Assembly: GCF_030848565.1 (NCBI RefSeq)
Contig: NZ_JAVDDV010000007.1
Span: forward strand, 62,001 to 126,000
Direction: 5' to 3'
Source of the DNA: Natronolimnohabitans sp. A-GB9
Lineage (GTDB): Archaea > Halobacteriota > Halobacteria > Halobacteriales > Natrialbaceae
DNA length: 64,000 nt
Position numbers and translations under genes: made by a program
Shown here: piece after piece, positions 1 to 64,000 of the stretch
How the letters are laid out: each line of letters opens with the position of its first letter
How positions within the stretch are numbered: the stretch's first letter is position 1
Notes under the pieces: model-generated
Databases searched by the model: none
Told to the model about the DNA's origin: nothing
What the model saw: the letters and a program-made list of their open reading frames with translations, nothing else

Positions 1-642
1 GACGACGTCGTCGTCGACGGTGGCAACTCCTACTTCGAGGACTCCGTCCGGCGCGCCGAATCCTGTCCCGCAGCATATCTCGACTGTGGGACCTCGGGTG
101 GGCCCGCGGGGGCGAAACTCGGCTTCTCGCTGATGATCGGCGGCCCCGAGTGGGCCTACGACGAACTGACACCCGTCTTCGACGCCGTCGCGACCGGTCC
201 CGACGGTCACGAGCACATGGGCCCCGCGGGCTCGGGCCACTACGTGAAGATGATCCACAACGGCGTCGAGTACGCGCTGATGCAAGCCTACGGCGAGGGC
301 TTCGAACTACTCCACGAGGGTCGGTACGATCTGGACCTCGAGTCTGTGGCGTCGGTCTGGAACAACGGCGCCGTGATCCGCTCGTGGCTGCTCGAACTCT
401 GTGAGGAAGCGTTCCGCGAGGAAGGAAGCGACCTCGGCGACGTCGCCGACCGCGTCGAGGGCGGCTCGACGGGCACCTGGACCGTCCAGGAAGCGCTCGA
501 GCAGGAAGTACCGCTGCCGCTTATCTACACCGCACTGTCCGAACGGTTCGGCTCGCGGGCCGACGACGGCCGGTTCTCGCGTCGACTCGCCAACCGACTT
601 CGGTACGGTTTCGGCCGGCACGAGGTCCCGCGACGGGAGTGA
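1..642 (+). CDS. gnd: 6-phosphogluconate dehydrogenase, 3' part
   Basis: The frame is open from the first base of the window, so the N-terminal NAD(P)-binding half lies outside; 213 residues are visible. They start inside the nucleotide-binding domain (DGGNSYFEDSVRRAE) and contain the family signature LDCGTSGGPAGAKLG followed by LMIGG. The catalytic stretch GHYVKMIHNGVEY has the expected Lys and Asn (Lys at about visible residue 83). The short C-terminal helical domain fits the roughly 300-residue Gnd type used by haloarchaea in the oxidative pentose phosphate route, which decarboxylates 6-phosphogluconate to ribulose 5-phosphate. The internal Met at 133 is not the start, because family-conserved sequence runs upstream of it in frame. 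Confidence 0.93.
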   Translation, partial: DDVVVDGGNSYFEDSVRRAESCPAAYLDCGTSGGPAGAKLGFSLMIGGPEWAYDELTPVFDAVATGPDGHEHMGPAGSGHYVKMIHNGVEYALMQAYGEGFELLHEGRYDLDLESVASVWNNGAVIRSWLLELCEEAFREEGSDLGDVADRVEGGSTGTWTVQEALEQEVPLPLIYTALSERFGSRADDGRFSRRLANRLRYGFGRHEVPRRE

Positions 643-888
643 CTCTGTCCCGAAGAGCGCGGTTTCGTGCGCACACCTCGGATGACTGATGGCGGATCGA
701 AAGGCGAGAGGTAGAGAGATGTTCACACGACTCGGAGAATCTTGAAGACCGACGCCGGTATACAGTCGACCGAAACCGTTGGTGTAGAAACCGGTCAGCG
801 TTCGACATCGAACTGGATATTCCGTTTCTTGGAACGGTGATTTTCACTGTCGGTCCTGGACCGAAATATTGAGTCATTTTCTTCACCC

Positions 889-1221
889 ATGGTCCCCTCA
901 CCGGTAGTTATGAACTCTACCTACTCGACGACAGTGACGGCGACCGACGAGCAGCGGCCGAGCATGGCCGTTATCGATCTCGTTGCCGAAGCAACCGGCG
1001 TCGATGCTCTCGAGCTCGAACCTCTCTATCATGCGATCGATCCCGAAGCGCTCGACTCGCTTTGTACGGACAGTTCCGGATTCTCCTCGCTCGAGTTCGA
1101 CTACTCGGGTCGTACCGTCGTCGTCGAACAGGTCGGAACCGATATCGAGATCTCGCTCGAGCCGGTGACGATCGGCTCCGAGCGAACGGTCGACGTTGCA
1201 GACAGCGGACCGTCTGCTTAA
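889..1221 (+). CDS. HalOD1 output-domain protein
   Basis: A 110-residue protein whose residues 25-95 match the haloarchaeal HalOD1 output domain: VIDLVAEATGVDALELEPLY, then AIDPEALDSL, then a beta-rich part ending in VVVEQ and ISLEPV. The domain is common in haloarchaea, alone or behind signalling domains, and its biochemical role is unknown. A TATA-like AAATATTG lies at 864-871. It puts transcription start near 890, so either the Met at 889 or the one at 910 could be used. There is no fused sensor domain. A hairpin repeat begins three bases after the stop. A second stand-alone HalOD1 gene is at 15303-15587. Confidence 0.8.
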   Translation: MVPSPVVMNSTYSTTVTATDEQRPSMAVIDLVAEATGVDALELEPLYHAIDPEALDSLCTDSSGFSSLEFDYSGRTVVVEQVGTDIEISLEPVTIGSERTVDVADSGPSA

Positions 1222-1224
1222 GCG

Positions 1225-1322
1225 CTATAGTAGCCACTGAAAGTCAGTACGCACCCGATCGCACGAGGGCTGTGGATCGGTGTGCAAACAGTTTCAGCTG
1301 TTACTATAGTAGCGACTGAAAC
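1225..1322. repeat. Hairpin (MITE-like) repeat with CTATAG ends
   Basis: The element begins CTATAGTAGCCACTGAAA (1225-1242), and a near copy, CTATAGTAGCGACTGAAA, lies at 1304-1321. The part 1225-1309 also folds on itself: GCACCCGATC near its left arm pairs with GATCGGTGTGC near its right arm, and both ends read CTATAG. The right end (1291-1322) is itself a 32-base near-palindrome, GTTTCAG...CTGAAAC, around ACTATAGT. Terminal inverted repeats, small size and no coding capacity fit a non-autonomous miniature element. No transposase is in the window, so mobility is inferred. Confidence 0.65.
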
Positions 1323-1486
1323 GAGTTCGCCGATCGAGTATCCACAGACTGCAGTGACAACTATCGTTTTCGCGGTGCAGTCGCGAATTTCTGGCTCGGT
1401 GACCGACCAGCGGCGTCACCGGCGGTACGCTCGGTCGCTATCGACCAGGCAGTTTATGAGTTCGATGTTCGAACAAGTTCGTGCCG

Positions 1487-2935
1487 ATGGGCACGGACGA
1501 ACGAAACATCGCGGTTCGGTTTTTCGGTGGGGCGGGAAACTACACGGACGTCCTCGAGGACCTCTGTCGATTCGTACTCGCCGAGCGACCGGACGAAGAC
1601 ACAGTAGTCGAGTGGGTCAGGACCAACACGCGAGCCTCGAGCGAGGACGGGATCTCACGACGACTACGGTTCGTGGCCGCTCTCGGCGTGCTCGAGATCG
1701 AGTCGGATCGCGTTCGCGTGACCGAGCGCGGACTCCAGTGGGTTTCGACGGGCGATCACGAACGCCTGTTCGACGCGCTCACCGAGACCGTCACCGGGTT
1801 CGAGACGGTCCTCGAAGCGTTGCTCGAGGGGCCGAAGACCGACGCCGAACTGGGTGAGGCGATCGCGGCCGCCCACGCCGAGTTCGGCTGGAACGATCCC
1901 ACCGGCCCGGCGGGCCATCGTGGCTGGTTGCAGAGCCTCGGCTACGTCGACCGCTCGGACGGCGTAAACTCGCTTACAGACTCCGGACGGCAGCTGGCGC
2001 GACGAGTGACGTCCGGACTGCCGGCGTTCGAGCGCGGTGACTACTACGCGCAGGCCGACCTCGAGGCGGCGTTCGACACGAGCTTCGGGTCGTACATCAA
2101 GGGAATCAATCCGCGAACGGGCGACGACGGCGAACTGGCGTACATCGTCCTGAAAGCCCACGAAGACAGTCCCTATCGCGACGATCTCGACGGGGATCGG
2201 TTCACCTACATCGGGGAGGGTGTGCCCTCGAAAGGCGATCAGCGGCCAACGCCAGCGAATACGGCGTTGCTCGAGCACGCCGAAGGCGGCGTCGTGCCCG
2301 TCTACTTCTTCTACCAGCCGGCGGACCGCGACGAGCTCCGGTACGAGGGAGTCGTCGACGTCGTCGACGCCGAGTACGTCTCCGACGCGGACGGCGAACG
2401 GATGGTCTATCGGTTCACGATGGAGCGACTCGACCTCGAGGATCCGACGATGGTCGAGTCGCTCGCGGAATCGGTGGTCGACGATGGGGCCGCAGACGAG
2501 GACGAACCCGCCCTCACCGATGACGAGGAAGCGTTCACCGTGACGGAGCGACGGGTCCGCTCGAGTGCCTTCGCGACACGAGTCAAGCAGGCGTACGACT
2601 TTCGCTGTGCGATCTGTGATACCGCACGCGAGTCACCGGCCGGAACGGTCGATATCGAGGCCGCACACATCTATCCGAAACGCGAAAACGGCCGCGACGA
2701 CGTACGCAACGGGCTTGCACTCTGTCGGCTCCACCACTGGGCGTTCGACGCAGGGTGGCTCGCAGTCACCGACGACTATCGTATCCTCGTTGCCGATCGA
2801 CCCGACCTCGAGGGCTACGAGGAGTTCGTCAGACTCGAGGGCGACGAACTGACGCTGCCGGCAGACGAAACGAAGCGACCACACGCGACGTTTCTGGCTG
2901 CACACCGCAAGCGCCACGGGTTCGAATCTGCGTAG
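1487..2935 (+). CDS. HNH endonuclease with SRA-like reader domain
   Basis: About 482 residues. The N-terminal 190 look like winged-helix modules. Residues about 195-320 contain YIGEGVPSKGDQ, NTALLEHA and VPVYFF, a pattern I associate with SRA/PUA-like modified-base readers of ScoMcrA-type enzymes. The C-terminal HNH domain is clear: CAIC near 373-376, IEAAHIYP near 390-397, and NGLALCRLHHWAFDAG with its last His pair near 415. It probably cuts foreign or modified DNA as a stand-alone type IV-like restriction enzyme. No methyltransferase gene is adjacent. ATG 1487 is preferred over GTG 1481 because TTTATGA at 1453-1459 gives a leaderless start; the two differ by two codons. Confidence 0.75.
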   Translation: MGTDERNIAVRFFGGAGNYTDVLEDLCRFVLAERPDEDTVVEWVRTNTRASSEDGISRRLRFVAALGVLEIESDRVRVTERGLQWVSTGDHERLFDALTETVTGFETVLEALLEGPKTDAELGEAIAAAHAEFGWNDPTGPAGHRGWLQSLGYVDRSDGVNSLTDSGRQLARRVTSGLPAFERGDYYAQADLEAAFDTSFGSYIKGINPRTGDDGELAYIVLKAHEDSPYRDDLDGDRFTYIGEGVPSKGDQRPTPANTALLEHAEGGVVPVYFFYQPADRDELRYEGVVDVVDAEYVSDADGERMVYRFTMERLDLEDPTMVESLAESVVDDGAADEDEPALTDDEEAFTVTERRVRSSAFATRVKQAYDFRCAICDTARESPAGTVDIEAAHIYPKRENGRDDVRNGLALCRLHHWAFDAGWLAVTDDYRILVADRPDLEGYEEFVRLEGDELTLPADETKRPHATFLAAHRKRHGFESA

Positions 2936-2988
2936 CACGATCGAGCGGTCACGTCGGACAGCAGCCGACATGACTGCGGTAGACCGTA

Positions 2989-3342
2989 TCAGTACTGGTC
3001 CCGGACGGCGTCGATCTGACACTGCACACAGCGGTCGTCGGCGAAACAGGAGACGCTATCGTACGGGCAGTCGTGATCCTCGACCTGCACTGACTGGCGG
3101 CGTTTCTCCCGTCTCCAGGCACGTTCCCAGTCGTCGATGTCCATCTCGGCGGAGGTGAACACGACGCTGTCGCTGCCGTCGACGATCTTCGCCACCGTGA
3201 CCGAATGCTCGCGTGTCTTGACGTGTTCGATCGCGCGTTCGTACGACGAACACCGGATCTCCTCTCGACCCGCCCGGTCGTCGAGAAGCCGTACCGTGAT
3301 CGATCCGTCGTACTCTTCCGTAGGCTCGAGCCCGTCGCTCAT
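2989..3342 (-). CDS. Conserved small protein with C-terminal Cys motif
   Basis: 117 residues from the ATG at 3342 (MSDGLEPTEEYDGSITVRLL). A longer reading frame exists upstream but is Arg-rich and unlike haloarchaeal protein. The body is acidic alpha/beta sequence with VTVAKIVDGSDSVVFTSAEM. The C-terminus carries CPYDSVSCFADDRCVQC, four Cys that could bind a metal. I do not recognise the family. It converges on the HNH gene with 53 bases between the stops and probably stands alone. Confidence 0.6.
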   Translation of the reverse strand: MSDGLEPTEEYDGSITVRLLDDRAGREEIRCSSYERAIEHVKTREHSVTVAKIVDGSDSVVFTSAEMDIDDWERAWRREKRRQSVQVEDHDCPYDSVSCFADDRCVQCQIDAVRDQY

Positions 3343-3683
3343 GGTCGATACTATCCGAACAAGGTGAAAAAGGCCAGGGGCGGAACCGCGGCGGATGTGC
3401 GGACCGCGGAGAACAGCCGCCGTCCATCGATCCGACAGCCTCGAACGGAGTCGGAAACGTCCGTCCGGTTCCACGGCACGGACTCTTTTTCTGTAGAGGC
3501 CGACTTCATAATTGCTTAGGACACACAATACTAAACCAGCAACTAGAGGGTGATGAGGTCCAATTGATCGGGTTTATCGAATAGCAAGCGGTTATGGTCC
3601 AATTGGTTCAGTTCTCGAACACCACAATATTCAGTAGTAAGCACTATCTTATGGACGACTATCGACTACTGACGATGTCTCCG
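3343..3683. other. Intergenic region with promoters and a short repeat
   Basis: About 340 bases between two divergent genes. The left part is GC-rich and holds the promoter of the leftward gene. From about 3510 it becomes clearly AT-richer than its surroundings. GGTCCAATTG occurs twice (3557-3566 and 3596-3605). A TATA-like CTATCTTATG at about 3643-3652 fits the promoter of the TrmO-like gene. No convincing gene is seen here. Confidence 0.5.
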
Positions 3684-4109
3684 ATGGAAGTACGCTACAC
3701 ACCGATCGGTCACGTTCACTCGCCACACGACACACCCGAAGACGTCGCCCACGACGAAGTCGCCGACACGACGGGTGAGATCGTCCTCGAGGACGAGTAC
3801 GAGCGTGGACTCGAGGGACTCGAGGAGTTCTCTCACGCCGTCGTCCTGGCTCATCTCGACGAGGTCGACGAGAGTCGGCTCACCGCACGGCCGCCACACG
3901 TCGACGACGTCGAGGTCGGCGTGTTCGCGACGCGAAGCCCCTTCCGACCGACCCCGATCGCCCAGACGGTCGTCGAGGTACTCGAGATCGATGGCCCGAG
4001 AGTCCGTGTCCGTGGACTCGACCTCGTCGATGGGACGCCTGTGCTCGATCTGAAACCACACGTCAGAACGGTCGAGGGAGACCTCGACGTCGGCTGGCTC
4101 GAAGAGTAG
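3684..4109 (+). CDS. TrmO/TsaA-like tRNA methyltransferase
   Basis: 141 residues from MEVRYTPIGHVHSP. The TrmO (YaeB/VirR) fold is shown by the opening beta strand, EEFSHAVVLAHLDEV, and the signature GVFATRSPFRPTPIAQTVVEVL, followed by VRGLDLVDGTPVLDLKPHV. The family uses S-adenosylmethionine to N6-methylate threonylcarbamoyl-adenosine 37 of tRNAs. The usual RPNPIG is RPTPIA here, so substrate range may differ. The Met at 3675 is a second possible start; both are close to the transcription start predicted from the TATA box near 3648. The VKOR-like gene starts four bases after the stop, so they probably form an operon. Confidence 0.8.
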   Translation: MEVRYTPIGHVHSPHDTPEDVAHDEVADTTGEIVLEDEYERGLEGLEEFSHAVVLAHLDEVDESRLTARPPHVDDVEVGVFATRSPFRPTPIAQTVVEVLEIDGPRVRVRGLDLVDGTPVLDLKPHVRTVEGDLDVGWLEE

Positions 4110-4113
4110 TACC

Positions 4114-4701
4114 ATGACCGATCCGGTTCGAGCAACGACGGACACCGCCGAGAACAGCCGTCCCATCGTGAACACGTTGCTCGGCGCGTTCCTGGTCGTC
4201 GCAGTGGTCGGCCTGGGGACGAGCCTCCTTCTTACGGCTGTTCACTTCCTGGTACTGCCGCTTCCCGACGGAGTCACACCTGAGGGCGGACTCATAGTTC
4301 TCAGCAGCACGTGGGCCTACGTCGGCCCACTTCCACTCGCGTTGTTCGGCGTGGGCTACTACCTGACGATGGTCGTCCTCGGCGGGCTCTGGCTCGAGAC
4401 CAAAGACGACCGTCTCGAACTGCCGATCCTCGGGATCACCGGTGCCGGACTCGCGGCCTCGGCGTACTTCGTCTACCTCCAACTGATCCCTATCGGGGCG
4501 ATCTGCCCGTTCTGTATGCTCTCCGCGGCGGCGACGGCCACGCTGTTCGGGATCGAACTGCTCGTGAAGTACTTCGGCGGCGGTAGCGTCGCCCCGCCGG
4601 TCGACGGCACCCGAATCTGGCCCACCCTGCTCGTCGCAACCGTCGCACTAGCGGTACTGTCGATCTACGCCATCGGCATCGCTCCGTTCCCCGAGGCGTG
4701 A
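4114..4701 (+). CDS. VKOR-family membrane thiol oxidoreductase
   Basis: 195 residues with four or five hydrophobic segments (about 18-48, 66-93, 103-127, 132-150, 170-192). The vitamin K epoxide reductase fold is indicated by STWAYVGPLPLALFGVGYY, which matches the usual SxYA...GIPLAxxGxxxY region, and by the active-site pair CPFC at 131-134. Such proteins pass electrons from disulfide formation to membrane quinones. The extracellular loop Cys pair of most homologues, which lies before the SxYA region, is absent: only the CPFC pair is present. It follows the TrmO-like gene by four bases. Confidence 0.8.
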   Translation: MTDPVRATTDTAENSRPIVNTLLGAFLVVAVVGLGTSLLLTAVHFLVLPLPDGVTPEGGLIVLSSTWAYVGPLPLALFGVGYYLTMVVLGGLWLETKDDRLELPILGITGAGLAASAYFVYLQLIPIGAICPFCMLSAAATATLFGIELLVKYFGGGSVAPPVDGTRIWPTLLVATVALAVLSIYAIGIAPFPEA

Positions 4702-4737
4702 GTTCCGCCCTGCCCTGGCGGGCGAGGATCGCTATTC

Positions 4738-4753
4738 ATACTGTCGGACAGCA
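4738..4753. repeat. Solo copy of the ATACTGTCGGACAGCA motif
   Basis: This 16-base sequence, 36 bases after the VKOR-like stop, is found exactly, in opposite orientation, at 44754-44769. It resembles the outer arms of the 80 bp repeats at 7531 and 62942 (ATACTGCCGGACAGAA). Its core is nearly palindromic (CTGTC/GACAG). Confidence 0.5.
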
Positions 4754-4825
4754 CGATTCGACGATCGGTCCCGCGACTCGCGTCGTCGCCACGCGCCGGA
4801 ACGGTACACACGGACCGCCCTCCGG

Positions 4826-6073
4826 TCACACGGGTTCGCGGAGCGCCCAGACGTCCTCGAGGGGGTCGAGTCGATGTGGCTCGGTCCCGCGTTCGGTCAG
4901 GATCCCGGTATGGTACAGCATCGTCTTGAGTTGGAAGACCGTCGGCGAGTGGTAGACGGTGCCGTCCGCGAGCGCCTCGCGGCGCAACTCGCCGTCGGCG
5001 GTCAACACCCGTCGTCGGACGTCGTCGTCACCGCGAAGGAACAGCTCCACGGTAAACGTCGGATGGACCGTATGCAGGTGGTCGACGAGATCCACGAGCG
5101 ACGGCTCCGGCTGCCAGTCGTCGCACATCGCCTGCAGTTCCGTGACGAGCAGTTCCGTCGCCGGATACGCGAAGATCACCCGTCGAGCCAGCTGGCCCCA
5201 TCCAGGTGCGATCTCGACGAACCGTTTCCGTGACCGATACCAGTCCCGAAACTCCTCGAGTGCGTCCTCGACGGACCCATAGCGCGCATTGGCAAACCGG
5301 ACGACCTCTCGTCCGAGCGAGGTCAGTTCGACCCTGGCTCCGTCCTCGATCAGTCCCAGAAACGCGGCCCCCTGTCTGGCGCTGTCGGCAGCGCCGACGA
5401 CGTCGTACTCCGAGAGGAGCGTCTCGGTATCGCCCTCTGCGTAGTGGGCCAGGGGGTAGCCGAGGTAGTTCTTCGGGTGGTTCAGCCCGAAGGATTTGTC
5501 CGCGACGCCCTGGGCGCCGGCCTGAAACCGCAATGCGGTGGCCTCGCTCGAGGTCCGGTTCCCGACGATACGGGGCACCTCGAGGACCTCGACCTCGCCG
5601 CCGGCGTCGACGCCGAGCACGCCGACGTTTAGCTCTCGAGCCAGCGTCCGATCGGTGCCCGTGATCGCAGCCGTCGGCGCAGCGAGGTAGGCCGCGTTGG
5701 CCTCGTGGAGGCGGTCGTACGCCTGGACGATTCCGCGTTCGGTGTCGACGCCGCCACTTGTGTGTCCCTTGGCCTCGATGGCGATCAGCGGCGGCTCCTC
5801 GCCGAGCCGATCGACCGCCAACAGCTCCGACTCGAGGTCGCAGACGCCGACGAGGTCCGGATAGCCGCCGCCGACCTGGACGCGATTGAACGGGGCCAGA
5901 CGATCCCGGATCTCGGGCTCGATCGGACGTCCGGGGAGCCACTCGTCCTGTGAGAACTGCGTATCGGCCACGACGTACGATCTCGACGCATCCCTCTCCT
6001 CTATCGGAAAGAGCCGCCGTTTGGTGTGGGCAAGCACCTGCGGTTCCGACAACGATCCGGCCGCGCTGCTCAT
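4826..6073 (-). CDS. PD-(D/E)XK nuclease-like protein
   Basis: 415 residues from the ATG at 6073, chosen over GTG 6097 because the TATA-like GGTTATTG at about 6102 gives a leaderless start. The N-terminal region shows a nuclease-type core: GGGYPDLVGV (PD at 72-73), PLIAIEAKGHT (E-A-K at 100-102), then the helix RGIVQAYDRLHEANAAYLAAP. That order is the PD-(D/E)XK signature. The remaining 270 residues are helical, winged-helix-like, and carry no known motif. I do not recognise a named family. It could process or protect DNA; this is inference. No restriction partner is adjacent. Confidence 0.6.
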   Translation of the reverse strand: MSSAAGSLSEPQVLAHTKRRLFPIEERDASRSYVVADTQFSQDEWLPGRPIEPEIRDRLAPFNRVQVGGGYPDLVGVCDLESELLAVDRLGEEPPLIAIEAKGHTSGGVDTERGIVQAYDRLHEANAAYLAAPTAAITGTDRTLARELNVGVLGVDAGGEVEVLEVPRIVGNRTSSEATALRFQAGAQGVADKSFGLNHPKNYLGYPLAHYAEGDTETLLSEYDVVGAADSARQGAAFLGLIEDGARVELTSLGREVVRFANARYGSVEDALEEFRDWYRSRKRFVEIAPGWGQLARRVIFAYPATELLVTELQAMCDDWQPEPSLVDLVDHLHTVHPTFTVELFLRGDDDVRRRVLTADGELRREALADGTVYHSPTVFQLKTMLYHTGILTERGTEPHRLDPLEDVWALREPV

Positions 6074-6151
6074 GCGCTCCGATTCGCCAGAAGCCACAAT
6101 AACCTTCCGACGGCTCGCTGTCGCGGTGGAGCTGACGGGCAGCGGTCCGTC

Positions 6152-6340
6152 TCAGGTCGTGCGAAACGCGTCGGCCTCGAGTTCGATGACGATACCGGCC
6201 ATAACGCCACCCACACCGAGGACGGCGAGGATAAGGCCGCCGATCCACGGCATCGAGCCCGCTTCGAACAGCGCTACGATCCAGAGCGCACCGACGAGAA
6301 CGAGGCCGCCGATCACGATGAGCTGGACGAACCACTCCAT
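6152..6340 (-). CDS. Small two-helix membrane protein
   Basis: 62 residues. Two hydrophobic segments, about 5-25 and 31-52, are separated by a short EAGSMPW loop; the tail is polar (ELEADAFRTT). No catalytic motif is visible. It sits 79 bases upstream of the PD-(D/E)XK-like gene on the same strand and could share a transcript. Function unknown. Confidence 0.6.
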   Translation of the reverse strand: MEWFVQLIVIGGLVLVGALWIVALFEAGSMPWIGGLILAVLGVGGVMAGIVIELEADAFRTT

Positions 6341-6459
6341 AGCCGACGTATGTGCCGAGCCATCAAGTATCAGCCGGTCACCCGTCCGTCTGACCGTCGT
6401 GCTATCAGTTCGGGCAACTCCGGGTCAGGCGTTTGTGTCTCGAGGTCCTACCGCAGTAT

Positions 6460-6903
6460 ATGCCAGAGCCGACCCTCGTCTACGACGACGACTGCGGCTT
6501 CTGTACGTGGTGGGCCGACTACTTCGACGAGCGGACGGATCTCCGTGTTATCGGTTTCGAGGACCTCCCCGACTACCCCGAGGTCCGCGAGCGGCTCCCC
6601 GAGTACTACGAGGAGTGTTCACACCTTGTGACCGACGAGCGGGTTTACTCCTGTGGAGCCTCGATCGAGGAGGCGCTGCGCCGGTACGACAGCGGTGGCC
6701 CCGTCGGCAGCGCCCTCCGGTTTTTGCGGAACTTCGAGGACTACGAGCGCGTCCGCGAGTGGGGCTACCGGCAGGTGGCTGACAACCGCGACAAGTGGGG
6801 ACGGGTGATGTCGAAGACGCCGCCGGCACGCCAGAAAGGCAGTTCCGATGCCGATGATGCCGATGACGCCGGTGCTGACGCCAACACGGACGACGAGCGC
6901 TGA
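6460..6903 (+). CDS. DCC-family (DUF393) thiol-disulfide protein
   Basis: 147 residues from MPEPTLVYDDDCGFC. The name-giving D-x-x-C-x-x-C motif is at residues 10-15 (DDCGFC), followed by WWADYFDERTDLRVIGFEDL, the usual thioredoxin-like start. The family is predicted to carry out thiol redox chemistry. The C-terminal 25 residues form an Asp/Ala-rich acidic tail. ATG 6460 is chosen because the conserved domain begins right after it; upstream in-frame codons do not match the family. Confidence 0.78.
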   Translation: MPEPTLVYDDDCGFCTWWADYFDERTDLRVIGFEDLPDYPEVRERLPEYYEECSHLVTDERVYSCGASIEEALRRYDSGGPVGSALRFLRNFEDYERVREWGYRQVADNRDKWGRVMSKTPPARQKGSSDADDADDAGADANTDDER

Positions 6904-6971
6904 TCCGGTCCCGTGTCTCCTCACCCGGCACACTCACTCGGGACGAAGTCTCGCGTCGGCACAGGGAGATC

Positions 6972-7277
6972 TCAAAGCGCGGGGCTGTCGCGTCGCCGCT
7001 CCTCGAGCGACGCGGGCTCGACGGCGGCTCCGACCGGCCGGATGCGCATCGCGAGGACGACGACCGGCGTCGGATACGGCTCCGGGAACCAGTACGGTAC
7101 TCCCAAAAGCGCCAGCGCGGAGCGGACCACGCCGCTCCAGACCGCGATCCCGATGCGCCGGGCGAGGGCTCTCGGCCGACTCCGTTCGTCGCTGTGACTC
7201 GCACAGCGGGACGTTCGAGATGGACCCTGACGATTCCCCGACGGTTGTACGGACGGCAGCAGTTGCGAAACCGTCAC
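6972..7277 (-). CDS. Possible small basic membrane protein
   Basis: The frame allows 101 residues, but only the last 65 look coding: RRIGIAVWSGVVRSALALLG, then PYWFPEPYPTPVVVLAMRIRPV. In that part third positions are almost all G or C, as in neighbouring genes. The protein is Arg-rich, unusual in this proteome, and the start is unclear. It could instead be a decayed or non-coding stretch. Confidence 0.35.
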   Translation of the reverse strand: MTVSQLLPSVQPSGNRQGPSRTSRCASHSDERSRPRALARRIGIAVWSGVVRSALALLGVPYWFPEPYPTPVVVLAMRIRPVGAAVEPASLEERRRDSPAL

Positions 7278-7312
7278 CGGATAACTATCTGTAGCCCGCG
7301 GTAGCGGCCGCG

Positions 7313-7531
7313 ATGAACTGCCCCTACTGTACCCACTTCCACAAGGAAGAGGCGCGACTGGCCGGCGTCACGGAGGCCGAACTCGAGGAAACGGTTACGA
7401 TCGCTAGCTCCACCCAGTACTTCTCGACGGGACTCCACGGGAGCGAGGTCGACGTCGACGAGTTCGTCGACGAAACCGCGGAGATCGTCGACTACCTCGA
7501 GCAACAGGAGGCGGCAAAAGCCGACGACTGA
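7313..7531 (+). CDS. Mini AhpD/CMD-like protein starting at its CxxC
   Basis: 72 residues: MNCPYCTHFHKEEARLAGVT, then ELEETVTIASSTQYF. This is the core helix pair of the carboxymuconolactone decarboxylase/AhpD fold, with the peroxidatic-type CxxC and nearby His. Family members usually have 50-80 more residues before CxxC. Here a TAG in frame at 7292-7294 ends any extension, and a TATA-like ATAACTAT at 7281-7288 is placed for a leaderless start at 7313. It could be a functional minimal thiol protein or a 5'-truncated remnant with a promoter. Its stop codon overlaps the first base of the 80 bp repeat. Confidence 0.6.
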   Translation: MNCPYCTHFHKEEARLAGVTEAELEETVTIASSTQYFSTGLHGSEVDVDEFVDETAEIVDYLEQQEAAKADD

Positions 7532-7610
7532 TACTGCCGGGCAGAACTAGTGTGTGAATTCGCCGCTTCCGTCCGGCGAATTCGCTTCACTGACTGCTGT
7601 CCGCCAGTAT
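7531..7610. repeat. 80 bp double-palindromic repeat, copy A
   Basis: Outer arms: ATACTGCCGGGCAGAA at the left and GCTGTCCGCCAGTAT at the right, which are inverted repeats with mismatches. Inside is a perfect 10-bp stem, GAATTCGCCG / CGGCGAATTC, around the loop CTTCCGTC. A second copy is at 62942-63020 and is about 85% identical along its length. It has no ORF of note. A miniature transposable element, a terminator or a structured RNA are all possible. Confidence 0.7.
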
Positions 7611-7632
7611 GAACATCACAGCGGTAGTCCGT

Positions 7633-7683
7633 CTCACAGTCGTTGCTGATCTGTACAGCAACCAGATCTGCAGCCACTGTGAG
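7633..7683. other. Nested inverted repeats (possible terminator or RNA)
   Basis: CTCACAGT (7633-7640) pairs with ACTGTGAG (7676-7683), and inside it GTTGCTG (7642-7648) pairs with CAGCAAC (7656-7662). The structure lies between the CMD-like gene and the 3' end of the aldolase gene, so it could stop transcripts from both sides. A 26-codon ORF with ICSHC (7609-7689) also crosses it, but its composition gives little support for coding. Confidence 0.4.
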
Positions 7684-7695
7684 CCGTGAAAGGCG

Positions 7696-8493
7696 TCAGA
7701 CTGCTCGGTCCCCCTGATATTCGTTGAGCCACGACCGTACCACACCCTGCAGCGCACCGGTCGTACTCCCCAGGTTCAGCAGCTGATATCCCGAGTCGAC
7801 CTTCTCGTTGACGTCGTCCATTCCGAAGCCGAGACCGCCCAGCGGAACGTCTGTCTCGAGCGTGGTCGTTCGGATCGCTTCGATGTGGGCGTCGACGTCC
7901 TCGTGTGTCGGCTCGCCGGGGTGGCCAAGCGACACCGCGAGATCCAACGGCCCGGCGAAGACGAAGCCGAGTTCGGGGACCGCGAGAATGTCCTCGAGAT
8001 TCGCAACCGCGGTCGGGTTCTCGATCGTCACGCCGACGACGATCTCCGCGTCCTCGGTGCCGGCGTAGTCGTCGGTCGTCCCCCACCGGCTCGCTCGCGG
8101 ACTCGCAAAGCCCCGCTTGCCGGGATCGCCATCGTACTCGAACTGCGACGCCTCCACGGCCCGTCGAACCTCGTCGGCCGTCTCGATCCGCGAGACGAAC
8201 AGCGACCGCACGCCGGCATCCAGCGTCTTTCGGATCATGCCGGGATCGGGCTCCGGCAGCCGGACGAGTAGTTCCGTCCCCGTTACGTTGGCGGCCCGGA
8301 CCAGCTCCTCGAGTCGGTCACCGTCGAACGGACTCGGACCCGCGTGCTCTAAGTCGATCCAGACGAACTCGAGGCCGAGCTCGCCGTAGAACTCGACCAG
8401 CGTCGGGTTGTACGTGTTCTCGAGGACGCCGAGCGCGACGGCGTCGTCCTCGAGGGTCTGGCGAAGGAGATTGGTGCGTGGCGACGTCGGCAT
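7696..8493 (-). CDS. HpcH/HpaI-family aldolase
   Basis: 265 residues from MPTSPRTNLLRQ. The class II aldolase/citrate lyase TIM barrel is shown by FVWIDLEHAGPSPFD (catalytic His), TELLVRLPE (Arg), VGVTIENPTAVANLEDIL (metal Glu) and FVFAGPLDLAVSLG (metal Asp). Family members split or join 2-keto acids such as 2-keto-3-deoxy-glucarate or 4-hydroxy-2-oxoheptanedioate; the substrate here cannot be told. A TATA-like TTTATC lies about 28 bases before the ATG at 8493, so the gene is probably leaderless and monocistronic. A longer upstream frame is Arg/Ser-rich and rejected. Confidence 0.85.
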   Translation of the reverse strand: MPTSPRTNLLRQTLEDDAVALGVLENTYNPTLVEFYGELGLEFVWIDLEHAGPSPFDGDRLEELVRAANVTGTELLVRLPEPDPGMIRKTLDAGVRSLFVSRIETADEVRRAVEASQFEYDGDPGKRGFASPRASRWGTTDDYAGTEDAEIVVGVTIENPTAVANLEDILAVPELGFVFAGPLDLAVSLGHPGEPTHEDVDAHIEAIRTTTLETDVPLGGLGFGMDDVNEKVDSGYQLLNLGSTTGALQGVVRSWLNEYQGDRAV

Positions 8494-8635
8494 GGGTGAC
8501 GGACCACCGAAGCGCGGATAAATCTTTGCCGAGCGACGGCTGTCCCGCGGGCCGTCAGCCGGCCCGTCGCCGTACCGCCCAGCTGGATTCGACGAGCGAG
8601 CGGAACTCGAGAACACCGTCTGCCGCCCGACAGTC

Positions 8636-9874
8636 TCACCCGGAGACGGTCACGGTCTCGCCGATCTCGGGGGCGCTCGCGTCGAATCCGTCGGCGCGCA
8701 GTTCCTCGGCAAACGCCACACAGCGGTCGCCGTGGTTGATCAGCAGTTCGCTGTCGCGATAGGATTCGAGGAACTCGAGGATCCCGTCTCTGTCGGCGTG
8801 TGCCGAGAAGTCGTACTGTTCGACCTGGGCGCTGATCGGCATCATCCGGCCGTCGATCTCGGCGCTGCCGGTCTCGAGGAGCTCTCGGCCGGGCGTCCCC
8901 TCGACCTGGTAGCCGGTCATCGTGATCTTGTTCGTCGGATTGGCCCGAATCTCGGGGATGTAGGTCATCGCTGGGCCGCCCGAGAGCATCCCGCTGGTGG
9001 TGATAATCGCGGCCTTCTGGTCCGTAATTCGCTTTCGCTGGCCGTTCCGACCGGTGACGAACCGCGCTCTCGAGATGGCTCGAGAGAGCGCGTCGGCGTC
9101 CCGAACGAACTCGGGATACTGACGGAGCATCTCAGTGACCTGTTTGCCCATCCCGTCGACGTAACAGGGGATGTCGTGGGCCGCACAGACCAGCAACATC
9201 TCCTGGGTCCGGCCGATCGCAAACGCGGGGACGACGACCGTGCCGCCCTCCCAGAGGGTCGTCTCGACGCTTTCGGCGAACCGTTCCTCGACGCTCGAGC
9301 GATCCTCGTGTTCGACGTCGGAGTAGGTACTCTCACAGAGCACGATATCGGCGTCGGGTCGGGCCGTCGTCCCCGACACGAGACGCTGGTCGTCGGTGTG
9401 GAAGTCGCCCGTATACAACAGCCGTGTCTCGCCGTCATCGATCAGGACGTGTGCGCTGCCGGGAATGTGACCGGCGTTGAAAAACGTCACCTCGTGGCCA
9501 GCGGCGTCGAACGGCTCCCGGTAGCCGTGGGTCTCCGAGACCTGCGTGACGCGCTCGACGTCGGTCTCGGTGAACGGGCAGTGAAACGACCCGCCGTGGA
9601 GGTTCAGCGTGTCCCGAGCGAGCGTCAGCGTCAGTTCGTACGTCGGGGGTGTCCAGTGGATCGGCGGCCGCGAATCGCCCGACAGCAACGCCGGAACGGT
9701 CCCGACGTGGTCGAGATGGCCGTGAGAGACGACGACCGCCTCGGGGTCGGGCGTTTCGACGGGAAACTGCGGCGGATTGGCCGTCAGCATTCCGAAATCA
9801 AGCAGCAAGGAGTCGTTTACGAGGATCGCACTGCGGCCCACCTCGCGAGCGCCGCCGAGAAACCGAATATCCAT
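8636..9874 (-). CDS. Beta-CASP metallo-RNase (aCPSF2-like)
   Basis: 412 residues from MDIRFLGGAREVGRSA. The metallo-beta-lactamase site is complete: HGHLDH at 51-56, GHIPGSAH ending at His142, TGDFH with Asp157. Beta-CASP motifs follow: CESTY, PAFAIGRTQEML, TTSGMLSGGP, DFSAHADRD and LLINHGD. The protein lacks the N-terminal KH domains of aCPSF1 and so resembles the shorter archaeal aCPSF2 type, which processes RNA ends. It appears monocistronic; the aldolase gene ends 142 bases further along the same strand. Confidence 0.88.
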   Translation of the reverse strand: MDIRFLGGAREVGRSAILVNDSLLLDFGMLTANPPQFPVETPDPEAVVVSHGHLDHVGTVPALLSGDSRPPIHWTPPTYELTLTLARDTLNLHGGSFHCPFTETDVERVTQVSETHGYREPFDAAGHEVTFFNAGHIPGSAHVLIDDGETRLLYTGDFHTDDQRLVSGTTARPDADIVLCESTYSDVEHEDRSSVEERFAESVETTLWEGGTVVVPAFAIGRTQEMLLVCAAHDIPCYVDGMGKQVTEMLRQYPEFVRDADALSRAISRARFVTGRNGQRKRITDQKAAIITTSGMLSGGPAMTYIPEIRANPTNKITMTGYQVEGTPGRELLETGSAEIDGRMMPISAQVEQYDFSAHADRDGILEFLESYRDSELLINHGDRCVAFAEELRADGFDASAPEIGETVTVSG

Positions 9875-10025
9875 TGTCGGTGGTCGGTGCTCGAGGCGAA
9901 TAAGCGGTAGCAAACGCGCCAGCTTCTGCGACGGCTCATACGGTCTCCTGTCGTCACTGCCCACCGATCGCCACACAGGGACGGCGATCAGCGGGATAGC
10001 GGGACAGCAGCGCAGTCCGTCTCAG

Positions 10026-10475
10026 CTATCGATCCCAGAGCCGCGACCGATCGCTCGTCGGCTCACGCGAACGATCTCCCTCGAGGTCGAGATTCGAATC
10101 GAGAACGTCGGCTCGTCCAGCGCTGTCGTCCTCGAGCAGTCGCTCGAGTTCCCGTTCGAACTCCGCCTCGCTGAGTTCGCCGTCGACGTAGCGCGACTGC
10201 AGCCGGTCGGCGCGGTCGGTGGCGTCGGCCGACGTTGTGATGTCGGTGGTGTATTCACCGCTGTCTCCGGCCCCGTCGTTGCTTCCGAGCAGCGAGACGA
10301 GTCCGAAGACGGCCAGGACGAGGACCGCGAAAACGGTGAGCGTCACGACCGCCGCGACGGCGGTGGCGACGATCGAGAGGAGGACGCCGGCGATCGTTGC
10401 GACGACGCCGAGGACGATCATCACAAGCAGGAGGGCGCCTGCTCCTTTGAGGAGGAGTGGGCCGAGACGTGCCAT
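10026..10475 (-). CDS. SHOCT-domain membrane protein
   Basis: 149 residues. Two long hydrophobic segments (about 8-35 and 38-65) are followed by an acidic linker and a SHOCT motif, LQSRYVDGELSEAEFERELERLLE region at 92-116, a short helical domain often found behind membrane segments and thought to mediate oligomerisation. The tail is charged. Function unknown. It is separated from the next upstream gene of the same strand by 63 bases. Confidence 0.72.
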   Translation of the reverse strand: MARLGPLLLKGAGALLLVMIVLGVVATIAGVLLSIVATAVAAVVTLTVFAVLVLAVFGLVSLLGSNDGAGDSGEYTTDITTSADATDRADRLQSRYVDGELSEAEFERELERLLEDDSAGRADVLDSNLDLEGDRSREPTSDRSRLWDR

Positions 10476-10538
10476 ACGTACTGTTTGGTCTACACCAACA
10501 AAAGCCTACCAGCAGCCCAGTGAGATACCACCGACGTG

Positions 10539-10883
10539 TCACGAGCCGTTCGAGTGGGTCTCGTTCGGACTGGCCGCGATCGAATCCGACCGTTTCGTAA
10601 GACCGATGAGATAGACGTCGAGCAGACAGACGAGCAAGACGGCGAGGGGGACGGCGACGTCGGTGTAGGCGACCGATTCGAACTGTAATGCTGTCACGAA
10701 AAACGGCTCGCTCAGGTCGAACGCGCCCGACAGCGTCCGCGCGGAGAGAAACGCGAGTGCGAGTATATAGAGGACGAACCAGATCGCACCGCGTTTCCAC
10801 TCGCCGAGATAGCAGTGCCCGAGTCCGGCGACGAAGACCGAAAGGGGATAGGCCGGCCAGATCGGTCGCGAGAGTGGACTCAT
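10539..10883 (-). CDS. Small multi-pass membrane protein (TM2-like)
   Basis: 114 residues with about four hydrophobic stretches. The opening AYPLSVFVAGLGHCYLGEWKRGAIWFVL resembles the TM2/DUF-type pattern G-x-G-x-x-Y-L-G-x-x-x-x-G seen in small archaeal and bacterial membrane proteins. The C-terminal segment VPLAVLLVCLLDVYLIGL ends in a polar tail. Function unknown. It starts 12 bases after the stop of the upstream gene on the same strand, so it likely belongs to the operon led by the TetR gene. Confidence 0.68.
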   Translation of the reverse strand: MSPLSRPIWPAYPLSVFVAGLGHCYLGEWKRGAIWFVLYILALAFLSARTLSGAFDLSEPFFVTALQFESVAYTDVAVPLAVLLVCLLDVYLIGLTKRSDSIAASPNETHSNGS

Positions 10884-10895
10884 CGTCGGCTCGCC

Positions 10896-11873
10896 TTACT
10901 TCTGGAACGGAATATGCGTTGCTCGCTCGAGTCGCTCGAGCGGTGTCGAGTCGTCGTCGATACTCGCGTCGGTCGCGTCGGCATCGATCGTCCCGGCGAT
11001 CGTCTCGAGTGCGTTGCGGGCGCGCTCGAGGTGACGATCGACGGCGGGCTCGCCGCCGGTGTCGTTTCCGATCGTCCGCTGTGGCACCTCGCCGGCGAGG
11101 AGACGAGCGACGCGCGAGCGCGGATCGTCGTCGGCGTCAGTCGTCGCTTGCGACGCGAGTGCGGCCATCATGGCGTGGCTGTAGGTCTCCAGGGCCCTCC
11201 GTGTTTCGGTCGGGGCGTCGACGGCCGCCGCACCGACTGCGCTTGCCGTCGCTGCCAGTTTCGCTTCCACGCCGGCACAGGCGTCTGACGGCCGTTTGCC
11301 GTCGTCTCGCTTCGCGTCGGCGTGTGTCAAGAATCGGTGGGCGATCGCGGTCGATCCCGCCGTCAACAGCCGGTAGAGCTCGAGGTGGCGTCGGTCGGGG
11401 ATCGGCGTGTCGGCGATGACCGCGTCGGCGCTGGCGTGAAGGTGGTCACTCGCCAGGATAGCGGCGTCCCGATCGGCCGGCAACTGGAGGTCCTCGAGTA
11501 GGTCGGGAAGCCAACTGGGTTGTGGGTCGATCGCGAGAGCCGTCTCGCCGTGATTGCCGGCGCCGTCGGCAGTGGCTACCAGTGCGAATCGGAGCCGGAC
11601 GTACCCCTCGAGGAGGACGATGGCGTTCGACGGCGGTTCGAGAACGTGATCGATCCGATCGGTGTCCGGCGGTTGGCGGTCGGCGGCCTCGAGACCGATC
11701 TCGCCGGCGACGGTACAAAGCGCAGCGGGAAGGGACCGCTCACGCGACGGGAGCGATGCAGTAGCCAGTGATCGGATCGACGGCGCCAGTCCCGACACCG
11801 CGTCGGCCGGGCTCGTAACGTCGTCGACTGTTCCCTCGGGAGTAGCGTCTTGGAGGGCGCGGCGTTCGCTCAT
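10896..11873 (-). CDS. Helical haloarchaeal protein, prenyl-synthase-like
   Basis: 325 residues, Ala-rich and almost entirely helical. The layout, with LYRLLTAGSTAIAHRFL and ALETYSHAMMAALASQ, suggests a degenerate polyprenyl-synthetase-type fold (it resembles the haloarchaeal DUF7114 family), but the DDxxD metal motifs are missing, so I do not claim catalysis. Its ATG overlaps the stop of the TetR gene (ATGA, 11870-11873). That coupling suggests that the regulator controls or works with it. Confidence 0.6.
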   Translation of the reverse strand: MSERRALQDATPEGTVDDVTSPADAVSGLAPSIRSLATASLPSRERSLPAALCTVAGEIGLEAADRQPPDTDRIDHVLEPPSNAIVLLEGYVRLRFALVATADGAGNHGETALAIDPQPSWLPDLLEDLQLPADRDAAILASDHLHASADAVIADTPIPDRRHLELYRLLTAGSTAIAHRFLTHADAKRDDGKRPSDACAGVEAKLAATASAVGAAAVDAPTETRRALETYSHAMMAALASQATTDADDDPRSRVARLLAGEVPQRTIGNDTGGEPAVDRHLERARNALETIAGTIDADATDASIDDDSTPLERLERATHIPFQK

Positions 11874-12568
11874 TCGGAACCCTCGTCGTCCGCGTCGGAC
11901 TGGTTCGATTCCGCCGTCGATGTCTCGACCTCGCCCAGGAGGCGCTCGTCACGGGGGAACTCGGCGTCGATATCGTCGGGAAGCTCGACGCCTGGCTCGA
12001 GGATATCCGCGAGCACGTGGTCGACGCTTCTCGACCTGATCGTCTCGAGATACTCGTCGCGACCGAGTGTGAACTGACGGATCCGCGCGCCGTCGAAGGT
12101 TGCGAGCAACAGCGCCGCGACGGCCTCCGTGTCGTGATCCTGGAAGACACCCTCCTCGATACCGTCGCTGAGAATCGCCTCGAGAGTACCCCGAAGCTGA
12201 TCGTCGCTCTCACGGAGTTTCTCCCGGTAGACGTCGTTGTACGGCGCCTGTGCACGCAGTTCGAGCAACGCGGTATGGAAGCCGAGGTGTTCGTCCGGTC
12301 CGCTGAGAAACCAGTCGATGAATATCGCGAGGCGTTCGAGAGCCGGCCGATCCCGCGTCTGCTCGACTCGCTCGTCGAGTCCCTCGAGCAGATACTCGAT
12401 GAAGTCGGCGACCAGCGCCTCGAGCGAGTCGTAGTGATAAAACAGCGCGGACTTGCTGCGATCCGTCCGATCGGCGATCGCCTGGGCGGTGAGGTCGCTG
12501 TATCCCTCCTCGCAAAGCGCCTCGTAGGTGGCACCCATGATCGCGTCACGTGTGTCTGGACTGGTCAC
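11870..12568 (-). CDS. TetR/AcrR-family transcriptional regulator
   Basis: 232 residues. The N-terminal helix-turn-helix is typical: AIMGATYEALCEEGYSDLT, AQAIADRTDRSKSALFYHY, then LVADFIEYLLEG. The ligand-binding half is helical; the last 40 residues are acidic. The GTG at 12568 is taken as start because starting at the ATG at 12538 would cut the first DNA-binding helix; CTTTTGTT at about 12592-12599 could act as the TATA box of a leaderless transcript. It overlaps the next gene by four bases. An inverted repeat at the start codon may be its own operator. Confidence 0.85.
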   Translation of the reverse strand: MTSPDTRDAIMGATYEALCEEGYSDLTAQAIADRTDRSKSALFYHYDSLEALVADFIEYLLEGLDERVEQTRDRPALERLAIFIDWFLSGPDEHLGFHTALLELRAQAPYNDVYREKLRESDDQLRGTLEAILSDGIEEGVFQDHDTEAVAALLLATFDGARIRQFTLGRDEYLETIRSRSVDHVLADILEPGVELPDDIDAEFPRDERLLGEVETSTAESNQSDADDEGSE

Positions 12569-12584
12569 TGACCGAGTAGTCAGT
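12567..12584. promoter_or_regulatory. Possible TetR autoregulatory operator
   Basis: ACTGAC-N6-GTCAGT is a perfect inverted repeat (half sites 12567-12572 and 12579-12584). It covers the GTG start and lies just downstream of the predicted TATA box of the TetR gene, a position where binding would block transcription. That the neighbouring TetR protein binds it is inference. Confidence 0.4.
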
Positions 12585-12640
12585 CCGTAGGAACAAAAGA
12601 CGTTTCGGTTCGAACAGGTTCGCCCGTTCTCCTGGCCCGT

Positions 12641-12925
12641 TCACTCTTCGGTTCGATACCGACGGATCCCGAACCGGCCGTAGTCACCGTAGGCGATCTC
12701 GAGTGATCCGATCCACCAGTTCCACCGGTCGGTCGGCGGTCCCTCCGGGGCGTCGGCTAGTTCGTCGACGACGACGTCGTTCGTCAGGGGCACCCCCGTA
12801 TCGGCTTCGTACTGGCCGGAATCGGCGAGATCGACGGCCTGGCGGACGACCACGCGTGACTGGCTGTCCGTTCCGCCAAACGCCTCCTGGAGGCGCGTCT
12901 CGAGTCGTTCGGGATCGATGAACAC
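12641..12925 (-). CDS. Conserved haloarchaeal hypothetical protein
   Basis: 94 residues, acidic, soluble: MFIDPERLETRLQEAFG, VVVRQAVDLADSG, then WNWWIGSLEIAYGDYGRFGIRRY. The Trp/Tyr-rich C-terminus suggests a small folded domain. I do not recognise a function. It faces away from rps6e, 171 bases apart, and precedes the TetR gene on the same strand. Confidence 0.65.
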   Translation of the reverse strand: MFIDPERLETRLQEAFGGTDSQSRVVVRQAVDLADSGQYEADTGVPLTNDVVVDELADAPEGPPTDRWNWWIGSLEIAYGDYGRFGIRRYRTEE

Positions 12926-13096
12926 ACTCGAGCGTAGGTCGTCGATGCACTTGATTCTTCGACCACGCGCGCGTAGCGCCGAACGACACGGACCGGAGCC
13001 GGCGGATCGCTCGATCCCGAGAGCACAGAGCGCTCTCGAACGACAGCCGAAAGTTCGATCGATGTTCTTTTGAGCGGCGACCCTCTTTCGTCGGGT

Positions 13097-13495
13097 ATGG
13101 CAAGTTTCACTGTCGTCGTCGGCGACCCCGATTCCGGGTCGTCCTACCAGCTCGAGGCGGAAGAACAGGACGCAAACCGCTTTATCGGGAAGTCGATCGG
13201 CGATGAGGTCGACGGCGGTGCCGTCGGTCTCGACGGCTACACGCTCGAGATCACCGGTGGCTCCGACGAGGCCGGCCGCCCGCTCAACCCCGAGGTTGCC
13301 GGTTCGAACCTGAAGGAAGTGCTGATGGAAGGCCGACAGACCGGCTACAAGCCGTCCCGAGACGGCGAGCGACGCCGGGTCACGGTTCGCGGCAGCGAAG
13401 TCTCCGATGCCGTCGCACAGATCAACGCCTCGATCGTCGACCGCGGCAGCACCGACGTCGACGAACTCCTCGGCGAAGGCGAGGACGGCGAGTAA
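13097..13495 (+). CDS. rps6e: 30S ribosomal protein S6e
   Basis: 132 residues from [20 protein letters not shown]. The S6e family is recognisable by [33 protein letters not shown] and [21 protein letters not shown]. It is an archaeal/eukaryotic small-subunit protein without a bacterial homologue. ATG 13097 gives the normal archaeal length; the in-frame codons upstream are not conserved. The following gene starts 22 bases after the stop. Confidence 0.95.
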
Positions 13496-13517
13496 CGACC
13501 GAAGCGAGTCTTCTCCA

Positions 13518-13955
13518 ATGGCAGATCGAATTGCGAGCGACCATCCGTCAGTACAAACGGTCAGAGCGACGTGTGCGGAAACCGCGACCGGTGTTCGACT
13601 CGAGATCCCAGCCGGCGACCGCGACGCCTTTCAGGCAGACGAGATCGTCCGGTTCGTTCTCGACGGCGAGGAACTGTTCGGCCGGGTCGAGCGAGCGCTG
13701 ACCGGTGACGACCTCTCGGTGCCGGGGATCTACGAGACGCCGGATCTCGCTCGCGATCCAAGCGGCGCGACCGACCGACTCCTCGAGTGGACCGACGACC
13801 ACGGCGTCGTCGTGGGCGGCTCGGTCCTGATCGACGTCATCGAACCCGAGTTCCTTTACGGACTGCGCGAACCCGGCGAAACGATCTACTACGACGCCCG
13901 GGAACCGCCAAGCGATAGTCTCAGCGACATCGCGGCGGAACTCGAGGATCGGTAG
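13518..13955 (+). CDS. Conserved haloarchaeal protein (DUF7112-like)
   Basis: 145 residues from MADRIASDHPSVQTVRAT. The acidic alpha/beta sequence includes RLEIPAGDRDAFQADEIVRFVLDG, and a C-terminal block VLIDVIEPEFLYGLREPGE. It resembles the haloarchaea-specific DUF7112 family, of unknown function. It follows rps6e by 22 bases and may be co-transcribed with it. Confidence 0.68.
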   Translation: MADRIASDHPSVQTVRATCAETATGVRLEIPAGDRDAFQADEIVRFVLDGEELFGRVERALTGDDLSVPGIYETPDLARDPSGATDRLLEWTDDHGVVVGGSVLIDVIEPEFLYGLREPGETIYYDAREPPSDSLSDIAAELEDR

Positions 13956-14093
13956 CGGCGACGCACTCGCTTGATCGACCGCCACACCCTCTCGAGAGCA
14001 GCGCCGCTGTGCTCGAGCCAAGACGGTAACCCAAGCGACCGTTCACGACCCGATGACGGGCCCTTTTTCCACCTCGAGCGACGATTGGGCGTC

Positions 14094-14522
14094 ATGACCG
14101 ACCCACGCGAGGAGTTTCTGGCTGGCGAGCGACTCGACGACGTCGCGTTGTTTCTGGCCGACTCCTACGTCTCCGACGACCGACTCGAGCAGTTCGGCGA
14201 ACCGGTCGACGACGGCATCGTAATCGTCGTCGACGGCGAGCGCGGCCGTAACGCGTTCCAGGCCGCCACCGGGATGCAGGCGATGCAGTTCGCCAAGTCT
14301 GCGATGGAACTCGAGGGGATCATCGACGACGACCTGGCGGGTGGCAGCTGTCCGGAGGCACCCGACGACGACGAGCACGCGGTCCAGTTCGTCTTTGCCT
14401 TCGCCGAGGCACAAAACGAGGACGTCGGCGGGATCTACGCCGATGGCGACGTGATTCACGCGTACGCACGGTGTACGTGTGGAACGGCGTACTCCGACAA
14501 GTGGAACGTTCCGGACGTCTGA
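14094..14522 (+). CDS. Conserved haloarchaeal protein (DUF5807)
   Basis: 142 residues from MTDPREEFLAGERLDDVALFLADSYV. It matches the haloarchaeal DUF5807 pattern, with GIVIVVDGERGRNAFQAATGMQAMQF in the middle and RCTCGTAYSDKW near the end, where the CTC pair could bind a metal. The role is unknown. ATG 14094 begins the conserved block; the in-frame sequence upstream is not typical. Confidence 0.75.
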   Translation: MTDPREEFLAGERLDDVALFLADSYVSDDRLEQFGEPVDDGIVIVVDGERGRNAFQAATGMQAMQFAKSAMELEGIIDDDLAGGSCPEAPDDDEHAVQFVFAFAEAQNEDVGGIYADGDVIHAYARCTCGTAYSDKWNVPDV

Positions 14523-14586
14523 TCGGGCCACAGGCGGCGTGCGGTAAGGCATACGTTTTTGCGGCCTGATCGGTTACGCTCGAGCA

Positions 14587-15282
14587 ATGAGTTCTTTCGA
14601 GACACCACACGAAACCAGCCGCGGCTTCGGGCTCTCGAGTCGCGAACTGCGGGTGATCGGCGGTGCGAGCATCCTGATGGCGATCAACGTACTGTTGATG
14701 TACGTCATCACGGCGACGCCGCTCCAGCAGGTCAACGAGTACCTGTTCCAGTTCCCGATCGTCGGCGTCCTCGTCTACGGGGCGGCGATCATGGGCGGCG
14801 AGTTGATCGCCGAGCGGGGGGTCAAGGGCGGCGACATGGGGGTCGCCTTCGTCGGGATGGTGATTCTGCAACTCGCCTTCGGGATCTTCGGCGCCGGGGT
14901 GCTTCGCTTTGCACCGCCGGAGACACATCTGACGATCCTCGGCGTGACGGCGATCGTCACGGCCCTGCTGACGGCCATCATCGCCGGCTACATTTACGCT
15001 CGAGCGAAGACGTTCGAGAGCTGGGGACGGTACGCCAATTTCTCGTTTATCGGTGGTGTCGTCGCCGTGCTGATCGGGACGTTCGTCGCTCCCGTCTTGC
15101 TCGTTGGCTTCGTCCTGATCTTCCTCGGGTTTTTGCTCCGACTGGGCTACGAGATCTGGCAGGTCCGGGACCAGCGCGACGCGTCGGCCACGCTCCAGAC
15201 GATCGGCGTCTACATCGCTGTTGCCGGTGTCTTCGTCCACGTCCTCCAGCTCGTGATGCGGTATATGGCTTCGCAGGACTGA
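14587..15282 (+). CDS. Seven-helix membrane protein
   Basis: 231 residues with about seven hydrophobic segments (25-45, 58-76, 85-103, 108-128, 138-156, 158-180, 197-222) after a polar N-terminus. No transport or catalytic motif is visible. The glycine-rich helices with few charges could suit a small permease or a Bax-inhibitor-like channel, but I cannot assign a family. It has its own intergenic space on both sides. Confidence 0.65.
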   Translation: MSSFETPHETSRGFGLSSRELRVIGGASILMAINVLLMYVITATPLQQVNEYLFQFPIVGVLVYGAAIMGGELIAERGVKGGDMGVAFVGMVILQLAFGIFGAGVLRFAPPETHLTILGVTAIVTALLTAIIAGYIYARAKTFESWGRYANFSFIGGVVAVLIGTFVAPVLLVGFVLIFLGFLLRLGYEIWQVRDQRDASATLQTIGVYIAVAGVFVHVLQLVMRYMASQD

Positions 15283-15302
15283 TCGGTTCCCTGACTTTAC
15301 TT

Positions 15303-15587
15303 CTACTCATCGGGGATCGGCGTGGCGCGGATCTCAATCTCGTCGTCAACGAGAAGCGTTACCTCGCAATCCACACACTCAAATGTTACAACAGTGTCGC
15401 CAGCGATAGGTTCTCCGAACAGGAGATCAAGTCCTGTTGGATCAATATCGTTGTACAGTATGCACGTCTCTTCCGTGATCTCTTCCCCTTTCAGCTCGGC
15501 GATCGTTTCGAGAACCACATCACTTAACGGTTGATCGCTGGACAACTCATACCTCCTGTATACTGCGTCTTCATTAGGGCACATCAA
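15303..15587 (-). CDS. HalOD1 output-domain protein with CxxC
   Basis: 94 residues beginning MMCPNEDAVYRRYELSS. The HalOD1 domain is visible as SDVVLETIAELKGEEITEE, then NDIDPTGLDLLFGEPI and VTFECVDCEVTLLVDDEI. The C-x-x-C in the second strand is not present in the HalOD1 protein at 889. Codon third positions are less GC-rich than in neighbouring genes, and the upstream 140 bases are AT-richer, so it may be a more recent arrival. GGAATAAAAC at about 15607 is a TATA-like box for a leaderless start at 15584 or 15587. Confidence 0.7.
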   Translation of the reverse strand: MMCPNEDAVYRRYELSSDQPLSDVVLETIAELKGEEITEETCILYNDIDPTGLDLLFGEPIAGDTVVTFECVDCEVTLLVDDEIEIRATPIPDE

Positions 15588-15733
15588 CCCCTATCCCACA
15601 ATCTCCGGAATAAAACCCATCCCAGAAATCCTACCCTGGATCGATGAACCATCGACTATACTGAACGATCACCACCGTCACAAATCGAGTCAAACCTCGT
15701 ATACCGTTCGCAATGTGACGACGCTCGAGTCGG

Positions 15734-17041
15734 TTACGCGTCGTCGTCGTCAGCCTCGGCCGCCTCGTCGACGACCTCGCGGAACGCGTCGAGGATGACC
15801 TGTTTCGTCACCGCCCCACGGGAGGTCCAGTGATTCGCGTAGTCCAACATGTCGTCGTAGATATCCGGCTTGCAGCCGGCGGCTTTGGGGTGGCCGCCGC
15901 CGTTTACCTTCTTTGCGACCTCGTGACAGCGGTCGAAGGCATCGGTGCCACGGATCGACGCAGAGCCGGCTGGCTTGACGATCACCGAGGCGTCGGCGCC
16001 GTCCTCGCGCATCGATTCCGCGACCTCGTTCTGTGAACAGCGACCGTAGGTGATCCCGACGGTGTAGCCGCCGATCTCGCGAAACTCAGCGCGAGCGAGG
16101 GCGCGTTCGATCAGCGCCTCTTTTTCCTCGCGGCGCTCGGCGAGGAACTCCTGGACCCAGTCGGGCAACTCGGCGCCGTACTCGCGGACGACTTCGACGT
16201 ACTCGGCGGGATCGGTCCAGTAGGCGTAGTCGGCCAGATCGTCACTACGGGGATCTTCGCGCAGCCACAGGTCGTGATCGCGGGTGACTTCGGCCAGTTC
16301 CGCGTACATCGGGTCGAACTCGTACTCGAGTTCCCGATAGACGACGTCGGCGGAACACTCCTCGTCGGAGTCGCCGATTTCGAGGTCGGCGCCGGCCGCT
16401 CGAACTGCCGTCTCGACCTCGTCGTCCCACTGGTGGTGGTCGTACCACGCGACGGCGTCGGCGGTCTCGAGTGCCGCGTCGAGTTCGTCCTCGACGTACT
16501 CGTATTTGTCCGGTGCGAGATCACAGACGTAGATGTCGATCCCCTCGTCGCCGTGTTCGGCGACGCGAGCGAGGGCATCCTCGACGTCGTGGGGACTCGC
16601 CGGAACCAGCGCGACCTCGTGGGGTGTCGGCTCGGGTTCCTCGAGCGGTGTCTCGTCGTCGGCGAGCGCGGCGGTCGGCTCGTCGGCGTCGTCGACCGCG
16701 TCGGCCGCGGACCGTATCTCCTCCGCTGGCTCTTCGCTCGTGTCCGCGTCGGGTTCTGGTACGTTCCGGACGTCGTCGTAGGCCTCCCGAAGCAACGCGA
16801 CACAGGCCAGCCCGTCGGCGTCGGGATCGGCGACGACGGCGACCTCGGCGCCCGCTAAGGCGGCCGCAGTCTGTTCGTCCTCGAGGTCCTCCTCGAGGGA
16901 GTCAGGGAGGAAGAAACCGGTACCCGGCAGGACCGACTTGCGAGCGATCGGCAACTCGCCGCTGTCGATCAGTTCGTCGTACATGTCGGCTACTGCGGCC
17001 CGCCAGCGGAAGTAACCGCCGGTCTTCGTGTTCAGGTCCAC
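15734..17041 (-). CDS. DHH-family phosphoesterase (RecJ-like)
   Basis: 435 residues. DHH motifs in order: DPDADG at 72-77, YVCDLAPD at 171-178, YDHH at 200-203, and the substrate-binding DHHA1 block GGGHPKAAG at 381-389. An acidic insertion (about 91-142, mostly Asp/Glu/Ala) separates the first two motifs. Members hydrolyse single-stranded DNA or RNA ends or small nucleotides; archaeal relatives include RecJ-like and GAN proteins. Exact activity here is undetermined. The gene stands alone, with its start at 17041. Confidence 0.85.
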   Translation of the reverse strand: MDLNTKTGGYFRWRAAVADMYDELIDSGELPIARKSVLPGTGFFLPDSLEEDLEDEQTAAALAGAEVAVVADPDADGLACVALLREAYDDVRNVPEPDADTSEEPAEEIRSAADAVDDADEPTAALADDETPLEEPEPTPHEVALVPASPHDVEDALARVAEHGDEGIDIYVCDLAPDKYEYVEDELDAALETADAVAWYDHHQWDDEVETAVRAAGADLEIGDSDEECSADVVYRELEYEFDPMYAELAEVTRDHDLWLREDPRSDDLADYAYWTDPAEYVEVVREYGAELPDWVQEFLAERREEKEALIERALARAEFREIGGYTVGITYGRCSQNEVAESMREDGADASVIVKPAGSASIRGTDAFDRCHEVAKKVNGGGHPKAAGCKPDIYDDMLDYANHWTSRGAVTKQVILDAFREVVDEAAEADDDDA

Positions 17042-17137
17042 GGTCTCGAGGCGTCGATGGCGGACTGCTGTACCGATGTCTCACCGGTCGCCGACCCCCA
17101 TGTGGCGATCGGCGGGACGTGACGACAGGAGACCGTC

Positions 17138-17605
17138 TCAGTCGCCGGCCGCTGCCGTCTCGCCATCGCTGTCCGTCGTCTCGAGTTGCCGGACCGTCAG
17201 GACGGGCACCGGTGCGGAGCGGACGACGCGTTCGGCGACGCTACCGAGCAGGAGGCGGTTCTCACCGTGTCGACCCCGCGTTCCGGTCGCGATCAGGTCG
17301 GCGTCGATATCGCGGGCGTAGGCACAGATCTCGGCGGCCGGCCGACCCTCGCGGACCGCAGTGGTGAGTGCGTTCTCCTCGTCGGCTCGATCCTCGACAG
17401 TCGCGAGCGCGGCGTCGGCGGTCGTCTCGAGGGCGGTCCGCAGTTCGTCCCGGAGCTGCTGGGGAGAGGCATCGACCTCGCTGGCGTCGACGACCGAGAG
17501 CGCGTGGACATCGGCGTCGAACCGGTCGGCGAGATCGAGTGTGACGTCGACGGCCCGTTTGACACTCTCGGAGCCGTCGGTGGCGACAACGACCGTATCG
17601 AACAT
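17138..17605 (-). CDS. Universal stress protein, ATP-binding type
   Basis: 155 residues: MFDTVVVATDGSESVKRAVD start and the UspA nucleotide motif GTRGRHGENRLLLGSVAERV, with PVPVLTVR at the end. The G-x-x-G-x9-G(S/T) signature is intact, so ATP binding is likely. An acidic Gly/Ala tail follows. It is the first of three UspA-type genes within two kilobases. Confidence 0.85.
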   Translation of the reverse strand: MFDTVVVATDGSESVKRAVDVTLDLADRFDADVHALSVVDASEVDASPQQLRDELRTALETTADAALATVEDRADEENALTTAVREGRPAAEICAYARDIDADLIATGTRGRHGENRLLLGSVAERVVRSAPVPVLTVRQLETTDSDGETAAAGD

Positions 17606-17765
17606 ACACGGGGGTTACAGCCGAACCGGCTTAAACACCGGCGGCATGGTCCCGCTGTTCCGACTCGAGAAGCCGCTGTCGACCGTGTGGTGGACGGTAA
17701 CACGCAGTACTGTCGAGCGTCGGATGTGGGATGGCTTTTTTGCGACGCGGGACACACCAGCGCGT

Positions 17766-18224
17766 ATGGACCCCAACGAGCCGGTTACCGTCGACACAGT
17801 TCTCGCACCGGTCGACGGGAGTGAAGAGTCAGCGACCGCCGTCGAGTACGCCGTCGCCGTCGCCGATCGGTACGACGCCTCAGTTCACGCCCTGTTCGTC
17901 CTCGGACGGGGCGTCATCCAGGGAATGAACGCCGGAACCGTCGACGAAGACGCGATCGCTGCCGACACACAGGATTTCTTCGACGACGTGAGCCTCATCG
18001 CCGACGAGGCCAACGTCCCGCTCGTAACCTCCGTCGACGACGGGTTCTCACAGACTCGAAAGACCCGTCATCCGGGCAACGTCGTGCTCGACACCGCCGA
18101 CGCCGTCGACGCCGATTTCATCGTCCTCCCCAGGGAGCCGACCGACACCGCCTCGGCGGAGGTCCTCGAGCAGGTCGCCGAATACGTCCTCTCGTATGCG
18201 AGCCAGCCCGTCCTCTCGGTGTAG
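17766..18224 (+). CDS. Universal stress protein lacking the ATP motif
   Basis: 152 residues from MDPNEPVTVDTVLAPVDGSE. The UspA fold is clear in the first half (AVEYAVAVADRYDASVHALFV), but the usual G-x-x-G nucleotide loop near the C-terminus is replaced by VLPREPTDTASAEVLEQVAE. It probably acts without ATP, perhaps as a dimer partner (inference). It diverges from the ATP-binding UspA gene and converges with the GNAT gene, only four bases apart at the stops. Confidence 0.78.
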   Translation: MDPNEPVTVDTVLAPVDGSEESATAVEYAVAVADRYDASVHALFVLGRGVIQGMNAGTVDEDAIAADTQDFFDDVSLIADEANVPLVTSVDDGFSQTRKTRHPGNVVLDTADAVDADFIVLPREPTDTASAEVLEQVAEYVLSYASQPVLSV

Positions 18225-18228
18225 TCGG

Positions 18229-18792
18229 TCACTCCAGCAAGATCGCCATCTCCTGTTCGAAGCTTTCGGTGCCGGTCGACTCGAAACCGACCCGCTCGTA
18301 GAGGGCGATCGCCGGGTTGTTCCAGCGCTCGACGGTCAGCCAGACGCGTTCGATGCCGATGTCGCTGGCGTGGCCGAGTAAGTGCTCGAGCAGCTTCGTC
18401 CCGATACCGGCCCGCTGGTAGTCCTGAAGGACGAAGATCGCGAGCTCCCACTCGATGTCGCCTTTGTCCTCGATCGCCGCGGGATCGCTCGTATCGGGAA
18501 CGAGCATCGCGTGTCCGATTACGTCGTCGTCGTGGTAAGCGACGACGTTGACGCTCTCCTCGGCGATCGTCTCGAGCCAGTTGCGGATACGGTCCTCGCC
18601 GGTCGGTGGAATGCCCTGGGCCCGATCGGTCGGATCGAACTGGACGTACATCTCGACGACGTCGCCGATGACGTCCTCGAAGTCGTCCGGTGCGACGAAC
18701 TCGATCGCTCGTCCCTCCCGGTCCTCGTCGGTCGTCGGCGGCGAGGGGAACGGTCCCACCGGTTCGTCGGGGTACGGTCGCGTTCCAGCCAT
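18229..18792 (-). CDS. GNAT-family N-acetyltransferase
   Basis: 187 residues. The acetyl-CoA-binding motif A is LAIFVLQDYQRAGIGTKLLEHLLGHA, with R/Q-x-x-G-I-G-T, and motif B follows as NPAIALYERVGFES. The first 45 residues are an acidic, proline-rich extension. The substrate is unknown; protein or small amine acetylation is possible. It starts two bases after the stop of the UspA gene at 18795-19169, so the two are very likely co-transcribed. Confidence 0.83.
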   Translation of the reverse strand: MAGTRPYPDEPVGPFPSPPTTDEDREGRAIEFVAPDDFEDVIGDVVEMYVQFDPTDRAQGIPPTGEDRIRNWLETIAEESVNVVAYHDDDVIGHAMLVPDTSDPAAIEDKGDIEWELAIFVLQDYQRAGIGTKLLEHLLGHASDIGIERVWLTVERWNNPAIALYERVGFESTGTESFEQEMAILLE

Positions 18793-18794
18793 CG

Positions 18795-19169
18795 TTATCG
18801 CACCAGTTTGACGGTCGTCGGAGCGTTCAGCAGGACGAACTCAGTGATCGGGCCGAGCTGAATCTTCCCCATTGGACTCAGCGTGCCGCCACCGATCACC
18901 AGCTGATCGAACTCGCCTTGTTCGGCATAGTCGACCAGCGCGCTTCCGGGGTCGCCCTCGAGTGTAACGATCTCTGCCTCGACGTCGGCGTCAGCAAGCA
19001 ACTCTTCGGCTTGTTCGACCATCTCCTCTTGGGATCGCTTCGATTCGGGCTTCTCGACGACGGCGACGGTGAGGTCGTCGCCGACATCGTGTGTCCGATC
19101 GACGGTTTGACGAAGCGTTTTAACTGATTCGTCGCTCCCGACGAGGCCCACTAAGACGTTCATATGCAT
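18795..19169 (-). CDS. Short universal stress protein
   Basis: 124 residues. The start may be Met 1 (19169) or Met 3 (19163). It shows the UspA fold with VAVVEKPES, LEGDPGSALVDYAEQGEFDQLV and GGGTLSPMGKIQLGPITEFVL, a nucleotide-loop variant. It is shorter than usual (about 140-160). It is the first gene of a pair with the GNAT enzyme (two-base gap). Confidence 0.78.
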   Translation of the reverse strand: MHMNVLVGLVGSDESVKTLRQTVDRTHDVGDDLTVAVVEKPESKRSQEEMVEQAEELLADADVEAEIVTLEGDPGSALVDYAEQGEFDQLVIGGGTLSPMGKIQLGPITEFVLLNAPTTVKLVR

Positions 19170-19333
19170 GCTTGTGTACCGATGAACGAAAACAATTGTG
19201 CCACAGCCGGCCAGCGACGGCGACTGTCGGCCCCGATCGCGGTCTCGAGCGTGTGCAAATCTATCATGATTGATTGTCGCAGACGTTGCACAGGACGACG
19301 ACGTTAAGAGCGTGTGGTGAATACGTTGACCGA

Positions 19334-20803
<1,470 letters not shown>

Positions 20804-20903
20804 TTTCGATCACGCCACTCGAGGCGGAGGACGACCGCCGACGGCGTCGGGACGTGGCTGTCGCGGGCGAAACGCCCAACTGTCCCTTCGGCGTCGTTGC
20901 AAT

Positions 20904-21686
20904 ATGAACGACTTCCACACCCACACCAACTACTCTGACGGGGGATTTCTCAAGGGGATGGTCGAGGCCGCCGACGCGGCCGGACTCGAGGGCGTCGGTC
21001 TGACCGACCACTGTACGGTATCGACCCGCGAGCAGCCGGCGACGGTCCGGACAGTTTACGGCTTCAATCTGGACCTGACCTACGAGCGGCGGCGACGGGC
21101 GATCGAAGCTCAGCGCGACCGCGAGGACCTCTCGGTGTCGATCTACGACGGCGTCGAGATGGACTACGATCGGCGCGACGAGGTCGAGATCCGCGAGTTC
21201 CTCGCGGACGCCGACTTCGAGTACACTATCGGGAGCGTCCACGCCGTCGACGGACTAAACGTCCAGGTCCCCAGTAACTTCACGGCGATGAGTGAGCCCG
21301 AACTGGACGCCATCGTCGAGGGCTACGTCGACGATCTCGTCTCGTTGATCGAGTCGGAGCTGTTTGACGTCGCGGCCCACCTCGATCTGATCGAGCGAAC
21401 GCCCGCGCTGCGGGGGCGAGCGACGACCGACCAGTACGACCGAATCGCACGGGCGCTGGCCGACTCGCGGACGGTCCCCGAAATCAACGCCGGACGAGCG
21501 GTCGCCGACATGGCGATCGTCCACCCCTCCGAGACCTTCCTCGAGATCCTCCAGGAGTACGACGTCTCCATCACCATCGGAACCGACTCCCACCGGCCGG
21601 GCGAGATCGGCGAGCGCGCCGCGTTCCTCGAGGCGTTCGTCGCGGAACGCGACCTCGAGCCGGTCGTACCGCCGGGACTGAATTGA
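20904..21686 (+). CDS. PHP-domain phosphoesterase
   Basis: 260 residues from MNDFHTHTNYSDGG, the first metal motif of PHP enzymes (HxH...D). Further ligands: LTDHCTVST, YDGVEMDYD, IGSVHAVDG, AAHLDLIER and the final TIGTDSHRPGEIG. It resembles histidinol-phosphatase-type and other PHP phosphoesterases. Whether it makes histidinol is unproved, since no his genes are nearby. Start ATG is 101 bases after the AAA+ stop, on the same strand. A repeat-like motif ATACGGGTACTGCTG follows nine bases after the stop. Confidence 0.82.
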   Translation: MNDFHTHTNYSDGGFLKGMVEAADAAGLEGVGLTDHCTVSTREQPATVRTVYGFNLDLTYERRRRAIEAQRDREDLSVSIYDGVEMDYDRRDEVEIREFLADADFEYTIGSVHAVDGLNVQVPSNFTAMSEPELDAIVEGYVDDLVSLIESELFDVAAHLDLIERTPALRGRATTDQYDRIARALADSRTVPEINAGRAVADMAIVHPSETFLEILQEYDVSITIGTDSHRPGEIGERAAFLEAFVAERDLEPVVPPGLN

Positions 21687-21779
21687 CCTCCTTCATACGG
21701 GTACTGCTGATTCGGAGCGAACGGCCGAATCGACGCCGCGGACCACACGTTTTTGCCCGCGGCATCCGACGGCCCGTGT

Positions 21780-22157
21780 ATGACCGACGACCGGAACGTC
21801 TACGGGACCGAACTCGAGCCATGTAGCACCGACCCGATGACCGGATTTCTGCGGGACGGCTGCTGTCGCCGCGTCGAGGGCGACCGTGGGCGCCACGAGA
21901 TCTGTGCCGTGATGACCGAGGAGTTCCTGCGGTTCAGTCGAGCACAGGGCAACGACCTCGTCACGCCGCGACCCGAACTCGAGTTTCCCGGGCTCGAGCC
22001 GGGCGACCGGTGGTGTCTCTGTCTGGCTCGCTGGCTCGAGGCTGAAGACGCCGACTGTGCCCCGCCGGTCGTCCTCGAGGCGACCCACGAGGCGGTGTTG
22101 CGCGACGTCGAGCCGGATCTGCTCCGGGAACACGAGTACGACGGACGCAGTCGGTGA
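21780..22157 (+). CDS. DUF2237 family protein
   Basis: 125 residues from MTDDRNVYGTELEPCSTDPM. The family pattern is very clear: TGFLRDGCC, ICAVMTEEFLRFS, QGNDLVTPRPELEFPGL and PGDRWCLCLARW. Several conserved Cys suggest metal or redox use, but no function is established. ATG 21780 starts the conserved block; upstream in-frame codons do not. Confidence 0.88.
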   Translation: MTDDRNVYGTELEPCSTDPMTGFLRDGCCRRVEGDRGRHEICAVMTEEFLRFSRAQGNDLVTPRPELEFPGLEPGDRWCLCLARWLEAEDADCAPPVVLEATHEAVLRDVEPDLLREHEYDGRSR

Positions 22158-22230
22158 CTCCGGGACGGAGTAGCGACGGCCCGGTTCGTGGGGAAATACC
22201 CTTTATGTGATGGGTTCTAAGCACACGCCA

Positions 22231-22380
22231 ATGAGCGACGAACCGCGACAGGGAGAAGCCACGGCCGCGGTTGCCGACCGGCCGCGGGCGGCGGGTGACT
22301 CGTATGAGCAGCGACGAGCGTTCGCGCCACGTCCCGTTCGGGCCGGTTCGATCGACGTCGCCGACGGAGGGCGACCGTAA
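22231..22380 (+). CDS. Possible 49-residue protein before the MBL gene
   Basis: An ORF of 49 codons begins MSDEPRQGEATAAVADRPRA and ends with TAA two bases before the MBL-fold start. CTTTATG at 22201-22207 is a TATA-like box 27 bases upstream of its ATG, so a leaderless transcript would begin exactly here. The sequence has no recognisable domain and is rich in Arg and Ala. It may be a short real protein or just the leader of the MBL gene. Confidence 0.35.
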   Translation: MSDEPRQGEATAAVADRPRAAGDSYEQRRAFAPRPVRAGSIDVADGGRP

Positions 22381-22382
22381 CG

Positions 22383-23210
22383 ATGCGTGTGACGCTTCTC
22401 GGCACCGGCGACACGACCGGGACACCCACCGTCGGCTGTGACTGTGACACCTGTGAAGCCGCCCGTGAACGCGGAGTCGAACGCACGCGCTTTTCGGTCC
22501 ACGTCGAGAACGAACGCGTCGACGAGTCGCTGCTGATCGACTTCAGTCCCGACTTCCGCTCGCAGTTCCTTCGCGAAGACGTCCCGTTGCCCGACGCGGC
22601 GATCGTCACCCACATTCACTTCGATCACCTCGACGGAATGGGTAACGTCTTCCGCGTCTTCGACTCGCTTGACGTCTACGCGGCCGACGAGACCGATCCC
22701 AAGACGGACAAAAGCGTCGCCGAGACCGTCCGCGACGACTACCACTACCTCGAGCCGATCGAGGTCCACCCTACGACGCCGCTCGAGCCGATCCACGTCG
22801 CCGGCTTCACCGTGACGCTGGTTCCGGTCGAACACCCGCCGCTGCTCTGTTATGGGCTCGCGATCGAGGACCCCGTCACGGGGTCGAAGCTCTCGATCTC
22901 GGGCGACACGAGTTACAACGTCCCCGAGGAGTCCCGTGAGGTGCTGGCCGACCCCGACCTGTTACTCGCCGACGCCATCGTCCCCGCTCACCTGGCCGAC
23001 TATCACCCGATCGGCGGTCGCCACGAGACCGACGACGGCGTCCCGCGGACGTTCGGCACGAAACACATGACTCGAGAGGGCGCGCTCGCGTTGGCCGACG
23101 AGCTAAACGCCGAGCAAACACGGCTCGTTCACGTCGCCCACTACTACCCCGCCGACGAAGCCTTCGAGGAGCCGCTTGCAGTCGACGGCGAGGAGTTCGT
23201 GCTTCCCTGA
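22383..23210 (+). CDS. MBL-fold hydrolase (PhnP-like)
   Basis: 275 residues. The start MRVTLLGTGDTTGTPTVGCD is followed by the zinc motif GCDCDTCEAARERG, typical of PhnP-type cyclic phosphodiesterases. The metallo-beta-lactamase site is THIHFDHLDG, with later SISGDTSY (Asp) and LVHVAHYYPAD (His). The family includes phosphoribosyl cyclic phosphodiesterase of phosphonate use, but no phn genes are present here, so the substrate is open. It begins two bases after the small ORF. Confidence 0.83.
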   Translation: MRVTLLGTGDTTGTPTVGCDCDTCEAARERGVERTRFSVHVENERVDESLLIDFSPDFRSQFLREDVPLPDAAIVTHIHFDHLDGMGNVFRVFDSLDVYAADETDPKTDKSVAETVRDDYHYLEPIEVHPTTPLEPIHVAGFTVTLVPVEHPPLLCYGLAIEDPVTGSKLSISGDTSYNVPEESREVLADPDLLLADAIVPAHLADYHPIGGRHETDDGVPRTFGTKHMTREGALALADELNAEQTRLVHVAHYYPADEAFEEPLAVDGEEFVLP

Positions 23211-23353
23211 GATGGGGCGCTGTCGTCTGCGAGCCATCGGTTCGCTTCCCCTCAGGTTCGAACGACGTCGTAGTGCTCGAATCCAATGCCGTCGGGGGAA
23301 TTTGGGAGAACCGACAGCTATCTGATGATGTGGCCGAAACCGATAGTCCTCCT

Positions 23354-25519
23354 ATGGGCACTGATCAGTCCGCCGATGGGTCGGATCCCCCACTGACGTC
23401 GATGTCGGCCGATCTGTTTCTCGATGCGGTTCCGAAGCCGGTCGTCGTCGCGGACGAGAAAACGGGACGGGTTCTCGACGCCAACACGGCCGCTGTCGAC
23501 TTTCTCGAGCGCTCGTGTGAACGGCTTCGTGAGCTTGCGTTGCTCGATCTCCATCCCGATCGGACGCGAGGGAACCACCGCGAGGCGCTTGCGGCAACGG
23601 GGACAGTCTCCGAGCTCGAGGACGGCTCGCCGATCGTCGTCGATCGTCCCGAGACGGGACGGTGCTGTGTCGACGTCACGACCGAGCACGTCGAACAGGA
23701 CGGACGGACGCTCGTTGTCCGGTGGTTCGAGCCCGTTGAACGGACGCCGGCACCACAGCGGGAGCGTCGCGACGATCTGTTCGACAAGACCCAGGAGATC
23801 GCGGACGTCGGAGCCTGGGAGTACGACGTTCTATCGGACGAACTCTGGTGGAGCGAGTACGTCGCCGGACTGCTCGGCTACGATTCAGCCGCCGAGCCGT
23901 CGCTTCCTGCCGCGTTCGAGGCCGTCCACCCGGACGACCGGGACGCGTTCGAGGCCGCGTTCGACCGTGCGGTCGAGGACGGCATCGCGTACGACCTCGA
24001 GATCGAACTTCGGACACGCGGCGACGGGAGCCGATGGATCCGGGCGAAGGGCGATCCACAGACCGAGGACGGCGATGTAGTTCGCGTCCGCGGAACGATC
24101 CAGGGCGTTACCGGCCGGAAAGAGCGCGAACGAGAACTCGAGCGCGCAAGCGAGCGACTGCGGGTGCTGTTCGACAAGTCCCCGAACGTGATCATCGTCC
24201 ACGACGTAACGGGAACCGTCCTCGACGTCAACGAGACGCACGTCTCGAACCTGGGATACACCCGTGAAGAACTGCTCTCGATGCACGTCTCTGACTTCGA
24301 GGTAGGGGTCGAGTTAGACGAACTCGAGCAAACCTGGAAGGAGATGGACGTCGGCGAGCGGCGTGCGGTCGCCGGCGTCCACCGGCGGAAAGACGGCTCG
24401 ACGTTTCCAGCTTCGGTCCGGCTCAACAAAGTCGAGATCGACGGCGACGAGCGAATTATCGCCGTCAGCCGCGACGTGACCGAACGGAACGAACGAGAGC
24501 AAGAGCTCGAACGCTTTCAACGAGCGATCGAGGCCGCCGCACACGCCATCTTCCTGACCGATCGAGATGGAACGATCACCTACGTCAATCCCGCCTTCGA
24601 ATCGATCACGGGCTACACCGCCGCCGAGGCCGTCGGGGAAACGCCGAACATACTGAACTCGGGGCGGATGGACCAACAGTACTTCGAAGAGCAATGGGAG
24701 ACGGTCCTCTCGGGACAGGTGTGGGAAGAACAGATCGTCAACCGGCGCAAATCCGGCGAGATCTATCACGCCCAGCAGACGATCGCCCCGATCACCGACG
24801 ACGACGGGACCGTCCGCGAGTTCGTCGCGATCCAGACCGATATCACCGAGCGGAAAGAGCAGAACCAGCAGTTACAGACGTTAGATCGCGTCCTCCGACA
24901 CAATCTCCGTAACGAACTCACCGTCGTCGAGGGCTATGCGAGCCAGATCGAGGCCGAGGGAACGACACCGGTCGACGACTACGCCGAACGGATCCTCGAG
25001 AGCACCACGGATCTCCTCGATACCGCGGAGAAAGGGCGCAAGATCACGAAGTTGCTGTCCGAACGAGCACGACGGCGACCGATCGATCTCGTCGACGTCG
25101 TCGAACGGGAGGCCGCGGCGGCTCGGGGATCTGCCGACTCCGTTGGGATCGAGACCGACCTGCCGGCACGTGCGGTCGCGACGGCGACGGGACGGATCGA
25201 CGAGGCGATCGCGGAACTCCTCGAGAACGCGATCGAGCACACCGATCGATCGGAACCGACCATCGACGTCGGCGTTCGCCTCGAGGGAGAGACGGTTCGG
25301 ATACGCATCGCCGACGACGGCCCCGGTATCGAGGCGATGGAACGGCGGATACTGGACGTAACCCGGGCCGAAGAGGACCTGTACCACGGAAGCGGGCTCG
25401 GCCTGTGGTTCGTCTACTGGATCGTCCGCAGGTCCGGCGGGAGCCTCGAGTTCGAGGCGAACGCACCCCGCGGGAGCGTCGTCACGATCGAACTCGATCG
25501 AGCGCTGTCGGCCGATTGA
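23354..25519 (+). CDS. Multi-PAS sensor histidine kinase
   Basis: 721 residues from ATG 23354 (MGTDQSADGSDPP). Four PAS domains lie at about 20-120, 150-260, 265-385 and 385-505, with PAC-type ends GRKERERELE and TERKEQNQQL. The kinase H-box is RVLRHNLRNELTVVEGY (His516), followed by ATPase boxes ELLENAIEHTDR (about 620), IADDGPGIE (about 652) and GSGLGLWFV (about 680). No transmembrane segment is seen, so it senses inside the cell. No response regulator or output gene is adjacent. The upstream GTG at 23273 is less likely, because a TATA-like box at about 23320 fits ATG 23354. Confidence 0.88.
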   Translation: MGTDQSADGSDPPLTSMSADLFLDAVPKPVVVADEKTGRVLDANTAAVDFLERSCERLRELALLDLHPDRTRGNHREALAATGTVSELEDGSPIVVDRPETGRCCVDVTTEHVEQDGRTLVVRWFEPVERTPAPQRERRDDLFDKTQEIADVGAWEYDVLSDELWWSEYVAGLLGYDSAAEPSLPAAFEAVHPDDRDAFEAAFDRAVEDGIAYDLEIELRTRGDGSRWIRAKGDPQTEDGDVVRVRGTIQGVTGRKERERELERASERLRVLFDKSPNVIIVHDVTGTVLDVNETHVSNLGYTREELLSMHVSDFEVGVELDELEQTWKEMDVGERRAVAGVHRRKDGSTFPASVRLNKVEIDGDERIIAVSRDVTERNEREQELERFQRAIEAAAHAIFLTDRDGTITYVNPAFESITGYTAAEAVGETPNILNSGRMDQQYFEEQWETVLSGQVWEEQIVNRRKSGEIYHAQQTIAPITDDDGTVREFVAIQTDITERKEQNQQLQTLDRVLRHNLRNELTVVEGYASQIEAEGTTPVDDYAERILESTTDLLDTAEKGRKITKLLSERARRRPIDLVDVVEREAAAARGSADSVGIETDLPARAVATATGRIDEAIAELLENAIEHTDRSEPTIDVGVRLEGETVRIRIADDGPGIEAMERRILDVTRAEEDLYHGSGLGLWFVYWIVRRSGGSLEFEANAPRGSVVTIELDRALSAD

Positions 25520-25700
25520 TGCTTCGGCACTGATGGACAGGAGCCGTACTATCGTTCGCTCGTATTGCCTGATACGGTCTACTGTCGTCGATTACCGCCG
25601 ATATCGCTATCGCCGTGGCTGTCGCTCGAGCACGTCAACGACGGAACAGATGAAACGGTCAGCGATCGAGACGACGGCCTCGAGTCGTCACGGCGACAGG

Positions 25701-26972
25701 TTAGAATCCGCCGCCGAAGAGTAACTCGAGGAAGTCCTGGACGGCAAACACCGCCAGTACGATCGCCAGCAGGACAAGCACCGCGTTGACGATGTTCAGC
25801 CAGCGCGAGTTCCGGTGTTCGCCCATCGTCTCACGATCGTTGACCGCCCAGAACAGCAGGGCAGCCGCAAGCGGCAGCCCGAAGATCCCGTTGTACGTCG
25901 GGAAGAGGATGACCATGTCGACGACCGACAGGTCGAGGACGCTGCTGATCAGCGGCGACGCGAAGCCGGTTGCCGTGCCAGCGACGAACAGGAGCTTGAA
26001 GAGGCGGTCGCTTTGTCCGACTTCGGTTCCCATCGCTTCGGGGATGATGTACGCCGGCGTCCACATGATCGGGATGATGCTGTTGAACGCCGCGGCCGTA
26101 ACCCCGACGACGAACAACACCATGGCCCACGTGCCGAGGATCTCGACGAGTGCTTCACCCGGCATAATGAACGTCGTCACCTCGGTGTAGCCCATCGGTC
26201 GCAACAGCGCGGCCGCGACGATCAGGATCGCGATCGTCGTCACGCCGCCGACGGCGTAGCCGACCGCCAGGTCCTTGCGAGCGGTCGAGAGGTCGCTTTT
26301 GTCGGTCCACCCCTTCTTTTCGACGAGTCGCGACTCGAGGAAGAAGTTCGGCCACAGCGCGGTCGTCCCCAACACGCCCGCTGCGATCGCCAGCGTGCCG
26401 AGAGTATCGGGCGTCGGCACGAACCCGAGCGCGAGCGAGGTCGTCTCGGGATTGCTCGGCAAGGCGACGACGATGTAGACGATCATCAGCGACAGCATCA
26501 TCGCGATCATCAGATACTCGACGCGCTCGTAGTTCAGCAGGCCGATCACGATGGCGAGGACGGTCGCGCCCACGGCGACCGGCTGCCACGAGACGGCACC
26601 GCCAGTCAGAAACGAGACGCCGGCGCCGACGGCAGCGACCAGTCCAAGCGTCCACGCCACACAGCCGATCGAGAGAAACACCGCGATCGCCGTCGCCGGA
26701 CCACGGCCGAGTTTGTGGCGGACGAACCGCATCAACGGCGTTCCGTGGATGCCCAGCCGAGCGCTCATGTCCTGGGCCATAAAGCCAAGCAGCGCGGCAC
26801 CAATGACGGCCCACAACAGCGTGTAGCCGTGCATCACGCCGGCCTGACTGGCGATAAACACCGAACCGGAGCCGAAGTAACTGGCGACCATGACGAACGC
26901 CAGTCCGTACTCTTCGACTACCGCGGGTATTTCGCGAGCGGTCCACTTCGTGAATCCATCGGTTACACTCAT
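25701..26972 (-). CDS. Divergent Nramp-family transporter
   Basis: 423 residues from MSVTDGFTKWTAREIPAVVEE with about eleven membrane helices. The Nramp fold is visible in the first helix block ASYFGSGSVFIASQAGVMHG and in TTALWPNFFLESRLV. The two metal-binding motifs are altered: the usual DPGN is GSGS and the usual MPHN is LWPN. Classical Mn/Fe chemistry is therefore unlikely, and another ion is plausible. A TATA-like ATAGTATATCC lies near 27100 on this strand; if used it gives a leader of about 100 bases. The intergenic 26973-27265 holds no other gene that I can support. Confidence 0.82.
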   Translation of the reverse strand: MSVTDGFTKWTAREIPAVVEEYGLAFVMVASYFGSGSVFIASQAGVMHGYTLLWAVIGAALLGFMAQDMSARLGIHGTPLMRFVRHKLGRGPATAIAVFLSIGCVAWTLGLVAAVGAGVSFLTGGAVSWQPVAVGATVLAIVIGLLNYERVEYLMIAMMLSLMIVYIVVALPSNPETTSLALGFVPTPDTLGTLAIAAGVLGTTALWPNFFLESRLVEKKGWTDKSDLSTARKDLAVGYAVGGVTTIAILIVAAALLRPMGYTEVTTFIMPGEALVEILGTWAMVLFVVGVTAAAFNSIIPIMWTPAYIIPEAMGTEVGQSDRLFKLLFVAGTATGFASPLISSVLDLSVVDMVILFPTYNGIFGLPLAAALLFWAVNDRETMGEHRNSRWLNIVNAVLVLLAIVLAVFAVQDFLELLFGGGF

Positions 26973-27265
26973 GGCTTCATCAACGACAAGACCGCAACCG
27001 CAATCGGTTAGCACGCGATCACCGTCTATCGCTGTATCAAGCCGCTTCGCTGGATGTCTCTGTGAACCTGTTTTTCGTTGTTTCGTACGCGAGCGAGTAT
27101 AGTATATCCTGACAGAAAAGAGCTGGTGGTTCGGCCGTATTGCCCGGGCAACGCGGCAGTACATTGGTCCGTTGGTTTCAGCACGGTCCAGTTGGCCGCA
27201 CGTACGATCGGTCCGTGCATCGCGTTGTCCAGCAGTATCAAGAGCCTCGAGGGTGCCGAGGACCT

Positions 27266-27799
27266 ATGGCCTGGACCAGACGCCACGTCGTCGCGGTCGG
27301 GACAGGCGTGACAGTGACCGCCCTCGTCGGCTGTCTTGGCGAGGACAGGGGGAACAGCGACGAGGGAGCCGATGACACCGACGAATCCGACGAGAGTGAC
27401 GACGACGCGTCCACCGACAGCGACGGCCACGAGCGGAACGCAGACGCAGTCCTCGAGGACCGCGATCTCGAGGACTACACAGACGAGGGAGCGGTCGACG
27501 TCACGGTCGACCCCGACGACGAGGGGGTCAAGCCCGCGGCGTTCGAGATCGAATCGGACACGCCCGTCGACTGGGTCTGGGAGGGCACGAGTACGGTCGT
27601 GTACCCGATCGACGTCCCCGAGGAGTGTATCTGGGACGAAGCGGTCGACGAAGGGACAGTCGAGGAACGGACGGCCGGCGAGGCGTTCGATCGGCTCTTC
27701 TGGGCCGAGGGAGCGTATCTCTACGGCAGTCGTGATGCAGATGGGGAGGAGTTCACCGGTGTCTTTCGGGTCCGCGAGGGTGACGACGGAGACGAGTGA
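27266..27799 (+). CDS. Lipoprotein with degenerate cupredoxin-like domain
   Basis: 177 residues from MAWTRRHVVAVGTGVTVTAL with a twin-arginine-type lipobox ALVGCLG (Cys23). A long Asp/Glu/Ser linker (about 28-68) follows. The C-terminal part, WEGTSTVVYPIDVPEECIW and GEEFTGVFRV, runs parallel to the protein at 36822-37280 and to halocyanins. The Cu ligands are absent: no His, and YGSRDADG replaces the Cys/His loop. It is secreted and lipid-anchored. ATG 27266 sets the signal start. The stop codon overlaps the sequence TGATACTGCCGG, a motif also seen at 7529 and 62940. Confidence 0.68.
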   Translation: MAWTRRHVVAVGTGVTVTALVGCLGEDRGNSDEGADDTDESDESDDDASTDSDGHERNADAVLEDRDLEDYTDEGAVDVTVDPDDEGVKPAAFEIESDTPVDWVWEGTSTVVYPIDVPEECIWDEAVDEGTVEERTAGEAFDRLFWAEGAYLYGSRDADGEEFTGVFRVREGDDGDE

Positions 27800-27862
27800 T
27801 ACTGCCGGCTCTCTTCGGACGTCTGCGTACCGCGGATCCCCTCGAGCGTGGTATAGACCCAC

Positions 27863-28324
27863 TCACTCGGAACTGGTTTCCTGCTGAATCCCCGTCCACT
27901 CCTCGATTTGGAACCGATACCCCTGTACGCCACGCATCGGCGCAGCGGCGGAGAAGATGCTGGGGTGCCAGGCGTTCTCCATGGCGTCCCGAAGGGCGTC
28001 CCACTCGCCGTCGTCGTCGACGGGCGTAATACGGCCGGTCAGCGAAACGCTTTGCCACTCGTGTACTGACTCGGCGCGATAGACGAGAAACCGTCCCCGC
28101 TGGGACTGGTCCGAGAGGACCTCTTTGCGGCTGTCCGTTCCAAAAAGCAGGAAGACGAAGTAGAGCGTCGACTCGCCGTCGTAGCCGAACGACATCGGAA
28201 TCACGTACGGGAGGTCGTCGGTCGGCAGGGCGAGCGTCCCGACGCCTTCCTGAGTCAGGAGCGCTTGCATCTCGTCCTCGCTCATCGACGCGGCGCTCGA
28301 CTCGACTATCGCATCTATGGACAT
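27863..28324 (-). CDS. Pyridoxamine 5'-phosphate oxidase-like protein
   Basis: 153 residues from MSIDAIVESSAASMSEDEMQ. The FMN-binding split-barrel pattern is visible: LTQEGVGTLALPTDDLPYVIPMSF, LYFVFLLFGTDSRKEVL, RGRFLVYRAE, and VSLTGRITPVDD. Relatives bind flavins or F420 or simply fold this way; the cofactor here is not fixed by sequence. It ends 64 bases past the convergent lipoprotein stop. Confidence 0.8.
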   Translation of the reverse strand: MSIDAIVESSAASMSEDEMQALLTQEGVGTLALPTDDLPYVIPMSFGYDGESTLYFVFLLFGTDSRKEVLSDQSQRGRFLVYRAESVHEWQSVSLTGRITPVDDDGEWDALRDAMENAWHPSIFSAAAPMRGVQGYRFQIEEWTGIQQETSSE

Positions 28325-28521
28325 AGTCACCAATACACAGAGAAGGGGCAAATCAGTACCGGTGCCGACAGACGGATCCTGTTCGGGAAACGCGTCGCTC
28401 CACCATCTCAGGCCGTAGACACGTCGACGATGTGGCGTCGCGCTCGCGCCTGTGTGTGACCGGTACGTACTGCGGCACAGATCGTGCGAAACCGGCGGCG
28501 ACAAAAGTTCTGTGCCGTCCG

Positions 28522-28830
28522 TTACCCGTCGTCGTCTTCGTCTTCGTCGTCGTTCTCGTCCGGTGCGTGGTCGATTTCCTGGTCGTCGTCTCCCTCGTCG
28601 TCCGCTTCGATATCGTCCTCGGGTTCGTCCTCGTCGTCCTCCTCGTCATCGTCTACTTCGTCGTCCTCATCGTCGTCGGGCTCCGGTTCTTCCTCGGGTT
28701 CGTCCTCTGGCTCTTCCTCGGGCTCGTCGTCTTCGTCAGCACAGCCGGCGAGCAGAGCTGCCGCTCCCACAACCCCTACACCCTCGAGAATGCGTCGACG
28801 GGTGATCTGATCGATCCCGTGCATATTCAT
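28522..28830 (-). CDS. Acidic low-complexity lipoprotein
   Basis: 102 residues. After the start MNMHGIDQITRRRILEGV comes a Tat-like twin-arginine signal and the lipobox ALLAGCADED (Cys30). The remaining 70 residues are almost only Asp, Glu, Pro and a few others, so it has no stable domain. It would be a cell-surface anchored polyanion. The coding strand is rich in GAC and GAG, which makes the opposite strand look like a Val- or Ser-rich ORF; those are shadows. Confidence 0.66.
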   Translation of the reverse strand: MNMHGIDQITRRRILEGVGVVGAAALLAGCADEDDEPEEEPEDEPEEEPEPDDDEDDEVDDDEEDDEDEPEDDIEADDEGDDDQEIDHAPDENDDEDEDDDG

Positions 28831-28909
28831 CGTAAAACCTTCACCGTTGAAAGTGATGTACCAGCAACTGACGGCACGTCTCGAAACGAAATCCGTGGAC
28901 GCGATGAGT

Positions 28910-29977
28910 TCATCCGAACCGGTCCAGCCCCGACTGCCGACGTCGTCGTCCGTCCGGATCCGCGACCCAGGGCGTTCGCCGGTCGCGCTCGGCCTCGAGG
29001 TCGATCTCCTCGCCCGGATGCGGATCGACTGTCGGCTCGTACCCGCCACAAGAGGGGGCACACTCGGCGCTCGCATCGACCACCCGTCCCTTCCACGAGC
29101 AGTAGGGCAGGGTCGCGCCGCTCGAGTCGTCGACCCGGCAGGCCCCACACTCCGGAAGGCCGTCGGTACGCCACCCCTTCCCATAGGCCCGCTCGGCGAG
29201 CCGACGGCGCGCCCGTTCCTTTTCGACCGGATCGACGACGGCGATCTCGGTCCGCCCGGGATGGTACTCGAGCGGTTCGATACCGGGTTCGTCGACCGAC
29301 AGCGGTTCGGGTTCGCGGATCACCTCGACCTCGAGAGCACCGCCCGTCGAGCCCGTCGTCTCGTCGCGATGGACGCGCCAGACGCCGACCTCGTTCGGAA
29401 TGCGGTGCAGGTGTGCCCGCGTGACGTAGCTCTCGGTCGCGAGGACGACCTCGTCGACCAGCCCGAGGCTGGCGTCGGTCCGCAGCTGGGCCTCGAGGTC
29501 GCCCGGACGGCCCAGATCGGGCTTGTTCTCGATCCCGACGAGCCGGCCGTACCAGTCGGGGTAGCGGGCGACCTGCCGGACGTACGCGCGACCGTTGCGG
29601 TACTCGCGCTCGAAGAAGCCGATCTCGCAGGCTCGCTCCATCGCCCGTCGGGCCCGATCGGGATGGCAGTCGAAGGCGTCTTTCCAGTAGCGGGCCCGAC
29701 CGGCCCCGACGTCGGCTTCGATCGCCGCGTCCGGAATCGTCTCGCTCGTGATGGCCGCGCGGTCGTCGAATCCGGGTCCGGGCTCGAGACAGACGACGTC
29801 GAGGATTCGGCCGCCGGGGTCGGCCACGCTCGCCCCAAGCTGGCGGGCGACGACGTCGTCGCTGCGGGCCTCGAGGTGGGCACACAACTCGAGTTCGAAC
29901 GCGAACTCCGACACGGACGGAGCGAGGGGCCGGCTCGAGAAAAGGTCGTCGGGCTGGGGAACGTTCGGCTCTTTCAC
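28910..29977 (-). CDS. DUF5787-like protein, PD-(D/E)XK-type with Cys cluster
   Basis: 355 residues from GTG 29977 (VKEPNVPQPDDLFSS). The sequence resembles the haloarchaeal DUF5787 family. WYGRLVGIENKPDLGRPGD has an E-N-K and is followed by LEAQLRTDASLGLVDEVVLA, a typical PD-(D/E)XK nuclease ending (my inference). A cluster of five Cys near residues 270-310 (ECGACR, YCSWK, ECAPSC) could hold Fe-S or zinc. It diverges from an arsenate-reductase-like gene, with palindromic CGCTATATAGCG between them. Its stop overlaps no neighbour. Confidence 0.62.
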   Translation of the reverse strand: MKEPNVPQPDDLFSSRPLAPSVSEFAFELELCAHLEARSDDVVARQLGASVADPGGRILDVVCLEPGPGFDDRAAITSETIPDAAIEADVGAGRARYWKDAFDCHPDRARRAMERACEIGFFEREYRNGRAYVRQVARYPDWYGRLVGIENKPDLGRPGDLEAQLRTDASLGLVDEVVLATESYVTRAHLHRIPNEVGVWRVHRDETTGSTGGALEVEVIREPEPLSVDEPGIEPLEYHPGRTEIAVVDPVEKERARRRLAERAYGKGWRTDGLPECGACRVDDSSGATLPYCSWKGRVVDASAECAPSCGGYEPTVDPHPGEEIDLEAERDRRTPWVADPDGRRRRQSGLDRFG

Positions 29978-30024
29978 CGAAGCGCGTCGGCGGTCGCGTC
30001 CGCTATCTCCGTAACCAGCCAAAC

Positions 30025-30052
30025 CGCTATATAGCGAACATAGCAACGCTAT
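30025..30052. promoter_or_regulatory. Palindromic boxes in the divergent promoter
   Basis: CGCTATATAGCG (30025-30036) is a perfect 12-base palindrome and also a TATA-like box for the leftward gene. ATAGC-AAC-GCTAT (30040-30052) is a second inverted repeat nearer the rightward gene. The octamer CTATATAG also occurs in both promoters around pstS (31793 and 31989). This could be a shared operator. Confidence 0.5.
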
Positions 30053-30140
30053 TTCACCAGCAGCCACTAGCGTCACCAAATGTCGAGCCAACGCGAGACC
30101 GACCAACGGAGTCGACGCGACGTGAGTCGCGGTGAACGCG

Positions 30141-30593
30141 ATGACTGACGACGCCATCCACGTCGGCTTCGTCTGCGTCCAGAACGCGGGCCGCAGCCAG
30201 ATGGCGACCGCCTTCGCCGAGCGCGAACGCGACCGTCGTGGCTGGGACGACCGGATCGAGATCCACACCGGCGGCACCCACCCCGCCGAGGAGGTCCACC
30301 CTGTCGTCGTCGACGCGATGGCCGAGGTCGGGATCGACCTCGCCCAGCGGACGCCACGCGAAATTCCCGACGACGAACTGGCCGCCTGCGACGTCGTCGC
30401 GACGATGGGCTGTTCGACGCTCGAGTTCGAGGCCGACGACGTCGACGTCCGTGACTGGGCTCTCGACGACCCTCACGGCGAGGCCCTCGAACGAGTTCGT
30501 GAGATTCGGTCGACGGTCGAGACTCGCGTACAGGAACTGTTCGACGACCTCGAGTCGAAACTCGGCGGCGACTCGAGGATGGCCGAACGATGA
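30141..30593 (+). CDS. Arsenate-reductase-like low-molecular-weight phosphatase
   Basis: 150 residues from MTDDAIHVGFVCVQNAGRSQM. The LMW-PTP signature CVQNAGRS (CX5R, here V-C-V-Q-N-A-G-R-S) comes at the N-terminus; the general-acid Asp lies in DWALDDPHG. Such proteins reduce arsenate or remove phosphate from tyrosine; I cannot choose between them. A 22-codon ORF (30080-30148) overlaps the start region and begins at the predicted transcription start. GTG 30132 is another possible start. The gene is near phosphate genes, where arsenate, a phosphate analogue, would matter. Confidence 0.83.
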   Translation: MTDDAIHVGFVCVQNAGRSQMATAFAERERDRRGWDDRIEIHTGGTHPAEEVHPVVVDAMAEVGIDLAQRTPREIPDDELAACDVVATMGCSTLEFEADDVDVRDWALDDPHGEALERVREIRSTVETRVQELFDDLESKLGGDSRMAER

Positions 30594-30756
30594 GCGCTAA
30601 CGTGTGACTGCCGGAGCGAGTCACTGATCGGACACGAGTCGTCACTGACGGCGTTTATCGGCAGCGTGGCAGCCGTCGACGCCGCTCGAAAGGGACCCTC
30701 GAGAACGGCTTCGTTCGGGCGACCCTACCGTTTGAGCGGTACGCGAATCGCCGACT

Positions 30757-31752
30757 TCACGGCCGCGGCGCCGCTTTCTGTAGCGCCGTTTCGGCGATAT
30801 TGCCACCGTAGTCCGCGCTGCGGGACAGCGAATCGAGGACCAGCCCGAGCGACTGGACCTGGACGGGCTCGAGGTCGCGGAGAATATCGTCGATCCGTCG
30901 CGTGTGTTCGTCGATCTCGCGAACGGACTCGAGGGCGTCGTGACCGAGGTCGGTCGCTTCGTCGCCTTCCTTGGCAAACAGTGCGTCCATCGACTGCTCG
31001 AGGATTCGTCCGACGTCGGCATGCAAGTCAGCGATCCCCTCGGCGACGGTCTCCGGAACGGCCTCGAGTTCGGTCGCGAGTCGGCTGATCTTGACGGCGT
31101 GGTCGGCGACGCGCTCGAGTTGGCGAGCACTCGAGTGGAAGTCAAAGCAGTCCTCGCGAGAGACAGCGAGACCTTCGGCGGCCCGCGGCGAGCGCAGCGT
31201 CGCCCGGAAGATACGCGAGACGACGAGGAAGAGCCGGTCGACGTCGTCGTCGCGCTCGATCACGTCGCGAGCCACGTCGTCGTCGTTTTCGACGAGTGCG
31301 GTGACGGCGTCCTCGAGCATCGACGTCGCGATCAGGCGCATCCGCGAGACGGCGTTGACGATCGACAGCTCCGCGGAGTCTAACAGGTCCTGGACGACGA
31401 CGTGATCGCTCCCCTCTTCGACGACTTCGACGCCGACCAGTCCCTGGACGGCGCTGCGGATCGCCCGTCGCTGGGTCGTCGTCACACGGCCGGCCTCGAG
31501 GCGGATGACGTCGAAGCCGCCGACGTACATCGTGAACACGGCGCGGATCAGTTGGTCGTCTTCGAGCGCGGAGACGTCGAGCACTCCTTCCTGGTGGTCG
31601 GTGTCGCACTCCGGCGTGACCGATAGCGTGTCGTCTTCGGAATAAATCTCGACGATGGAGCCGCTGCTGATACCGTTCTCGATCGCCCACTCCTTGGGGA
31701 GTGAGACCGTATAGGTCGATCCGCCAGTCACCTGGACCTTACGCGTTTCCAT
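30757..31752 (-). CDS. PhoU-type protein with AbrB DNA-binding domain
   Basis: 331 residues. Residues 1-48 form an AbrB/SpoVT swapped-hairpin domain (VQVTGGSTYTVSLPKEWA, then ISSGSIVEIYSEDDTL); residues about 115-325 are PhoU-like helices with ERDDDVDRLFLVVSRIFRATL and ARQLERVADHAVKISRLA, with the metal-type E-x3-D pattern. It faces away from pstSCAB. Such a two-part protein could sense phosphate and bind DNA directly, which would matter because haloarchaea generally lack a PhoR/PhoB pair. TTTATG at 31777-31783 (this strand) gives a leaderless start at 31752. Confidence 0.86.
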   Translation of the reverse strand: METRKVQVTGGSTYTVSLPKEWAIENGISSGSIVEIYSEDDTLSVTPECDTDHQEGVLDVSALEDDQLIRAVFTMYVGGFDVIRLEAGRVTTTQRRAIRSAVQGLVGVEVVEEGSDHVVVQDLLDSAELSIVNAVSRMRLIATSMLEDAVTALVENDDDVARDVIERDDDVDRLFLVVSRIFRATLRSPRAAEGLAVSREDCFDFHSSARQLERVADHAVKISRLATELEAVPETVAEGIADLHADVGRILEQSMDALFAKEGDEATDLGHDALESVREIDEHTRRIDDILRDLEPVQVQSLGLVLDSLSRSADYGGNIAETALQKAAPRP

Positions 31753-31786
31753 ACGCTGTCATTACGATGGCACACCATAAATTGGA

Positions 31787-32018
31787 CTGTGTCTATATAG
31801 ATATGTGGGTGTTCGACACAGTAGTTCTCAGTACCGATGGGGAGTGGACGATAGTCGGCGCTTGAGGACGCCTCCGCCGACAGTGAGCCGTACGTGTGCC
31901 GACCACTACTCGAGTTTAGGCTTCGACCCGAACTCGTTACCGAGACCTACGTTCCAATACGTAGTCGGATATTGATATTGGGGAATAGCTATATAGATCA
32001 TAGCAGTTCCTTTATGAG
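31787..32018. promoter_or_regulatory. Divergent promoter with shared CTATATAGAT boxes
   Basis: The sequence CTATATAGAT occurs at 31793-31802 and again at 31989-31998, each next to one of the two genes. CTGTGTC/GACACAG (31787-31793, 31815-31821) form an inverted repeat around the first box. TTTATGAG (32011-32018) is the TATA box of the pstS gene, about 26 bases before its ATG. The boxes lie just upstream of the two predicted TATA boxes. This is where a phosphate-responsive repressor or activator would be expected. Confidence 0.55.
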
Positions 32019-32039
32019 ATCTGTACGACAGTCCAGGTG

Positions 32040-33065
32040 ATGACGGACGAAACGTCCGAAACTAGTGGCACCGGGAAGCGATCACGACGCAGTTTCCTCG
32101 CGGGAGCGGGCGCGACGAGTGTCGTGGCGGTCGCCGGCTGTATGAGTGGAGGCGGCGACGGACCCTCCGGAACGATCGATGCGTCCGGATCGAACACGGT
32201 CGCACCGATCACTGACTGGGCGGGTGAGAACTTCGAGAACGAGTATCCAGACGTGCTCGTCGACGTCGCACCCGAGGGGACCGGCGCCGGGTTCCAGGAG
32301 TTCTGTCGCGGGAACTCCGCCGTCCAGAGTGCGAGCCGGGAGATCACGGACGACGAGGTCGGCCTCTGCGAGGAGAACGACGTCGAGTACGGCTTCCTCG
32401 AGGTCGGTCTCGACGGCCTATCGGTGGTCAAGAACTCGGAGAACGATTGGGTCGATGAGATCACGCTCGACGAGTTGCGGCAGGTCTGGGAGTTCGAGTC
32501 CGACGTCGAGACCTGGAGCGACGTCCGCTCGGAGTGGCCCGACGAGGACATCCAGCTGCACGCCCGGGACGACGCGTCGGGGACGTTCGACTACTTCACC
32601 GAGGCGATCAACGGCGAGATGGGGAACATCCGCGACGACTACTCGGCAACCAGCCAGACCAACGAGATCATGAACGCCGTCGCGGGCAACGAACACGGCT
32701 TCGGCTGGGGCGGTCTCGGCTACCTCCGCGACATCGAAGACGACGAGCCGATCGAGGCGGTGCCCGTCGAGAGCGACGAAGACGGCGAGTTCTACCTGCC
32801 CGAACAGGAGAACATCGAAGAGGGCCTGTACTCGCCGCTCGCCCGACCCCTGTTCGCGTACATCAACCTCGCGAGCCTCGAGGAGGAGCCCGACCTCATC
32901 GGATCGTTCGCACGGTTCTACGTCAACAACCAGCACGAGTTCGCCCGCGACGAGGGGTTCTACGCGACGACCGACGAGGCCCAGGCGGAGAACCACGACA
33001 AGATCGACGAGTGGCTCGAGCAGGTTGGCGCTGATCCGGACGAAATCACCGTACAGCGAGAGTAA
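32040..33065 (+). CDS. pstS: Phosphate ABC transporter, binding lipoprotein
   Basis: 341 residues from MTDETSETSGTGKRSRRSFL. A twin-arginine signal (RSRRSFLAG) and lipobox VAGCMSGG (Cys34) anchor it outside the cell. The PstS fold is shown by GTIDASGSNTVAPIT, VAPEGTGAGFQEFCRG, QSASREITDDE and HARDDASGTFDYFTEAI, with phosphate-binding Ser/Thr/Asp. ATG 32040 is preferred over GTG 32037, both next to the TATA box at 32011. First gene of pstSCAB-phoU. Confidence 0.94.
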   Translation: MTDETSETSGTGKRSRRSFLAGAGATSVVAVAGCMSGGGDGPSGTIDASGSNTVAPITDWAGENFENEYPDVLVDVAPEGTGAGFQEFCRGNSAVQSASREITDDEVGLCEENDVEYGFLEVGLDGLSVVKNSENDWVDEITLDELRQVWEFESDVETWSDVRSEWPDEDIQLHARDDASGTFDYFTEAINGEMGNIRDDYSATSQTNEIMNAVAGNEHGFGWGGLGYLRDIEDDEPIEAVPVESDEDGEFYLPEQENIEEGLYSPLARPLFAYINLASLEEEPDLIGSFARFYVNNQHEFARDEGFYATTDEAQAENHDKIDEWLEQVGADPDEITVQRE

Positions 33066-33080
33066 CGGAAAGGATTCAGG

Positions 33081-34073
33081 ATGCGTACTGAAACCGACTC
33101 CGGACCGGGGATCACCGGCGGCGTCGCTCGAGACGACATCGAGTCGAACCGCCGGATCCGACGCGTCCTCTTTGGCTGTGCGTCGATCACGGTCCTCACG
33201 ACGCTCGCGATCTTTTTCGTGCTGTTCGACAACGCCGCCAGCTACTTTTTCGGTGCGCGGATCACCGAGATACTCACGGGGGCGAGCGTCGAACAGCTCG
33301 TCACGTTCACCGAGTTCTTCACCGGAACGCGGTGGGCGCCGACTCACGCGACGCCGGCCCACGGGGCGCTCCCGATCATCTTCGGGACGCTCGCGATCAC
33401 CGTCGGCGCGGCGTTCGTCTCGATCCCGATCGGCACCGCGACCGCGATCTACCTCTCGGAGTACGCCTCCCCGGAGGTACGTGCGAAACTCAAGCCGACG
33501 CTCGAGATCCTCGCCGGGATTCCGACGATCGTCTACGGCTACTTCGCGATCGCCTTCATCAATCCGGTCATCCTCGGCCCCATAGCCAGCAGACTGTTCG
33601 GAATCAATATCGGCCGGTACAGTATGCTCTCGGGGATGCTCGTCGTCGGAATCATGACGATTCCGATGGTGTCCTCGATCAGCGAGGACGCGATGAGCGC
33701 GGTACCCGACGAACTCAGGAACGGAGCCTACGCTCTCGGGGCGACGAAGTACGACGTCTCGACGCGGATCGTACTGCCGGCGTCGATCTCGGGGGTCTTC
33801 GCGTCGTACATCCTCGCGGTGTCGCGGGCGATCGGCGAGACGATGGCCGTCACGCTCGCGGCGGGGTTCAACGCGAACATCACCGCGAACCCGTTCGACG
33901 AGGTCATGACGATGACGGCGTACATGGTCTCGCAGGCCCGTGGGACGTCGGCGGTCGGGACCGTCGAGTACCAGAGCCTGTTCGCCGTCGGGCTGTTGCT
34001 GTTTCTCATGACGCTGTCGATGAATCTGCTCAACGACCGGTTCAAACGACGCTTCCAGGAGGAGTACCGATGA
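33081..34073 (+). CDS. pstC: Phosphate ABC transporter permease
   Basis: 330 residues with six or more membrane helices. The permease coupling motif is VPDELRNGAYALGATKYDVS, and IAIF- and ATAIYLSEYASPEVRA mark the PstC branch. It follows pstS by 15 bases and overlaps pstA by four (ATGA at 34070-34073), so translation is likely coupled. Confidence 0.94.
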   Translation: MRTETDSGPGITGGVARDDIESNRRIRRVLFGCASITVLTTLAIFFVLFDNAASYFFGARITEILTGASVEQLVTFTEFFTGTRWAPTHATPAHGALPIIFGTLAITVGAAFVSIPIGTATAIYLSEYASPEVRAKLKPTLEILAGIPTIVYGYFAIAFINPVILGPIASRLFGINIGRYSMLSGMLVVGIMTIPMVSSISEDAMSAVPDELRNGAYALGATKYDVSTRIVLPASISGVFASYILAVSRAIGETMAVTLAAGFNANITANPFDEVMTMTAYMVSQARGTSAVGTVEYQSLFAVGLLLFLMTLSMNLLNDRFKRRFQEEYR

Positions 34074-34969
34074 GCACCCAAACCGACGATACCCCGTTTA
34101 CCGGCATCGATCTCGACTGGGAGCACCGCAAGAACCGGATCTTCCTCGGGATCATCGTCGCCGCGTCGATGTTCGGCGTCGTCATGCTGGCGCTGCTGTT
34201 GCTCGACGTCGCGACCGACTTCTACCGCGGGCAGACCGAGTTCGGCATCAGTCTCGTCGACTTCTTCACGCGAGACGGCTCGCGACGCGAGGAACTGGCC
34301 GGGTTCAGGGGTGCGATCGTGGCCTCGATCATGCTGATGCTCTTCACCGCGATCCTGGCGTTCTTCGTGGGCGTCGGCTCGGCGATCTATCTCGAGGAGT
34401 ACGCACCCGACAACCGGATCACGCGGCTCATCGAGGCGAACCTGGCGAACCTCGCGGGCGTGCCGTCGATCGTCTACGGACTGCTCGCGCTGGCCGCGTT
34501 CGTCAACGGGGTCGGGATGGGACCGATCCTGCTGGCCGGGGCGATCGCGCTCGCGTTGCTGGTGATGCCGATCATCATCGTCTCTACCCAGGAGGCGCTG
34601 CGCGCGGTTCCAGACGGGATGCGAAACGGCTCCTACGCCACCGGCGCGACGAAGTGGCAGACCATTCGGCAGGTCGTCCTCCCGGCCGCGATGCCCGGAA
34701 TCATGACGGGGACGATCCTCGCGCTCGCACGAGCGATCGGAGAGACGGCGCCGCTGATTATGGTCGGAGCGCTGTTTACCAACCGGATCGCGCTCGGTCC
34801 GTTCGATCGGTTCAGCGCGATGCCGACCCAGATCTACAACTGGGCGGCCGAGCCGAGCCAGCACTTCATCCATCTCGCGGCGACCGGGATCGTCGTGCTA
34901 CTCACCTTCATGTTCGTGATGAACGGGATCGCGATCTACCTGCGAAACAAGTACGAGAGGGATCTGTAA
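34070..34969 (+). CDS. pstA: Phosphate ABC transporter permease
   Basis: 299 residues from ATG 34070 (MSTQTDDTPFTGIDL). Membrane helices at about 25-48, 80-105, 125-190, 215-240 and 265-290, with the coupling loop VPDGMRNGSYATGATKWQTI and YLEEYAPDNR typical of PstA. It partners PstC in the membrane channel. A longer frame upstream, inside pstC, is a shadow and not used. Confidence 0.94.
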   Translation: MSTQTDDTPFTGIDLDWEHRKNRIFLGIIVAASMFGVVMLALLLLDVATDFYRGQTEFGISLVDFFTRDGSRREELAGFRGAIVASIMLMLFTAILAFFVGVGSAIYLEEYAPDNRITRLIEANLANLAGVPSIVYGLLALAAFVNGVGMGPILLAGAIALALLVMPIIIVSTQEALRAVPDGMRNGSYATGATKWQTIRQVVLPAAMPGIMTGTILALARAIGETAPLIMVGALFTNRIALGPFDRFSAMPTQIYNWAAEPSQHFIHLAATGIVVLLTFMFVMNGIAIYLRNKYERDL

Positions 34970-35806
34970 ATGGCAACGAATACGAACGACGATACGATCA
35001 TCACGACCGGTGTACAGCAGATAAACACCAACGAGCGAAATCGACCCGACGAAACCGTCGTCGAAGCCTCGGATCTCGACGTCTACTACGGCCACGATCG
35101 TGCGATCGACGACGTCTCGATCGAGATTCCGGAGAAGAAAGTCACTGCGATCATCGGTCCGTCGGGCTGTGGAAAGTCGACGTTCCTCCGTTGCATCAAC
35201 CGGATGAACGACCAGATCGACGTCGCGCGCGTCGAGGGCGACCTCTACTTCCACGGAAAGAACGTCTACGACGACGACGTCGATCCCGTCGCCCTCCGCC
35301 GGAAGATCGGGATGGTCTTCCAGAAACCCAACCCGTTCCCGAAATCGATCTACGACAACGTCGCGTACGGGCTACGCGTCCAGGGAAAAGACGACGAGGT
35401 CGATCTCGACGAAGCGGTCGAACGAGCGCTGCGCGGCGCGGCACTCTGGGACGAAGTGAACGCCAAACTCGACGCGTCGGGCCTCGATCTCTCCGGCGGA
35501 CAGCAACAGCGCCTCTGCATCGCCCGGGCCATCGCCCCCGACCCGGAGGTCATCCTGATGGACGAACCGGCGTCGGCGCTTGACCCCATCGCTACCTCGA
35601 AGATCGAGGACCTCATCGCCGACCTCACCCAGGACTACACCGTCGTCATCGTCACGCACAACATGCAGCAGGCGGCTCGTCTCTCCGACAAGACGGCGGT
35701 CTTCCTCACGGGCGGCGAACTCGTCGAGTTCGACGACACGACGAAAATCTTCGAGAACCCCAACGACCAGCGCGTCGAGGACTACATCACCGGTAAATTC
35801 GGCTGA
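34970..35806 (+). CDS. pstB: Phosphate ABC transporter ATPase
   Basis: 278 residues starting immediately after the pstA stop. Walker [10 protein letters not shown] at 63-71, signature [16 protein letters not shown] at about 174-189, Walker [13 protein letters not shown] at about 194-205 and the switch His in [24 protein letters not shown] after Walker A is typical of PstB. It powers phosphate uptake. The first 30 residues are a polar extension. Confidence 0.95.
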
Positions 35807-35808
35807 CC

Positions 35809-36486
35809 ATGGCACGCAACGACTACCAACGACAACTCGAGGCCCTCCGCGAGGACGTCCTCGAGATGAGCGCGCTCGTCTGCCAGCGGCTCCGAAAGGC
35901 CCTCGTGGCCCTCGAGACGAAAGACGACGAACTGGCCGAGGCGATCATCGCGGGCGACGACGAGATCAACGACCTGTATCTCGAGATCGAACGCCAATGT
36001 ATCGACCTGCTGGCGCTTCAACAGCCCGTTGCTGGCGACCTGCGATTTATCGCGTCGTCGTTCAAGATCAGCACCGATCTCGAACGAATCGGTGATCTGG
36101 CGGTAAATCTCGGCGAGTACACGCTGCAGGCCGAACGGGACCGCTACGGCGACGTCGACGTCGGCTACATCGGCGAGCGAACCGTCCACATGGTCGAGCA
36201 AGCGATGGAAGCCTACGAAACCGACGACACCGCGTCGACTCGCGACATCGCAGCGACAGACGACGAGATCGATACTCTCTGTGCGAACGCGAGTGAGGTC
36301 GTCGTCCGAAGCCTGATCGACGTCGAAACGCCGGCCGGCAACGCCGTCGACGACGACACATTACTCGAGGGCGTTCGGCGGATGCTGTTGACGATCCGTG
36401 ACCTCGAACGCGTCGGCGACCACGCGGTCAACATCGCCGCGCGAACGCTGTACATGGTCGACAACGACGACGAACTGATCTACTGA
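35809..36486 (+). CDS. phoU: PhoU phosphate-uptake regulator
   Basis: 225 residues: RQLEALREDVLEMSALVCQR opening, then ALQQPVAGDLRFIASSFKIS and ERIGDLAVNLGEYT, repeated as MLLTIRDLERVGDHAVNIAART. These two E/D-rich three-helix units are the PhoU hallmark. It has no DNA-binding domain, unlike the protein at 30757. It follows pstB by two bases and is the last gene of the operon. Confidence 0.93.
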   Translation: MARNDYQRQLEALREDVLEMSALVCQRLRKALVALETKDDELAEAIIAGDDEINDLYLEIERQCIDLLALQQPVAGDLRFIASSFKISTDLERIGDLAVNLGEYTLQAERDRYGDVDVGYIGERTVHMVEQAMEAYETDDTASTRDIAATDDEIDTLCANASEVVVRSLIDVETPAGNAVDDDTLLEGVRRMLLTIRDLERVGDHAVNIAARTLYMVDNDDELIY

Positions 36487-36821
36487 TTCCCAAGCGTTGA
36501 CGCGCGAACGTGGTCTCGGCGCCGGGAACACGATGCTAGTTGCGCCAGTGGCCGAGCGAACAGCGATCGTCTCAACACGGGCCCCCAGACACCCTATACG
36601 ACCGCTGTGGCTGGCGCCGCGCCGAGTTCTTCGGCCATGTGTTCGTGCCACGACTCGCCGTGGACGTTCAGGCGGTGTTTCATACGGATGGCTGTACCAC
36701 TGTATCGGCGCAACCGCGACCGCCCCACGTTTATGACAGATAGCCGACAGCAAGCGATGGGGATGGTCCGATCGTCGAATTTCGGCGAAGCGTTATCGTC
36801 GGCGTCTCCGTACGATCGAGC
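36487..36821. other. Non-coding stretch with repeat-like motif
   Basis: 335 bases after phoU. Inside, 36684-36722 is a copy of the TACGGAT-GCTGTA repeat listed separately. A 29-codon ORF on the minus strand (36594-36683, MKHRLNVHGESWHEHM) is possible but short and not well placed behind a promoter. I see no other gene. Confidence 0.45.
36684..36722 (+). repeat. TACGGATGGCTGTA...CGGCGCAACC motif copy
   Basis: The 39 bases agree at 32 of 39 positions with the reverse complement of 53797-53835. The right half CGGCGCAACCGCGACC is shared exactly. Part of a motif family found mostly between genes. Confidence 0.55.
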
Positions 36822-37280
36822 ATGGTAAACCGCCGGACGTTCGTCGGCGCAGTCTGTACAACGGCCGTTCTCGCCGGCTGTCTCGGAGACGATACCGACG
36901 ACGGAGACGACGGGGACGATGGAGACACGGACGACGAAACGGAAGCCGACAGTGAGGACGAAGCCGACCTCGAGGAACGCATCGAGGAGTACGACCCCGT
37001 CGATCGAACGGGAGAGTCGTCGGTCCACATCCAGGTCGCACCGGACGGCGAACCACGGTTCGATCCCGATCCCGTGATGGTCGACAGCATGGCTGAGATC
37101 AGATGGACGGGAGATTCAAACTACGAGATCTATCCGATCGACATCCCGGACGGCTGTCAGTGGTCGGGCGTCGAAGACGGTGCAGACCACGAGTGGCAGT
37201 TCCCGTTCGAAGGGGCATACGAGCTCGGCTGTCGGCTCCCGGACGGCGCGGAGTTTACCGGCATGATGTTCGTCGTGTGA
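36822..37280 (+). CDS. Lipoprotein with halocyanin-like remnant domain
   Basis: 152 residues from MVNRRTFVGAVCTTAVLAGC (RR and lipobox, Cys20). An acidic linker of 40 residues is followed by a cupredoxin-like part: VMVDSMAEIRWTGDSNYEI, then EWQFPFEGAYELGCRLPDG and EFTGMMFVV. Halocyanins have His...Cys-x-x-x-x-His...Met; here the Cys is kept and both His are lost, so type 1 copper is doubtful. It is the closest relative in the window of the lipoprotein at 27266. Confidence 0.7.
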   Translation: MVNRRTFVGAVCTTAVLAGCLGDDTDDGDDGDDGDTDDETEADSEDEADLEERIEEYDPVDRTGESSVHIQVAPDGEPRFDPDPVMVDSMAEIRWTGDSNYEIYPIDIPDGCQWSGVEDGADHEWQFPFEGAYELGCRLPDGAEFTGMMFVV

Positions 37281-37355
37281 TGCCAGTGCCGGTCCCAGAA
37301 CAGTAGGTTTATCAAGCGCACGGCGGAACCACTACCTAAGATTACTCATCGTCTT

Positions 37356-38588
37356 ATGGTAGGAAATCGACAACCGGAGGTGAACATCGGGCTCGTCGGC
37401 CACGTCGACCACGGCAAGACGACGCTGGTGCAAGCGTTGAGTGGCTCGTGGACGGATCAGCACAGCGAGGAGATGAAACGCGGTATCTCCATCCGACTGG
37501 GGTATGCCGACGCTACGTTCCGTCACTGTGAGGATCTCGAGGAACCCGAGTGTTACACCGTCGAGGAGGAGTGTCCGGACGGCTCGGAAAGCGAGCCGCT
37601 GCGGACCGTGTCGTTCGTCGACGCCCCAGGGCACGAGACCCTGATGGCGACGATGCTGTCGGGCGCTTCGCTGATGGACGGCGCCGTGTTGGTCATCAGC
37701 GCCAACGAACCCGTCCCACAGCCCCAGACCGAAGAGCACCTGATGGCACTCGACATCATCGGGATCGACAACATCGTCATCGCTCAGAACAAGGTCGACC
37801 TCGTCAGCACCGATCAGGCCCGACAGAACTACGAGGAGATCCAGGAGTTCGTCGCGGGGACCGTCGCCGAAGACGCCCCCGTCGTCCCGGTGTCGGCCGG
37901 CCAGGAAGTCAACCTCGACCTGCTGATGCAGGCGATCGAGGACGAGATTCCGACACCCGACCGTGATCCGGACGCCGATCCCCGGATGCACGTCGCCCGC
38001 AGCTTCGACATCAACAAACCGGGGACCACGGCGGAGGACCTCGCCGGCGGCGTCCTCGGCGGCAGCTTGGTCGAAGGCGAACTCGAGGTCGGCGACGAAA
38101 TCGAGATCCGCCCCGGCCGCGAGGTCGAGGAAGGCGGTCAGACCGAGTACGTTCCGATCGAGACGACGGTTCGTTCGCTGCAGGCCGGCGGCGAGACCGT
38201 CGACACCGTCACGCCGGGCGGTCTGCTCGGCGTCGGTACCGGGCTCGACCCCTCGCTGACGAAGGGGGACGCGTTGGCCGGCCGACTCGCCGGTCCCGCT
38301 GGCTCGCTCCCCCCGACCTGGGAGCGCTTTACGATGGACGTCGACCTCCTCGAGCGTGTCGTCGGCGCCGAGAGCGGCGAAACGGTCGACGAGATCAGCA
38401 CCGGCGAGCCGCTGATGATGACCGTCGGCACGGCGACGACCGTCGGCGCCGTCACCAGCGCTCGCGAGGACGAGTGTGAGGTCAATCTCAAACGGCCCGT
38501 TGCCGCCGAACCGGGCGCGAAGATCGCGATCAACCGCCGAATCGGCGCTCGCTGGCGGCTGATCGGCTTAGGCACGCTCAAAGAATAA
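37356..38588 (+). CDS. eif2g: Translation initiation factor aIF2, gamma subunit
   Basis: 410 residues. GTPase motifs: G1 GHVDHGKTT, the [10 protein letters not shown] switch, a Cys-rich insert ([16 protein letters not shown]), G3 DAPGHE and G4 QNKVDLV. The C-terminal beta barrels follow from [17 protein letters not shown]. aIF2 carries the initiator Met-tRNA to the ribosome. The PIN gene follows after 27 bases, so this is a translation/RNA operon. Confidence 0.96.
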
Positions 38589-38615
38589 GACGGTCGACGA
38601 GGACGAGACACACGA

Positions 38616-39008
38616 ATGTCCACCCCCACGCGGGTCGCCCTCGATACGAGTGCGCTGATGATGCCGGTCGAACTCGACGTCCGGCTGTTCGACGAACTCG
38701 AACGGCTGGTCGACGAGTTCAAACCGACGGCTCCACAGGCCGTCATCGAGGAACTCCGACGGCTCTCGGAGAAAGGTGGAACCGAGGGGACGGCCGCAAA
38801 CGTGGGTCACGATCTGGCGACCGAACGCTGTCTCGTCGTCGACACGGAGGCATCGTACGCTGACGACGCCCTCGTCGAACTTGCCCGCGAAGGGACCGTC
38901 GACTACGTCGTCACGAACGACCGCCCGCTGCGCGACCGGGTGCTCAAGGCGAGTGTACCGGTAATTGCATTACGCGGGAGAAACAAGTTAGCGATCACTC
39001 AACCATAG
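38616..39008 (+). CDS. PIN-domain protein (Fcf1/VapC9-like)
   Basis: 130 residues from MSTPTRVALDTSALMMPVEL. The PIN acidic site is visible as ALDTSAL (Asp), AVIEELRRL (Glu), ADDALVELA (Asp) and VTNDRPLRDRV (Asp). Archaeal relatives next to aIF2 gamma resemble the eukaryotic Fcf1/Utp24 family and are probably involved in rRNA processing (inference). No antitoxin gene is beside it, which speaks against a toxin. The gene ends one base before rpoE. Confidence 0.84.
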   Translation: MSTPTRVALDTSALMMPVELDVRLFDELERLVDEFKPTAPQAVIEELRRLSEKGGTEGTAANVGHDLATERCLVVDTEASYADDALVELAREGTVDYVVTNDRPLRDRVLKASVPVIALRGRNKLAITQP

Positions 39009-39009
39009 A

Positions 39010-39585
39010 ATGTACAAACGGGTCAGATTAACGGATACGGTAGAAGTACCGCCGGAGGAGCTCGGCGACGTCTCGCCGGACCTCGTGAAGAAACTGCTCC
39101 AGGACAAACTCGAGGGGCGCATGGACGAGGAGGTCGGGAGCGTCGTCTCCGTCACCGACGTCCACGACATCGGTGAGGGGACGGTGTTGCCGAATCGACC
39201 GGGCGTCTACTACGAGGCCGAGTTCGACGCCGTCACCTTCGATCCACAGATGCAGGAGGTCGTCGACGGGACGGTCGTCGAGGTCGTCGAGTTCGGCGCC
39301 TTCGTCGGCATCGGTCCCGTCGACGGACTGCTCCACGTCTCCCAGATCTCCGACGAGTACCTCGCGTTCGACGGCGAGAACCAGCAACTCGCCTCCAACG
39401 AGTCCAACCGCACGCTGGGCGTCGACGACGCCGTCCGCGCACGTATCGTCACCAAGAGCATCGACGAGCGCAACCCGCGTGACTCGAAGATCGGTCTCAC
39501 CGCGAAACAGCCGGGGCTGGGCAAACACGGCTGGCTCGAGGAAGAACACGAGAAACGTGAAGCGACGACGGCCGAGGGTGAGTAA
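39010..39585 (+). CDS. rpoE: RNA polymerase subunit Rpo7 (RpoE')
   Basis: 191 residues from MYKRVRLTDTVEVPPEELG. N-terminal Rpo7 domain, then an S1/OB fold with DGTVVEVVEFGAFVGIGPVDG and HVSQISDEYLAFDG. It forms the stalk of the archaeal RNA polymerase with Rpo4. The C-terminus is charged. It directly follows the PIN gene and precedes spt4 by two bases. Confidence 0.94.
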   Translation: MYKRVRLTDTVEVPPEELGDVSPDLVKKLLQDKLEGRMDEEVGSVVSVTDVHDIGEGTVLPNRPGVYYEAEFDAVTFDPQMQEVVDGTVVEVVEFGAFVGIGPVDGLLHVSQISDEYLAFDGENQQLASNESNRTLGVDDAVRARIVTKSIDERNPRDSKIGLTAKQPGLGKHGWLEEEHEKREATTAEGE

Positions 39586-39587
39586 CC

Positions 39588-39785
39588 ATGGCATCGGATC
39601 GTCTCGTCTGTCGCGAGTGTCACCGGGTCAACGACCCCGACGCTGACACCTGCGAGGCCTGTAACTCCTCGTCGCTGACCGAGGACTGGGCGGGCTACGT
39701 CGTCATCGCCCACCCCGAGGACAGCGAAATCGCAAGCGAGATGCAGGTCACCGAACCCGGCGCGTACGCGCTGAAGGTCCGCTGA
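39588..39785 (+). CDS. spt4: Transcription elongation factor Spt4
   Basis: 65 residues with the zinc ribbon CRECHRVNDPDADTCEAC at the start, and SEIASEMQVTEPGAYALKVR at the end. Spt4 binds Spt5 and helps RNA polymerase stay on the template. Together with rpoE it forms the conserved archaeal pair. Confidence 0.93.
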   Translation: MASDRLVCRECHRVNDPDADTCEACNSSSLTEDWAGYVVIAHPEDSEIASEMQVTEPGAYALKVR

Positions 39786-39792
39786 CCGAGCC

Positions 39793-40380
39793 GTGAGCCG
39801 CGACGACCCACCCGCGGACCCAGCGGACGCCGACGCCGACGTCGACGAGCAGCTACTGGTCCTGCCCGACGACCTTCGCCACGAACTCAAGGAGCCGATG
39901 GGTCCGATCGAGACCGAGGCCGAACGGCTCCTCGAGGACGTCGACGGACCATTGATCGCCGTCGGCGACGTCGTCACCTACCACTTCCTGGAAGCCGGCC
40001 GTCCACCGGACGTCGCCCTCGTCGACGAACGGACCAAACGCCAGGCAGTCGACGAGGAGATCCGTGAGACCGTCACCGAAGAGACGACCCTCGAGGCCGT
40101 CAACCCGCCGGCGGTGATCTCCGAAGACGTGATCGAAGCCTTACTCGAGGGGCTCGAACGCGACGATCCGACGACGATCCTGGTCGAGGGTGAAGAGGAC
40201 CTCGTCGCGTTGCCGGCGATCGTCGCTGCGCCCGAGAAAGCGAGCGTCGTCTACGGCCAGCCCGACGAGGGAATGGTCCACGTGTCCGTCACCGACGACA
40301 CCCGTGCGGAGGCCAGAGCGCTGCTCGACCGGTTCGAAGGGGACACCGACCGGTTCTGGGCGGTACTCGAGACAGCCTGA
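39793..40380 (+). CDS. GTP-dependent dephospho-CoA kinase (DUF359)
   Basis: 195 residues from GTG 39793, seven bases after spt4. The archaeal DUF359 motifs are IAVGDVVTYHFLEAG, VDERTKRQ, NPPAVISEDVIEALLEGL and VEGEEDLVALPAIVAAP. This family makes coenzyme A from dephospho-CoA with GTP. The first 20 residues are an Asp/Ala-rich extension. Confidence 0.9.
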   Translation: MSRDDPPADPADADADVDEQLLVLPDDLRHELKEPMGPIETEAERLLEDVDGPLIAVGDVVTYHFLEAGRPPDVALVDERTKRQAVDEEIRETVTEETTLEAVNPPAVISEDVIEALLEGLERDDPTTILVEGEEDLVALPAIVAAPEKASVVYGQPDEGMVHVSVTDDTRAEARALLDRFEGDTDRFWAVLETA

Positions 40381-40481
40381 TACGATCCCTGTTTCTGGCG
40401 GCGATGACGGCACCCGGTAGACTCTCACGCAGCGAGCGAATCTCGAGAAACTATTTACCGTCCGACGAGAACTGGACGAAC

Positions 40482-41570
40482 ATGTACGATTTCGTCGTCG
40501 TCGGTGTCGGGCCACCGGGGGCCCGGTTCGCCAGGCGGGCCGCCGAAGACGGCTACGACGTGCTCGCCTTAGAGAAGGGACATGTCGGTGAGCCGTTGGC
40601 CTGCTCGGGACACGTAAGCACCGATATCTGGGAGTTTACTGGCCCCGGCGCCCGCGAGGAACTGTTCCAAAACGAAATCTACGGGGCGCGGTTTCACGTC
40701 GGCGGCCCCCGAAGCGACGGTTACCCCTTCTACAAGCAGGAGATCGCCTCGAACGTCATCGACCGCGTCGGGCTGGATCGCCACCTCGCCGACCTCGCAC
40801 GCGAGGCGGGGGCCGACGTCCGCGAGGAGCATACGGTCACCGACGTTACCGAACACCACGATCGCGTCTCGGTCGTCGCCAACGGCCCCGACGGTGTCGT
40901 CGAATTCGAAGGGAAGATGCTCGCGGGCTGTGACGGCGCTCGGTCGCGGGTCCGGGACGCGCTCGGACTCCCCGAACCCGACGAGTTGCTCCACGGCGTC
41001 CTCGCCTTCTCCGACGAGGATGACCACCAGGACTTCGTCGACGTCCACCTGACGGCACCGACGTTTTTCGCCTGGCGCATTCCACGCGGCGAGGCTGGCG
41101 TCGAGTACGGCCTCGCGGCGCCGCCGGGCGTCCAGGTGACCAAACATTTCGAGGAGCTGATCGACGGCTACGAGATCGACGTTTCTCACCGATGTTCCGG
41201 GCCGATCCCGATCGGACCGCCGGATCGCGTGACGACCCGTCGCGCCTTCCTCATCGGCGATGCGGCCGCCCAGACGAAGCCGTTTACCGGCGGCGGGATC
41301 CTCTATAGCATGACCAGCGCCGACCACGCCGCCCGCGAGATCGATCCGGACCGTCCGACGACGCTTGCGGCCTACGAACACGCCTGGCGCAACGACCTCG
41401 AGCGCGAGCAGGCCCTCGGCCACTACCTGCGCCGGGCCTACTCCCTTCCGGAACCGGTCCAGCACGTCGGGCTCGGCGCGCTCTCGGGAGAGATCGGCGT
41501 CCACATGGATCGCCCGACCTCGCTCGTCTCACCGTCGCATCTGCGAGCAATGCTCTCACGGCTTCGCTGA
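40482..41570 (+). CDS. Geranylgeranyl reductase family flavoprotein
   Basis: 362 residues from MYDFVVVGVGPPGARFARRAA (FAD-binding GxGxxG variant). CSGHVSTDIWEF, LAGCDGARSRVRDAL and LIGDAAAQTKPFTGGGILY mark the geranylgeranyl reductase group that saturates archaeal lipids or related isoprenoids. TATTTACC at about 40450 is a TATA box for a leaderless start at 40482, chosen over the longer frame from 40404. It is separated from the RNA polymerase run by about 100 bases. Confidence 0.88.
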   Translation: MYDFVVVGVGPPGARFARRAAEDGYDVLALEKGHVGEPLACSGHVSTDIWEFTGPGAREELFQNEIYGARFHVGGPRSDGYPFYKQEIASNVIDRVGLDRHLADLAREAGADVREEHTVTDVTEHHDRVSVVANGPDGVVEFEGKMLAGCDGARSRVRDALGLPEPDELLHGVLAFSDEDDHQDFVDVHLTAPTFFAWRIPRGEAGVEYGLAAPPGVQVTKHFEELIDGYEIDVSHRCSGPIPIGPPDRVTTRRAFLIGDAAAQTKPFTGGGILYSMTSADHAAREIDPDRPTTLAAYEHAWRNDLEREQALGHYLRRAYSLPEPVQHVGLGALSGEIGVHMDRPTSLVSPSHLRAMLSRLR

Positions 41571-41884
41571 GCCGACGCCGGCGTCGCTATCGGGACGGAA
41601 CGATGGCCAGCGTCGTCGGTGGTCGACCGCAGCTATCGAGAACCGTACCAGACGAGTGATCAATGTCGGCGCTGAACGATACCATGCGAGTGGCTGTGAT
41701 GCTGTCCCCAACACAGCAGTCGTCCGTGTGCCAACTGACGACAGCCACTCGCCACGATACCAGCGTTGCCCCGAATCCGTTCGCTTCTCACGGACCGTCG
41801 ACGCCACGCACCGCCGTCGACGGTACTTTCTGGCGCTCCCCGTAGTCGACAGACCGAAGGCGACCCTCGAGAAATCATCCGAGG
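41571..41884. other. Intergenic stretch with a long inverted repeat
   Basis: 314 bases. GCGAGTGGCTGT (41686-41697) pairs exactly with ACAGCCACTCGC (41741-41752), and inside it GCTGT (41701-41705) pairs with ACAGC (41712-41716). Part of the loop (about 41713-41731) resembles the TACGGACTGCTG motif on the minus strand. No gene is apparent. It could be a structured RNA, a terminator or a small repeat. Confidence 0.45.
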
Positions 41885-43315
41885 ATGGCAGGACGGCAGT
41901 CGGCCGTACTCGAGTCCGTCGCCGGCGCGCTCGAGCGACTCGGAATCATCGACGCCGAGCGGTTCCGCCCGACCGCCGAGCTCGCGTGGCCCCGGATCGT
42001 CACTGGCTTCGCGATCATGTCCAAGCAGACGGCCGACCTCGCGATGGTTGGGATCGCCGTCGGGACGGCCGGCACCGCGGGACTGGCGTTTGCGCTCGCG
42101 TTCTGGGAGCTCGTCGTAATGGTCGGCTTAGGGCTTGCGGGAGGCACCGTCAGCCTCGTCTCCCAGAACTACGGCGGCGAAGAGGCCGAGCGTGCCTCGC
42201 TCGTCGTCACACAGAGCGTGTTGCTGGCCGTCGCGATCGCGCTCCCGATCGTCGCCGCGTTCTGGCTTTTCGCCGACGTCTTGATCGGCCTGTTCGGTGC
42301 CGGCCCGGCCTCGCTTGCCCACGGCGCCACCTACCTCACACTCGTCGCGCCGGCCGTCCTGTTCGAGCTGTTGAACCTGATCGCCAGCCGAACTTACACT
42401 GGCGTCGGCGACACGTTCACCGAGATGGTCGTCCGCGCTGGCGGTGCCGTCCTCAACGTCGTCTTGAGCGGTGTCCTCATCTTCGGGTTCGAAATGGGCG
42501 TCGCCGGCGCGGCGATCGGTACGACCCTTTCGACGGGGTTCGTGACGGTCGTGCTCGCCTGGGGTATGGTCGGTCGCTCCTACGGCGTCTTCGGGATGCA
42601 ACCGAGTCCGGTCCCGATCACGCGATCCGGACCGTGGCTCGAGCCCCGGCTGCTCCGACAGATCGTCGAGATCTCGACGCCCGAGATCGGCCGCCGACTC
42701 GCCCAGGGTATCGCCGTCTTCCCGCTGCTGTGGATCGCCGCCTCGTTCGGACCGGTCGTCGTCACCGCCCTCGAGGTCGGACGACGGGTTCGTAGCCTGA
42801 TCAACAGCGTCAACTGGGGGCTCTCGCTGGCCGCGAGTTCGCTCGTCGGCCAGCAACTCGGCGCGAACGACGAGGACGAGGCCGGTGCCTACGGCGCGGC
42901 CATCATCCGGCTGTCGGCCGTCTGTTACACCGGCCTGGCCGTACTGGTCGTCGTCTTCGCCGAACCGATCGCGAGCCTGTTCGTCAGCGGCGCCGACGAG
43001 CTCGCACTCGCGGCGACGTTCGTCGCCGTCGGCGCCGTCAGCTCGATCGGATTTGGGGTCGACGGCGCCGCCACCGGTGCCCTGCTCGGCGCTGGCGACA
43101 CGCGCTTGCCGTTTCTCGCCTCGCTGATCGGCCGATACGGCTTCGCCCTTCCGGCGGCCGCGCTCGGGTTGGTGACGCCACTCGGCGTCGCTGCGCTCTA
43201 TCTCGCCTTGCTGCTCGAGACTGCGGTTCCGGGCGGGATCAACTACTGGCTGTTCCACAGGGGCCGCTGGAAGGCCGTGAGTCGACGGTACCGACCGTCG
43301 TCGGAGACAGGCTAA
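41885..43315 (+). CDS. MATE-family efflux protein
   Basis: 476 residues with twelve predicted membrane helices. The two halves repeat, as usual in MATE proteins: LGLAGGTVSLVSQNYGGEEAER in half one and LAASSLVGQQLGANDEDEAG in half two. They export cationic compounds in exchange for Na+ or H+. A start at ATG 41885 gives a normal length, with 30 N-terminal residues before the first helix. Confidence 0.88.
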   Translation: MAGRQSAVLESVAGALERLGIIDAERFRPTAELAWPRIVTGFAIMSKQTADLAMVGIAVGTAGTAGLAFALAFWELVVMVGLGLAGGTVSLVSQNYGGEEAERASLVVTQSVLLAVAIALPIVAAFWLFADVLIGLFGAGPASLAHGATYLTLVAPAVLFELLNLIASRTYTGVGDTFTEMVVRAGGAVLNVVLSGVLIFGFEMGVAGAAIGTTLSTGFVTVVLAWGMVGRSYGVFGMQPSPVPITRSGPWLEPRLLRQIVEISTPEIGRRLAQGIAVFPLLWIAASFGPVVVTALEVGRRVRSLINSVNWGLSLAASSLVGQQLGANDEDEAGAYGAAIIRLSAVCYTGLAVLVVVFAEPIASLFVSGADELALAATFVAVGAVSSIGFGVDGAATGALLGAGDTRLPFLASLIGRYGFALPAAALGLVTPLGVAALYLALLLETAVPGGINYWLFHRGRWKAVSRRYRPSSETG

Positions 43316-43361
43316 GCCGATTCTGTTGGTGACTCTGAGACCGTGTTTTGAACCGAACAGC

Positions 43362-44705
43362 TCACGAATCGCTCGAGGACCGCTCGATCGACGGATCCGC
43401 GTCCGCCGGCTCACCGCGTTCCTCGGCGATCACGTACTGGACCTCGACGATCAGGGACTCGTCTGCGTGGGGTTCGATCGCTTCGTGGAGCCGATCGGCC
43501 AGCCCCGGTTCCGGTCCGGGTTCCCCGCCGGTGACCGTCACGACCACCCGATCGACCGACTGAATCGGATAGTCGCCGTCGAGTTCGACGACGACGTCGT
43601 CGGTCTCGAGGTGGTCGTAGGCCGATTCGTTCAGTACCGACTCGACTTCGGTTTCAGCCGACGACTCGAGTTCCGTCGTATGAAAGTCGAGCAGGGTGAT
43701 TCCGGCCAGGGGCGCTGCCAGTACCAGCAACGCCGCGGCGAAGACGGCTCCGTAGACGTACGTCGGTCGCCGCGTCGGTGAGACCTCGAACAGTCCCTGT
43801 GGCCGATAGCCACCGAACCACAGCGTGCCGAGCGCGGCGACGTTGATCGACAGCAGGTTGACGAGTACGAGCGTCGCGGCGCCGGTCGCCGCGCCGGACA
43901 TCCCCCAGGCGACCGTGATCCCGACGGCAGCAGAGGGCGGGATCAGCGCCGCGGCGATCATGACGCCGACGATCGCCTCCGAAAACCCCCGCGTGAGACT
44001 CAGGATGCCGGCGATACCGGCGCCAAGCGCCACCGCGATCGAGAACAGGTTCGGCGAGACCCGTTCCTCGAGTTCGGCCACGACGACGATGTCGACACCC
44101 GCGGGCTCGAGTCCGGCCAATCGGGCGAGGGCCGCGAGTCCGATCGAGGCAGCGATAACGAGCGCCACGCCGCCGAGCTGGTACCGAAACCCGGACCGCT
44201 TGAGACGGTCGTCGCCGGTGACGATACCGACGTTGGCCGCGAGTGCTGGCCCCAAAAGCGGCGCGATGACCATCGCGCCGATCACGACCGCCGGCGAGTC
44301 GGCGAGCAGCCCGGCCGTGGCGACGACGGCGCTGATGAGCAACATAACCGCGTAGATCGGAAACGGTGGCGTGAGTTCGTCGGCTTTCGTCCGCAACACC
44401 TGTCTCGAGGTCCGAGCCCCAACCTGACTGCCGGACCCGTACTGGTCTCGTAGCGTAGCGAAGCGCTCGGAGATGACCGTCTCGGCGTCGATCACCACGA
44501 CGCTCGATTCGTCGCCGATGCCGGCTTCCCGCAGCCGATCCAACGTCGGCTCGACGGCCCGCGTCGGAAGCGGAAACCGGACGACGGCGGTGTATCCCCG
44601 GTCGCTGGTCTCGTCGCTGACGACGTACTCGATCCCCTCGTCTTCGAGGACGTCGAGGACCCGCTGGCGTTTCCCCTCGGGTACCGTCACCTCGATGTAA
44701 CGCAT
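43362..44705 (-). CDS. DUF389 membrane protein
   Basis: 447 residues from MRYIEVTVPEGKRQRVLDVL. An N-terminal ACT-like domain (about 1-80) precedes membrane helices with the DUF389 block PAVVIGAMVIAPLLGPALAAN and AALIPPSAAVGITVAWG. The C-terminal soluble part (about 330-440) is acidic. Function is unknown; a transport role is often supposed. The start at 44705 is preferred because the family begins MRYI/MRLI. Confidence 0.87.
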   Translation of the reverse strand: MRYIEVTVPEGKRQRVLDVLEDEGIEYVVSDETSDRGYTAVVRFPLPTRAVEPTLDRLREAGIGDESSVVVIDAETVISERFATLRDQYGSGSQVGARTSRQVLRTKADELTPPFPIYAVMLLISAVVATAGLLADSPAVVIGAMVIAPLLGPALAANVGIVTGDDRLKRSGFRYQLGGVALVIAASIGLAALARLAGLEPAGVDIVVVAELEERVSPNLFSIAVALGAGIAGILSLTRGFSEAIVGVMIAAALIPPSAAVGITVAWGMSGAATGAATLVLVNLLSINVAALGTLWFGGYRPQGLFEVSPTRRPTYVYGAVFAAALLVLAAPLAGITLLDFHTTELESSAETEVESVLNESAYDHLETDDVVVELDGDYPIQSVDRVVVTVTGGEPGPEPGLADRLHEAIEPHADESLIVEVQYVIAEERGEPADADPSIERSSSDS

Positions 44706-44753
44706 GCTCGAGCGACTATCGACGTGGAGGAACAAGAGGAGTCGCCGTAATCG

Positions 44754-44769
44754 TGCTGTCCGACAGTAT
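44754..44769. repeat. Inverted copy of the ATACTGTCGGACAGCA motif
   Basis: TGCTGTCCGACAGTAT is the exact reverse complement of 4738-4753. It lies between the DUF389 and MFS genes, which run in the same direction, six bases past the MFS stop. Confidence 0.5.
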
Positions 44770-44774
44770 GAGTG

Positions 44775-45959
44775 CTACGGACGCGTAGCGACGGAGACCG
44801 TCCACAGGGAGACGACGGTAACGATCAGGGTAAGCGACACCGCGAGGGCGTAGCCGTCGGTGTACGCGACGCTTGCGGTTCCAAGCGGCGGCATGGCCAG
44901 CGCACTGATCCCAGTCGCGACGTTGAACGTGCCGACGATCGCAGTATCTCGATTCGGATCGTAGATTTCCATCAGCAACGGAATATACAGCGTCGCCGTC
45001 CCGCCGAGTCCGATTCCAAGCAGGACGATCGCGACGGCGAGAAGCGACGGACGAGACGTAAAGAGCAGTCCGATGCCGACGGTCGCACAGGCAAGCGACG
45101 CGAGAAACGAACGCCTCGAGCCGATCCTGTCGGCGAGATAGCCACTGCCGATCCGTGAGACGATACTCACGCCGCCGATGAGTCCGAACGCGGCCGAGGC
45201 ACCGGCGGCCGTCAGCCCGCGGGCAGCGAAGAGATCGACCGCAAACGCCGCCAGCAGCTGGTACCACGAGAACGCGAAGGCGATCCCGACGAACAGCAGC
45301 TTGAACGTCCGCGTGCCGATCAGACGACCGACCCACTCGAGGACCTCGGTAACGGTCGCCGTCGATCCGTCGGTCCATCGCGGTCGCCGGCAGACGAGAC
45401 CAGTAAGCAGGAAGGCGGCCGCGGTCGCTGCCATGATCAGGAGGAACGCACGATCGATGCCGTACTCGGCGATCGCGAACTGCCAGACCGGCGGCAGGAC
45501 GAACAGCCCCAACCCGTTGCCCACGAAGATCAGCCCCGTCGCGGCGCCGCGGCGCTCGTCGAACCAGCGCGGGACGACCGACGCGATGAGTACGAACACC
45601 GTCCCGAGTGCGATCCCGAGAAGCGCGAACACGACGAGCAGTCCGAGATACGATCCCGTGACGTACAGTGCGGGCGCGATCGCACCGGCAACCGCCGCAC
45701 AGACCAGAAGCACCACCCGAACCGGCACCCGGGCGGCGAACATGCCGACGAGCCCGGATCCGATGAAGAACGTAAACAGCATGACGGAGAAGACACTCGA
45801 GAGCGCGATCGGCGAGATCCCGAAGGCCTCACTGAGCGGCGCTCGAAGGACGCCGTAGGAAAACGGTGTACCGAACGTAAAGACCATCCCGATCGCCCCG
45901 GCGAGCGCGACGAGCCAGCTGTGGCGGCTATCAGGACGTTCAGCAGAATCGCTTCTCAC
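44775..45959 (-). CDS. MFS transporter
   Basis: 394 residues from GTG 45959, twelve membrane helices. MFS landmarks: GTPFSYGVLRAPLSEAFG, the loop VPRWFDERRGAATGLIF and, after the central linker, GYLADRIGSRRSF. The pattern resembles oxalate/formate and monocarboxylate-type carriers. The substrate is not visible from sequence. Confidence 0.85.
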   Translation of the reverse strand: MRSDSAERPDSRHSWLVALAGAIGMVFTFGTPFSYGVLRAPLSEAFGISPIALSSVFSVMLFTFFIGSGLVGMFAARVPVRVVLLVCAAVAGAIAPALYVTGSYLGLLVVFALLGIALGTVFVLIASVVPRWFDERRGAATGLIFVGNGLGLFVLPPVWQFAIAEYGIDRAFLLIMAATAAAFLLTGLVCRRPRWTDGSTATVTEVLEWVGRLIGTRTFKLLFVGIAFAFSWYQLLAAFAVDLFAARGLTAAGASAAFGLIGGVSIVSRIGSGYLADRIGSRRSFLASLACATVGIGLLFTSRPSLLAVAIVLLGIGLGGTATLYIPLLMEIYDPNRDTAIVGTFNVATGISALAMPPLGTASVAYTDGYALAVSLTLIVTVVSLWTVSVATRP

Positions 45960-46052
45960 GGGGAGGGCTACCGCCTACCGGGGCGAAAACGTTCTGCTTC
46001 GAAACAGGAGCTGCAGACGAACGATGGACGCGACCGCTCGTCGCGACTGCCG

Positions 46053-47144
46053 CTACTGATACGTTGGGAGCCGATCCGACCGATCCGACCCTTCGACGAA
46101 CGGCAACTCGGTCACCGTCGCGGGAACCTCCTCGCCGTCGACACGGACCGTCAGGTCGTCGCGCTCGAGGCCGTAGTCGACGATCGCAAGCGCGATAACG
46201 GTCTCGAGCAGCGGGCTCTCGTCGGCGCGGGTGAGTTCGCCGACCGTCGAATCGCCGTCGAAGACGGCCGCGCCGGCTTCGGGAACGGCCTCGCCCTCGA
46301 GGGCCAGCCCGACCAGCTTCCGGCTCGGCTGGCCGCGGTTCTCGACGCGGGAGACGACCTCCTGGCCGACGTAACAGCCCTTCTCGAAGTCCAAGGCGTT
46401 TCGCAGCCCCAGCACGTTCGGGACGGTCCCCTCGAGTTCGGTCGCAAACAGCGGCGAGCCGGCCTCGAGCGCGAGCGTCTCGAGGGTCCGGTAGCCGAAG
46501 GGAGCAGCGTTCAATCCCTGGGTCTCGAGGACGTCGTAGACGCTTTCGGCTACGTCGGCGGTACAGACGACCTCGTAGCTCTCCTCGCCGGTCAACGCGT
46601 CGGTACGGATGACGGAGACGCCCGAATCGCCCATCGAGCCGCGGACGAACGAGTAGCGCTCGTCGGGCGACGGTGCACCGTTTAAGACGCTGGCGATCTT
46701 CTCCGTCGCAGTAGGTCCGTGAACGCCGAAGATCGCGTAGTCGTCGGTCGCGACGCGGATCTCGACGTCCTGGATGAACACCTTCTCGGACCACTCCTCG
46801 GCCAGCGGCTCGGCCTCCGACGGCGGCACGAAAAGGAGCAGTCGCTCGCCCGCGTTGTAGATGTAGAGTTCGACCTCGATGCCGCCCTGCGGATCGAGGA
46901 CGAGCGCGTAACAGCCCTGGCCGTCCTCGGCCGGGACCCGGTTCGAGACGACGTTGTCGACGTACTCGACTCGGTCCTCGCCTTCGACGACGACGACGCC
47001 GTAGGCCATCTCGACGACGCCGACGACGTTGCGGACCGCCTGGTGGGTCCGTTCGGGCCGACCGAAGTGTTCGACGATCGTTCGGCCGTCACGCTCGCCG
47101 AACGTGGCCCCGTGTTCGCGATGAATAGACTCGATGACGGTCAT
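46053..47144 (-). CDS. YgfZ/GcvT-like folate-binding protein
   Basis: 363 residues from MTVIESIHREHGATFGERDG. The GcvT fold is shown by VEMAYGVVVVEGEDRVEYVDN, SMGDSGVSVIRTDALTGEES and the YgfZ signature EKGCYVGQEVVSRVENRG. YgfZ-type proteins help make or repair iron-sulfur enzymes with tetrahydrofolate. True aminomethyltransferase activity is less likely, as no gcvH or gcvP is near. Confidence 0.84.
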   Translation of the reverse strand: MTVIESIHREHGATFGERDGRTIVEHFGRPERTHQAVRNVVGVVEMAYGVVVVEGEDRVEYVDNVVSNRVPAEDGQGCYALVLDPQGGIEVELYIYNAGERLLLFVPPSEAEPLAEEWSEKVFIQDVEIRVATDDYAIFGVHGPTATEKIASVLNGAPSPDERYSFVRGSMGDSGVSVIRTDALTGEESYEVVCTADVAESVYDVLETQGLNAAPFGYRTLETLALEAGSPLFATELEGTVPNVLGLRNALDFEKGCYVGQEVVSRVENRGQPSRKLVGLALEGEAVPEAGAAVFDGDSTVGELTRADESPLLETVIALAIVDYGLERDDLTVRVDGEEVPATVTELPFVEGSDRSDRLPTYQ

Positions 47145-47183
47145 GCCTGAATTGAGGTGCCTCGTCCCTTCAGGGGTTTCGAT

Positions 47184-47483
47184 TCAAAAGGGCAGTCGCT
47201 CGCGGAGCCACTCGCCGATCGACTGGTCGTCGGTCTCGTCCGTCGGGACCTCGGGAACGACCCGCTCGTCGGGCTTGATGACTGTCTCGTTGGATTCGGA
47301 CTCGACGACGATCAGGTCGTCCTCCTTTAACGTTGCAAGGGCGTCCTCGAGGTCGTCGATGTCGACTTCGACCGCCGCCCGGAGCTCGAAGACGTTCATC
47401 CCCTCCTCGGCCCGATTGACGAGTGCGTCGAGTACCGCCACCTGGGTCGATTCTCGGTCCCGGTACTCCCGCTTTGCTCTCAT
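47184..47483 (-). CDS. Small winged-helix protein (DUF6432-like)
   Basis: 99 residues: MRAKREYRDRESTQVAVLDAL, VNRAEEGMNVFELRAAVEVD, then LKEDDLIVVESE. The N-terminal 65 form a winged helix seen in the haloarchaeal DUF6432 family. It may bind DNA. An acidic linker and a short SIGEWLRERLPF tail close it. The gene is upstream of the YgfZ-like gene on the same strand, 39 bases away. Confidence 0.75.
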   Translation of the reverse strand: MRAKREYRDRESTQVAVLDALVNRAEEGMNVFELRAAVEVDIDDLEDALATLKEDDLIVVESESNETVIKPDERVVPEVPTDETDDQSIGEWLRERLPF

Positions 47484-47646
47484 CCATCGACGTATTCGAC
47501 GACCGGGGATTTGACGTTTGCCGTTCGATTTCCCGGCGACGAGGCCGATAGGCCGTCACTGCTCGTAGCCGACGTCACTGCGACGGGGTGTCGAAAGTCC
47601 ACGGAGGCAGTACGTTTTTTATGGTATGGCTGGGTACGGTGGGACA

Positions 47647-48657
47647 ATGGCCCTTCGATGTTCGCTGCTCGGACACGACTACGGTGATGCCGAAGTCGAA
47701 CACGAGCGCGAAGAGCGGGGCAGCGAAGTCGTCGTAACCGTCCAGGAGTTCGAAGAGTGTGCCCGCTGTGGCGATCGCAACGTCATCAGTGAGAACACTG
47801 AAGTTAGGAGTATCTCCACGGAGGCGGACGTCGACTCCTTCCCCGACGCCGAGCGCGAAGCGGAGCCGACCGACAGCGACGCTGTCGAACCACCGACCGA
47901 CGAGCCCGTCGAACCCGATGTCGACGGAACCACGGTCGAATTCGACGAGGGAGAGACCGACGCCGAACTCATCGACGCCGATGCCGACAGCCCCGCCACC
48001 GGCGCGTCGGGTACGGAGACCCGGACCGCCACAGCCGGGGCGGACGATGACGACGACGAGTTCGACGTCCCTACCGACGAGAACGGCGAGCCGGTGACCG
48101 ACGACGGCGAAATTCTCGACGACGACGAGACGGCGATCGATCGCGACCGCGGCCACGGCGAGTGGCCCGACTCCGACGACGTCGGCCCGCCGGTCGACGC
48201 CGAAACCGAACCGACCGAGTGGCCCGACGCCGACGATCCGGCGACCGCCACCGCGGCCACGACCGACAGCGAACTCGAGGACCCGGCCGATCCCGACGAA
48301 CCGATCACCGACGACGCGATCGTCCTCGAGGACGACACCGGCAGCATGGAATCCGGAGTCGCAGCCGACGCCCGATCGATGACCGCAGCGCAGTCCAACG
48401 AGACCGACGGCGACGCGCTCGAGGCCGAGCCCCGATCCGAGCCCGCCGAGACGGACGACACCACCGGATCGGGAATCGAACGTGCGACGACGGCGCCGGA
48501 ACCGGGTCAGGACGACGCTTCCCGGAAGGGCGTCCCGACGGAGTTCTACTGTCCGAACTGCAACTACGTTGCGGCCGGCGACCGCAGCTCGCTTCGTGCC
48601 GGCGACATCTGTCCGGAGTGTCGGAAAGGGTATCTCGGCGAACGCGACCGTCGGTGA
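47647..48657 (+). CDS. Acidic protein with two zinc-ribbon ends
   Basis: 336 residues from MALRCSLLGHDYGDAEVEHE. CARCGD near residue 40 is half of a zinc site; 190 residues of Asp/Glu/Thr/Ala-rich low complexity follow. The C-terminal ribbon is FYCPNCNYVAAGDRSSLRAG and DICPECRKGYLGE. It resembles the haloarchaeal DUF7093 type. The TATA-like TTTTTTATGG at about 47617 gives a leaderless start at 47647. Function unknown. Confidence 0.7.
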   Translation: MALRCSLLGHDYGDAEVEHEREERGSEVVVTVQEFEECARCGDRNVISENTEVRSISTEADVDSFPDAEREAEPTDSDAVEPPTDEPVEPDVDGTTVEFDEGETDAELIDADADSPATGASGTETRTATAGADDDDDEFDVPTDENGEPVTDDGEILDDDETAIDRDRGHGEWPDSDDVGPPVDAETEPTEWPDADDPATATAATTDSELEDPADPDEPITDDAIVLEDDTGSMESGVAADARSMTAAQSNETDGDALEAEPRSEPAETDDTTGSGIERATTAPEPGQDDASRKGVPTEFYCPNCNYVAAGDRSSLRAGDICPECRKGYLGERDRR

Positions 48658-48795
48658 TCGACTGGGAAAAACGGTTTCAGAGCAGATCACTCGAGACGCC
48701 GTCACCTCGCCTGGAGGCGCTCTCGAGCCGTTTGTCGGCTGAGTAAAGCGTCGACTATGAAAAGAGGTAAACACTCCCCCGTGTATCTCCAATCC

Positions 48796-49179
48796 ATGAA
48801 GGAGTACAAGATGCGTCGCGGTGAGTATCTCGAGGAGCGAATTCCCGATATGGAGTCGACAGTCGTGGACTACTTCGGCCCCATCACCGGGACCCAGGAG
48901 TACAAAGGGAGCGACCTCTACGTCATCGGCGAACCCGACAACCCAGTCTTCGAGAAGATCGTCGTCGGGACCGTCGAGTACTCCGGCAAGAAGGACAAAC
49001 TCGGCGTCGAGTTCTACGAGCGCGATCCAACGGAGCTCGGTCCCGACGAGCTCGAGGCCGCAGCCGACGCCGTCGACGCGAAAAACGACTTCCTGCTCGA
49101 GGCGACCGGCCGTGACGCCAAGGCCCGTCGCGACTCGATGAAACGCGCCGTCGAAGACGATCCGGACCACGACTTCTAG
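48796..49179 (+). CDS. DUF5611 family protein
   Basis: 127 residues from MKEYKMRRGEYLEERIPDME. The haloarchaeal DUF5611 pattern includes DYFGPITGTQEYKGSDLYVI and FEKIVVGTVEYSGKKDKLGV. It is compact and acidic with no known role. ATG 48796 is preferred over 48757 as the family starts with MKEYK. Confidence 0.8.
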   Translation: MKEYKMRRGEYLEERIPDMESTVVDYFGPITGTQEYKGSDLYVIGEPDNPVFEKIVVGTVEYSGKKDKLGVEFYERDPTELGPDELEAAADAVDAKNDFLLEATGRDAKARRDSMKRAVEDDPDHDF

Positions 49180-49202
49180 GACGACGTTCAGTCTCGAACA
49201 GG

Positions 49203-49318
49203 CCTGCCGGCAGGACTATCAGTATCGGCTGGGGCGGACTGCTATAATTATAAGACGGTCGCTGACGGTTCGTATGGATCGCGACGGTCTCGCAGTCGGT
49301 CCCGCGATGGCGGAGTAG
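49203..49318. promoter_or_regulatory. Strong TATA box with a 14-codon ORF
   Basis: CCTGCCGGCAGG (49203-49214) is a perfect palindrome near the DUF5611 stop. TATAATTATAAG (49243-49254) is the most A/T-pure TATA-like box seen here, and 27 bases on lies ATG 49274, opening the short ORF MDRDGLAVGPAMAE (stop at 49316). The TAXI gene has its own TATA-like TATATTATC at 49371. So the first promoter may make a leader or small RNA. Confidence 0.4.
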
Positions 49319-49384
49319 TCGACTCGTGAGACGTTCCAAACATAATGAATTAGACATAAGAACATCGCGCTATATTATCATGGT

Positions 49385-50437
49385 ATGGGTAACCATATGC
49401 CACGCCGTCGGTTTATTGCGACGGCAGGGATTGCTGGAACGGTCACGGTTGCGGGCTGTATCGGCGAGGACGTCGAGAACGGCGAGGAGGACGAAAACGG
49501 CGACCTCGAGGAGGCCGAACCCGAGGAGGGCGGAGAGGTGCTCGCCCTCCACGCTGGCGGTACCGAAGGGACCTACTATCCGCTGGGTGGCGACATGAAG
49601 TCTATCGTCGAGGATCACACACCACACGGCATCCAGGTCCAGTCGACCGGCGCCAGTGTCGAAAACGCCGCCAGCCTCGGCCGCGAGGAGGCAGAACTCG
49701 CGTTGATCCAAAACGACATCACCTACTTCGCGTACAACGGGGTCGAACTCGAGGAGTTCGAGGGCGAACCGCTCGAGAACATCCGTGGGATCGCCTCGCT
49801 GTATCCGGAGACGATCCATCTCGTGACCCAGGAAGATTCGGGCATCGAGTCGGTCGAAGACCTCGAGGGAGCCGCAGTCAACACCGGCGACCTCGGAAGC
49901 GGAACGCAGGTCAACGCCTTACAGATCCTCGATTCCGCAGGGATCGACGACTTCGACGAATCGAACACCGACTTCGGGACGGCGGCCGACCAGATCGCCG
50001 ACGGCGACGTCGACGCCGCGATCACCGTCGGCGGCTTCCCACTGGGGGCGATCGAGGACCTCGCGACGACCCAGGACATCTCCTTCGTCGAGGTCGACGG
50101 CGACGTCCGCGATCAGTTACTCGACGACGCGGAGTGGTTGGCCGAGGACACCATCCCCGGCGGCACGTACGACGGGGTCGAAGACGACGTCGAGACGATC
50201 TCGGTCCAGGCGATGCTCGCTACCTACGAAGCCATGGACGAGGCGGTCATCGAGGAGGTCACGGCGGCCATGTTCGACAACGTCGACGATTTCACCACCC
50301 AGTCGGAGTTCATCGACCTCGAGACGTCCCAGGAGGCGATGCCGATCGAGCTTCACGCCGGTGCACAGGCCTACTTCGACGACGTCGACGACGTCGATCC
50401 CGACGAGAACGATGCAGACGACGAGGACGACGAATAG
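49385..50437 (+). CDS. TAXI-type TRAP solute receptor, lipoprotein
   Basis: 350 residues from MGNHMPRRRFIATAGIAG (Met 5 at 49397 is another start). RRRF and lipobox VAGCIGED (Cys25). After a short acidic linker, TAXI features follow: LHAGGTEGTYYPLGGDMKSI, VQSTGASVENAASLGREEAE, DLEGAAVNTGDLGSGTQVNA, and AITVGGFPLGAIEDLATTQ. Such receptors bind dicarboxylates or amino acids such as glutamate; the ligand is not shown. It heads the operon with DUF1850 and the fused permease. Confidence 0.91.
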   Translation: MGNHMPRRRFIATAGIAGTVTVAGCIGEDVENGEEDENGDLEEAEPEEGGEVLALHAGGTEGTYYPLGGDMKSIVEDHTPHGIQVQSTGASVENAASLGREEAELALIQNDITYFAYNGVELEEFEGEPLENIRGIASLYPETIHLVTQEDSGIESVEDLEGAAVNTGDLGSGTQVNALQILDSAGIDDFDESNTDFGTAADQIADGDVDAAITVGGFPLGAIEDLATTQDISFVEVDGDVRDQLLDDAEWLAEDTIPGGTYDGVEDDVETISVQAMLATYEAMDEAVIEEVTAAMFDNVDDFTTQSEFIDLETSQEAMPIELHAGAQAYFDDVDDVDPDENDADDEDDE

Positions 50438-50504
50438 CATCCGTTACGACTCGACCGATCGGCGTCACTGCTCAGTCCGTATCACCTGTCACTGATCTCC
50501 CCCC

Positions 50505-51050
50505 GTGGTTGCACTGACCAGACGGCGACTCGTCGTGTTCGCCCTCGCGCTGTTCGGAGCGACGGCCGCGACCGTCTCGTCCGTCGTACCCGACAGCCTG
50601 CTGGTCGTTGCGGACGCCGAGACCGACGACCACCTGCTCGAGATTCCGGTCGACCAGGGCGAGGAAGTGACGATCGCGTACACCCACAGCGTCGAGCGAA
50701 CGCCGGTCGAGGACGTCTACGTCGTCGACGGGTCCGAACTGCGGGCCGACCGCTCGGTGTTTCAGTCCTTCGGCGCGGGCCTCCCTGCCGACGTCGAACG
50801 GACTGACGAAGGCTACGTCGTCGAGGGCTCCGAATCGCACACGGAACTGTTCGTCGCCCCGGGGGAGATCGCCGGTCACGAACTCGTCGTCGCCGGCGAG
50901 CGCTACGACCTCGTCGACGCGTCCGACGGTCGAGTCGTCCTATTCATAACCGACCGGTTCGTTTCCGACGCCTTCGAGCGCGACGGCTCGTCGGACGGCC
51001 GGAACGAAATGCCGTCCGAAACACGGAGACCGACTGACTCGAACGCATGA
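50505..51050 (+). CDS. DUF1850 protein of the TAXI-TRAP operon
   Basis: 181 residues from GTG 50505. One N-terminal hydrophobic segment (about 8-32) leads to an outside domain with TIAYTHSVERTPVEDVYVV and VYQSFGAGLPAD-type sequence, the usual DUF1850 features. It is nearly always found between TAXI receptor and fused permease. The role is unproved, possibly docking. The stop overlaps the permease start by four bases (ATGA). Confidence 0.84.
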   Translation: MVALTRRRLVVFALALFGATAATVSSVVPDSLLVVADAETDDHLLEIPVDQGEEVTIAYTHSVERTPVEDVYVVDGSELRADRSVFQSFGAGLPADVERTDEGYVVEGSESHTELFVAPGEIAGHELVVAGERYDLVDASDGRVVLFITDRFVSDAFERDGSSDGRNEMPSETRRPTDSNA

Positions 51051-53755
51051 GTATCGACACCGACGACACGGACGAACTCAGCGAGGAGGAACAGCAAGAG
51101 CTCATGGAAGAGGTCCAGCGCCGCCGCAGCCATCGCGGGCTGGCGGTCGTGATCGTTTCTCTGATCGCGATCTCCTTTTCGGCGTTCCAGATGTGGATCG
51201 CTGCCCGCGGGCGTGCGTTCGGAGCGACGCTGCCGGTTATCGGCGAGGTCGAACTCGCCGCGTTCCAGCAACTCCAGGTCAACGCGATCCACGTCGCGTT
51301 CGCGCTGGTGCTTGCCTTCCTGTTGTTCCCGACGAGTCGCGGCGACGGGTTCGTCGCTCGGGGCCTCGGTCGAATCGAGCCGGCCGTCGAGCGCCGGTTG
51401 GGGGACGGTCATCCGCTCACTCGAGCTATCTCGGCCGTTGCCCGAGGCTTTCGCTGGTTCTTCCTCGATCCCCACATGAAGCGGATCGCGCCGGTCGACG
51501 TCCTCCTGGCAGTTCTCTCGGTGCTTCCAGCCTACTACATCGCGACGCAGTTCGACGAGATTCGCCAGATCTCGGTCCAGCGCTTCGAGGACACACAGGC
51601 GCTTCACGAAGTGGTTCCGATCCTCGAGCCGCTGGTCGTCGGTCTCGCAGCTGTCGGCATCCCCCTCGACGAAGCCTCGGCGGCGTTTCTACTCGGGGTC
51701 ATGGGGATGTTGCTCGTCCTCGAGGCGACGCGGCGATCGCTTGGACTGTTGCTCGCCTCGCTGGTCGGCTTGTTCATCATCTACGCGCGGTGGGGGTACC
51801 ATATCCCGCGTGACTCGGCGATCGGTGCGCTGGCGATCCAGCCCGACACCTGGGACAACATCGTCTTCAACCTCTGGTACACGGTCGAGGCGGGTGTCCA
51901 CAGCCAGCCTGTCTCCGTCAGCGTCCGCTTTATCTACATCTTTATCCTCTTCGGCGCGTTCCTCGAGATGAGCGGCGCGGGCAAGTGGTTTATCGATCTT
52001 GCGTACTCGGCGACCGGCACCCGAGACGGCGGTCCGGCGAAGGCAAGCGTCGTCTCGAGTGGCTTCATGGGGATGCTTAGCGGCTCGTCGATCGCGAACA
52101 CGGTGACGACGGGCGCGTTTACGATCCCGCTGATGAAGCGCTCGGGATACTCCCCGGAGTTCTCCGGGGCCGTCGAGTCGTCGTCCTCGTCGGGCGGACA
52201 GATGCTCCCGCCCGTGATGGGCGCCGCGGCGTTTCTCATCGTCGAGTTTACGGGGACACCCTACGCGGACGTGATCATCGCCGCCACGCTGCCCGCGCTC
52301 GCGTTCTTCTTCGGGATGTGGGTGATGGTCCACTTCGAGGCGGTACGCGGGGGGATCGGCGGCCTCTCGAGGGAGAAACTCCCAAACATTCCAGCCGCAC
52401 TGCGACGGGGGTGGTTCTACCTGATCCCGGTCGTCCTGTTGCTGTACTACCTGATCGTCGCCCGGCTCTCGATCAATCGCGCCGGCTGGCTGACGATCGT
52501 CGCGGTTATCGCCCTGATCGCGGTCCTCGCTGCCTACGACAAGCGAACTCGCGTCCCACTGTTCGTCACGATCGCGGGTCTCTCGATCGTCCAGATCTGG
52601 TCGTACTCGGCGTTCGGCGGCGGTATCGCCGACGCGATTCTGGTCGTGGCCGGACTCGAGCCGGCGGCGGACCCGCTGTCGTTGAGCGCCGCCGCCTCGG
52701 CTACGATGGGGGATTTCGCGACGATCGTCCTCCTCGTCAGTCTCGTCTTCGTCCTGTTGCGCCCGCGTTCTGACGCACCGCTGCTCGAGTTCGATCCGGC
52801 AGTCGACGAGGCAGCCGACCGGACCGCCGACGCGATCGGTCGTCCCTCGCTGTCGAAAAACCGTGCCTACCGGTTCGGCGCGTTCGTCCTGCGATCGATG
52901 GACGCCGGGGCCCGCACCGCGACGACGGTCGTCGTCGCCGTCGCCGCCGCCGGCGTCGTCCCCGGCGTCATCAGCGTCTCCGGCCTCGGACCGAACCTGG
53001 CGGCGCTCATCAGTCAGGTCAGCGGCGAGTCGATGCTGGTCTTACTGACGCTGACCGGAATCGCCTCGATCATCTTCGGGATGGGAATGCCGACGACGGC
53101 GATGTACATCATCCTGATCGCGATGCTCGAGGCGCCGCTGGTCGAAGCCGGTGTGATGGTGCTTGCCGCTCACCTCTTCGTCCTCTACTGGGGACTGATG
53201 GCCGACGTCACGCCGCCGGTCGCCGTCGCCGCCTTCGCCGGTGCCGGCGTCGCGAAGGCCGAGGAGATGCAGACCGCGATCATCGCGTTCGTGCTCTCGC
53301 TGAACAAGGTGTTGGTCCCGTTCGCGTTCGTCTTCTCGCCGGGCATCTTGCTGTTCCGCCAGACCGACGGGGAGTGGTCGCTCATCGGCTGGGCCGACGT
53401 CGCCGACCTGGGCTTTTTCGTCCCCGACGTCGTGATCCCGGTTCTCGGGATGTTCCTCGGGGTCTACGCTCTCGGCGTCACCATCATCGGTCACCAGTAC
53501 GCGTCCGTCGACCAGTGGGCCCGCGGACTGTTCTCGGTCGCCTCGATCTTCCTGATGGTGCCCGAGATCCCCCTTCTCCTCGCCGAAGCGGGACTCGCGC
53601 TGTTTGGAATCCCCTCGGCGTTGACCGTCTTCCAGGTCACCTTCCCGCTGCGGGTCGTCGGCCTCGCGATGCTGGTCGGTCTCTCCTACCGGAACCGCGA
53701 ACGGGCTCCTGGCGAAGTCGACGAACCTGCCACAGCTGCACCCGGCGACGCCTGA
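51047..53755 (+). CDS. Fused TRAP transporter permease (4TM-12TM)
   Basis: 902 residues. The first 220 residues hold the small DctQ-type part with four helices, the rest the DctM-type part with many helices. Signature blocks: PVSVSVRFIYIFILFGAFLE, GMLSGSSIANTVTTGAFTIP, SSSSGGQMLPPVMGAAAF, GMGMPTTAMYIIL and LMADVTPPVAVAAFAGAG. It imports the substrate using an ion gradient. ATG at 51047 is coupled to DUF1850. A GGCGCAACC hairpin follows the stop. Confidence 0.92.
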   Translation: MSIDTDDTDELSEEEQQELMEEVQRRRSHRGLAVVIVSLIAISFSAFQMWIAARGRAFGATLPVIGEVELAAFQQLQVNAIHVAFALVLAFLLFPTSRGDGFVARGLGRIEPAVERRLGDGHPLTRAISAVARGFRWFFLDPHMKRIAPVDVLLAVLSVLPAYYIATQFDEIRQISVQRFEDTQALHEVVPILEPLVVGLAAVGIPLDEASAAFLLGVMGMLLVLEATRRSLGLLLASLVGLFIIYARWGYHIPRDSAIGALAIQPDTWDNIVFNLWYTVEAGVHSQPVSVSVRFIYIFILFGAFLEMSGAGKWFIDLAYSATGTRDGGPAKASVVSSGFMGMLSGSSIANTVTTGAFTIPLMKRSGYSPEFSGAVESSSSSGGQMLPPVMGAAAFLIVEFTGTPYADVIIAATLPALAFFFGMWVMVHFEAVRGGIGGLSREKLPNIPAALRRGWFYLIPVVLLLYYLIVARLSINRAGWLTIVAVIALIAVLAAYDKRTRVPLFVTIAGLSIVQIWSYSAFGGGIADAILVVAGLEPAADPLSLSAAASATMGDFATIVLLVSLVFVLLRPRSDAPLLEFDPAVDEAADRTADAIGRPSLSKNRAYRFGAFVLRSMDAGARTATTVVVAVAAAGVVPGVISVSGLGPNLAALISQVSGESMLVLLTLTGIASIIFGMGMPTTAMYIILIAMLEAPLVEAGVMVLAAHLFVLYWGLMADVTPPVAVAAFAGAGVAKAEEMQTAIIAFVLSLNKVLVPFAFVFSPGILLFRQTDGEWSLIGWADVADLGFFVPDVVIPVLGMFLGVYALGVTIIGHQYASVDQWARGLFSVASIFLMVPEIPLLLAEAGLALFGIPSALTVFQVTFPLRVVGLAMLVGLSYRNRERAPGEVDEPATAAPGDA

Positions 53756-53778
53756 TCCGAACTACTGGAAGTCGGTAC

Positions 53779-53814
53779 CGGCGCAACCACAGCCCGGGTC
53801 GCGGTTGCGCCGGG
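53779..53814. terminator. Hairpin after the TRAP permease
   Basis: CCGGCGCAACC (53779-53789) pairs perfectly with GGTTGCGCCGG (53804-53814) over a 14-base loop. The place, 23 bases after the permease stop and upstream of a convergent gene, fits a transcript end or protective structure. Archaeal termination usually uses T-runs, none of which follow here, so the term is tentative. Confidence 0.45.
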
Positions 53815-53835
53815 AAATCGATACAGCAATCCGTA
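53797..53835 (-). repeat. TACGGATTGCTGTA...CGGCGCAACC motif copy
   Basis: Read on the minus strand, these 39 bases match 36684-36722 at 32 positions. The 5' part, TACGGATTGCTGTAT, matches 54170-54184 with one difference. It overlaps the right arm of the hairpin at 53779-53814. Confidence 0.55.
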
Positions 53836-53932
53836 TCAGTGACGACTCGAGTGCCGTTTCGGATCGCCGATGCGGTCGACGGAAACTCGCAGTCGATCGA
53901 CCTCACCAGTCGAACCGCGTCGGCCGCCGGTA

Positions 53933-54106
53933 TCAGTCCCACTCGTCGTAGAAGAAGTAGCCGGCGATGCCAGCCAATCCGAGCGCGAGCGTGATGTAGG
54001 GCCAGTTCCCGGCGTCTTCGCCGGTAAACGCTGCGTGGCCCGCGATGAAGATCGCGAAGCCGACGTGGGCGACCAGCGTTGCGAGGAGGAACGCGGCGAG
54101 ATCCAT
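53933..54106 (-). CDS. Small two-helix membrane protein
   Basis: 57 residues from MDLAAFLLATLVAHVGFAIF. Two hydrophobic stretches (about 3-23 and 34-50) enclose the loop GHAAFTGEDAGNWPY; it ends FFYDEWD. I do not recognise a family. The gene is flanked, within 350 bases, by two inverted copies of the TACGGA(C/T)TGCTGTAT motif. Confidence 0.6.
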   Translation of the reverse strand: MDLAAFLLATLVAHVGFAIFIAGHAAFTGEDAGNWPYITLALGLAGIAGYFFYDEWD

Positions 54107-54169
54107 TGTACTCGAGGGATTCGACGTAATCCAAATAGCCGTTTCGAAGCGGGACGACCCATCGCAGTC

Positions 54170-54200
54170 TACGGACTGCTGTATCGCTGTCCCGCCGGTC
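54170..54200 (+). repeat. TACGGACTGCTGTAT motif copy
   Basis: TACGGACTGCTGTATCGCTG, followed by TCCCGCC, equals in its first 15 bases, but for one change, the inverted copy at 53821-53835. It lies between two leftward genes, 63 bases upstream of the small membrane gene. Confidence 0.5.
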
Positions 54201-54304
54201 ACCACACGTGATCGGTGATCGGCAGTAAGTGACGACAACAGCCCGTATGACGGTCGTTCGACGGCCGGCACAAAGCGAAAACCGAACCCGGCCTCGAGCA
54301 GCGA

Positions 54305-55852
54305 TCAGGCCAGGAAGACGTGTCGCGGACGGTCCTCGAGGATGTCGCGACCGAACTCGACGGCGTCGGAGAAGGCATCGCTGCGGAAAAACTGCATCGC
54401 GTCCTCGCGGGAGTCCCAGCGACTGGCGATGAACATGTCGTTTTCGTCCTCACGGTTTACCAGCAGGTCGGTCTTGCGGTGACCGTCCATGTCGGCGAGC
54501 AAGGCGGCGGCGTCGTCGAAGGTGTCCGTAAAGTCCCCGCGGTGCTCGGGTTTGACCGTGTAGAACATGCCCATCGTCCCCCAAGAGTCGTCGTCATCGT
54601 CGCCGGCTTGCCGGACGATCTCGGGGAGGTCGGCGAGGAAGCCGGCGGCCGTGTTCGCGGCGCGCTCGGTGTCCCAGAGACTGACGACTGCGGCCTCGCT
54701 GTCGTCGTTTCGCGGTTCGTACACCGCGGTCTTGACGTGGGTGTCGTAGTGGTCGAAGTTCGTCCGCAGGCCCTCGACTTCCTCGAACAGTTCGTCGGCG
54801 TCGGCCGCCGAGTAGAGGACAACCGCATGGATATCCTCGCCGTGTGGCTGGCCCGCGTAGACGTCCATGTCGGCGAGTTCGCTACGGATGTCCGACTCGT
54901 CGTCGTCACCGTGTGGCCCGCCGGAATCGCCGTGGCCGCCGTGGCCGCCATCGTCACCGTGTGGGTGGCCACTCGAGTCCGAGTCGCCGTGTGGGTGGCC
55001 ACCGGCATCGCCGTGTGGGTGGCCACCGGCATCGCCGTGTGGGTGGCCGCTTTCGTCGCCGCCCTCCTGTGGAACCGGCTCGCCGGCGAGGAACGCCGGG
55101 AGGTTCTCGGGCGGGAACCGTCGGGCCGAGAGGAACCGGCCGAACTCGGCGAAACGGGAACTCGACGGGTCGAACCGCATCTCATAGAGCAGGTCCTTGA
55201 CGTCGGTCGGATCGTCGCCGAACAGGGTAACACCCCACTCGAAGTCATCTAACCCGATACTGCCGGAGATGATCTGAGTGACGCGACCGGCGTACTCCTT
55301 GCCGATCTCGCCGTGGCTGGCGAGGTGGTCGGCACGCTCGTCGAAGGGGAGTTCGTACCAGTTGTGTTCCGGCCCGCGTCGCTTGTCCATCGGGTAGAAG
55401 CTGAGGAATTCGCTGTCCGGAATGTTCGGTTTGAGTCGCGTCTCGATATACCGGGCCATCCCGGTGTCTTCGACTTCCTCGCCTTCCTCGAAGAACTCCT
55501 GGGACATGTATCCCGAGACCTCCGTCACCGAGAGGTAGGAGTCGGACCGCTCGGTAAAGGCCGCAAGCTCCGTCTGTTCGAATCGGCGCTCGAGGGCGTC
55601 GATCTCCTCGAGCGTCGGCCGCAGGTGCAAAAGCAGCAGGTCGGCCTTGTGGCCGAGCACCGAGAACGTCGCCGAGTCGCCCTCGTCGGCGTCGGTCACG
55701 TTCTCGGCGGCGGAGAGGAACTCGATACCCTCTTCGATCGCCCGCTCGCGACGCCGCTTGGGTGCATCGCGCCAGGCGTCCCAGTCGATCGACCGGAAGT
55801 CGTGCAGGACGTACCAGCCCTCTTCGGTCTGTGGTGGCTGCCGTCGTTCCAT
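54305..55852 (-). CDS. Chlorite-dismutase-like heme protein fused to ABM domains
   Basis: 515 residues. Residues about 10-245 form the chlorite-dismutase/coproheme-decarboxylase fold: SGYMSQEFFEEGEE, FYPMDKRRGPEHNWYELPF and the proximal His in DHLASHGEIGKEYAGR (His180). A His/Gly/Asp linker (about 269-315) repeats GGHPHGDA. The last 190 residues contain two ABM-like ferredoxin domains. The order is that of haloarchaeal PitA, probably acting in haem synthesis or as a peroxidase. The linker could bind metal. Confidence 0.86.
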   Translation of the reverse strand: MERRQPPQTEEGWYVLHDFRSIDWDAWRDAPKRRRERAIEEGIEFLSAAENVTDADEGDSATFSVLGHKADLLLLHLRPTLEEIDALERRFEQTELAAFTERSDSYLSVTEVSGYMSQEFFEEGEEVEDTGMARYIETRLKPNIPDSEFLSFYPMDKRRGPEHNWYELPFDERADHLASHGEIGKEYAGRVTQIISGSIGLDDFEWGVTLFGDDPTDVKDLLYEMRFDPSSSRFAEFGRFLSARRFPPENLPAFLAGEPVPQEGGDESGHPHGDAGGHPHGDAGGHPHGDSDSSGHPHGDDGGHGGHGDSGGPHGDDDESDIRSELADMDVYAGQPHGEDIHAVVLYSAADADELFEEVEGLRTNFDHYDTHVKTAVYEPRNDDSEAAVVSLWDTERAANTAAGFLADLPEIVRQAGDDDDDSWGTMGMFYTVKPEHRGDFTDTFDDAAALLADMDGHRKTDLLVNREDENDMFIASRWDSREDAMQFFRSDAFSDAVEFGRDILEDRPRHVFLA

Positions 55853-55960
55853 ATGCGTCGGTTAGGAGGGAGACGCAAAGAAGGACAGGGTTTCGCGCCG
55901 GCGTGTTAACCTGCTTTTCGACCGGATACAACGAGGGCCGCCGCGAGGTGGCCAACGGCC

Positions 55961-57787
55961 CTAGATGACGAAGGGAAGGAACAGGACGACGAGGAAGCTG
56001 ATGAGCATCGTCAGCCCGACGGTCGTCGTGACCGTTCGGACGTGTCCTCGCGTCGATTCGATGGGGAGTCTCGAGACGATCGCCTCGGTGCTCGTCCGGA
56101 GGATGTGCCCGCCGTCTAGCGGGAACGCCGGAATGCAGTTGAACAGCCCGAGCTGGACGTTGATCCAGCCGGTCCAGAACAGGACGTTCGCGAGGAAAAA
56201 GACCGTGCTGTCGCCGAGCATCGCCAGCGATCCCTGGACCTCGTAGAAGTTCTGGACGCCGCCGGTGAAGCCGGCGAAGTTAAACGGCAACAGACCGATA
56301 ACGCCGATGACCGGCAGCGCCACTGCCAGTGCGGTCTTCCCGACGAAGGAGTCGGTCAGGTTGCCGAAGCTCCCCTCGTCGCTGCCACCGAGCATCGCCA
56401 GGTACTCCTCGGCCGGATAGAGCTGGAGGCCGATATCGTTGACTTCGAATCCGGAGGTTCCGGGGTTGCCGACGATTCCGAGGAAGCCGCTATCCTCACG
56501 TGGGTGCTCGTCGAGAGTTACCTCGTACTCCTCGCGTTCGTCACCGAAGTAGCCCGCGACGGTGACCTCGTCGCCGGGCTCGGTCTCGGAAAGCAACTCG
56601 TGGAGATCGTCGAACGTATGGACCCGTTCGCCTTCGAACGCGGTGACGACGAACGCCTCGTCGGTCGGCCCGGTCGCCGACTCGAGCGGGTCGTCTTCGG
56701 TGATGTCGACGGCGGCGCCGATCGGGACCTCGCGCGTTTCGGTCTCGCCGTTGCGGTCGACCGTCAGCGAGACGACTTCGTCGTCGCCGAGTTCGTCGAA
56801 GAAGCCACGTTCGGTCGCGACGCGCTCTCCGTCGACCGCGACGATCGCATCACCAGCCGACAGCGCACCCGGTCCGTTCTCGATCGCTGCCGTCACGAGC
56901 AGCGATCGATCGACCATGACTGTCCGCTCGCCGTCGAGTTCGAGTTCGACCTGTTCGCCGTCGGCGGCCTCGAGTTGATCTGCGAGTTCGTCGTTGGTCT
57001 CGACTGCGGTACCGTCGACGGCAGTAATACGATCGTTGGGCTCGATATCGGCGGACTCGGCAGGTGAGTCGGGAGCGACACCACCGACCGCGGCGCCGGG
57101 AGCGACGGCGATCGAGCCGGCGATCGGGCCGAACAGCAACGCGAAGACGAGCAACGTGATCGCGAAGTTGTTGGTGACGCCGGCGGCGAACATCCGTGTC
57201 TGGCCGCCCCGGGAAGCCTCCTTGCTGCCCTCCTGATCGGGTTCGACGAACGCACCGATCGGGATGACCGCGAGCATCGCGACGCCCATCGAGTTGATGT
57301 CGATGTCCTCGACTCGACAGAGGAGGCCGTGACCGCCCTCGTGGACGACCAACCCGACGATGAGGCCGGCGACGATACCGGGCGTCGCCGACAGCGGCAG
57401 GAAGTCGTTGACGCCGGGGAATGGGACGACGTTGCGGGGCTGTTGGACGCCTTCGGCGGGCTGTGGCGAGGTGATCGCAGAGATGGCTGCAAGCAACAAC
57501 AGGACGAACATCACAGCCATCACGACGACGGCAATGCCGACGCCGACGTTCGCCCACGCACGCCAGAACCGCTTTGGTGCGGAGAGCCGATCGAGGAACT
57601 CTCGCCCACGAGTCGTGTGGAAGGTCAAAATTGGGCCCTGGGTGCCGATGTACGACGGCAGGAGGTCCGCGTTCCGGAGCGCGATGACTGCGAACCAGTA
57701 GACGAGGAGCCCGATGACGACCCACGTCAGCGTCTCCGAACCGTAGAGTTCGGGGACCGAGACGACAGCCGGGAAACCGTAATCCAT
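55961..57787 (-). CDS. Site-2 protease family membrane peptidase with PDZ domains
   Basis: 608 residues. The zinc site is HEGGH at 149-153 within a membrane helix (GLIVGLVVHEGGHGLLCRVE), with the second ligand in NCIPAFPLDGGH near 570. Between them are two PDZ-like segments, APDSPAESADIEPNDRITAV and LSAGDAIVAVDGERVAT. It cuts transmembrane proteins in signalling. Substrate unknown. A second family member is at 63236. Confidence 0.88.
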   Translation of the reverse strand: MDYGFPAVVSVPELYGSETLTWVVIGLLVYWFAVIALRNADLLPSYIGTQGPILTFHTTRGREFLDRLSAPKRFWRAWANVGVGIAVVVMAVMFVLLLLAAISAITSPQPAEGVQQPRNVVPFPGVNDFLPLSATPGIVAGLIVGLVVHEGGHGLLCRVEDIDINSMGVAMLAVIPIGAFVEPDQEGSKEASRGGQTRMFAAGVTNNFAITLLVFALLFGPIAGSIAVAPGAAVGGVAPDSPAESADIEPNDRITAVDGTAVETNDELADQLEAADGEQVELELDGERTVMVDRSLLVTAAIENGPGALSAGDAIVAVDGERVATERGFFDELGDDEVVSLTVDRNGETETREVPIGAAVDITEDDPLESATGPTDEAFVVTAFEGERVHTFDDLHELLSETEPGDEVTVAGYFGDEREEYEVTLDEHPREDSGFLGIVGNPGTSGFEVNDIGLQLYPAEEYLAMLGGSDEGSFGNLTDSFVGKTALAVALPVIGVIGLLPFNFAGFTGGVQNFYEVQGSLAMLGDSTVFFLANVLFWTGWINVQLGLFNCIPAFPLDGGHILRTSTEAIVSRLPIESTRGHVRTVTTTVGLTMLISFLVVLFLPFVI

Positions 57788-57872
57788 TGCTCGTATTTCC
57801 GGGAGGAGTTCTCAAAGGGCTTTTGTCTATCTCGCCGAGGGATGTCAGTCTCGAACTAGTGATCCGATCGGG

Positions 57873-59570
57873 TTATTGTTCCCGTCGCAGTCGCGCGACG
57901 ACGAACTCGCGATCGACCTTCGCGAGGAAGGGACCGAGCTTCGGTCCCTGATCCTCGTCGAAGAACAGGCGGTAGCCGGCCGCGAAGAAGTCGCCGACGT
58001 CGACGTCGTGGCGCTTTGCGGTCTCGTAGATCTCTCCCTGGATCTCCTCGGGCTCGTGACCCTCCTCGATGAAATCGGCGAGTTCCTCGAGGGCGGCTTC
58101 GGTCGCCGCATCGAACTCGTGGTCGGGGATCTCGCTGCGTTTGAGTTCGTAATCGAACTCGTTGCCCGTACGTCGCGCCCAGTTGCGGGCCTTCTCGACG
58201 CGTGCGAGGGCGTCCTCGACGGCCCAGTCGGGTGCGTCGTCGGGGATGTGACCCTCACGGCGGGCGATCTCTTCGCGCAGATCGGGGTCGTCGGTCATCC
58301 CGAGGACGGCAGCGAAAGTGTAGGGCAGTCGAATCCGCTCTTCACGTGGCTCGTCCACGAGAAGTGGGTAGACACGCTCCGCGAAGGCCGTCTCGTCTTC
58401 GTCTGCTTCGACCTCCCCGAAGTAGATCGCCTCGAGCCGATCGAACTCGTCGACCAGCTGGTCGAGGCGTTCGATGCTGAAGTCACGGGCCTTCGCAGGA
58501 TCTTTCGCGAAGAAATACCGCAGGACCTCCGGCTCGAGGAGTTCGAGGACGTCAGAGACGAGGATGACGTTGCCCGCCGAGGAGGAGAAGGGCTCGCCCT
58601 CGAGGGTAAACCACTCGTAGACCATCGGTACGGGCGGCTCGATCTCGAGGACGTTGCGCGCGACGTCCTGGCCGCTTGGCCACGATCCTTCGGCGTGGTC
58701 CTTTCCGAAGGGTTCGAAGTCGACGCCGAGTACCTGCCACTGGGCGGGCCACTCGAATCGCCAGGGGAGTTTGCCCTCCCGCAGCGTCGCGGTGCCCTCG
58801 TGGCCACAGCCGTCGATCGTCTGATCGCCGGCGTCCATGTCGGTACACTTGTAGTCGACGGTCGGCGTCTCGCCCTCGAGGTCGACGCTCGTGACGGTTT
58901 CGGTGATCTTCCCACACTCCTCGCAGATCGGATTGAACGGGACGTAGTCACCGTCGGCGTCGACTTTGTCCTGGTACTCGGAGAGGACCTCGCGTGCACG
59001 GTCACGATGCTCGAGGACGAACCGGGTGACGTCCTCGAACGCGCCCGACTCGTATAGCTCCGTGTTCGAGACCAGTTCGATCGGGACGTCGACGGCGTCG
59101 GCACTGTCCTGGATGATGGTCGAGAAGTGGTCGCCGTAGGAGTCACAGCAGCCGAAGGGATCCGGGATGTCCGTATAGGGAGCCCCGAGGTTGCGTCCGA
59201 GGGCACCGGCGTCGACGTCTCCGAGGTCGACGAGGTTGCCCTCCAAGTCACAGAGCGTCCGTGGGAGCCCGCGCAGTGGATCGCGGTCGTCGGCGGTGAA
59301 GACCTGCCGGACTTCGTGGCCGCGTTCGCGCAGGACCTCGGCGACGTAGTAGCCCCGCATGATCTCGTTGACGTTGCCGAGGTGGGGAACGCCGGACGGC
59401 GAGATGCCGCCCTTGATGACGATCGGCTCCTCGGAATCCTCGCTCACATCGCCCGTAGCCTCGCGCTGGTCGGCCACGCGGTCTTCGACTCGATCAGCGA
59501 CGGTGTCCGCCCAGAAGGCGTGTCGCTTTTCGTCGTCGCGCTGGAGCGTGTACGGACTCTCGTCGCTCAT
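57873..59570 (-). CDS. lysS: Lysyl-tRNA synthetase, class I
   Basis: 565 residues. The class I site is shown by SPSGVPHLGNVNEI (HIGH-type, around 60-66) and EPFSSSAGNVILV (KMSKS-type, around 325). A zinc-type Cys set lies at ICEECGK, KCTDMDAG and DGCGHEG. Haloarchaea use this class I enzyme where most organisms use class II. The C-terminus is alpha-helical, with RLPYTFAAVLGM. The gene starts four bases before the end of pyrH (ATGA). Confidence 0.95.
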   Translation of the reverse strand: MSDESPYTLQRDDEKRHAFWADTVADRVEDRVADQREATGDVSEDSEEPIVIKGGISPSGVPHLGNVNEIMRGYYVAEVLRERGHEVRQVFTADDRDPLRGLPRTLCDLEGNLVDLGDVDAGALGRNLGAPYTDIPDPFGCCDSYGDHFSTIIQDSADAVDVPIELVSNTELYESGAFEDVTRFVLEHRDRAREVLSEYQDKVDADGDYVPFNPICEECGKITETVTSVDLEGETPTVDYKCTDMDAGDQTIDGCGHEGTATLREGKLPWRFEWPAQWQVLGVDFEPFGKDHAEGSWPSGQDVARNVLEIEPPVPMVYEWFTLEGEPFSSSAGNVILVSDVLELLEPEVLRYFFAKDPAKARDFSIERLDQLVDEFDRLEAIYFGEVEADEDETAFAERVYPLLVDEPREERIRLPYTFAAVLGMTDDPDLREEIARREGHIPDDAPDWAVEDALARVEKARNWARRTGNEFDYELKRSEIPDHEFDAATEAALEELADFIEEGHEPEEIQGEIYETAKRHDVDVGDFFAAGYRLFFDEDQGPKLGPFLAKVDREFVVARLRREQ

Positions 59571-60292
59571 TGTTCGTCGGCGGCCCAGTAAGTGGGTTCC
59601 TCGCCGGCACCCTCGGGGATGATGTCGGTGCCGTCGTGGTCTCCGTGACGGACAGCACGGGCGATCCGGTCGGGATCCGTCCCGTCTAAGACGATCGTCC
59701 GCATTCCCGACCGCTGGATGATCTTCGCGGCCAGCAGGTCGACGGGTGCAGAGGCGCCGGCGTTCATCTCGAGGCCGGCGATGGCGTCGACCAGATCCGT
59801 CGCGGAGAGTTCGTCGAACTTGGTCGCGTCGTCGGTCTCGTTGGGATCGTCGCTGTAGACGCCGGGAACGCTCGTCGCGTAGACGAGCAGGTCGGCGTCG
59901 ATGTACTCCGCCAGGGCGGCGCCGACGGCGTCTGTGGTCTGGGCCGGCGCGACGCCACCCATGACACAGACGTCGTCGCGGCGCAGCGCCTCGCTGGCTT
60001 CCTCGTAGTCGCGGGCTGGCGCGGTGACCGACTCCTCGCCAAGTGCGGCGATGAGCAGACGCGCGTTGAGTCGCGTGACGTCGATTCCCAGCTGATCGAG
60101 TTCGATCTCGTTTGCCCCCAGATCGCGAGCGGCACCGATGTACTCGCGGGCGACGCCGCCGCCCCCGACGACGGCCCCGATGCGACAGCCATCCGCGGCG
60201 AGGTCTTCGACGACGGCCGCGTGCTCGGCGACCCGGTCCGCACCGGGTTCGGGGACGAGCACGCTCCCGCCGATAGAGACGACCACTTTCAT
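59567..60292 (-). CDS. pyrH: UMP kinase
   Basis: 241 residues from MKVVVSIGGSVLVPEPGADR. The amino-acid-kinase fold has VVGGGGVAREYIGAARDLGA, LGIDVTRLNARLLI, and YIDADLLVYATSVPGVYSDD. It converts UMP to UDP in pyrimidine synthesis. The ATG at 60292 is the family start; the longer frame upstream is not conserved. It overlaps lysS by four bases. Confidence 0.92.
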   Translation of the reverse strand: MKVVVSIGGSVLVPEPGADRVAEHAAVVEDLAADGCRIGAVVGGGGVAREYIGAARDLGANEIELDQLGIDVTRLNARLLIAALGEESVTAPARDYEEASEALRRDDVCVMGGVAPAQTTDAVGAALAEYIDADLLVYATSVPGVYSDDPNETDDATKFDELSATDLVDAIAGLEMNAGASAPVDLLAAKIIQRSGMRTIVLDGTDPDRIARAVRHGDHDGTDIIPEGAGEEPTYWAADEQ

Positions 60293-60414
60293 ACTACCCC
60301 GGTGTAACGGGGTCGCTATCTTAAGGGTTGCCAACTCCCGGCAGCGCGCGTGTCTCACGCTCCCACGCGGGTGAATCTCGACGTCCGCTGTCGAGCGAGA
60401 ACCACCTGACAGCG

Positions 60415-61500
60415 TTACGACTCGAGGTCGATCACGAGTGCCTCGCCGTCACGGTCGAAGTCGGTCCCGAAGGGGTCGGACAGCTCCCGCATTCGGTCAC
60501 GGGACCACCGGGCCGCCTCCGGACTCGCCTCGTAGACGGCACAGCCGTCGATCTCGGTCGGCTCGAGTCTGAGTTCGGTCGGTCGCCACGCCCGATCACC
60601 GTTTTCGCTCCCGTCTACGGGTTCGACCGAGAGAACGAACAGGAAGCTCCGATCGTTTCGCAACCGGCTGTCGACCGCGTAGTCGTCGACGAAGTCGCCC
60701 GCGTCGTAGATGATCGGCCGGCCCTCGTGGACTTCGATCCCCTGGAAGACGTGAGCACTGTGGCCGTGGACCACGTCGACGCCAGCCTCGACCAGCCAGC
60801 GCGCAAACTCGCGAAACGACGGCGGCGGCTCCGTCACCATGTTCGGGCCCAGATGGAGCGACGCAACCAGTAGCTCGGGCTCCCGTTTGCGGGCTCGCTC
60901 GAGGGCCGCACTGACCCGGGATTTCGTCTCCGTGCCGTCGGTCTCGGGTCGATCACTCGAGTCCCACTGGCCGCCATCGACCTCGATCCAGGCGGTCCCC
61001 GGCGAGTCCTCGTCGGCCGCGTACTCGGGCGTGTTGTCGGTAAACGAGACGACGGCCAACTCGGGGTCGTCGTGTTCGTCCACCGCGTCGGTCCCGTCAC
61101 CGACCGTCACTACTGCCGGCTCGAGGGCCTCGTCGATCGTCTCGCCGGCCCCGGTCCGGGCGATCCCCGCCTCGTCCAACGCTTCGAGCGTGTCCCGCAG
61201 GGCGATTTCCTCGTAGTCGAGGACGTGGTTGTTCGCGAGCGCACAGACGTCGACGCCGGCGCGTTCCAGTGCAGGGATCGCCCAGCCGGGATCGGCACGG
61301 AAGTGAAACGGCCGGTGAGTCCGTTGCCACTGCCGGCCACGCGTCGAGAGCACACACTCGAGGTTGATCACGAGGGCGTCGAGCGCGCGGAGTCGCTCGA
61401 GGACGGTCCCCCAGACGGCGTCGACCGATCGCCGGCGCTGTCGGTCGTCGACCAGTCGACCGAGCATCACGTCACCCGTAAAGCCGATCCGGCGTGTCAT
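60415..61500 (-). CDS. CapA-family metallophosphoesterase-like protein
   Basis: 361 residues from MTRRIGFTGDVMLGRLVDD. The PGA_cap pattern is GDVMLGR, DALVINLECVLS, ALANNHVLDYEEIALRDTL, VASLHLGPN, and VVHGHSAHVFQGIEVHEGRP, with IYDAGDFVDDY. It is related to capsule polyglutamate synthesis proteins and may hydrolyse or make surface polymers. No poly-glutamate genes are near. The long frame beyond 61500 is not used. Confidence 0.85.
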   Translation of the reverse strand: MTRRIGFTGDVMLGRLVDDRQRRRSVDAVWGTVLERLRALDALVINLECVLSTRGRQWQRTHRPFHFRADPGWAIPALERAGVDVCALANNHVLDYEEIALRDTLEALDEAGIARTGAGETIDEALEPAVVTVGDGTDAVDEHDDPELAVVSFTDNTPEYAADEDSPGTAWIEVDGGQWDSSDRPETDGTETKSRVSAALERARKREPELLVASLHLGPNMVTEPPPSFREFARWLVEAGVDVVHGHSAHVFQGIEVHEGRPIIYDAGDFVDDYAVDSRLRNDRSFLFVLSVEPVDGSENGDRAWRPTELRLEPTEIDGCAVYEASPEAARWSRDRMRELSDPFGTDFDRDGEALVIDLES

Positions 61501-61578
61501 GTGTGTGTCTCCGTGCCGAAGGATCAAAACTCTCTCACCGTCGACAGCTACAAACCCCGACGCCGCTTTGTGTCGGAT

Positions 61579-62406
61579 ATGCACGTACTCGGCATCTGTG
61601 ACCGTGGAGCGGACGGCGACGCCATCGAGCGCGTCGTCGACCGGATGGTCGATCGACTCGAACGGACTGGACGCGTCGGCGTCGTCAGATACGACGCGAC
61701 GATCGCGGACGGACAGGCCCTCCACGAACCGAACGTCGTCGGCGGCGACGTCAGCTACGAACTCGGTGCCGACGGCGACTGGACGGCGTCGGGAACCGGA
61801 ATGAACGTCGCGGACGCGATAGACGAACTCGCAGTCGGCTGTGACTACGCGGTGATCGTCGGCGTCGCCGACCTCCGGTATCCAAAACTCGTCGTCGGGA
61901 CGGACGAGCCCGACGAGGACGTCCTCGCTGCCGTCGAGGCACCAGCTGACCTCGACCCGGAGACCGTCGTCACCGCTCTCGAGGCGACCGAACCCCACGA
62001 GACTCTCGAGTCACTGGTCGATCGCGTCAAGCGGTCGCCGAAGGCCGAGCGATCGGGTGCGATCGCGACCTTTACGGGACGAGTCCGCGCAAAAGACGAC
62101 CCCGACGACGCTCGCACGGAGTTTCTCGAGTTCGAGAAGTACGAGGGCGTCGCCGACGAACGGATGGCCGCCCTCGAGACGGACCTCGAAGAGCGCGAGG
62201 GCGTCCTCGAGGTCGAACTCTACCACCGGACTGGCGTCGTCGAAGACGGCGAGGATATCGTCTTCGTCGTCGTGCTCGCAGGCCACCGCGAGGAAGCGTT
62301 TCGCACCGTCGAAGACGGGATCAACCGGCTGAAAGACGAAGTCCCCCTCTTCAAGAAGGAAGTGACGGTCGACGACGAGTTCTGGGTGCACGAACGGACG
62401 GAATAG
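61579..62406 (+). CDS. Molybdopterin synthase catalytic subunit, N-terminally extended
   Basis: 275 residues from MHVLGICDRGADGDAIERVV. The C-terminal 140 residues are MoaE: KAERSGAIATFTGRVRAK, FLEFEKYEGVADERMAALE, VELYHRTGVVEDGEDIV and PLFKKEVTVDDEFWVH. The N-terminal 130 residues resemble MobB in layout but lack a P-loop GKT. MoaE moves sulfur into the molybdenum cofactor. No other mo- genes are here. Confidence 0.85.
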   Translation: MHVLGICDRGADGDAIERVVDRMVDRLERTGRVGVVRYDATIADGQALHEPNVVGGDVSYELGADGDWTASGTGMNVADAIDELAVGCDYAVIVGVADLRYPKLVVGTDEPDEDVLAAVEAPADLDPETVVTALEATEPHETLESLVDRVKRSPKAERSGAIATFTGRVRAKDDPDDARTEFLEFEKYEGVADERMAALETDLEEREGVLEVELYHRTGVVEDGEDIVFVVVLAGHREEAFRTVEDGINRLKDEVPLFKKEVTVDDEFWVHERTE

Positions 62407-62655
62407 TTTTCACCCCAGACTCGTTCAAAATTCTCCAACGGTTCCAGAAACTGACTGTCTATCGGTCATGATAATCGGATCGGAGATAATAGATTAGAAT
62501 CGGTTCTAAAAGGTCTCGAGCGATCTCATCGTTCTATAAACACTCAACAAAACGAGAATAAAACGTCTATTACCCCTCGAATTCCTGAACACAAACGAAC
62601 TGCCCCTAACCGTCTAGCCATTATAACAGCTCCTCGCTACAAGGCGTAGCTGTCG

Positions 62656-62895
62656 ATGAGCACGACAGCCCAACCCTCCACGGAAAGCAAGGAACGCCGC
62701 CTGAAGCGCTACCTGCGTGAACGCGCAGAGGACGGAGAGCTCTACTTCAAAGGCAAGTTCATCGCGGACGACGTCGGCATGTCCCCCAAGGAGATCGGCG
62801 CGCTGATGGTCAAGCTCTCGGAGTCGGCGACCGACCTCGAGATCGAGAAATGGTCGTACACGAGTGCGACCACGTGGCGCGTCGAACCGGCCTGA
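62656..62895 (+). CDS. DUF7123 family protein
   Basis: 79 residues: MSTTAQPSTESKERRLKRYL, then AEDGELYFKGKFIADDVGMS, GALMVKLSESATDLEIEKW and YTSATTWRVEPA. It matches the haloarchaeal DUF7123 type, a small winged-helix-like protein often strongly conserved. A DNA-binding role is possible. The 249 bases before it are AT-rich with no gene that I can support. Confidence 0.82.
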   Translation: MSTTAQPSTESKERRLKRYLRERAEDGELYFKGKFIADDVGMSPKEIGALMVKLSESATDLEIEKWSYTSATTWRVEPA

Positions 62896-62941
62896 CCGTG
62901 CTCGACAGCGGTACGATCCGCTATCCGTCGGAACGCCGCTG

Positions 62942-63020
62942 ATACTGCCGGACAGAACGATTGTGAGAATTCGCCGCTTCCGTCCGGGAATTCTCTTCAG
63001 TGACTTCTGTCCGGCGGTAT
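62942..63020. repeat. 80 bp double-palindromic repeat, copy B
   Basis: Left arm ATACTGCCGGACAGAA, right arm TTCTGTCCGGCGGTAT, an almost perfect 16-bp inverted repeat. Inner stem GAGAATTC/GAATTCTC around the CTTCCGT loop shared with copy A. Where copy A has GTGTGAATTCGCCG and CGGCGAATTCGC, this copy has changes on both sides that keep the pairing. It lies 46 bases after the DUF7123 stop. The rest of 62896-63235 has no gene. Confidence 0.7.
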
Positions 63021-63117
63021 GACCACCAGTTCGACGTGACTCGTTTCGAACCACGCTCTGCGTGTCGGCGCGTCGTCGACGCCACCCGACACGTCCCCCT
63101 GAAATGGCCCCCGTTCG

Positions 63118-63133
63118 TTCTGTCGGACGGTAT
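63118..63133. repeat. Solo copy of the outer-arm motif
   Basis: TTCTGTCGGACGGTAT resembles the right arm of copy B (TTCTGTCCGGCGGTAT) at 14 of 16 positions, about 100 bases further on. It may be a remnant or a separate binding site. Confidence 0.4.
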
Positions 63134-63235
63134 CGCTCGTCCGCTCCGACGTTCTGTCTCCCGTTTCCGACCCTCGAGAACGGCGAGTTCGCCGACGACA
63201 GGCGTTTTATATCGTGCAGTCCTGAGTAATCAGTG

Positions 63236-64000
63236 ATGGACGACGTCGAATCGTCCGGGGTCGGCTCCTCGCAACCGGGCGAACCGTCGCTACGGGATGG
63301 CCCGTCACTCGAACGCATCGAGTCGGTCTTTCGTGTCTACGAGATGCAGGCCGAAGACGACCAGCTGATTTACTACGGCGATCCGCGTGTCCACCCCGAA
63401 CGGGCGATGGAGGAGCTCTGGCCCGCGTTTCGGGAGGCGGGCTACGAGCCGCAACTGACGACACGATACGGGGAGTACGTCATCGTCGCCGAACCGATCG
63501 GTATCGGCGTCGACGGAATTCCGTGGACGAACGTCACGCTCCTGTTGGCGACGGTCGTCTCGACGCTGTTTGCCGGCGCCATGTGGTATCACATCGATCC
63601 GATCGCCAACCCGACCGAGATCTGGCGCGCCTGGCCGTTCACCGTCGCGATTCTCGGCGTGCTCGGCGTCCACGAGATGGGCCACTACGTGATGAGTCGG
63701 TACCACAACGTCGACGCCTCGCTCCCGTATTTCATCCCGGTGCCGACGCTCATCGGGACGATGGGTGCGGTGATCAAACTGAAAGGCCGGATGCCCGACC
63801 GCAAGGCCCTGTTCGACATCGGGGTCGCCGGCCCGCTGGCCGGACTCGTCGCGACGGTCGTCGTCGCCGTCATCGGCCTCCATCTACCGCCCGTCACTGC
63901 GCCGCAGTCGGTCGTCCAGGACCCCGACGCGATCCAGCTCCAGCTCGGCTATCCCCCGCTGCTGGAGTTGCTGGCGACGGCGTTCGACCAGCCACTGTAC
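63236..64000 (+). CDS. Site-2 protease family membrane peptidase, 5' part
   Basis: 255 residues from MDDVESSGVGSSQPGEPSLR to the window end, still open. A soluble domain (about 25-90, VFRVYEMQAEDDQLIYYGDP) is followed by helices with the zinc motif GVHEMGHYVMSRYHNV (His146, His150) and FDIGVAGPLAGLVA. This is the archaeal form with an N-terminal cytosolic domain. TTTATATC at about 63206-63213 is a TATA box giving a leaderless start. Confidence 0.88.
   Translation, partial: MDDVESSGVGSSQPGEPSLRDGPSLERIESVFRVYEMQAEDDQLIYYGDPRVHPERAMEELWPAFREAGYEPQLTTRYGEYVIVAEPIGIGVDGIPWTNVTLLLATVVSTLFAGAMWYHIDPIANPTEIWRAWPFTVAILGVLGVHEMGHYVMSRYHNVDASLPYFIPVPTLIGTMGAVIKLKGRMPDRKALFDIGVAGPLAGLVATVVVAVIGLHLPPVTAPQSVVQDPDAIQLQLGYPPLLELLATAFDQPLY

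Follow-up and report, generated by a model that had tools for sequence, protein, structure and literature searches.

A supported clade of Nramp-related proteins with a GSGS/LWPN site, its genes often beside a TauE/SafE permease gene

What does a transporter carry that has the fold of the Nramp proteins but lacks the residues with which these hold manganese and iron? The question is raised by a gene in the window, i.e., the stretch of 64,000 nucleotides from Natronolimnohabitans sp. A-GB9 (contig NZ_JAVDDV010000007.1, positions 62,001 to 126,000) that was analyzed here. Four features of the gene are relevant:

25701 to 26972, minus strand: coding sequence for a 423-residue Nramp-related LeuT-fold transporter of the GSGS (GxGS) clade, as judged by open reading frame, Pfam, alignment, model and tree.
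26862 to 26873, minus strand: codons for G34-S35-G36-S37 (GSGS) in unwound TM1, in place of canonical DPGN, as judged by alignments and a model break at 33-34.
26640 to 26645, minus strand: codons for G110-L111 in TM3, with L111 at the Glu site of canonical and NRMT rows, as judged by alignment.
26346 to 26366, minus strand: codons for T203-T204-A205-L206-W207-P208-N209 in unwound TM6, opposite canonical A-T-V-M-P-H-N, as judged by alignments and a model break at 205-206.

The reading frame runs on the minus strand from an ATG at 26972 exactly to the end of the stop codon at 25701. Five Natronococcus/Natrialbaceae relatives (75-78% identity) align from residue 1 and thereby support this start. 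The protein matches PF01566 (Nramp) at 185.7 bits (cut-off 29.8) over residues 42-390. Among the NCBIfam models, Nramp_1 scores 50.9 bits (cut-off 50) and the MntH model 105 bits (cut-off 430). The best phmmer match among PDB sequences is EleNRMT (2e-19), and ScaDMT and DraNramp are also among the nearest. Proteins of this group carry the public names 'divalent metal cation transporter' or 'Nramp family divalent metal transporter', as in matches on haloarchaeal plasmids.

An AlphaFold2 model built from a 47-row alignment (pLDDT 86.7, pTM 0.87) predicts a LeuT/Nramp fold with TM1 broken at residues 33-34 and TM6 at residues 205-206, i.e., at the positions of both motifs, and together with the Pfam score it places the protein in the broad PF01566 family. 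The model superimposes on DraNramp (8e6i) with a Z score of 49.3 (rmsd 2.1, 379 aligned residues), followed by B. fragilis Nramp (Z 47.0), EleNRMT (Z 46.8), the integrative YcsG model 9a52 (Z 42.9) and NRAT (8ont; Z 41.0). An earlier note on this DNA had held that the Nramp fold is otherwise kept, and the Pfam score and the similarity of the model to DraNramp bear this out. The best structures outside the family are KimA, ApcT, BasC and AdiC with Z scores of about 29-30. The three amino-acid carriers of the APC superfamily among them (ApcT, BasC, AdiC; identity 10-12% in the best rows) likewise have the LeuT fold but differ from the window protein in that its sole Pfam match is PF01566. We assume that its Gly-rich break in TM1 resembles the motif of these carriers.

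With canonical Slc11/Nramp proteins (MntH; DraNramp, ScaDMT) the window protein shares the fold and a gapless alignment of TM6. It differs by lacking the Asp and Asn of TM1, the Met and His of TM6 and the acidic residues of TM3, and in that genes of its clade are often linked to TauE/SafE. Phmmer places FGSGS without gaps on MDPGN of ScaDMT, and MAFFT alignment with canonical and NRMT rows sets G34-S35-G36-S37 on D-P-G-N and, in TM6, T203 on Ala, L206 on Met, P208 on His and N209 on Asn. Hhalign against a canonical profile also yields a gapless TM6; its local alignment starts at residue 43, so that the register of TM1 rests on MAFFT and phmmer. The five canonical site positions of TM1 and TM6, i.e., D, N, A, M and H, are thus G, S, T, L and P in the window protein, and positions 101, 108 and 111 of TM3, which are E, D and E in five canonical rows, are S, T and L. 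Instead of the canonical pattern DxxN-A/CxxM (MPH), the protein carries GxxS-TxxL, with the four positions retained in 62-63 of 63 clade rows. It had been noted earlier that DPGN and MPHN are absent and that GSGS and LWPN stand there; phmmer, MAFFT and the 63-row clade alignment, as well as hhalign for TM6, fully agree with this. A mere shift of the motifs was considered and rejected: none of the Asp, Asn, Met and His ligands is displaced, and Pro alone lies one position later.

G34, G36, S37, L111, T204, W207 and N209 are identical in all 63 clade rows (window protein counted), L206 and P208 in 62 and S35 in 61 of the 63 distinct rows; E213 and D68 are invariant in clade rows as well. Since identity to the window protein falls to 50% within a 40-row alignment, motifs that are fixed or nearly so are not there by chance, and the alignments indicate that GSGS/LWPN is a conserved site and not decay. 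A decayed gene or an oddity of a single genome is ruled out by this conservation in 63 rows. At the position of L111, Glu is found in 5/5 canonical and 4/4 NRMT rows. Note that position 110, which is Gly in the window protein, carries Glu in 24/63 clade rows, adjacent to the site of the ancestral Glu, and this leaves room for a cation in the clade.

Because the Asp and Asn of TM1 and the Met and His of TM6 are gone and neutral residues stand for E, D and E in TM3, a substrate other than manganese or iron is likely, and import of these two metals by the window protein is not expected. Manganese or another transition metal might be held by different ligands, namely E213, N209, S37 and backbone carbonyls. 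We consider this quite unlikely given the absence of the canonical side-chain ligands and of the acidic TM3 residues, even though N209 is matched by Asn in 3/5 canonical rows. The inventory of the genome can be read both ways. None of its six PF01566 loci has DPGN (three are GSGS, one GPGT, one GPAT and one a broken GAGS type), which would leave room for a manganese importer among them; on the other hand, two ZnuA-type binding-protein (ABC) genes are available, and these could meet the metal need. In favor of a transition metal, YcsG, annotated as a 5-oxoproline importer, has been reported as a manganese importer in B. subtilis (in the relevant part of PMC10448178). Furthermore, two plasmid copies of the clade have metal-related genes at a distance of 3-6 kb: in Natronorubrum daqingense, CbtA/CbtB together with cation/proton antiporter subunits (3-6 kb upstream), and in Haladaptatus caseinilyticus, a heavy-metal P-type ATPase gene (about 4.7 kb upstream).

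A maximum-likelihood tree was calculated from 51 of 74 rows, five long-branch or odd rows having been dropped and the GSGS, GPGT and GPAT rows thinned. GSGS and GAGS proteins form one clade with a support of 100/100, within which the GSGS side (99/96) includes two rows with the GAGS motif. The window protein belongs here by its position in the supported clade, by GSGS/GAGS in TM1 and by an aromatic residue plus PN in TM6. Canonical proteins (100/100), NRMT (two rows, 100/100) and GPGT proteins (99/96) are separate groups, and the GxGS clade is placed next to the GPGT clade, weakly (86/87). The AU test rejected neither a joint clade of GxGS with NRMT (p 0.167) nor one with canonical proteins (p 0.188). 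The phylogeny with NRMT that the earlier note had called for thus sets canonical and NRMT rows apart from the GxGS clade and is, by the AU test, compatible with either sisterhood.

The relation to NRMT is relevant because the suspected change of substrate had been likened to Nramp-related groups that moved to magnesium or aluminium. While a different substrate is indeed likely with the ligands absent, the parallel does not hold: where PMC8806188 describes the patterns, NRMT is DxxG-TxxA/T and NRAT DxxN-AxxT, and both keep the Asp of TM1. The plant aluminium transporter NRAT (8ont) is alike in its Nramp fold and differs in this residue. NRMT (EleNRMT, 7qia/7qji) and the window protein have T203 in common, the only position of the NRMT pattern found in GxxS-TxxL, and canonical MPH is absent in both. 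That a hydrated alkaline-earth ion (magnesium or calcium) passes through a widened neutral site, as in NRMT and with even fewer ligands, is nevertheless unlikely in our view. EleNRMT is the best PDB sequence match, its structure closely fits the model, and the AU test allows the joint clade; besides, a gene for a sodium:calcium antiporter precedes one copy, that of Halocatena salina, where it lies directly upstream together with one for a cation:proton antiporter. These points are countered by the Asp of TM1 and the Glu of TM3, which all four NRMT rows keep and the window protein lacks, and by the separate position of the NRMT rows in the tree. Moreover, an Rfam search at gathering score gave no match, and hence no M-box, in the window or at three further loci (L048, L054, L072), while the upstream M-box magnesium riboswitch was used to define NrmT (as described in part of PMC4072509). 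Finally, a dedicated magnesium uptake system seems less needed in brines, as these are usually rich in magnesium.

The words 'replaced' and 'moved' in the earlier description are apt insofar as the motifs differ. They imply loss from a canonical ancestor, which is called into question by a preprint (PMC12873925, in its part on this point): in its tree, the Nramp-related proteins are paraphyletic with respect to canonical ones, and the DPGN/MPH site is derived, i.e., gained later. If the site was gained by canonical Nramps, the window protein need never have lost it, and 'replaced' may reverse the polarity of the change. Absence of DPGN/MPH is what the same part of that preprint leads one to expect for Nramp-related proteins and is already known. 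New is the 100/100 clade with the GSGS/LWPN site, whose genes often lie beside a TauE/SafE permease gene; in the CC-licensed papers on Nramp, TauE and halophiles that we searched, we found no account of it.

Gene neighborhoods were compared for proteins with at least 1.2 kb of flanking sequence on both sides, and a TauE gene was taken as a neighbor within 1.5 kb. Matches shorter than about 330 residues, identical or contained proteins and those with short flanks were excluded, the latter comprising 4/61 GSGS proteins, three of them with TauE. A TauE/SafE gene lies near 37/57 GSGS and 6/10 GAGS proteins, i.e., 43/67 in total, or 40/67 without a weak 54-bit match at 1.3 kb (L016) and two more distant, divergently oriented genes (L042, L047). 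In 33 of the 37 GSGS cases it is located downstream on the same strand, and the two partners scanned belong to PF01925. No such neighbor was detected for 52 flanked proteins of other types (37 GPGT, 8 GPAT, 3 GPGS, 2 GPAS, one unclassed and one canonical; no NRMT) with a TauE profile that was built from the partner genes and that remote TauE proteins could thus escape. Fisher's exact test gives 3e-15 for this linkage, with relatedness of the proteins ignored. The identity matrices of the Nramp-type and TauE proteins are correlated (r 0.547, with none of 2000 permutations as high) for 43 pairs that were picked separately (genes within 500 bases, TauE above 150 bits), a correlation that shared organism history alone could produce. 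One TauE partner was compared with PDB sequences and matched none of them, not even at an E value of 10.

The copy in the window, like its two GSGS paralogues, has no TauE/SafE neighbor; all three are among the 20 of 57 flanked GSGS proteins without one, which include most of the window protein's branch. The pair is annotated in three of four plasmid regions with GSGS-like genes, and the fourth, of the window protein's branch, lacks it. A Pfam scan of ten neighboring genes at nine loci, eight of them without TauE, revealed no common theme: HAD, Nmad3, CitG, IS1595 transposase, fumarase-type lyase, nitroreductase, DUF7115, M24 peptidase and AIRS were found, and one gene remained unmatched. The lack of TauE on most of this branch, together with three GSGS paralogues in one genome, would fit a protein that has lost transport and acts as a sensor or receptor, or an adjacency in the relatives that reflects shared regulation and not a shared substrate. 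We judge this highly improbable, as the protein is full-length and its pore motifs are conserved across archaea and bacteria. Among the three TauE genes of this genome, none is clearly orthologous to the GSGS partners; their best identities are 88%, reached with a GAGS partner, 49%, and 82%, reached with the divergent L042 gene. The broken GAGS-type gene (contig C12:88024-88702) consists of two pieces in different frames with about the middle third missing, and the TauE/SafE gene that follows it is open across its full length.

A different neighborhood characterizes the GPGT proteins, which resemble the window protein in that the Asp of TM1 is absent (Gly in 40/40 rows) and in that the YcsG model has the Nramp fold; they differ as a separate clade whose genes lie beside hyuAB- or LamB/YcsF-type genes, not beside TauE/SafE. 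Genes similar to hyuA/hyuB (hydantoinase/oxoprolinase) neighbor 22/37 of them, including the one of this genome. For 19 of them the neighbor is hyuA, in the same orientation and at most 214 bases away; three of the 22 are weaker cases with about 40% identity, two of them on the opposite strand. In Haloferax mediterranei the GPGT gene is found beside annotated hyuA/hyuB-like genes, and genes for LamB/YcsF (PxpA family) lie beside 3/5 bacterial GPGT loci whose neighbors were scanned. In this genome, the GPGT-type gene is situated on the window's contig but outside the window, at 190417-191586 (L087:8663-10093), directly upstream of hyuA and hyuB. PxpT and YcsG are probably of the GPGT type, as judged by gene context. 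Since the GxGS clade is placed beside the GPGT clade, if weakly, and both lack the Asp of TM1, a PxpT-like carrier of 5-oxoproline or hydantoin comes to mind. We hold this to be very improbable for the window protein, which falls outside the GPGT clade and has LWPN in TM6 instead of VGYN or VPYN; hyuA/hyuB-like neighbors were found for none of the 57 GSGS proteins. A carrier of the PxpT type for 5-oxoproline is thus ruled against by clade position and gene context.

Taken together, we tentatively favor, by analogy, a carrier with the LeuT fold whose substrate is a small solute other than a metal, most likely an organic or sulfur-containing anion or zwitterion. The protein would be a secondary transporter of an Nramp-related group, having PF01566 without the canonical Slc11 site. 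In its center, the Gly/Ser-rich break of TM1 (GSGS) would face the TM6 break TTALWPN, a site devoid of acidic and thioether ligands, and transport would proceed by alternating access as in other LeuT-fold carriers. Gly-rich TM1 breaks hold the carboxylates of substrates in amino-acid members of the APC superfamily. In the window protein, exposed backbone and Ser/Thr groups could hold the small solute in the site. The TauE/SafE protein, where present, may move the same solute or its anionic product in the opposite direction. Gene context is a hint at a non-metal solute, not a proof. The window copy without TauE and the cation-transport genes near some copies argue against such a solute, as do the manganese import reported for YcsG, the Glu at TM3 position 110 in part of the clade and the invariant E213 and D68. 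In the parts of the literature concerned, TSUP/TauE proteins have been suggested to move sulfur-containing organic compounds (PMC8873060) and are poorly characterized (PMC8873060, PMC5840216). PxpT, which belongs to the NRAMP family, is needed for growth with 5-oxoproline; in the part of PMC13274462 concerned, the authors do not exclude that it transports metal.

A more far-reaching version of the favored non-metal reading, which we regard as rather doubtful, is that an Nramp-fold family of salt-adapted microbes has crossed domains and carries a non-metal anion, such as a sulfonate or small organic acid, with TauE/SafE as a two-permease module for uptake and export or for exchange. If this were true, and with the Hyu/LamB-YcsF-linked clade added, much of the Nramp-related group would be carriers of organic solutes and not of metals. 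To our knowledge, the substrate has been measured for few Nramp-related proteins. The fixed, uncharged site and the recurrent partner gene of the clade offer a testable route to a non-metal substrate. They also bear on a possible origin of the Nramp metal site from carriers of non-metal substrates, an idea raised in PMC4072509, part of which describes an outgroup that stands between Nramps and LeuT-fold carriers of substrates other than metals.

The spread of the clade was surveyed in one genome per species of 84,980 species with query peptides from the window protein, a procedure that reaches near relatives only. It gave 48 loci at 56-78% identity, 32 in archaeal and 16 in bacterial records. 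The archaeal records are haloarchaea, one being labelled merely Euryarchaeota, and the bacterial ones comprise Balneola, Balneolaceae, Gracilimonas, Fodinibius, Rhodohalobacter, Salinibacteraceae, Rhodothermaceae, other Bacteroidetes, Gemmatimonadota and Lujinxingia. The names suggest that most carriers come from saline or soda habitats. In the phylum of the window protein, 9/392 sampled genomes score above 590 bits, with the next score at 199. In the class of the Balneola record, 18/244 sampled genomes exceed 500 bits, at least six of them already known from the loci, and the next score is 132 once a further fragment belonging to one of these 18 is set aside. In the phylum of the Gemmatimonadales record, 1/150 genomes was found, which is that record itself, and the next score is 158. 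Such sparse occurrence at 56-62% identity across domains suggests horizontal transfer between them.

Some observations were made in passing. In Haladaptatus pallidirubidus (NZ_CP085301.1), three PF01566 genes have second copies, each displaced by the same 551,849 bases, which suggests either duplication of a very large block or an artefact of the assembly. Within the window, a frame on the minus strand at 28522-29184, whose product is probably a lipoprotein, has at its end a long tail of repeats rich in Asp and Glu (repeat rows 28527-28737). Further along, also on the minus strand, a 515-residue open reading frame at 54305-55852 has a His-rich linker of repeated HPHGDAGG-like units and is reminiscent of two-domain chlorite-dismutase-like (PitA) proteins.
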